DNA from: a virus
Length of the DNA stretch: 21,494 nucleotides
Virus record (IMG/VR): IMGVR_UViG_3300005582_000135
Location: 1-21,494 of that record
Reading direction: 5' to 3' (one strand)
Every line of letters begins with the position of its first letter. The stretch's first letter is position 1. The translations under genes and the position numbers were made by a program. Of the stretch, positions 1 through 21,494 are shown one piece after another. Below the pieces are notes generated by a model, which did no database searches, was not told the origin of the DNA, and was given only the letters and a program-made list of their open reading frames with translations.

Positions 1-189
1 AATATGTCAAGTGTTATCTTTATCTGGTATGTTATCACAGGTGTGGTAGTACCAACAGATGATGTTGATGGTCGTAAGATTTATACAATTGAAACTGACA
101 AAGGTGTAATAGAGTATGCTTACAAAGGTGAGATACTCAATTACATTGAGTCAGGTTCATTTGTATATAATGAAGACTTAGAAGATTAA
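1..189 (+). CDS. Unknown small protein, 5' end possibly outside window
   Basis: The frame is open to the left edge of the window, so the ATG at position 4 may be internal and the true start may lie upstream. The visible part begins with a hydrophobic stretch (IFIWYVITGVVV, about residues 5-16), followed by a short beta-rich segment and an acidic end, LED. I do not recognise the family. If the ATG at 4 is the real start, this is a 61-residue protein whose N-terminus could be a membrane anchor. It is followed by a long non-coding stretch, so it appears to be the last gene of an upstream unit. Confidence 0.6.
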   Translation, partial: NMSSVIFIWYVITGVVVPTDDVDGRKIYTIETDKGVIEYAYKGEILNYIESGSFVYNEDLED

Positions 190-610
190 TTTATAACATT
201 ATCATTTCTCTCATCCAAGCAGGAATATTACCAATATAAAAGAAACAAGGTGTAACAGTAGGGCTACGGTTTTACAATATGGTTACTGTCTTTTATTGAG
301 ATATATATCAAGAGTTGCAATCTTGTGAGAGAACTAAGTAGAAACAACAGCTCCCCAGTTTCTTGTTCTGTGCACAGGAAGGATTTATAAGGAGATAGCT
401 TCAACCTGCTAAAAATACGGTCAGAGAGGGTAACCAAGCCTCTTGCTAATGCACCATTTCTACTTCCCAAGGGTAGACAGTTTGTAAATCTTGAATATTT
501 AAACAAGATGTATGTGATTATATGGAACGTATGCCATACACACGGACTTTTAGGGTCCTACAACTGAGTGCAGAGGGGCATTTAACTTATAGAAACTTAA
601 TTAAACTATT
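190..610. other. 421-base gene-free region, possible structured RNA or leader
   Basis: No convincing gene is seen on either strand. Base composition is somewhat less AT-rich than the surrounding genes. Several inverted repeats can be drawn by eye: TGTATG (509-514) with CATACA (535-540), GGAC (544-547) with GTCC (555-558), AGAGG with CCTCT in the 420-445 area, and ACAGTA with TACTGT in the 255-295 area. No tRNA T-arm consensus and no clear group I intron core elements are visible. The last 30 bases (ACTTATAGAAACTTAATTAA) form the A/T-rich leader of the next gene. Candidates are a non-coding RNA, a long 5' leader, a promoter region, or the remains of a lost gene; the sequence alone does not decide. 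Confidence 0.35.
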
Positions 611-865
611 ATGAGCAAAGAAATTGTATACTGGACAACAAAAGATGGTGAGAAGATATCTATTGATGATATGGATATAAACCATTTGAGAAACTGTCTT
701 AAGATGTTTGTACGTAAGATGGAAAAAGTACAAGCAGAAATTAAAGCAGAGAAATTAAAAGCAAAACCCAAGTTTCAAATACATGGTGATATTGCACAAG
801 ATATGATTGATCAAGGTTATCTGAATGAATATTTAGATGACCTTGGTTATGATGATAACTTCTAA
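611..865 (+). CDS. Conserved small phage protein with WTT-DG start motif
   Basis: An 84-residue protein beginning MSKEIVYWTTKDGEKI. The pattern 'T-DG--I-I-DM---HL-N-LKM--R' (residues 9-36) is common in small proteins of diverse tailed phages, where it is usually left unannotated. The middle (about 30-52) is a Lys/Glu-rich amphipathic helix, and the C-terminus is acidic and aromatic (LDDLGYDDNF). The start follows an A/T-rich leader (AAACTATTATG) without a Shine-Dalgarno. It is the first gene after the long non-coding stretch and is probably co-transcribed with the next gene, 21 bases downstream. Function unknown. Confidence 0.75.
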   Translation: MSKEIVYWTTKDGEKISIDDMDINHLRNCLKMFVRKMEKVQAEIKAEKLKAKPKFQIHGDIAQDMIDQGYLNEYLDDLGYDDNF

Positions 866-886
866 TTCAAACTTAAACTTATACTT

Positions 887-1744
887 ATGATTAAAATTCA
901 CTTAAACTCAAGACAAGGACTGTTTACAGTCCATAGTTACAATGAAAGAACAATCACTGTAACTACTAAACACTTAAATTTCACAGTTCCTGTATCTGAT
1001 TTTAAATCAATTGCAGGTGGTAATTGGAACTTTAGTGTATCTAAACAAGTTCAAGATAGATTTCTTCAGGTTGTTCAACCAGAAAAATATGCACTACAAC
1101 TTCAACAAGAGCAACAAATCATTGCATTGGCTACTGCTATTGATAAACAAGATGAACTGATTAATCAGTATTATGCTTCTCATTCAAATGAAGAAGAAAT
1201 TGTACATGATGATGACTTGTATGATCACCCAGAATATGATGATAATGATTATGATCAGTATGAAGATGATTATGCACCTGATGAACCTACCAAAGAAGAA
1301 TATGAATCTTGGTGGAGACAAGAATCTGATAAGAATAATGAATTGAAGAACAAGATGAGATCAATTGCTCATCAAGTATATTCTCAGAATCTTGATTTTA
1401 CCAACTTCACTAACCATAAAGGTATCAAGTTCATTATACAACAAGATTGGGATGAGGAATCATACAGATTTTGTTGGGATCCATATGGATTTGTAAGCAA
1501 TGGTCATAGTGATATTAGCAGTATTTTTCAAGCTGATAGTTATGGTACAATCAATGGTGGTTGGATCAAAATGTTTGAAAATGATGTTGTTTTATACTAC
1601 AAGTCAGGTGACTATGGAGTATATGATGATGCCATTGCTATGAAATGTGCAATGAAACTATTCCCAGGAAAGAATATCCATTCTTTTGCAGGAAGAGTAT
1701 GGGATAATGAATTAGAAGAAAGATTCTTTGATTTACCATTCTAA
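887..1744 (+). CDS. Unknown protein with central acidic Asp/Tyr-rich segment
   Basis: A 285-residue protein not recognised as a named family. Residues 1-70 look like a small beta-rich domain. Residues 72-98 are Gln-rich and helical. Residues about 100-140 are a highly acidic, probably disordered stretch of Asp, Glu and Tyr. From about 145 to the end there is an aromatic-rich folded domain with repeated 'DxYG' turns. The start ATG lies in ATACTTATG, the commonest start context in this window. The gene is followed by a short intergenic region holding a probable terminator, so it likely ends a two-gene unit with the gene at 611. Confidence 0.75.
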   Translation: MIKIHLNSRQGLFTVHSYNERTITVTTKHLNFTVPVSDFKSIAGGNWNFSVSKQVQDRFLQVVQPEKYALQLQQEQQIIALATAIDKQDELINQYYASHSNEEEIVHDDDLYDHPEYDDNDYDQYEDDYAPDEPTKEEYESWWRQESDKNNELKNKMRSIAHQVYSQNLDFTNFTNHKGIKFIIQQDWDEESYRFCWDPYGFVSNGHSDISSIFQADSYGTINGGWIKMFENDVVLYYKSGDYGVYDDAIAMKCAMKLFPGKNIHSFAGRVWDNELEERFFDLPF

Positions 1745-1780
1745 AGATTACGAGAAAGGCAGTGATAGTCTGCGTATACC

Positions 1781-1810
1781 TGAGCAAGTAGAAAAAAGGC
1801 TCATTTTTTT
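1781..1810 (+). terminator. Probable intrinsic terminator
   Basis: TGAGC (1781-1785) can pair with GCTCA (1799-1803), and a run of seven T (1804-1810) follows at once. The stem is short and the loop is A-rich, so it is a modest terminator. It lies between the stop at 1744 and the start at 1840, where a transcript end would be expected. Confidence 0.5.
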
Positions 1811-1839
1811 AACTTATCAATACACTTAAAATTTAACTT

Positions 1840-2610
1840 ATGGAATCTGTAACAATTATTGCCGGTAAAGAAATATATGATAGATGTCAAGAAATCATGA
1901 ATCTATCACCTGAAATACAAAGAATCCGTTTTTATAAAATGGATTTTAATACAGGACCTTATACAAATAAGAAAGAAACTGATACTCATATCTATTGGTC
2001 TACTTCAATAAAGAAACCTATGTTTGAAAACAATAAGTTGTTTTTCAAAAGACAGACATTGCAAGGTATGACATATGATAAGAGTACAAAGAAGATTAAA
2101 ATCTGGTTTGGTAATCATATTAGTGGTTTAAACCATGATATCTACAATGATGTTGCAAAAAACTTTGCACCCTGGTTAATGAATTTGCCACATAGTATTC
2201 GTACATTACTCAACAACACAATCTTTAGTAAGATCATATCTCAAAAGGTCAATAGTCCTCAAGAACTGGTTAATGAGTATTTAAAGACAAGTCCTTACAA
2301 GAAAATGAATGTTGACAAAGAATTGTTTTATAAAACATTTAATAACAATCTTTACAATCATTCACCAAAAATATTCAAGAACTATTTTTTATGTGCAAAT
2401 GATATTAATGAAGCACTTATGTATATAAGTAATAAGTATAAGGACATATACTACATAGATGGTCCTTATGAGCATTTGTGTCATTATGCTGTACAATTGG
2501 ATAAGAAAGTTGATTTTCATATGAGTGAGACTGAAGTTGAAATGCTCACATTAGAGTATAAAGAACTTGTTCAACAAATAATTAAGATTTATGAGACCCT
2601 TGAATCATGA
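1840..2610 (+). CDS. Unknown 256-residue protein
   Basis: Not recognised. The protein is Lys- and aromatic-rich, with mixed helix and strand, no evident membrane segment and no obvious catalytic motif. The C-terminus (about 215-256) is predicted helical. The start lies in TTTAACTTATG, the typical SD-less context of this genome. The stop overlaps the next start as ATGA (2607-2610), so it is translationally coupled with the DUF6717-like gene. It opens a run of closely spaced genes reaching the tRNA block. It is a real gene by its length and its typical start context. Confidence 0.75.
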   Translation: MESVTIIAGKEIYDRCQEIMNLSPEIQRIRFYKMDFNTGPYTNKKETDTHIYWSTSIKKPMFENNKLFFKRQTLQGMTYDKSTKKIKIWFGNHISGLNHDIYNDVAKNFAPWLMNLPHSIRTLLNNTIFSKIISQKVNSPQELVNEYLKTSPYKKMNVDKELFYKTFNNNLYNHSPKIFKNYFLCANDINEALMYISNKYKDIYYIDGPYEHLCHYAVQLDKKVDFHMSETEVEMLTLEYKELVQQIIKIYETLES

Positions 2611-2930
2611 AACAACTCACATTCAATAAAGAGGATAGTAGATGGTATATCTACTATCCTCAATGGACAGGTGATAAATCTGAATTAGAAATGGTAAGTG
2701 GTGCCGATACTTTACTTGACTATTTGTCAAAAGGTGTTGATACCATAACTGTTGATGTTTCAGAAACACCTATTGAGAATAGTATTGAACTGAAGAAACT
2801 ACATCATCTATTTGGTGGTGCAGATTACAAAGTTGAGAATTGTCCTGATGTAACAAGAGCATGGTTATGCAGAGTTACAAAGTTTGTTTACGATGGCTAC
2901 ATGCCAAATTATTTATTTATAAAACAGTAG
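2607..2930 (+). CDS. DUF6717-like conserved protein
   Basis: A 107-residue protein with the pattern LTFN--(D/N)-RWY---P-W-G-K--LEMV-GAD--LD--S-G, then 'WLC-VTKFV-G--P---F', which I recognise as typical of the DUF6717 family of small proteins in Bacteroidetes and phages. The biochemical function of that family is not known to me. Key positions are RWYIYYPQWTG (about 12-22), LEMVSGADTLLDYLS (27-41) and WLCRVTKFVYDG (86-97). The start overlaps the previous stop by four bases. It ends in TAG, which argues against TAG recoding here. Confidence 0.7.
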   Translation: MKQLTFNKEDSRWYIYYPQWTGDKSELEMVSGADTLLDYLSKGVDTITVDVSETPIENSIELKKLHHLFGGADYKVENCPDVTRAWLCRVTKFVYDGYMPNYLFIKQ

Positions 2931-2933
2931 ATT

Positions 2934-3008
2934 ATGAAAGAAGTTATGATTGCACTCTTAGTAGTGTTTTTAATATGGTCACAGTATAAACTAAATCTAA
3001 AACGATAA
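2934..3008 (+). CDS. Tiny single-span membrane peptide (24 aa)
   Basis: A 24-residue reading frame starting in GATTATG: MKEVM, then a hydrophobic span IALLVVFLIW (about 6-15), then a basic tail ending KLNLKR. It fits exactly between the stop at 2930 and the start at 3011, with 3 and 2 bases on either side. That spacing, the SD-less start context and the membrane-peptide profile support it despite the length. The Lys/Arg-rich C-terminus suggests Nout-Cin topology by the positive-inside rule. Possible roles are a small membrane regulator or superinfection factor; none can be assigned. Confidence 0.5.
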   Translation: MKEVMIALLVVFLIWSQYKLNLKR

Positions 3009-3010
3009 GT

Positions 3011-3190
3011 ATGAAACTATTCCATTACATGATAATCGCATTCTCATTAGTAATGATGATTATATCTTTAGGAGTTATGTTTATTAAACCATCTGAAGTT
3101 TATATTGCAATGTTAGTGTTTACAATGTCTGGTGTTTCAAGCACTATATCACTATATGCATTAGATAGAGTATCAAACCCCAAAAACTAA
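3011..3190 (+). CDS. Small two-span membrane protein (59 aa)
   Basis: A 59-residue frame with two hydrophobic segments, about residues 5-25 (YMIIAFSLVMMIISLGVMFI) and 30-50 (YIAMLVFTMSGVSSTISLYA), joined by a short KPSE loop. The C-terminal tail is polar. It starts two bases after the preceding stop and ends five bases before the thioredoxin gene, so it belongs to the same transcript. No family is recognised. Together with the peptide at 2934 it forms a pair of small inner-membrane proteins. Confidence 0.6.
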   Translation: MKLFHYMIIAFSLVMMIISLGVMFIKPSEVYIAMLVFTMSGVSSTISLYALDRVSNPKN

Positions 3191-3195
3191 ATAAA

Positions 3196-3513
3196 ATGTC
3201 AGTTGAAATTACAAAAGACAACTATGATAAAGTTGTCAAAGAGTCTAATAAACTTATTTTATTAGATTTTTATGCCACATGGTGTGGCCCGTGCAAGACT
3301 ATCAGTCCTATATTAGATGAACTCTCTAATGAGTATGCTGATACAGTTACTATAGGTAAAGTAGATGTAGATGAGAATGGTGATATCAATTCTGAATATG
3401 GTATAAGAGCAGTTCCTACTGTCTTATTCATCAAAGATGGTGTTGTTGTCAACAAGATTCTTGGTGCTAAACTCAAATCTGAATTCAAAGCAATCATTGA
3501 TGCAAACTTATAA
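3196..3513 (+). CDS. trxA: Thioredoxin
   Basis: A 105-residue classical thioredoxin, full length for the family. The redox-active site WCGPC is at residues 29-33 within DFYATWCGPCK, and the conserved cis-proline is in AVPT (72-75). The core strand KVDVDE (55-60) and the FIKDG turn are also present. It is a cytoplasmic dithiol-disulfide reductase that could support ribonucleotide reduction or a replication enzyme, as host thioredoxin does for T7 polymerase; that role here is inference. It lies in a tight run of + strand genes and starts in AAATAAAATG. The similarity to bacterial thioredoxins suggests acquisition from a host. Confidence 0.95.
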   Translation: MSVEITKDNYDKVVKESNKLILLDFYATWCGPCKTISPILDELSNEYADTVTIGKVDVDENGDINSEYGIRAVPTVLFIKDGVVVNKILGAKLKSEFKAIIDANL

Positions 3514-3522
3514 TTATTAGTC

Positions 3523-3783
3523 ATGGAAAAGAAAATTGCACAGTTACAAGAAAAGATTGAGTGGTACCAGCATGAACTTGAAGAACTACATGTATATGAA
3601 CCAAGTGAAGACTGGTACAGATTACGTAGAAGTGAGATTGAGTTTAAGATTGCTTGTTTAGAGCAAACAATAGATGAATTAAAACGAGAAGAGTATATCA
3701 ATCCAAGAAGACCAAGTGTATTAGCACTTATCTTACTTGTTGGTATTGCTATTCTCTTTAGTTACATGATCACAAAGTTGTAA
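3523..3783 (+). CDS. Coiled-coil protein with C-terminal membrane anchor
   Basis: An 86-residue protein. Residues 1-60 are charged, heptad-like helix (KIAQLQEKIEWYQHELEEL, then IACLEQTIDELKREE), predicted to form a coiled coil or helical hairpin. Residues about 66-83 are a hydrophobic span (VLALILLVGIAILFSYMI) ending in TKL. This is a tail-anchored layout, with a cytoplasmic coiled coil tethered to the inner membrane. It follows the thioredoxin gene by 9 bases. Function is unknown; tail-anchored coiled-coil proteins in phages can act as lysis or exclusion factors, but nothing here demonstrates that. Confidence 0.75.
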   Translation: MEKKIAQLQEKIEWYQHELEELHVYEPSEDWYRLRRSEIEFKIACLEQTIDELKREEYINPRRPSVLALILLVGIAILFSYMITKL

Positions 3784-3803
3784 ATCAATTTAAATTAAGT
3801 ATA

Positions 3804-4130
3804 ATGACCGAAAAGAAAAGAAGAGGTAGACCTGCAAAAGTTAAAGCAGAACCAGTAGTAGATACTGTAGTGGATACAGTTGTAGAGCATTGGAAAAATG
3901 TAGTATCATCAAGAGATGAAATCATTGAAGATTTAGAACAAATGTTGGACAATGCATACAAAGAACAAGAAGAGATGCTTATGGAAATCAACAGATTTGT
4001 TATTGCATCTCAACAAGGTTTTGAAATGATTGAACGTGATACAGAACATATTAGTTTAGAAGATGTGATGTATCATATTGGTTACTTCAATAGAATAATG
4101 AACAAAAGATTTGCCACTAAAAAGTTTTAA
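3804..4130 (+). CDS. AT-hook-like protein with helical body
   Basis: A 108-residue protein. The N-terminus KKRRGRPAKVKAEP (4-17) contains the AT-hook core RGRP flanked by basic residues, which suggests minor-groove binding to AT-rich DNA. A short VVDTVVDTVV repeat follows (about 18-27). The rest is acidic amphipathic helix with a coiled-coil character, ending MNKRFATKKF. The 15 bases coding MNKRF (4098-4112) are identical to the 3' end of the gene at 4864. It is separated by one base from the next gene. A nucleoid-associated or DNA-tethering role is inference. Confidence 0.7.
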   Translation: MTEKKRRGRPAKVKAEPVVDTVVDTVVEHWKNVVSSRDEIIEDLEQMLDNAYKEQEEMLMEINRFVIASQQGFEMIERDTEHISLEDVMYHIGYFNRIMNKRFATKKF

Positions 4131-4131
4131 T

Positions 4132-4551
4132 ATGAAAAAAGTAATTATTGTAATACTCGTATTGGCTATATTGGCTGGTGGTGGAATCTTTGGATACATG
4201 ATGTATCAAGAATCACAAAACAAAGAAACAAAGTTTGACCCTGAATTTGGTAAGGTTCTAATCAAAATAGGACCTTTTGAAGACAGTGTAGAATTTATGA
4301 ATGATTCAAAAAGTCTTACATCAGAGTTTGACATTGAAGACCGTGTGTTTGATGTATGTTTAGAAGCAAGAGGTTTGTGTAACAATCCTGATACTTTTGA
4401 GCCTATATCATGTAGAATTAGACAAAAAGGAGGTGATACTCTTGAGCTGGCACTTAAGTTTTCAGCATCTAATGCATATGGTGTGTCTAGTGAAGGTACA
4501 GTAGTATCATATCTTATCAATGATAGTCTAGTGAATACAATAGCATTCTAA
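4132..4551 (+). CDS. Membrane-anchored periplasmic-type protein, unknown
   Basis: A 139-residue protein starting at MKKVIIVILVL. An upstream in-frame start at 4111 would overlap the preceding gene and place residues before the signal, so the ATG at 4132 is preferred. Residues 3-25 form an N-terminal hydrophobic span rich in Gly (AGGGIFGYMM) without an obvious cleavage site or lipobox, so it is probably an uncleaved anchor. The rest is soluble, beta-rich and predicted outside the inner membrane, with Cys residues in VCLEARGLC and PISCRI that could form a disulfide. It is the last gene before the tRNA block. Confidence 0.7.
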   Translation: MKKVIIVILVLAILAGGGIFGYMMYQESQNKETKFDPEFGKVLIKIGPFEDSVEFMNDSKSLTSEFDIEDRVFDVCLEARGLCNNPDTFEPISCRIRQKGGDTLELALKFSASNAYGVSSEGTVVSYLINDSLVNTIAF

Positions 4552-4565
4552 GATTTTATTGGTCA

Positions 4566-4682
4566 AGTCAGGTAGCTCAGTGGTTAAGAGCAGGTGGTGC
4601 GGGAAATGTATTGATACCCAATCTATCGGACACAACTAATACAAGTAAAGTGTAAACACAGGTTCGAATCCTGTCCTGACTA
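4566..4682 (+). tRNA. tRNA-like gene with abnormal anticodon region
   Basis: Both ends fit a tRNA exactly. The acceptor stem AGTCAGG (4566-4572) pairs in all seven positions with CCTGACT (4675-4681). TA is at positions 8-9, the D-arm is GCTC-AGTGGTTAA-GAGC (4575-4591), and the T-arm is ACAGG-TTCGAAT-CCTGT (4658-4674) with discriminator A4682. Between the D-arm and T-arm there are 66 bases instead of about 23, and GGTGG after base 26 has no proper partner. One possible fold places an anticodon-like hairpin at 4611-4629 (TTGATA, loop CCCAATC, TATCGG) and a class II-like variable arm at 4630-4653 (ACAC..GTGT). That leaves 18 bases unexplained. The anticodon cannot be assigned with confidence. 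Confidence 0.7.
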
Positions 4683-4738
4683 CGACTCTGTCAAGAGTTC
4701 TCAAATAGTTTAGTTTAAGGTACATTAGGTAAGTTCAC

Positions 4739-4760
4739 GAGGAGAGAAGAGTGTCTCCTC
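4739..4760 (+). other. Hairpin between the two tRNA genes
   Basis: GAGGAGA (4739-4745) is a perfect 7-bp inverted repeat of TCTCCTC (4754-4760), with an 8-base loop, four bases before the tRNA-Arg gene. It could be a processing signal in a tRNA precursor or a weak terminator; only ATTT follows. Confidence 0.5.
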
Positions 4761-4764
4761 ATTT

Positions 4765-4838
4765 GGTCCCATAGCTCAACTGGATAGAGCACTACCCTTC
4801 TAAGGTATAGGTTATAGGTTCGACTCCTATTGGGATCA
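4765..4838 (+). tRNA. tRNA-Arg (anticodon UCU)
   Basis: A canonical 74-base class I tRNA without encoded CCA. Acceptor GGTCCCA (4765-4771) pairs with TGGGATC (4831-4837) with one G-U. The D-arm is GCTC..GAGC (4774-4790). The anticodon arm is CTACC-CTTCTAA-GGTAT (4792-4808) with anticodon TCT at 4799-4801; the outermost pair is mismatched. The T-arm is ATAGG-TTCGACT-CCTAT (4814-4830). It reads AGA, the dominant arginine codon in most genes of this window, so it probably supplements a host tRNA that is scarce for this AT-rich genome. Confidence 0.93.
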
Positions 4839-4863
4839 CTATTTTATTGTTTAATTTAAATTT

Positions 4864-5172
4864 ATGATTATGGGTTTTAAGAAAAAACCAGTTATTGATG
4901 TTCAACCAGTAGGTAAACTTCTGATAATTGATGAAAATGCAGAATTGTTACACGAGATATTTGGTATCAGTGAAGAACGTTCACAAGAACTATTAGACAT
5001 ATGTCTTGATGTATATAGTGAAAATAACCTTTTGCATGAATGTTTGACAACTGTTGTAGATAAATGTAACCACGTGAATGAGGTAGTATTTGCAACTATG
5101 GTAATGCAAAAAGTCATTGAATCATATGCTTTAAAAGATAGAATGACTGAAATGATGAACAAAAGATTTTAG
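4864..5172 (+). CDS. Unknown helical protein, shares 3' end with gene at 3804
   Basis: A 102-residue, mostly helical protein (start at 4864, or at 4870 giving MGFKKKP). After a basic N-terminus and LLIIDENAELL, two long amphipathic helices follow, with several Cys and His residues in LLHECLTTVVDKCNHV. The last residues EMMNKRF are encoded by ATGAACAAAAGATTT (5155-5169), identical to bases in the gene at 3804 that also ends near MNKRF. No enzyme motif is seen. It starts 25 bases after the tRNA-Arg gene and is followed after 2 bases by the next gene. Confidence 0.7.
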   Translation: MIMGFKKKPVIDVQPVGKLLIIDENAELLHEIFGISEERSQELLDICLDVYSENNLLHECLTTVVDKCNHVNEVVFATMVMQKVIESYALKDRMTEMMNKRF

Positions 5173-5174
5173 AT

Positions 5175-5393
5175 ATGGACAGATATTTAATCAAATCTGT
5201 TTTGGGATTTAATCTCAAAGTAGAAATCAAAGATCAAGATGGCAATTTGATTAAAACTGGTATCAAACATACCAGTTTTCCTGTTATTTATAGAAACAGA
5301 ATTCATTCAGGTGTCTTTGATAAAAGTTTCTTTACTTCATTTAATGAAGATTTGTTAGCAAAGATTAGACAACACAGAAGACTAAATGATTGA
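5175..5393 (+). CDS. Unknown small basic protein (72 aa)
   Basis: A 72-residue protein with a beta-rich N-terminal half (LKVEIKDQDGNLIKTGIKH, residues 14-32) and a basic helical C-terminus (LLAKIRQHRRLND). It starts two bases after the preceding TAG and ends three bases before the next ATG, which fits a coupled operon. No family is recognised. Confidence 0.65.
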   Translation: MDRYLIKSVLGFNLKVEIKDQDGNLIKTGIKHTSFPVIYRNRIHSGVFDKSFFTSFNEDLLAKIRQHRRLND

Positions 5394-5395
5394 TT

Positions 5396-5815
5396 ATGAG
5401 AATAAGTGTTAACTATGATAATACTGATGTAGCAAAGGCTCTTGGTAAGATCCTCAAAGATCCAAATGCCGAGGAATTTGTTAAACTATTAACTCCTATG
5501 ATTTGTACAAGTCAACATGCAAGTGAGTATTTCTTTAAACTTATGTTGGGTAATAAATTACCTGAAATTATACCTAATGGTACTCTATGTAGAACATCTG
5601 TAGCCAATCTTGGTTATGGTAGTAATAAAGAGGCTATCAAAGAAAAATTTGCTGATGCAGATGGGAATGTAATTGTTACTATAAAAGAATTTAGAGGCTT
5701 CCATGAGTATAGTCAGTATCATATTGAGTATACAGATGTTTTAGACAATGGTACTACCAAGACAGATATTACCTATGTTCAGTACAAAGATTTAGAAGTC
5801 ATTGAAGAATTTTAA
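5396..5815 (+). CDS. Unknown conserved-looking protein (139 aa)
   Basis: The start chosen is the ATG at 5396 in TTGATTATG; a TTG two codons upstream is possible but would overlap the previous stop. Residues 1-55 are helical (VAKALGKIL, EFVKLLTPMI). Residues 60-139 are beta-rich, with DADGNVIVTIKEF and YVQYKDLEVIEEF, resembling a small barrel. No catalytic motif is recognised. It is the last gene before a hairpin-rich intergenic region, so it ends the transcript that starts after the tRNAs. Confidence 0.65.
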   Translation: MRISVNYDNTDVAKALGKILKDPNAEEFVKLLTPMICTSQHASEYFFKLMLGNKLPEIIPNGTLCRTSVANLGYGSNKEAIKEKFADADGNVIVTIKEFRGFHEYSQYHIEYTDVLDNGTTKTDITYVQYKDLEVIEEF

Positions 5816-5816
5816 G

Positions 5817-5839
5817 AAAGTGTATCTGTGATATACTTT
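5817..5839 (+). other. Hairpin directly after stop codon
   Basis: AAAGTGTAT (5817-5825) pairs with ATATACTTT (5831-5839): nine base pairs with one G-U and a 5-base loop CTGTG. It begins just after the TAA of the gene at 5396. It is A/T-rich and followed by TTCC, so it is more likely an mRNA 3'-end stabiliser or part of a tandem terminator than a terminator by itself. Confidence 0.5.
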
Positions 5840-5850
5840 TCCTGACTAAA

Positions 5851-5889
5851 TGAAAAGGGGAAGAGCAATCTTCCCTCTTTCATTGTTTA
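5851..5889 (+). terminator. Long stem with GCAA tetraloop, probable terminator
   Basis: GGGGAAGA (5857-5864) pairs with TCTTCCCT (5869-5876) around a GNRA-type loop GCAA. After one mismatch the stem continues with TGAAA (5851-5855) and TTTCA (5878-5882), giving about 13 pairs. The flanking sequence TTGTTTAG is T-rich but has no clean U-tract. It is placed between two genes and most simply ends transcription from the left. A further short inverted repeat (TAGC/GCTA) lies at about 5888-5903. Confidence 0.6.
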
Positions 5890-5974
5890 GCTATATATTG
5901 CTAAATATTATTAGTTTAAACTATCAGGGTCTTAATAAATGATCTATATTTATCTGCATATTTATATGCATGTA

Positions 5975-6247
5975 ATGTTGTATCAACTTCCTAATGGGAA
6001 AGTAGTAGACCTATCAATAGAGGAATATCTTGATCTTACTGATGAAGATGTTCAGTATTTAATGTCAATTGATTATGGTCAGCATATAACAAATCCTTTC
6101 AAAGGGTCTGCTGTAGACCAAAATACAAAAGAAAAGTATTATGACTTTGAATTCCTTTCACAGGAATATGAAGACCCTAATGATATTATATCAGATGATA
6201 TACCATTTGATGATATCATTGACTTATCTGATAACTTGGATATGTAA
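5975..6247 (+). CDS. Conserved phage protein with YQLPNGK start and acidic tail
   Basis: A 90-residue protein. The frame is open from an ATG at 5939, but the start at 5975 (MLYQLPNGKVVDLSIEEYL) matches the N-terminus I recall for small conserved proteins of Bacteroidetes phages. The upstream extension (IYIYLHIY) looks like translated leader. The motif SIEEYLDLTDEDVQYLMS (residues 14-31) is helical, and the C-terminus is strongly acidic (DDIPFDDIIDLSDNLDM). The function of the family is unknown. An ATG at 5966 is also possible. Confidence 0.7.
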   Translation: MLYQLPNGKVVDLSIEEYLDLTDEDVQYLMSIDYGQHITNPFKGSAVDQNTKEKYYDFEFLSQEYEDPNDIISDDIPFDDIIDLSDNLDM

Positions 6248-6361
6248 TCTAGAGTCCGGAATCTAAATTACGAACTTACCTTAACTTGAGTAATTAAGGC
6301 TATAGTATCTACTCAAAAACAATCTAATTAATTTATTTATTAACTTTTAAAAACTGAGATT
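6248..6361 (+). promoter_or_regulatory. Leader region of the gene at 6362, with hairpin
   Basis: The 114 bases before a gene that ends in its own terminator should carry its promoter and 5' leader. CCTTAA (6279-6284) and TTAAGG (6294-6299) form a hairpin with a 9-base loop, followed by about 55 bases of very AT-rich sequence up to TTAACTTTTAAAAACTGAGATTATG. I cannot point to a confident -7/-33 promoter; the phage may use its own RNA polymerase and unknown promoters. Confidence 0.4.
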
Positions 6362-6841
6362 ATGAACTCAAAAGTAATTGTATTGGCTGACGAAACAACT
6401 GGTGCTGTTGTTAATGTATCACAAAACAACACAGATTATGGATACATCCGTGTTCAACAAGTACGTACTATGATTGATGATAACGGTTTTCTTCGTAGAA
6501 AACCAGTTAGTGCATTGATTCCTGGTACATTGGCTGAATTGAAAGATTCAAGTTTCTTTGCCGGACAACAATTGGATGGTAAAATTGTGGTTGAAGAATC
6601 TCTTGAGCCATTCAATGAGAAAACACCAGAACGTGATTTGAAAATTGCTGGTGAAACAGGTGTAGTATGTACACTTGGTGGACTACCTATCTACCGTAGA
6701 ACTAAAATGAGTTTTGATGGATCTGCATCAGATACTCTAATCAAACATGATAATGTTGAGCAACTACGTGCTGCTTATGCTGCACAATCAACAAAATCAA
6801 AAGCAATTACCCCTAATGAAGATTTCTCTATTGGTGGATAA
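6362..6841 (+). CDS. Conserved protein of a monocistronic, probably highly expressed unit
   Basis: A 159-residue protein that I recall as a recurring but functionally unassigned protein of crAss-like phages. It has a beta-rich N-terminus (VIVLADETTGAVVNVS), a middle with FLRRKPVSALIPG and VVEESLEPFN, and a helical C-terminal segment (HDNVEQLRAAYAAQ). Six of its eight arginine codons are CGT, whereas most genes here use AGA, and Gly and Ala codons lean to GGT/GCT. That is the pattern of an abundantly translated gene. It has its own leader and a very strong terminator. An abundant DNA-binding or virion-associated protein is plausible, but nothing in the sequence proves it. Confidence 0.8.
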   Translation: MNSKVIVLADETTGAVVNVSQNNTDYGYIRVQQVRTMIDDNGFLRRKPVSALIPGTLAELKDSSFFAGQQLDGKIVVEESLEPFNEKTPERDLKIAGETGVVCTLGGLPIYRRTKMSFDGSASDTLIKHDNVEQLRAAYAAQSTKSKAITPNEDFSIGG

Positions 6842-6862
6842 TAGTTTCTGATTGACAAAACT

Positions 6863-6893
6863 GAGAGGGACATTCGTGTCCCTCTCTTTATTT
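6863..6893 (+). terminator. Strong intrinsic terminator
   Basis: GAGAGGGACA (6863-6872) and TGTCCCTCTC (6877-6886) form a perfect 10-bp stem closed by the stable tetraloop TTCG, followed by TTTATTT. It lies 22 bases after the stop at 6841. It is the clearest terminator in the window. Confidence 0.95.
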
Positions 6894-6910
6894 ATGAATG
6901 TAAAAATTGT

Positions 6911-7411
6911 ATGATTAAAATGGAAAAGTTAAAAATACAGGTAAGAAATTACCAATTGGATGGAAGCAAGACTTACATGCAATATGAACAAGATAAGTAT
7001 TCTGTATATCAGAACTATCTTTACAAAAGAGCCCTCTATGGTTTAGAGTCTCTAACAGAAGAAGAACTTACTACAATGTGTAGTAAGAAGAAACAAAGAA
7101 TTGTGAATGTATTTAAGAGAGCACAGACTGTTTTGAATACATTCAAACAAAGATTAACTATAAAGTATAGTAATGATTTCTTTGAACTTTTCTTTCCAAA
7201 TGCAAAACTTACACAAGATGTATTAGAGTGCACGGAAGTAGATGAAAAGTACAAAAACACTTTAACTTTTAAAGATTTAAAAGTATCAAAAGATGACATA
7301 ATCACTATCTTTATTGCAGAAGGTATTCTACCTAAAAACTTTTTAAGTTTAAAAGAATCACCGATTACTTTACCCAGTTTAAAGAATGAAAGTAAAACTC
7401 AAAGAATGTGA
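6911..7411 (+). CDS. Unknown Lys-rich helical protein (166 aa)
   Basis: The start is at 6911, or at the in-frame ATG at 6920 (MEKLKIQVRNY), which has an AAA context and may be preferred. The protein is basic and mostly helical. Residues 12-45 are aromatic-rich, residues 55-95 are a Lys/Arg-rich helical stretch (KKKQRIVNVFKRAQTVLNTF), and residues 125-150 contain VSKDDIITIFIAEGILPKNFL. No family is recognised. The 3' end overlaps the HNH gene by 26 bases, which ties it to the HNH and SF2 helicase transcript starting after the strong terminator at 6863. A DNA-binding accessory role would be inference. Confidence 0.7.
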   Translation: MIKMEKLKIQVRNYQLDGSKTYMQYEQDKYSVYQNYLYKRALYGLESLTEEELTTMCSKKKQRIVNVFKRAQTVLNTFKQRLTIKYSNDFFELFFPNAKLTQDVLECTEVDEKYKNTLTFKDLKVSKDDIITIFIAEGILPKNFLSLKESPITLPSLKNESKTQRM

Positions 7412-7790
7412 TGGTTGTCAAAAGATGACTGTTATTTGGAAGAACCATGAGGGATTCAGGTATTGTAAACAATGCTGGAGTTGCCACAAAAGCGAAGATA
7501 ATACACAGAAACCAACAAGTTCTGCTGTCCCTCGTGTGTCTTCTAAACAGAAAAAGAAAGACCAAGAATATCTGAAATTAAGAGAAAGATATCTAACAGA
7601 GAATCATTTGTGTATGGTGAAAGTAGGTGGTTGCACACATAATGCAACTGATGTACATCATACATATGCAGGATCTAATAGAGATGCTTTCTATCTAGTT
7701 CAGAGTACTTGGCTTGCAACATGTAGAAATTGTCATGATTGGATTCATGCAAGACCTGGAGATGCAAGATTAATGGGATGGTTAAAATAA
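7386..7790 (+). CDS. Zinc-finger HNH-type endonuclease
   Basis: A 134-residue protein. The N-terminus has a zinc-ribbon-like cluster: C8, C11, C27, C30, with C33 nearby. After a Lys-rich linker (about 53-67) comes an HNH-like domain with C76 and C83, the His pair in DVHHTYAG (89-96), and CRNCHDWIH (113-121) supplying further metal ligands. Such His-Cys modules cut DNA with one metal ion, and phage versions serve in recombination, packaging or as NinG-like junction nucleases. It overlaps the preceding gene and lies 5 bases before the SF2 helicase, which suggests a shared job in DNA processing. Its exact substrate is unknown. Confidence 0.8.
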   Translation: MKVKLKECDGCQKMTVIWKNHEGFRYCKQCWSCHKSEDNTQKPTSSAVPRVSSKQKKKDQEYLKLRERYLTENHLCMVKVGGCTHNATDVHHTYAGSNRDAFYLVQSTWLATCRNCHDWIHARPGDARLMGWLK

Positions 7791-7795
7791 TACTT

Positions 7796-8890
7796 ATGAC
7801 AAAAGATGAAGTTCAATTAGAAGCACTTGATGCAACTTCTGGGAAACAGAAGTGTAGTGTAGTTCTAGGTACTGGTGTAGGTAAAACCCTTGTGGGTCTA
7901 AATCATATAGAACGTAACACTACAGGTTTAATGAAAGTTCTCATTGTTGCACCAAAACGGTCTATTTTCCAATCATGGAAAGATGATGCCGTCAAGTTTG
8001 ACAAAGAGGACTTATTAGATAGAATGACATTTACTACTTATCTGAGCTTGAATAAACACAATCCTAATGACTATGATGTAATCTATCTAGATGAGGTTCA
8101 TAGTTTGTTAGATAGTCACAGAAAATTTCTGGAACTTTATAAGGGTAGAATACTTGGTTTAACAGGTACACCACCCAAAAGAGGTTATTCAGAGAAAGGT
8201 AAGTTAGTCAATGAATTCTGTCCGGTAGTATATACTTTTAAGGCAGATGATGCTGTAGAGAATGGAATACTAAATGATTATCAGATCATAGTTCACAAAC
8301 TGAGACTAAATCAAAACAAAGGTTATGTTGCAGAAATGAAAGGTAAATCATTTGTTACCACAGAGTATGATAACTATAACTATTGGTCTAGAAGAATTGA
8401 TTTGGGTTCTGGTAATATGCAAATGCTTAGAGTTATGCGTATGAAGTCTATGATGGAATACCCAACAAAGGAAAAGTACACAAAGAAACTTATGGATAAC
8501 ATTCAGACTAAGTGTATCATCTTTGCTAATACTCAAGCACAAGCAGACAGACTATGTGAATATAGTTACCACAGCAAGAATAAGGAATCAGAAGAGAATC
8601 TTGAGAAATTTAAAGATGGTCAGATTACTAAACTATCTACTGTACTGCAATTAAGTGAAGGTGTAAACATTCCTAATCTTAAACAAGGAATTATTATGCA
8701 TGCTTATGGTAATGAGAGAAAAGCAAGTCAGAGAATAGGTAGATTACTCAGACTTAATCCAGATGACAAAGCAATTGTACACATACTATGTTATGTAGAT
8801 ACAATTGATGAGAAATGGGTTACTGAAGCATTAGAATCATTTGATCAGAATAAAGTCTTATGGAAAGATTATGGGGTTAGTTTAGATTAA
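7796..8890 (+). CDS. Superfamily 2 DNA/RNA helicase
   Basis: A 364-residue helicase. The start at 7796 lies in AATACTTATG, the favoured context; a start at 7739 in the same frame would overlap the HNH gene. Visible motifs: Q7 near the N-terminus, Walker A GTGVGKT (25-31), motif Ia VAPKRS, DEVH box (99-102), motif III TGTPPKRG (123-130), motif IV CIIFANTQAQADRL, motif V EGVNIP and motif VI QRIGRLLR (312-319). This is a compact ATP-dependent helicase or translocase like those found in crAss-like phage replication blocks. Its stop codon lies inside a terminator stem. Confidence 0.95.
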   Translation: MTKDEVQLEALDATSGKQKCSVVLGTGVGKTLVGLNHIERNTTGLMKVLIVAPKRSIFQSWKDDAVKFDKEDLLDRMTFTTYLSLNKHNPNDYDVIYLDEVHSLLDSHRKFLELYKGRILGLTGTPPKRGYSEKGKLVNEFCPVVYTFKADDAVENGILNDYQIIVHKLRLNQNKGYVAEMKGKSFVTTEYDNYNYWSRRIDLGSGNMQMLRVMRMKSMMEYPTKEKYTKKLMDNIQTKCIIFANTQAQADRLCEYSYHSKNKESEENLEKFKDGQITKLSTVLQLSEGVNIPNLKQGIIMHAYGNERKASQRIGRLLRLNPDDKAIVHILCYVDTIDEKWVTEALESFDQNKVLWKDYGVSLD

Positions 8891-8903
8891 CCCCTCATTT
8901 TTT
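8873..8903 (+). terminator. Terminator overlapping the helicase stop codon
   Basis: GGGGTTA (8873-8879) pairs perfectly with TAACCCC (8888-8894), then TCA and a run of six T (8898-8903). The 5' arm codes the last residues of the SF2 helicase, and its TAA stop (8888-8890) is in the 3' arm. Confidence 0.85.
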
Positions 8904-8919
8904 CGTATATTAGAATTAT

Positions 8920-9174
8920 ATGGATACAAATAAAACACATAAGTTAGTGTTGTATAATGATGATCGTAATGATTATCTCTATGTGATTGCATGTCTTATT
9001 AGATTCTGCAAACATGAACCAGTACAAGCTGAACAATGTGCTATAATTGCTCATAGTGTAGGAAAATGTTCTGTAAAATCAGGTGATTATTTACAAATGT
9101 TAGAGTTAAAATCTGACTTTGAAGAATTAAAACTTAATACAGAAATTGAAACTTATGAAAGTTATTTGCATTGA
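8920..9174 (+). CDS. clpS: ClpS-like Clp protease adaptor
   Basis: An 84-residue protein matching the ClpS core nearly end to end. KLVLYNDDRNDYLYVI (8-23) corresponds to the ClpS 'NDD' strand and helix, and QAEQCAIIAHSVGKCSVKSG (36-55) to the helix with the conserved His and Gly. The N-degron pocket residues known from E. coli ClpS (N34, D35, D36, H66) align with N13, D14, D15 and H45. The gatekeeper Met40 is replaced by Tyr19. ClpS binds Clp unfoldase N-domains and delivers proteins with primary N-degron residues. Only about seven residues precede the core, so the N-terminal extension used for substrate handover is nearly absent. It opens a transcript after the terminator at 8873. Confidence 0.9.
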   Translation: MDTNKTHKLVLYNDDRNDYLYVIACLIRFCKHEPVQAEQCAIIAHSVGKCSVKSGDYLQMLELKSDFEELKLNTEIETYESYLH

Positions 9175-9424
9175 TTCAAGTAACAAGCCAGGTAAAATAG
9201 CAGAAAGTGAATGGATACAAGAAGGTATAGTTTATACCATTGTATCCTCTGTTAATATGGGTCTACAACCCGGTAAAATTGGTTTGAAACTTCAAGAAGT
9301 TGAGCTTACTCAAAAATCTTTTCCTTATGAATATTATGATTCATCAAGATTTCTTCCTATAGAAGGATTATTTGCTGAAGCAGAGAAATTAGAAAAGAAA
9401 GAAGTAGAACTAGATATTATATGA
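9155..9424 (+). CDS. Conserved small protein of Bacteroidetes and phages
   Basis: An 89-residue protein. The ATG at 9155 in GAAACTTATG is chosen over an in-frame ATG three codons upstream (9146). The N-terminus KVICIDSSNKPGKIAESEW then EGIVYTI (residues 2-30) is a pattern I recognise from small uncharacterised proteins of Bacteroidetes and their phages. A central GLQPGKIGLKLQEVEL strand pair and an aromatic SSRFLPI follow, with an acidic helical tail. It overlaps the ClpS-like gene by 20 bases, so the two are translated together. Function unknown. Confidence 0.75.
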   Translation: MKVICIDSSNKPGKIAESEWIQEGIVYTIVSSVNMGLQPGKIGLKLQEVELTQKSFPYEYYDSSRFLPIEGLFAEAEKLEKKEVELDII

Positions 9425-9425
9425 T

Positions 9426-9863
9426 ATGGAAGATTACACAAAAGATGATGTAATCAGTGCTTTTTTGAAGATAACTCAAAAGTCAAGAAAAAGAGTTCTG
9501 GTAGATCAGAGAAGTTACCTGATTGGTGTATTAGCATTTAGATTTATGATGTCTGAACATGCCATTGCTGATGCAGTTGGTTATAAAAGAACTAATATCA
9601 ATTATAACAAGAGACTTGTATTACAATTGCATAATGATAAATCATACATGGAGAATGTCTATGTCTATGCTCAATTGTTCCCATTTGATTTTGATGTAAT
9701 TGAAGTTACTACTAAAGTAGAAAGGTCAAGACGGATTGAATTAGATTTAGACAACAAGTTTTATAACAAACTAAAGGCAGCCGGTTCAATTCTAGGTCAT
9801 GCAGACATTAGAATAACAATCAAATCCTTTTTAGAAAAAAGTTTAAAATTATGGGAAGAATGA
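9426..9863 (+). CDS. DnaA domain IV-like DNA-binding protein
   Basis: A 145-residue protein. Residues 19-66 follow the layout of the DnaA C-terminal helix-turn-helix: SRKR, then QRSYLIGVLAF (as in DnaA RQ-AMYLA), then EHAIADAVGYKRTNINYNKRL (as in 'LPEIG--FGGRDHTTVLHA--K'). The DnaA signature is loosely kept, and there is no AAA domain. The C-terminal part (about 100-145) has a strand-helix-helix look. This could be an origin-binding factor or a regulator that competes at DnaA boxes; both are inference. It starts one base after the preceding stop. Confidence 0.55.
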   Translation: MEDYTKDDVISAFLKITQKSRKRVLVDQRSYLIGVLAFRFMMSEHAIADAVGYKRTNINYNKRLVLQLHNDKSYMENVYVYAQLFPFDFDVIEVTTKVERSRRIELDLDNKFYNKLKAAGSILGHADIRITIKSFLEKSLKLWEE

Positions 9864-10105
9864 AAGATCTCTGCATTGAAATAATTGAAGCTAATGGTGG
9901 TATACCAGAAGGTATGACTATAGCAGATGCAGTAAGGATGAAAGAATTAGAAATTTTTGAATGGAAACAATATGAGCGAGAACAAAAAAAAGACAGAATA
10001 CAACAATATCAATCTCAAAATCCAGGAGAGGTTGCAAAGATTGAACAAGCCACAAAAAAGTTCACAAAAACTTACAGAACAACCAAAGAAGAAAGGAGTG
10101 AATAA
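9851..10105 (+). CDS. Unknown Gln/Lys/Glu-rich helical protein
   Basis: An 84-residue protein starting at ATG 9851 (AAAATTATG) inside the end of the previous gene; an ATG at 9860 would also avoid overlap. Residues 1-30 resemble a small helical domain (IEIIEANGGIPEGMTIADAV). The rest is a highly charged helix with many Gln, Lys and Glu residues, probably extended. The stop overlaps the next ATG as TAATG. No function is recognised. Confidence 0.65.
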   Translation: MGRMKDLCIEIIEANGGIPEGMTIADAVRMKELEIFEWKQYEREQKKDRIQQYQSQNPGEVAKIEQATKKFTKTYRTTKEERSE

Positions 10106-10224
10106 TGAAGAAGGAGACTAATAATAATTTCTATTTCTATGGCTACTGGGTACTTATTTCTTTACTGGCTATTATTGGTGCTGTTGGAGTAATAAAGTAT
10201 CTTTTATATGGGTCATTTTATTAA
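10105..10224 (+). CDS. Small single-span membrane protein (39 aa)
   Basis: A 39-residue frame starting at the TAATG overlap (10105). A polar Asn-rich N-terminus (MKKETNNNF) is followed by YFYGYWVLISLLAIIGAVGVI (about 10-30), a clear membrane span, and a short tail ending GSFY. It overlaps the following membrane-protein gene by 17 bases. The exact TAATG junction and the operon position support it. Confidence 0.6.
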   Translation: MKKETNNNFYFYGYWVLISLLAIIGAVGVIKYLLYGSFY

Positions 10225-10423
10225 ATATCTGGTGGTTTGGATAAGTCAAAACTTATCTATGCCGTTCTGGATAGTAGGACATATACACTTGAGTGTTAAT
10301 GTCTATGAGGATATCTATGAAATACTGGCTTCTGTAGGAATGAATCTTATAGTAGCCATAGGATTTATAATTGATTATATAGAAACAAGAAAATCAAAAC
10401 AAGATGGAAAAACAAAAGATTAA
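10208..10423 (+). CDS. Small membrane protein (71 aa)
   Basis: A 71-residue protein with a moderately hydrophobic N-terminal segment (YLVVWISQNLSMPFWIVG, 7-24) and a clearer span at about 40-58 (ILASVGMNLIVAIGFIIDYI). It ends in a basic tail (ETRKSKQDGKTKD) that should face the cytoplasm. It overlaps both neighbours: 17 bases upstream and 20 bases downstream. It belongs to the set of small membrane proteins of this operon. Unknown function; a holin is possible by size and topology, but no lysis gene is adjacent. Confidence 0.6.
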   Translation: MGHFIKYLVVWISQNLSMPFWIVGHIHLSVNVYEDIYEILASVGMNLIVAIGFIIDYIETRKSKQDGKTKD

Positions 10424-10886
10424 GTACCAATCATGGTCAAAAGAAGAGATGGCACTACTTGCTCACCTTATGGGTGTAGCATTTAATGCTGGAAAGAATC
10501 AATCTGAAGCAGCAGAGTTTGCTTCAACTAAATTAGGTAGAAGCAAGTTAGCATGTCTAGGTCAGTTTCAAGCAAAAATGCGTAATAAACCATTATCAAT
10601 TTGGTCATTACTACCTGAACCAGGAGAGTTAGATACTCCAATAGAACAAGAATCAGATACAGACATTGACAGAGAACCTAACTATGAAGAAAAACCTAGC
10701 TTTGTAGATGATCTTATGCAGAAGATGCGAAATCCAGGAGGATATATATCTATGTTTACTGATCCTAAAGTTCCAAAAATTACTGTTCATTCTGGAGAAG
10801 AACAAATGGCAGCTGAGATTCTTGTTAATACAGCAGATGTTATAGTAGTTAAGGCTAAGGGTTTAATTATTACAATAGAATTATAA
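10404..10886 (+). CDS. Myb/SANT-like helix-turn-helix protein
   Basis: A 160-residue protein. Residues 8-57 have the spacing of a Myb/SANT-type trihelical domain: W11 and KEE, LLAHLMGVAFNAGKNQSEAAEFAS, then LGRSKLACLGQF, where the 'LGRS--AC' turn is typical of phage versions. A low-complexity acidic linker follows (about 75-100), then a C-terminal region with beta strands (VPKITVHSG, VIVVKAKGLIITIEL). Probably a sequence-specific DNA-binding protein, perhaps a regulator. The start overlaps the previous gene by 20 bases and the stop overlaps the next ATG by one base. Confidence 0.6.
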   Translation: MEKQKIKYQSWSKEEMALLAHLMGVAFNAGKNQSEAAEFASTKLGRSKLACLGQFQAKMRNKPLSIWSLLPEPGELDTPIEQESDTDIDREPNYEEKPSFVDDLMQKMRNPGGYISMFTDPKVPKITVHSGEEQMAAEILVNTADVIVVKAKGLIITIEL

Positions 10887-11086
10887 TGCAGTTGGCATCC
10901 TGGTTTTTATTGGTCACAGGATGGCTTCTAGTCTATGTGTTTGCTCTTGGGAAATCCAAGGGCAAGCATGCTAGGCCAACATCTGTTAAATACCAATATG
11001 ACACACCCAAAGATTGGGCAGAAGACAGCACAGTAAACTACAACAAGAAGAACTACTGTGAGTATGTATATAATAAATTAGAATAG
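10886..11086 (+). CDS. N-terminally anchored small protein (66 aa)
   Basis: A 66-residue protein starting at the TAATG overlap. Residues 3-21 (LASWFLLVTGWLLVYVFAL) are a strong membrane span. A basic stretch GKSKGKHARP just after it puts the soluble, Tyr/Asn-rich C-terminal part in the cytoplasm. It ends in TAG one base before the next small membrane gene. Unknown function. Confidence 0.65.
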   Translation: MQLASWFLLVTGWLLVYVFALGKSKGKHARPTSVKYQYDTPKDWAEDSTVNYNKKNYCEYVYNKLE

Positions 11087-11087
11087 T

Positions 11088-11228
11088 ATGGATTTTACAT
11101 TAGGATTTGTCACTGGAGCATTTATTATGTTTGTAGTGGCTAAGAGACTCCAAATAGAATGGAGAAAAGAAATAGAAGAACTTAAGGACTTTGAAGTCTG
11201 GAAGGAGTGGAAAAATAAAAAACCATGA
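11088..11228 (+). CDS. Small membrane-anchored charged peptide (46 aa)
   Basis: A 46-residue frame. Residues 3-18 (FTLGFVTGAFIMFVVA) are hydrophobic, and the remainder is a highly charged helix (KRLQIEWRKEIEELKDF) ending in KNKKP. The start follows the previous TAG by one base, and the stop overlaps the next ATG (ATGA, 11225-11228). Those exact joints make it a credible gene. Unknown function. Confidence 0.6.
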   Translation: MDFTLGFVTGAFIMFVVAKRLQIEWRKEIEELKDFEVWKEWKNKKP

Positions 11229-11503
11229 CTCTCAGAGATACAGAACTAATAGGTAAACAGCTTGTAAAGAATGGATTTTATAGATCTAGTACTGATCATC
11301 ACAATTATAAATCTCCTAGATCTAGTTGTGGTATAACAGTGCAGTTTCAAGCCTATGGTAGTGTTTGGATAGCAGTAATAACTCATGATATAGATACACA
11401 TACTGTAATTAAATTTCATGGTCATGATACTGTATTTACCCCAGAGTGGTTAAGAGAAGAACACAAGAAATTACAAGCAATGTTTAAATTTTTAAGAACA
11501 TAG
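11225..11503 (+). CDS. Unknown His-rich small protein (92 aa)
   Basis: A 92-residue protein with several His residues (DHHNY, ITHDIDTHTVIKFHGHD) and alternating strands, including GSVWIAVITHD and a closing EWLREEHKKLQAMFKFL helix. The His pattern does not match a metal-binding family I know. Its start overlaps the previous stop (ATGA), and the next gene begins 5 bases after its TAG. Function unknown. Confidence 0.65.
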   Translation: MTLRDTELIGKQLVKNGFYRSSTDHHNYKSPRSSCGITVQFQAYGSVWIAVITHDIDTHTVIKFHGHDTVFTPEWLREEHKKLQAMFKFLRT

Positions 11504-11507
11504 AAAT

Positions 11508-11912
11508 ATGAGATATGATGTATTATTTAAAAACAAGAAGATTACTAAAATGATTCAGGATATATGTGACGAACATTATACTGTTGCAAAACCTATAGAT
11601 AGTAATATGGGATACCTATGGTATATGTATAATGTTGGTCCTAAAAAAGGTTATTTCAAACCATTCATCTTTATGTCAGAGATAAACTTATTGATTAAAA
11701 TGGGTTATCTTACTGAAGAAGAGAGGGACAACATGAAGGGTATGATTGTTAGCCCCGATGAAGAGAATATTTATATGGCAGCATTGTCATTATTAACTCT
11801 TCGTAAGAAAAGAATCAAAGATTTAGGTATTTGGACTGTAGACAATCCAAAGTACAGTGAATTAAACTATACAAAGGATATTATCAATCCAGAAGTATTT
11901 AATAAACAATGA
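11508..11912 (+). CDS. Unknown protein (134 aa)
   Basis: A 134-residue, mostly helical protein. It has a basic N-terminus (FKNKKITKMIQDICDE) and an aromatic centre (GYLWYMYNVG), followed by INLLIKMGYLTEEERDNM and a LSLLTLRKKRIKDLG helix. No motif is recognised. It starts in AGAAATATG, and its TGA overlaps the next start (ATGATG at 11909). It is part of the same small-gene operon. Confidence 0.65.
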   Translation: MRYDVLFKNKKITKMIQDICDEHYTVAKPIDSNMGYLWYMYNVGPKKGYFKPFIFMSEINLLIKMGYLTEEERDNMKGMIVSPDEENIYMAALSLLTLRKKRIKDLGIWTVDNPKYSELNYTKDIINPEVFNKQ

Positions 11913-12070
11913 TGGGTTTAAAGATAGATATGATGGTTGAACACATTAAAAACCATAAGAAAGACTGGCCTGAAATACCTAAAGAGGTGTTGAGATTCTA
12001 TCTTAAAGATAAGTTTAAATGTTCATCTTACATGGCTAATGAAGCCATTAAAAAATTATTTGAATCATGA
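11909..12070 (+). CDS. Small basic helical protein (53 aa)
   Basis: A 53-residue frame. It has a start overlapping the previous stop (CAATGATG) and a stop overlapping the next start (TCATGAC, 12067-12070). The sequence is Lys-rich and helical, with a KDWPEIPKEVLRFYLKDKF core and a SSYMANEAIKKLF C-terminal helix, a layout that resembles a compact helix-turn-helix. A nucleic-acid-binding role is only a guess. The precise overlaps on both sides support the gene. Confidence 0.6.
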   Translation: MMGLKIDMMVEHIKNHKKDWPEIPKEVLRFYLKDKFKCSSYMANEAIKKLFES

Positions 12071-12327
12071 CAGAACAGGATTTACTAGATGCCGGATTTA
12101 CTAAAATGCATGCTTTACATACTGATACACAAAATGGTTATGACTATTATTACTATATCAATAATGTTTGTGAAGGAGTAGTTCTTGTAAGCAATGGCAG
12201 TGATGAGTTAGTTAACGATAGATATCATGTGTATTCATTTGATATACCGTTAAAAATTTATTCAAAAGAAAAACTCAATGAGTTTATTTCATTAGTCAAA
12301 CACTTAATTACATTTGAAAATGTTTAG
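12067..12327 (+). CDS. Unknown small protein (86 aa)
   Basis: An 86-residue protein: EQDLLDAGFTKM at the N-terminus, a YDYYYYINN aromatic stretch, a beta-rich middle (GVVLVSNGSDELV) and a LNEFISLVKHLITF helix at the end. 'LL-AGF-K' followed by strands and a last helix is common in small phage proteins of unknown role. Its start overlaps the previous stop (ATGA), and its end overlaps the NinB-like gene by 8 bases. Confidence 0.65.
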   Translation: MTEQDLLDAGFTKMHALHTDTQNGYDYYYYINNVCEGVVLVSNGSDELVNDRYHVYSFDIPLKIYSKEKLNEFISLVKHLITFENV

Positions 12328-12673
12328 TGGAAAGTTTAAGAAAACCAACGGTAAATTAATCTTCAACAGTCCCCAGGATAAACTTGCTTATGAGATTTTT
12401 GTAGGAAAGATTCCCGAGGGACAAGTTGTAGATATGTATTTAGATCTGGCTAGTGCAGATCATAGTAAAGCACAACTTGCAAAAGTACATGCTTGTATTA
12501 GAGAACTAGCAAAAGAATCCGGTTATACCTTTGATGAAATGAAAGGTGTAATTAAAAGTGCTTCTGGATTAGAAAACAAATCCTTTGCTGATTGTAGTAA
12601 AGATGATTTGATACTTGCTATTGAAGCTTGTATACAAATAGGAAAAGAACAGTTTAATTTGAACTTAGGGTAG
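12320..12673 (+). CDS. NinB/Orf-like recombination mediator (tentative)
   Basis: A 117-residue protein, starting at ATG 12320 rather than a TTG two codons earlier. The order resembles lambda Orf/NinB: an N-terminal strand region (KLIFNSPQDKLAYEIF), then SADHSKAQLAKVHACIRELAKESGYTFDEMKGVIK (45-79) like the helical 'RS--QN---HA------A---G---' region, then a C-terminal CSKDDLILAIEACIQIG (92-108) like the 'SK-EF---I' helix. Orf proteins help load recombinases or annealing proteins on SSB-coated DNA. The Sak4-like and SSB-like genes nearby fit this. Similarity is at pattern level only. It is convergent with and overlaps the - strand gene by 20 bases. Confidence 0.45.
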   Translation: MFSGKFKKTNGKLIFNSPQDKLAYEIFVGKIPEGQVVDMYLDLASADHSKAQLAKVHACIRELAKESGYTFDEMKGVIKSASGLENKSFADCSKDDLILAIEACIQIGKEQFNLNLG

Positions 12674-12971
12674 GTTCTACATAACCTTCGTCACCCGGTT
12701 CAAGGATTTCCTTTTCCGTATACAAATTTAGCTCAGTAGATTTTTTCTCTATTTCAGCAAGTAAAAGAACCACAGTATAGAATGCTCTTTGTTGGTCATC
12801 AAGTTCTTCATACTTTTTTGTCAGAACAGCTTTAAAGTACTCTTCACCTTTTTCTTGGATATTCATCCCTTGAAGAAGTACAAATGAAGCAGCTTTAGCC
12901 ATAAGATAAAAAGTTTTGTTGACTTGTATATCTATAATAGCATCATCATTGAGTTCTTTTGCCTTGATCAT
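12654..12971 (-). CDS. Conserved helical protein, only - strand gene in window
   Basis: A 105-residue protein read right to left, starting at the ATG at 12971-12969 (MIKAKELNDDAIIDIQVNK) in AAGATTATG context. The frame is open further upstream to 13163, but that would run through the UDG gene. Sequence features are VNKTFYLMAKAASFVLLQ, then EELDDQQRAFYTVVLLLAEIEKK, and a PGDEGYVEP C-terminus. I recall similar small proteins ('DD-QR-FYT--LL-AEIE') in other crAss-like phages, without a function. Its 3' end overlaps the NinB-like gene (12654-12673), and its start is 31 bases from the divergent UDG start. Confidence 0.75.
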   Translation of the reverse strand: MIKAKELNDDAIIDIQVNKTFYLMAKAASFVLLQGMNIQEKGEEYFKAVLTKKYEELDDQQRAFYTVVLLLAEIEKKSTELNLYTEKEILEPGDEGYVEPTLSSN

Positions 12972-13002
12972 AATCTTAATTTTTACCAAAAATAACAAAA
13001 AA

Positions 13003-13713
13003 ATGAAAATAGAACCTGAAATTGAAGAAATCAAACAAAAAATGTTTGATAAACTTGAACCCAGTGGTTGGGGTAGAATTTTTAAATCTTTTATATTTAG
13101 CACAGAGTTTACTAATATACTTAGTGAGCTATATAGGCTTAGTGTAACTGACAAAAGATTCACACCACCACTTAAACAAGTTTTTAGAGCATTTGAAGAA
13201 TGTCCTTATGATGAACTTAAAGTAGTGGTAATTGGTCAGGATCCGTATCCACAGTTAGGAGTTGCAGATGGGATTGCATTTAGTTGTAGCAATACAGACA
13301 AACTGCAACCTAGTCTGAGATTTATATTGGATGAAGTAAACAGAACTGTTTACAATGGTCATCCACAAAGTACAGATGTAGATTTAAAGAGATGGTCTAA
13401 TCAAGGCATTCTCATGTTAAATACTGCACTTACTACTGAAATAGGTAAAATTGGTGGACATTATGAAATTTGGAAACCGTTTACTGCATATTTATTAGAT
13501 TCGTTGAATAATTACAATTCTGGATTAGTGTATGTCTACATGGGTAAAAAAGCTGAAGAGTGGTCTTCTCTTACTAACGACAATAACTATAAGTTTTTTG
13601 TTAAACATCCTGCTTCTGCTGCTTATAATGGCTCTAAATGGGATAGTATGGATGTCTTTAATGAAATATCTAAACTTGTAACTGATAACACGGGTAACAT
13701 AATAAATTGGTAA
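13003..13713 (+). CDS. ung: Uracil-DNA glycosylase, family 1
   Basis: A 236-residue enzyme; the ATG at 13003 is preferred over the open upstream frame, which would only add a leader-like hydrophobic stretch. Key motifs: GQDPYP (79-84) with the catalytic water-activating Asp80, GVADGIAFS (86-94), the uracil-binding Asn in MLNTALT (138-144), and HPASAA (202-207), equal to the 'HPSPLS' loop with the catalytic His. It excises uracil from DNA, starting base-excision repair. It leads the replication block and is divergent from the - strand gene. The HPASAA loop differs from the usual HPSPLS but keeps His-Pro. Confidence 0.95.
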   Translation: MKIEPEIEEIKQKMFDKLEPSGWGRIFKSFIFSTEFTNILSELYRLSVTDKRFTPPLKQVFRAFEECPYDELKVVVIGQDPYPQLGVADGIAFSCSNTDKLQPSLRFILDEVNRTVYNGHPQSTDVDLKRWSNQGILMLNTALTTEIGKIGGHYEIWKPFTAYLLDSLNNYNSGLVYVYMGKKAEEWSSLTNDNNYKFFVKHPASAAYNGSKWDSMDVFNEISKLVTDNTGNIINW

Positions 13714-13714
13714 A

Positions 13715-14305
13715 ATGATAGAGATTTTCATGAAAGGGATTCAACAAGGTTTGACCCCAAACACATTCTATGTGTTGTATTGTATCAAAGAGAATATAAT
13801 ACCTCACAATTCAATAAATAAAGAGCTAGAATGTAAGAGATTACAGAAGGAAGGTTGGTTGACAGAAGACTTGCAATTGACAAATTTAAGCCTTATATTT
13901 ACTACTGAAATAGACGGTTATTTCAAGAAATCCAAGAAGAAAACTTCTAAAGATTTACTGGGGCATAATTTTATGCAAAACATAGAGGCATATGTAAAGA
14001 TATTTCCTAATAAGAAACTATCCTCTGGAAAATACGGTAGAGTACCAGCTAAGAATCTTGAGAATTCATTCAGATGGTTCTTTGAAAACTATAACTACAG
14101 CTGGGAAACAATCTTTAAGGCTACACAAAAGTATGTCAATGAGTATGAGACCCGGAACTATGAGTTTATGAGAAACTGTCAGTATTTCTTGAGAAAACAA
14201 AACCCTCTTGATAAAACATGGGAATCAGATCTCTCAATTCATTGTGAGTATATTAATGATAACCCTGATGATGATGTAATACCGTTTAGTGAGTTAATTG
14301 TATAA
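13715..14305 (+). CDS. Candidate helicase loader or replication initiator, winged-helix-like
   Basis: A 196-residue protein starting one base after the UDG stop and ending 11 bases before the DnaB-type helicase. Residues 11-62 suggest a winged helix: LTPNTFYVLYCIKENI, INKELECKRLQKEGWLTEDLQLTNLS. A Lys-rich linker (71-80) follows. A C-terminal helical domain contains ENSFRWFFENYNYSWETIFKAT and FMRNCQYFLRKQN (about 112-165), which is compatible with a DNA- or helicase-binding domain. Position next to a replicative helicase and a two-domain layout resemble phage loaders such as DnaC/gp59-type proteins, but no AAA motif is present. The role is inference. Confidence 0.65.
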   Translation: MIEIFMKGIQQGLTPNTFYVLYCIKENIIPHNSINKELECKRLQKEGWLTEDLQLTNLSLIFTTEIDGYFKKSKKKTSKDLLGHNFMQNIEAYVKIFPNKKLSSGKYGRVPAKNLENSFRWFFENYNYSWETIFKATQKYVNEYETRNYEFMRNCQYFLRKQNPLDKTWESDLSIHCEYINDNPDDDVIPFSELIV

Positions 14306-14316
14306 TGTAAATTTTG

Positions 14317-15330
14317 ATGCCTATGACAAAGTTATTTAATGGTGCCCGACACCTGTTACCTGTTAGTGAAAGAAGTAGTCTTGAGAAAGGTTTACTTAAA
14401 ATGAAAGCCAAAAGAGAAGGTAAGTTACCTGCATTAATGAGTGCATGGCCTAAATTTAATGATGCCTTCTGTGATGGACTAGAATGGAGAACAATAACAG
14501 TCGTTGGTGCTAGACCTGGAACAGGTAAGACCCTTTTTATGGAACAGCTGGTTTCTGATATTATTGAGAAGAACCCTGACCAAGAATTTAGAGTTCTGAA
14601 GTTTCAGATGGAAATGGTTGATGAGACCAGTGCAATTAGAAAGTTTAGTCTGATTACAGGTGCTGATTACAATACACTAATGAGTAAAGGTGGACATCTC
14701 ATAGATAAAAATTTATTTCAAAAGTGCGTTGACTATTACAAAGAGTCAATAAACAATGATATTGTAAATGTTATCTATGATGTATGTACTGTCAATGAGA
14801 TGTGTTCTACAATTCATCATGAGTTGGAAAGACACAAGAAAGCTGATGGAACATATACAAACCTGCTTGTGACAATAGATCACTCTGCTCTGTTTAAAAA
14901 TGATATTGGACAAAGAGACAAATTTGAAATGTTGGGATCTTTAGGTGAAGCACTCACCATGATGAAAAAGAACTATCCCGTAGCTTTTGTAGTCCTCAGT
15001 CAATTGAATAGAAACATAGATGACCCTAAGAGACAAGTAGAAGCCACTTACGGTAATTATGTGTTAGATTCTGATATCTATGGTTCTGATGCATTGTTAC
15101 AACATGCTGATGTGGTAATGGGTATGAATAAACCTTCTATACGGAAGATAAAGAAATATGGTCCTGAAAAGTTCTTGATTGAAGATCCGGATACACTTGT
15201 GTTCCACTTCTTGAAATCTAGAAATGGTATGACCAGAATCAGTTTCTTTAAGCTTGATAGAACTACTATGAGAATAGTAGAGATACCTACACCACCAAGG
15301 GAAGTTGTACAGAAAATCCCAGTAAATTAA
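14317..15330 (+). CDS. dnaB: DnaB-type replicative helicase
   Basis: A 337-residue RecA-fold helicase starting at ATG 14317; ATG 14323 (MTKLFNGARH) is an alternative. Walker A is GARPGTGKT (64-72). FQMEM (97-101) is the typical DnaB 'S-EM' region. The Walker B Asp is in VTIDHS (185-190), motif H3 is VVLSQLNRN (225-233), and LQHADVVMG (261-269) is followed by KSRNG (300-304) with the arginine finger. The DnaB N-terminal domain is missing or reduced to about 50 residues, so this is a C-terminal-type hexameric helicase. It unwinds the phage replication fork and lies between a candidate loader and a Sak4/SSB pair. Confidence 0.95.
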   Translation: MPMTKLFNGARHLLPVSERSSLEKGLLKMKAKREGKLPALMSAWPKFNDAFCDGLEWRTITVVGARPGTGKTLFMEQLVSDIIEKNPDQEFRVLKFQMEMVDETSAIRKFSLITGADYNTLMSKGGHLIDKNLFQKCVDYYKESINNDIVNVIYDVCTVNEMCSTIHHELERHKKADGTYTNLLVTIDHSALFKNDIGQRDKFEMLGSLGEALTMMKKNYPVAFVVLSQLNRNIDDPKRQVEATYGNYVLDSDIYGSDALLQHADVVMGMNKPSIRKIKKYGPEKFLIEDPDTLVFHFLKSRNGMTRISFFKLDRTTMRIVEIPTPPREVVQKIPVN

Positions 15331-15335
15331 TAATT

Positions 15336-16013
15336 ATGAATAACAACAATTTGAGAAAAGAAAAAGAAAGAGAGTTCTATATGCAGCATATGGATACTTT
15401 CAAAGCAATTGGTCTGGCAGACCCTTTTTTCACAATTAAAACTGCATTCTACAAAAAAGGTAAATTTGGTAGGCAGTGTCAGTTTTTTGAGTGGGAATTG
15501 AAGAAAGGTGATGACATCTATATTGAGTTCTATGAGAATGTCTATGACAGCAATGGGAAGAATACAAATGTAGTTCCTATGTTAGAAGAAAGACAACTCT
15601 TCAAACTTAAGTTTAATCCCTTTTACAATGAAGAATATGATGTTACAGAAACTGTAGATTCAGATGGAAAAGTAGATAGAAAATATCTTGTTCCTGTCAA
15701 TGAAATGGTTGCTGTACTATCAAGTGGTCAAGAGATTAGTCATTCTCTCTATGAAAAGAGAAAAGAAGATGCTAAACTTGACCTACCACAGTTGCAGAGT
15801 TCATTAAGTATCTTTCCTGATTTTGAAGTAGAATACGGAAAAGCATTAGTTGAAAACTCAACTGGTTCTGATTTTGACATTGATAAGGATGCTGACACAA
15901 GTACATTAGCAAATATTTCTTTGAGAGATTTTGCTGCTATTATGTTGGTTAAACCTGTCAGTGACAAGCAATGGTTAAATGATCTGATTAAACAAACAAA
16001 AAGTGAGATATGA
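15336..16013 (+). CDS. Unknown conserved-looking protein of the replication block
   Basis: A 225-residue protein. The N-terminal part (1-75) has a Lys/aromatic-rich region (FFTIKTAFYKKGKFGRQCQFFEW) and acidic strands. The middle (105-130) contains KLKFNPFYNEEYDVTET and KYLVPVNEM. The C-terminal part includes a helical SLRDFAAIMLVKPVSDKQWLNDLIK. It lies 5 bases after dnaB, and its stop overlaps the next start (ATGA, 16010-16013), which argues for a role in replication or recombination. No motif assigns an activity. Confidence 0.7.
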   Translation: MNNNNLRKEKEREFYMQHMDTFKAIGLADPFFTIKTAFYKKGKFGRQCQFFEWELKKGDDIYIEFYENVYDSNGKNTNVVPMLEERQLFKLKFNPFYNEEYDVTETVDSDGKVDRKYLVPVNEMVAVLSSGQEISHSLYEKRKEDAKLDLPQLQSSLSIFPDFEVEYGKALVENSTGSDFDIDKDADTSTLANISLRDFAAIMLVKPVSDKQWLNDLIKQTKSEI

Positions 16014-16729
16014 GTATAGTACTTCCAACTAAAAAGGTTGCGGCAGAAAGAAAAAATCCTAAAAGAATTGTAATTTATTCTAAGCCAAAGACTGGTAAAA
16101 CAACAGCCTATGCAGGTCTTGATGAAAATTTGATTCTTGACTTGGAGAATGGTTGTGAATATGTAGAAGCATTAAAAGTAAAGATTAGTAGTCTACAAGA
16201 ACTATTGGATACTGGTAAAGCAATCAAAGCTGCCGGTAACCCATACAAGTTTGTTACTGTAGATACAGTTACTGCTTTAGAAGATATGATTATGCCACTG
16301 GCAGTCAAACTTTACAGAGCTACATCAATGGGTAAGAACTTTGATGGTGACACTGTAGTTACTTTAGCTAATGGTGCAGGATATTTATATATCCGTCAAG
16401 CATTCTTTCAAGTTTTGGATTTTATTGATACATTAGCACCCACAATTATCTTATCTGGTCATATCAAAGACAAGGTAGTAGATGATAAAGGTGAAATGGT
16501 CATGTCAGCAAACATTGACCTGACAGGTAAAATCAAATCTCTAATTTGTGCAAATGCAGATGCTATTGGGTATATGTACCGTAAGGGTAACAAGACCATT
16601 TTGTCTTTCAAGACGAATGAAGAAGTTACTTGTGGTGCAAGACCAGAACATTTGCGTAACGAAGAAATAGTAATTTCTGAAATGATTGATGGTGTCTTGA
16701 CGACATCATGGGAAAAAGTTTTTGTTTAA
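16010..16729 (+). CDS. AAA/RecA-like ATPase, Sak4-type recombinase
   Basis: A 239-residue P-loop protein. Walker A is SKPKTGKTT (24-32), Walker B VTVD (82-85) lies in KFVTVDTVTALE, and LILDLENGCEYV follows the P-loop. ILSGHIKDKVV (about 147-157) and the Thr/Asn-rich sensor region fit the phage Sak4/AAA_24 group. Sak4 proteins are short RecA-like ATPases that support single-strand annealing together with a cognate SSB. The next gene codes an SSB-like protein, the usual Sak4 partner. Alternatives are other AAA_24 ATPases of unknown role. Its start overlaps the previous stop. Confidence 0.85.
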   Translation: MSIVLPTKKVAAERKNPKRIVIYSKPKTGKTTAYAGLDENLILDLENGCEYVEALKVKISSLQELLDTGKAIKAAGNPYKFVTVDTVTALEDMIMPLAVKLYRATSMGKNFDGDTVVTLANGAGYLYIRQAFFQVLDFIDTLAPTIILSGHIKDKVVDDKGEMVMSANIDLTGKIKSLICANADAIGYMYRKGNKTILSFKTNEEVTCGARPEHLRNEEIVISEMIDGVLTTSWEKVFV

Positions 16730-16751
16730 TAATTTAAAAAAGTAAAGTAAA

Positions 16752-17432
16752 ATGGCTTTAAGTACAGATGATTTAGGTACCGGTGGATCCGGATTACCAA
16801 AAACAATTAGTCCAGGTAACAAAGTATTAAAGATCAATAACATTGAACTAGAGGAGTTCAAGTTTATCAAAGATGCATTCCATTTGGTAATGCATGTTGA
16901 AACTGAACCAATTCCTGGTTTTGAAGGTTTTGCTCTTGACAAAGACAATCCTGAGAAAGGACACTATGCAGGTCAGATTGGTAGAGTTAAAGCTTCTCAG
17001 TATGCATTTGCAGATGGTGAAACTAAAACAGGTGTAAAGATCCAAAGAGACAGATCTATTTTGTTGTTCTTACAAAATCTATGTAAGACACTCGGAGTAA
17101 ATGATTGGATGGCTGCACAACATAACAAGCATGATACTATTGAAGAGTTTGTAGAAGCATTCAATAAAACTGCACCTATCAAAGATAAATATCTTGAGTA
17201 CTGCATTGCTGGTAAAGAATATGTGGGTAAAACAGGATACACAAACTATGATATGTGGTTACCAAAAGCAGAAAATGGAAAGTATGCATTTGGTGAAGTT
17301 GAAGATGGCAAAGTTATAGTCTATAACGAAGCTAAACACTTAAAGAAACTTGAAAATAAAGATGTCTCTAACTTTGGAGATGATGATTTTACAGGTTCTA
17401 GTAAATCTTCTAATGATTTCTCTCTAGATTAA
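16752..17432 (+). CDS. Single-stranded DNA-binding protein-like
   Basis: A 226-residue protein. The N-terminal 30 residues (LGTGGSGLPKTISPGNKVLKINNIELEE) and a beta-rich body with FHLVMHVETEP, GQIGRVKASQYAF and YLEYCIAGKEYVG suggest an OB-fold-type SSB as seen in crAss-like and related phages. The C-terminus is a flexible acidic tail (FGDDDFTGSSKSSNDFSLD), the usual SSB feature for partner binding. It directly follows the Sak4-like ATPase, and a strong terminator follows it. No sequence motif alone proves ssDNA binding, so the call rests on fold pattern, tail and neighbourhood. Confidence 0.7.
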   Translation: MALSTDDLGTGGSGLPKTISPGNKVLKINNIELEEFKFIKDAFHLVMHVETEPIPGFEGFALDKDNPEKGHYAGQIGRVKASQYAFADGETKTGVKIQRDRSILLFLQNLCKTLGVNDWMAAQHNKHDTIEEFVEAFNKTAPIKDKYLEYCIAGKEYVGKTGYTNYDMWLPKAENGKYAFGEVEDGKVIVYNEAKHLKKLENKDVSNFGDDDFTGSSKSSNDFSLD

Positions 17433-17437
17433 AATAT

Positions 17438-17472
17438 TTAGGGGAAATCATATTAGGGTTTCCCCTAATTTT
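17438..17472 (+). terminator. Strong intrinsic terminator after SSB-like gene
   Basis: TTAGGGGAAA (17438-17447) is a perfect 10-bp inverted repeat of TTTCCCCTAA (17459-17468), followed by TTTT (17469-17472). It ends the transcript that runs from UDG. Confidence 0.92.
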
Positions 17473-17485
17473 AAAACTTTAGAGT

Positions 17486-18463
17486 ATGATTTCTACCAAT
17501 GCAATAATATCTGATTTAAATGATGTCCCCAGAGAATGGGTCTTTGAACACTACCTCAAACTAACTGAAAGGTTATCGGGACAAAGTCTCAAAATCAAAT
17601 CTGTTTTTAGTTCCAATGATAAGGTTCCTTCTATGTGTGTTTACACAGATAGTAAAGGCCATTATAAGTTTAAAGATTTTTCTTCAGGCTATGGTGGTGA
17701 TGGATTAAACCTTGTAATGTATGTATGTAACCTTGATAGTCGTGGTAAAGCTTCTTTTAGAATAATGGAAGATTATGCCGACTATATAAGTAAAAATACA
17801 TATGTACCTATTGTCTATAAACCACATAGCAAATATGTAGTTTCAGATTATGAAATGAGACATTGGAATACCCTTGACCAAGGGTACTGGCAAAACTTTA
17901 AGTTATCTTCAAGTCTTTTAGAAAAGTACAATGTATGTCCTTTATCTTTCTATACTATGATTAAGGAAGATGAGGGTAGAATACTAGATTCAATTACAAT
18001 CAAAGGTAATTTTATCTATGGCTACTTCAGAGAAGATGGTACCTTGTATAAAATCTACACCCCAAAGAATAAAGATAACAAGTTCATTAAGGTTAAAGAT
18101 TATATACAGGGAACTGATCAACTTGAGTATAAAGCCAAGTATCTTATTATTACATCTTCTTTAAAGGATTTAATGTGTTTCAAAAGACTATCAATTTCTG
18201 GTATTGAAGCAATTGCTCCTGACAGTGAGAATAGTGTCATTCCTGAGAACTTTATGAGACCTTTGATTAACAAATATCAAAAGATCATTGTAATGTTTGA
18301 TAATGATGAGCCGGGACTCAAATCTGCCAAGAAATATCAAGAGAAATATGGTTTTGACTATGTAAACTTGGATATGTCTAAAGATTTGTCAGACTCAATT
18401 AAGGATCATGGTGTTGAAGCTGTGGTAAATAAATTATTCCCATTAATAAAAAGTGTAATATGA
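17486..18463 (+). CDS. dnaG: DnaG-type primase with altered zinc and Toprim motifs
   Basis: A 325-residue protein. Residues 36-80 follow the CHC2 zinc-binding fold layout (FSSNDKVPSM, YKFKDFSSGYGGDGLNLVMYV), but the Cys/His zinc ligands are absent. A central RNA-polymerase-like domain has NFIYGYFREDGTLYKIYTPK. A Toprim domain follows, with ITSSLKD (222-228) and the acidic metal site FDNDEPG (271-277). In DnaG the first Toprim motif carries a catalytic Glu (VVEGY-D); here the aligned position is Ser. It would synthesise RNA primers for the DnaB helicase. It starts just after a terminator, and its stop overlaps the GIY-YIG-like gene. Confidence 0.85.
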   Translation: MISTNAIISDLNDVPREWVFEHYLKLTERLSGQSLKIKSVFSSNDKVPSMCVYTDSKGHYKFKDFSSGYGGDGLNLVMYVCNLDSRGKASFRIMEDYADYISKNTYVPIVYKPHSKYVVSDYEMRHWNTLDQGYWQNFKLSSSLLEKYNVCPLSFYTMIKEDEGRILDSITIKGNFIYGYFREDGTLYKIYTPKNKDNKFIKVKDYIQGTDQLEYKAKYLIITSSLKDLMCFKRLSISGIEAIAPDSENSVIPENFMRPLINKYQKIIVMFDNDEPGLKSAKKYQEKYGFDYVNLDMSKDLSDSIKDHGVEAVVNKLFPLIKSVI

Positions 18464-18885
18464 GTTGGAATTATCAAGGAATGGAATTCAATGAATTCTG
18501 TATTCCACAGGGAGCCGTTGGGTTCATTTATATTATGACTGCTATCATAGATGGTAAGTCTGTAGCCTATATTGGTAAGAAGAATTTCTTTGCTAATATC
18601 AAGAAACCTCTTGGTAAAAAAGCACTGGCAATGTCTACTGATAAAAGGTTAAAAAAGTACAAGAGGGAACTGAAACCTGATTTTATGAAGTATTACAGTA
18701 GTAATAAAGTACTGAAAGATGCTCATAAGCATGGTGTTATGATTAAAAGAGAAATCCTCATGATTTGTAAAACTCAAATGGAGTTGACATATCAAGAGGT
18801 AAAACACCAATTTTTATATGAGGTGTTAGAGAAAGAAGAATTCCTAAATGGGAATATCTTAGGTAGGTTTTATAAATTCAAATAA
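18460..18885 (+). CDS. GIY-YIG-like nuclease
   Basis: A 141-residue protein. GFIYIM (21-26), then a spacer and AYIGKK (36-41), match the two strands of the GIY-YIG fold. A basic region (RLKKYKRELKPDF) and YYSSNKVLKDAHKHG follow, then KREILMICKTQMELTYQEVKHQF, whose helix holds the Glu residues expected for metal binding, and an Asn near NGNILGRFY. Similar small phage proteins are annotated as putative endonucleases. It is not embedded in a gene like a homing enzyme; it overlaps the primase stop by four bases (ATGA), so a replication or repair role is more likely. Confidence 0.75.
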   Translation: MSWNYQGMEFNEFCIPQGAVGFIYIMTAIIDGKSVAYIGKKNFFANIKKPLGKKALAMSTDKRLKKYKRELKPDFMKYYSSNKVLKDAHKHGVMIKREILMICKTQMELTYQEVKHQFLYEVLEKEEFLNGNILGRFYKFK

Positions 18886-18886
18886 A

Positions 18887-19294
18887 ATGATGACGGAATT
18901 AGAAATGACTGCCCTCTTATTTAAGTTGGCTGACCTTGGTGTGACTGGAATTCAAGTAAGTTATGATGGTGGAGGTGACTCAGGATGTATTGAAGCAATT
19001 ACATATACAACCAAACCTTGTGAAACTCCAGAAGATGCTAATGATCTTGCAGATCAATATGGGCAAGGAGAAAATCTAGCTGATCTAGATCAAAATCTTT
19101 ATGAACAGATTGAGAATTTTGCTCATAGTACTATTCTTGATGACATTGAAGATTGGTGGAATAATGAAGGTGGTTGGGGTCAATTATGTATTTGTGTTCC
19201 TTCAGGAAAATACATTGTAAACAGTCACATCAGAATTACTGAAACTGAAGATTATCAGCATGAAGGAGATTTATTAAGTAAAACTAAGAAGTAA
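18887..19294 (+). CDS. DUF6878-like conserved protein
   Basis: A 135-residue acidic protein. The motif GVTGIQVSYDGGGDSGCIE (18-36) is followed by DIEDWWNNEGGWGQLCICVPSGKY (about 86-109) and an RITETEDYQHEG end. This set ('YDG-GDSG', 'WW-NEGG-G', 'YQHEG') is typical of the DUF6878-type family found in phages and bacteria; the family name is from memory. The conserved Asp/Gly and Trp residues suggest a ligand- or metal-binding site, but the activity is unknown. The stop overlaps the next ATG by one base (TAATG). Confidence 0.65.
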   Translation: MMTELEMTALLFKLADLGVTGIQVSYDGGGDSGCIEAITYTTKPCETPEDANDLADQYGQGENLADLDQNLYEQIENFAHSTILDDIEDWWNNEGGWGQLCICVPSGKYIVNSHIRITETEDYQHEGDLLSKTKK

Positions 19295-19635
19295 TGGCAC
19301 ATCCTTGGGAACATTCAAAATCATCAGCTAGAAAGTTTGGAGGGATACCTGATGACTACCATCACATTCATGAGTGGTTTGATGCTACTAAAGCATGGAT
19401 AGCTCACAGTAAGCATAGGATGTTTAGACATCATGCTGAAGGTATCTTTGAATGTGAGAAGGTATTTGGTGTATCTTTTGTCAACTCTGCTGATAAAACT
19501 GTATACACAAGATATGTTGCAGAACAGCATGTTAAGGAGGATTGTAACAATTACATTCCGACAGCAAAAGAATGGGTGGATAACATTAATACACCTACAG
19601 AATGGATGATTAAAACACTTAAAATAGAAGACTGA
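19294..19635 (+). CDS. DUF6915-like conserved protein, ends KIED
   Basis: A 113-residue protein with HPWEHSKSSARKFGG (3-17), IHEWFDATKAW (25-35), a His-rich HRMFRHHAEGIFECEKVFG (41-59), RYVAEQHVKEDC (72-83) and IPTAKEWV (88-95). This string of conserved blocks is one I know as DUF6915, a family in phages and bacteria without a proven function. The clustered His/Glu residues (RHHAEGIF, EQHVKED) suggest a metal site. It is the first of four genes ending Lys-Ile-Glu-Asp with an overlapping stop/start, here TGATG. Confidence 0.75.
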   Translation: MAHPWEHSKSSARKFGGIPDDYHHIHEWFDATKAWIAHSKHRMFRHHAEGIFECEKVFGVSFVNSADKTVYTRYVAEQHVKEDCNNYIPTAKEWVDNINTPTEWMIKTLKIED

Positions 19636-19637
19636 TG
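19621..19637 (+). repeat. KIED junction repeat, copy 1
   Basis: AAAATAGAAGACTGATG: codes K-I-E-D, stop TGA, and overlaps the next ATG by one base. Matches copies at 19830, 20129 and 20434. Confidence 0.85.
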
Positions 19638-19844
19638 ACACAAGAAAGAAAAGAAGAATGGTATTCTAAAATTAAAGAAGCATCTGCTATTTGGTTTAAA
19701 GAAAATCCTGATTATCATCCTGCATTTAATTATTATGATTCAGGTGAAGTTAGTATTCCAAATGATCCTGAGTACTATAGATTACCTACAGCAATGTGGA
19801 AAGAATATCATGAAGAATTGTATAATGCTAAAATAGAAGACTAA
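19635..19844 (+). CDS. Small unknown protein ending KIED (69 aa)
   Basis: A 69-residue protein with a charged helical start (QERKEEWYSKIKEASAIWF), a Pro/Tyr-rich middle (PDYHPAFNYYDSGEV, DPEYYRLP) and MWKEYHEELYNAKIED at the end. No family is recognised. It begins at the 1-base TGATG overlap with the previous gene and ends at a TAATG overlap with the next. The last 12 coding bases AAAATAGAAGAC are identical to those of its upstream neighbour. Confidence 0.65.
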   Translation: MTQERKEEWYSKIKEASAIWFKENPDYHPAFNYYDSGEVSIPNDPEYYRLPTAMWKEYHEELYNAKIED

Positions 19845-19846
19845 TG
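19830..19846 (+). repeat. KIED junction repeat, copy 2
   Basis: AAAATAGAAGACTAATG, followed by GAA. Differs from copy 1 by one base in the stop codon. Confidence 0.85.
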
Positions 19847-20143
19847 GAACAAAGAATCAACATATTTACAGTGGATACTGTAATAGAAGATGGTAGTTAC
19901 ATAAAAGTAACGGGAGTATATCAGATACCTGAAGGTTCACCATTTGAAAGAGGTGATATACTAACTGAAGATAAATATAATGGTCATCAAATATATGTAG
20001 CGTTTGCTACTAAAGATGAAAATGGGAAAGATGGTTTAGTATTAGATGATAAAAGCAGGCATCCTACTATTAAAAAACCGTTTAGTGAAAAATTAATAAA
20101 AGATCTTAAACTTGGTATACACTTATTTAAAATAGAAGACTAA
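19844..20143 (+). CDS. Small beta-rich unknown protein ending KIED (99 aa)
   Basis: A 99-residue protein, largely beta-strand: NIFTVDTVIEDGSYIKVTGVYQIP, then GDILTEDKYNGHQIYVAFAT, then a charged KSRHPTIKKPFSEKLIKDLKLGIHLF region before the terminal KIED. No family is recognised. Both its gene junctions are the TAATGGAA form, so it is embedded in the chain of 1-base overlaps. Confidence 0.65.
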   Translation: MEQRINIFTVDTVIEDGSYIKVTGVYQIPEGSPFERGDILTEDKYNGHQIYVAFATKDENGKDGLVLDDKSRHPTIKKPFSEKLIKDLKLGIHLFKIED

Positions 20144-20145
20144 TG
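20129..20145 (+). repeat. KIED junction repeat, copy 3
   Basis: AAAATAGAAGACTAATG, followed by GAA. Identical to copy 2 over 20 bases including the first codon after ATG. Confidence 0.85.
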
Positions 20146-20448
20146 GAAGATGTAAAGATTAAAATAGTTTTTAGAAATGAAACAAATTCTGATGAAAAAG
20201 AATTATTTATAGAATTTGAATGTAAAAAAGATGGGGATACAAAAGCTACTAATGTTGGTTTAGATCCACTTGTATTTAGTACAGAAGCTTCATTTATGGG
20301 TAGTATGTATATGGATACTGTTAATGTATTAATGACTATAAAAAAGTTATTTGATAATGAAGAAGCTTATGAAGGTCTTCATATACTGACTAGAGCAGAG
20401 TATAAAGAATATGTAACAAAAGTATTAGGTTATAAAATTGAAGACTGA
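20143..20448 (+). CDS. Small unknown protein ending KIED (101 aa)
   Basis: A 101-residue protein with a beta-rich, acidic N-terminal half (VKIKIVFRNETNSDEKELFIEFECK) and a Met-rich helical middle (FMGSMYMDTVNVLMTIKKLFD). The helical C-terminus is EYKEYVTKVLGYKIED. It carries the fourth KIED end, here with ATT for Ile, and a TGATG overlap to the tiny gene that follows. No family is recognised. Confidence 0.65.
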   Translation: MEDVKIKIVFRNETNSDEKELFIEFECKKDGDTKATNVGLDPLVFSTEASFMGSMYMDTVNVLMTIKKLFDNEEAYEGLHILTRAEYKEYVTKVLGYKIED

Positions 20449-20450
20449 TG
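20434..20450 (+). repeat. KIED junction repeat, copy 4
   Basis: AAAATTGAAGACTGATG, followed by GAA. Differs from copy 1 only by ATT for ATA in the Ile codon. Confidence 0.85.
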
Positions 20451-20543
20451 GAAAAACAACTGTTTATAATTGATGGCTACAGAATCTGGGCTAAGACATA
20501 TGAAGATGCATATGCAAATTATTTAGTAATATCAAGATTATGA
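20448..20543 (+). CDS. Tiny protein (31 aa) after the KIED array
   Basis: A 31-residue frame starting at the TGATG overlap: MEKQLFIIDGYRIWAKTYEDA, then YANYLVISRL. Its stop overlaps the next start (ATGA, 20540-20543). The strand-turn-helix look ('L-IIDGYRIWA-TYEDA') resembles the small domains in which a short strand pair precedes a helix. Exact joints on both sides and an M-E start like its neighbours support it as a gene. Function unknown. Confidence 0.6.
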   Translation: MEKQLFIIDGYRIWAKTYEDAYANYLVISRL

Positions 20544-20962
20544 TTTTTGACAAAGAAGAAACAAGAAATCTTATGATGATGTTGAAATCTGAAGATGCAG
20601 ATAATCACATTATAGCATTTGAGACTTTGAGAAATATCAATACTAAAAAGAGTATTGGAGAATTACTTGTATTATTTAAATACGGAGGTCACAACTTGGA
20701 AAGTTGGAAAACTAACTGTTCCCCTCTTGGTTCAATACTTGAAGGACATGTAAATAGTTTTGTCTCTGCAAGTAACCTTACGGGACCCAGAACATTAAGT
20801 CTTATCATAGAGAATAAAGGTTCTGAAAACTCAATTGAGCTTTTCATGGAATACTTTGTCAGAGATATGACTTCTATGTTAGAACAGATTGGGTATCCCG
20901 TAGATAATTTTGAAATTAACATTAAACTTAAAGAAAATGGACAAGCAACAAAGTCTAAGTAA
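20540..20962 (+). CDS. Unknown protein (140 aa)
   Basis: A 140-residue protein. The N-terminal helices (KEETRNLMMMLKSEDADNH, AFETLRNINTKKSIGELLVLFKYG) suggest a helical-repeat-like domain. The middle holds LTGPRTLSLIIENKGS, and the C-terminus has MTSMLEQIGYPVDNFEINIKLKEN. No family is recognised. It overlaps the metallopeptidase start by 26 bases, so the two are probably expressed together. Confidence 0.65.
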   Translation: MIFDKEETRNLMMMLKSEDADNHIIAFETLRNINTKKSIGELLVLFKYGGHNLESWKTNCSPLGSILEGHVNSFVSASNLTGPRTLSLIIENKGSENSIELFMEYFVRDMTSMLEQIGYPVDNFEINIKLKENGQATKSK

Positions 20963-21494
20963 AACAAGTAAAGAGCTAATGTTGAAAGAGCCATATTATG
21001 GGTTCTTTTTGATTATGCTAAATAAATTATGGGACAGTAAACGTGTCCCTACTGCAGGTGTAAGTAAGAATGGTATTAACTATCAACTTGCTATTAATCC
21101 TGAATTTTGGGAAAGTCTATCTGAAGACCATAGATTAGGATTACTGAAACATGAGCTACTTCATATCGCTTTTGGTCACTTGACTACATTCTTTAAGTTT
21201 ACTGATAAGAGACTTGCTAATGTTGCAATGGATATGGAAATTAATCAATACATAGATAAGGATTATCTTCCTGAAGGTGGTATTGATATAGATAACTATG
21301 ATGATAGCCTAAATCTTGATAGAAAAGCCGGTGCCAGATATTATTATGACAAATTGAAGCAACTTCAAGATGAGAAAGATAAATCTGGTTCTTGTGGATG
21401 TGCTAAAATGGACGGTCTTCTAGAAGATATTGAAAACGGAAATACTCCTAATCATGATACTTGGGAAGAGTTTGAAAATCTTACTGAAGCAGAA
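20937..21494 (+). CDS. DUF2201-type zinc metallopeptidase, 3' end outside window
   Basis: The first 186 residues of a longer protein, open to the right edge. The start at ATG 20937 is preferred; ATG 20979 (MLKEPYYGFF) is also possible and matches where the family domain begins. The domain shows PYYGFFLIMLNKL (19-31), VPTAGVS (37-43), the zinc site HELLHIAFGH (72-81) of the HExxH type with a third His, and DMEINQ after it. This is the N-terminal putative metallopeptidase domain of the DUF2201/VWA-like family, which usually continues into a VWA-like domain and is often paired with a MoxR-type ATPase. Such proteins occur in crAss-like phages; the substrate is unknown. Confidence 0.85.
   Translation, partial: MDKQQSLSKTSKELMLKEPYYGFFLIMLNKLWDSKRVPTAGVSKNGINYQLAINPEFWESLSEDHRLGLLKHELLHIAFGHLTTFFKFTDKRLANVAMDMEINQYIDKDYLPEGGIDIDNYDDSLNLDRKAGARYYYDKLKQLQDEKDKSGSCGCAKMDGLLEDIENGNTPNHDTWEEFENLTEAE

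Follow-up and report, generated by a model that had tools for sequence, protein, structure and literature searches.

What does a virus do with a ClpS domain that comes with almost no N-terminal extension: feed proteins to the proteolytic machinery of its host, keep them from it, or serve some unrelated end? The question is raised by one gene, clpS, in a virus record of 21,494 bases (the whole stretch of DNA analysed here, called the window; Table 1).

Table 1. Features of the clpS locus, in window coordinates
Feature	Position	Strand	Basis
Superfamily 2 type helicase, constant upstream neighbour of clpS	7784..8890	+	Pfam ResIII, Helicase_C
Terminator-like hairpin and T run in the helicase–clpS gap	8873..8905	+	fold z-score -3.2
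TATATTAG motif, promoter-like, upstream of clpS	8906..8913	+	conservation
clpS, 84-residue ClpS domain; N-terminal extension about 5 residues	8920..9174	+	Pfam ClpS, AlphaFold model
Codons for N13-D14-D15 (E. coli N34-D35-D36), N-degron alpha-amino site	8956..8964	+	alignment
Codon for Y19, E. coli M40 gatekeeper position	8974..8976	+	alignment
Codons for A44-H45 (E. coli V65-H66), pocket wall and alpha-amino ligand	9049..9054	+	alignment
Codons for L58-L63, helix 3, with L58, L61 and L63 at E. coli E79, E82 and K84	9091..9108	+	inferred mapping
Small gene, 89 residues, SH3-like barrel and acidic C-terminal tail	9155..9424	+	tblastn, alignment, AF2

A phage-encoded ClpS domain

The open reading frame is real and encodes a true ClpS domain, in agreement with the 84-residue ClpS core originally proposed at this position. 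The Pfam ClpS profile (PF02617), a search set beforehand as a possible refutation, places the protein in the family, matching residues 4–69 with an E value of 2.3e-13 and a score of 50.2 bits, compared with a curated cut-off of 23 bits. The AlphaFold2 model, built from 72 aligned sequences (mean pLDDT 92.5), has its secondary-structure elements in the order strand-helix-helix-strand-helix-strand, and its best 25 matches among solved structures are all ClpS, with Z-scores of 12.9–15.3; the E. coli ClpS structure 3o2b matches at a Z-score of about 14 with 20% identity. By sequence, a profile made from the phage ClpS alignment retrieves Plasmodium ClpS, E. coli ClpS and the N-domains of UBR1 and UBR2. 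Ribosomal L7/L12, considered as an alternative fold for the window protein, gave Z-scores of at most 9.8, against 13–15 for ClpS. A conserved YESxxMH-like C-terminal tail of phage ClpS was set aside as a functional sign, since its coding sequence runs into the region of the next gene's start codon.

Separately, BFVD models of proteins from the crAss-like gut phages cr56_1, cr10_1, cr1_1, cr50_1 and cr126_1 have ClpS or L7/L12-like folds (E 0.01–0.06). Members of this set, of which A0A7M1RR25 and A0A7M1RW86 are examples, are unnamed or called bL12-like, and they are possibly distant or parallel versions.

A single capture in a crAss-like lineage

By its gene content, the window belongs to a divergent crAss-like lineage (Crassvirales), and the crAss-like assignment made in the original prediction agrees with both primase and portal homologues. 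The window primase matches many crAss-like phages at 26–32% identity. The window, a fragment of 21 kb, lacks the portal gene, and the portal evidence comes from larger related contigs: among 12 of these that bear ClpS, 8 have a gene for a protein homologous to the cr10_1 portal, with E values down to 7e-24, and seven have weak matches to the cr10_1 capsid protein. A nucleotide search of phage records with the whole window gave no match. The window also holds a phage thioredoxin gene (positions 3196–3513, Pfam E 4e-32), with a tblastn match in one locus only (L018, 40% identity); most loci stop short of that region.

Among annotated phage records, three only have a close ClpS relative, and all three are huge phages. 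Scanning viral contigs with the single ClpS sequence returned zero relatives, and searching the viral contig collection with a four-sequence alignment that included the huge-phage sequences returned 242, with identities reaching 76%; of these, the best 80 were kept for analysis. In a maximum-likelihood tree made from 73 columns, in which many inner forks are unresolved, a branch with 100/99 support and a long stem separates the 45 crAss-like ClpS from the rest, and the group is nested within the ClpS of Bacteroidota. We take ClpS to be shown here to descend from a single capture, from a Bacteroidota host, by the ancestor of the crAss-like lineage, which has kept it as a core gene.

The neighbourhood of the gene is fixed among the best 80 of the 242 relatives, with the helicase upstream and a 92-codon open reading frame downstream in nearly all loci; tblastn places the small gene next to clpS in most of the 80. 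Because a search based on clpS would be circular, we used the helicase as query, and clpS lies downstream in 78 of the 80 loci found in this way. This frequency bears on whether the gene is a passenger, that is, a copied host gene that has no function or is decaying. The lost extension, and a pocket residue missing from some members of the clade, would be expected of such a copy, but its near-constant presence at the helicase and its single, old origin on a long stem would not. Further, pairwise dN/dS values among phage ClpS, within the usable range, have a median of 0.33 and a maximum of 0.85, a sign of purifying selection and thus of a gene that is not decaying. We regard a passenger as highly improbable.

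On the side of the host, 86 of 99 Bacteroidia genomes have a ClpS and the Bacteroides control genome has none, which makes the Bacteroides host originally proposed doubtful. Eight ClpS-bearing Bacteroidota genomes all encode Clp ATPases of 845–860 residues, and just one of the eight has a ClpA-like enzyme. Searches of the larger phage contigs, which may be incomplete, found no genes for ClpP, Clp_N or Leu/Phe-transferase, so any partner should be the host's. One Bacteroidia genome (G054) has three different clpS genes (L170, L171 and L172), two of them of divergent type (NTFEHIYFSLMEVCGH / NTFEHVYNSLMEICGH); these are paralogues or mobile-element copies.

Loss of the N-terminal extension

All 81 phage-clade proteins have 9–13 residues from the start methionine to the ND motif, against 24–38 residues in all 80 Bacteroidota ClpS. 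In E. coli ClpS, residues 1–26 form the extension and residues 27–106 the core (PMC9663308); counted from that core start, the window protein has about five residues ahead of the core, close to the 'about seven' of the original prediction. The missing extension that it pointed out holds across the phage lineage (81/81 proteins, compared with 0/80 from Bacteroidota).

We considered a hidden, longer start of clpS and rejected it on the basis of upstream in-frame stops. An in-frame TAG lies three codons upstream of the window ATG, and in 28 of 55 distinct phage members the 10 codons ahead of the start include an in-frame stop (15 TAG, 11 TAA and 2 TGA). Suppression of TAG matters here because the window carries a tRNA gene with a CTA anticodon (TAG-suppressor type, positions 4765–4839), as do other crAss-like phages. 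With 13 of the 28 stops being TAA or TGA, a longer start is ruled out at those loci even with TAG suppression, and a concealed one appears unlikely throughout. Within the window, TAG still terminates 6 of the 44 open reading frames taken as genes.

Deletion work on E. coli ClpS has suggested that the core without its extension binds and does not deliver, and the virus lineage appears to have fixed this core-only form under selection. When E. coli ClpS delivers a substrate, the extension goes into the channel of ClpA, which pulls on it, and degradation is inhibited when this entry is blocked (PMC9663308). The window extension falls short of the length needed for the unfoldase channel, which in E. 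coli is provided by 26 residues. By analogy with E. coli, the phage form would be unable to deliver; Bacteroidota use ClpC-type ATPases.

A conserved N-degron corner with a changed wall

Window residues N13, D14, D15, Y19 and H45 align to E. coli N34, D35, D36, M40 and H66, as the original prediction had it for the four that it set on the N-degron pocket (N13, D14, D15 and H45). The corner that binds the alpha-amino group is the best-conserved region of phage ClpS: the equivalents of N34 and D35 do not vary in any of the 56 distinct phage cores or the 66 bacterial ones, and the third motif position, equivalent to D36, is Asp in 39 of the 56 phage cores. At the gatekeeper (the M40 position), phage cores have Phe (34), Tyr (21) or Val (1). 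The replacement of Met by Tyr that had been singled out is therefore present in the window, as Y19, but is not specific to phages; all 66 Bacteroidota ClpS have Phe here, which makes an aromatic gatekeeper ancestral and Tyr no phage novelty.

Two other pocket positions set the phages apart. The V65 position, which contributes to the wall of the pocket (PMC8346999, PMC12493166), is Ala in 42, Thr in 7 and Val in 7 of the 56 phage cores, compared with Val in 58 and Ile in 8 of the 66 bacterial cores; this shift to Ala in most phage members, seen in no bacterium, suggests a changed specificity. At the H66 position, where all 66 bacterial cores have His, 37 phage cores keep it, the window protein among them, and the others have Asp (17) or Asn (2). 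On the phage tree, this residue changed in eight steps by parsimony, at least three of which are forced by well-supported branches. Asp is also found at this position in human UBR1 (PMC8346999) and Leptospira ClpS1 (PMC12493166), so N-degron binding need not be abolished by the change, and the replacement could reflect relaxed N-degron binding.

A rebuilt Clp-docking helix

Helix 3 of E. coli ClpS contacts ClpA through E79, E82 and K84 (PMC12493166). We placed these positions on phage ClpS by ungapped offsets of +13, +16 and +18 from H66, an inferred mapping that agrees with strand 49–55 and helix 57–69 of the window model. At the E79 position, the phage clade has mostly Met or Leu, and 51 of 71 bacteria have Asp or Glu; at the E82 position, 51 of 55 phage members have Leu, Phe or Tyr, and 41 of 71 bacteria have Lys; the residue that follows is Glu or Asp in phages versus Pro in 63 of 71 bacteria. 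The window protein, with L58, L61 and L63, has lost the charged docking residues as defined from E. coli, and Bacteroidota ClpS retain only the first of the three, as Asp or Glu. Under this mapping, the Clp-facing surface of helix 3 appears to have been rebuilt in a conserved manner across the phage clade. The original prediction had named the Clp-binding surface as a check, and here the outcome is mixed: the re-surfaced helix fits a protein that does not deliver in the standard way, and it also weakens the case for binding to the Clp N-domain.

A conserved hydrophobic face in place of charged docking positions could also mean that the ClpS fold has been repurposed for some other protein interaction through helix 3, unrelated to N-degrons and Clp, perhaps with the SH3-like protein described below or with the adjacent replication machinery. 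Repeated loss of the pocket His and the constant position of clpS beside the helicase are consistent with such a role, but strictly invariant equivalents of N34 and D35 are hard to explain without N-terminus binding, and we consider repurposing unlikely.

An overlapping, probable partner gene and expression signals

The small gene downstream starts inside clpS, with a 20-nt overlap, so the two are probably translated together. Two nearly identical contigs (L173 and L174, near position 5100) have neither gene: their helicase is followed directly by a homologue of window positions 9426–9863. The pair was hence lost as a unit, and clpS is dispensable in that lineage. From synteny, gene overlap and joint loss, we infer that the SH3-like protein probably acts together with the clpS product. 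Invariant in its alignment are C5, P12, Y27, G43 and the sequences FPY and RF. Its AlphaFold2 model (pLDDT 85.9) shows a small barrel and an acidic tail that is either disordered or helical; for this model the best structural matches are SH3 domains and are weak (Z-score at most 5.9), and Pfam, PHROGs and PDB gave no trustworthy family match. HspQ and ClpF were tried as identities and rejected, as the protein has generic SH3 structural matches alone and no sequence match to either worth trusting.

This coupled, acidic-tailed gene and the directed change in the pocket wall bring another explanation close behind the one that we prefer: a working adaptor with an altered pocket that selects its own substrates, which the ClpC machine of the host would then degrade. 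The pulling peptide would be either unnecessary with ClpC or provided in trans by the SH3-like protein, through its acidic tail. In favour of such an adaptor are the invariant pocket Asn and Asp, the change to Ala at V65, which suggests a new specificity, and the conserved gene that overlaps clpS, whose product has an acidic and hydrophobic C terminus and which is lost together with clpS. There is a loose likeness to the ClpF–ClpS1 binary adaptor, which literature cited in PMC5347014 proposes for chloroplasts. On the other hand, the E. coli delivery mechanism requires the extension (PMC9663308), the Clp-docking contact positions have turned hydrophobic, and the partner has no sequence link and no clear structural link to ClpF or HspQ. 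We hold a partner-assisted adaptor to be possible, and nearly as likely as a ClpS that binds without delivering.

With regard to expression, the stem of the terminator-like hairpin (8873–8894) is followed by a T run, and the hairpin is found downstream of the helicase in close relatives and absent in distant ones. The TATATTAG motif lies about 10 bases before the clpS ATG and is kept in many relatives, more weakly in distant ones; the sole exact match to TATATTAGNA on the + strand of the window is this motif. A consensus promoter scan gave a number of matches equal to that in shuffled sequences. The proposal that clpS is the first gene of a transcript draws partial support from the hairpin and the conserved TATATTAG, and is plausible. 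Elsewhere in the window, four consecutive open reading frames (19294–20448) share the terminal residues KIED, and a junction, AAAATAGAAGACTA/G followed by ATG, recurs before positions 19635, 19844 and 20143 as a repeated gene-joint element.

Proposed action

The reading that we favour, tentatively, is a non-delivering N-degron binder that competes with or diverts the host pathway. It draws on sequence comparison and on E. coli: delivery there needs the extension and the phage form is without one, which favours a binder that does not deliver, and with the N-terminus corner kept and both the arm and the usual docking face lost, such a binder is the simplest reading. The phage would bring a modified substrate selector, acting as a decoy or shield, and would take the remaining machinery from the host. 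Phage ClpS would occupy N-terminal residues of the Phe/Tyr/Trp/Leu type on host or phage proteins and may also take a site on a host ClpC-type unfoldase; as it would offer the unfoldase no peptide to pull, the host N-degron pathway would be blocked or diverted during infection. The overlapping SH3-like, acidic-tailed protein probably acts with it. Counting against this binder, the change in helix 3 may mean that Clp docking has been lost altogether, the pocket His is replaced in 19 of 55 distinct members, and the lineage of L173 and L174 does without the gene. As a whole, the original interpretation of the locus keeps its ClpS domain, pocket core, missing extension and crAss-like origin, with its Bacteroides host in doubt and the Clp surface mixed.

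Two questions can now be put to experiment, namely whether phages attack the N-degron pathway and whether Bacteroidota ClpC-type machines need the ClpS extension. Phage ClpS could also serve as a compact N-terminus binder or inhibitor of natural origin.

Comparison with known systems

The nearest non-phage relatives are the ClpS of Bacteroidota (for example Elizabethkingia, Chryseobacterium and Bacteroidales), which are 42–67% identical over the matched segment and share with the phage form the fold, the aromatic gatekeeper and the invariant Asn and Asp. They differ from it in the 24–38 residues ahead of the motif, in a constant His at H66 and Val or Ile at V65, and in an acidic and Lys-Pro helix 3, unlike the re-surfaced phage helix. 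E. coli ClpS, the ClpAP adaptor, has in common with the window protein its Pfam family, its fold and the pocket residues N34, D35 and H66, whereas the window protein has no extension, Tyr for M40 and Leu at E79, E82 and K84. Two cellular proteins with the ClpS fold, Leptospira ClpS1 and the N-domain of human UBR1, have Asp at H66, as do 17 of the 56 phage cores. Leptospira ClpS1 also resembles the phage form in its Tyr gatekeeper and a hydrophobic residue at K84, and differs in having an N-terminal extension and binding ClpA (PMC12493166).

Phage-encoded ClpS as such is already known from jumbo phages (PMC7824862), and the literature that we found on phage ClpS function consists of jumbo-phage mentions only. 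The ClpS of Paride, PA5oct, Atu_ph07, GAP32 and Phosso, also phage-encoded (PMC7824862), have been taken for adaptors through which targets reach the ClpAP of the host (PMC7824862, PMC6102473). Unlike the window protein, they are of proteobacterial type and, in most cases, have longer N termini. The ClpS of Vibrio phage 2.275 has a similarly short N terminus, and Asp for His; it is an independent parallel, and shortening is therefore not unique to the crAss-like clade. In the jumbo phages GAP32 (L252), Vibrio 2.275 (L253) and Kaldavass (L254), clpS adjoins or lies near a gene for translation initiation factor IF-3. The ClpS of three huge phages (LR756504, LR745206 and LR756502) are of Bacteroidota type, like the window protein, and 41–43% identical to it, but they have a full-length extension, fall outside the crAss-like clade in the tree and lie in a different gene neighbourhood. 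New among phage ClpS are a core gene found across a crAss-like lineage, the fixed loss of its extension, a rebuilt docking helix, a shifted pocket and a linked partner.
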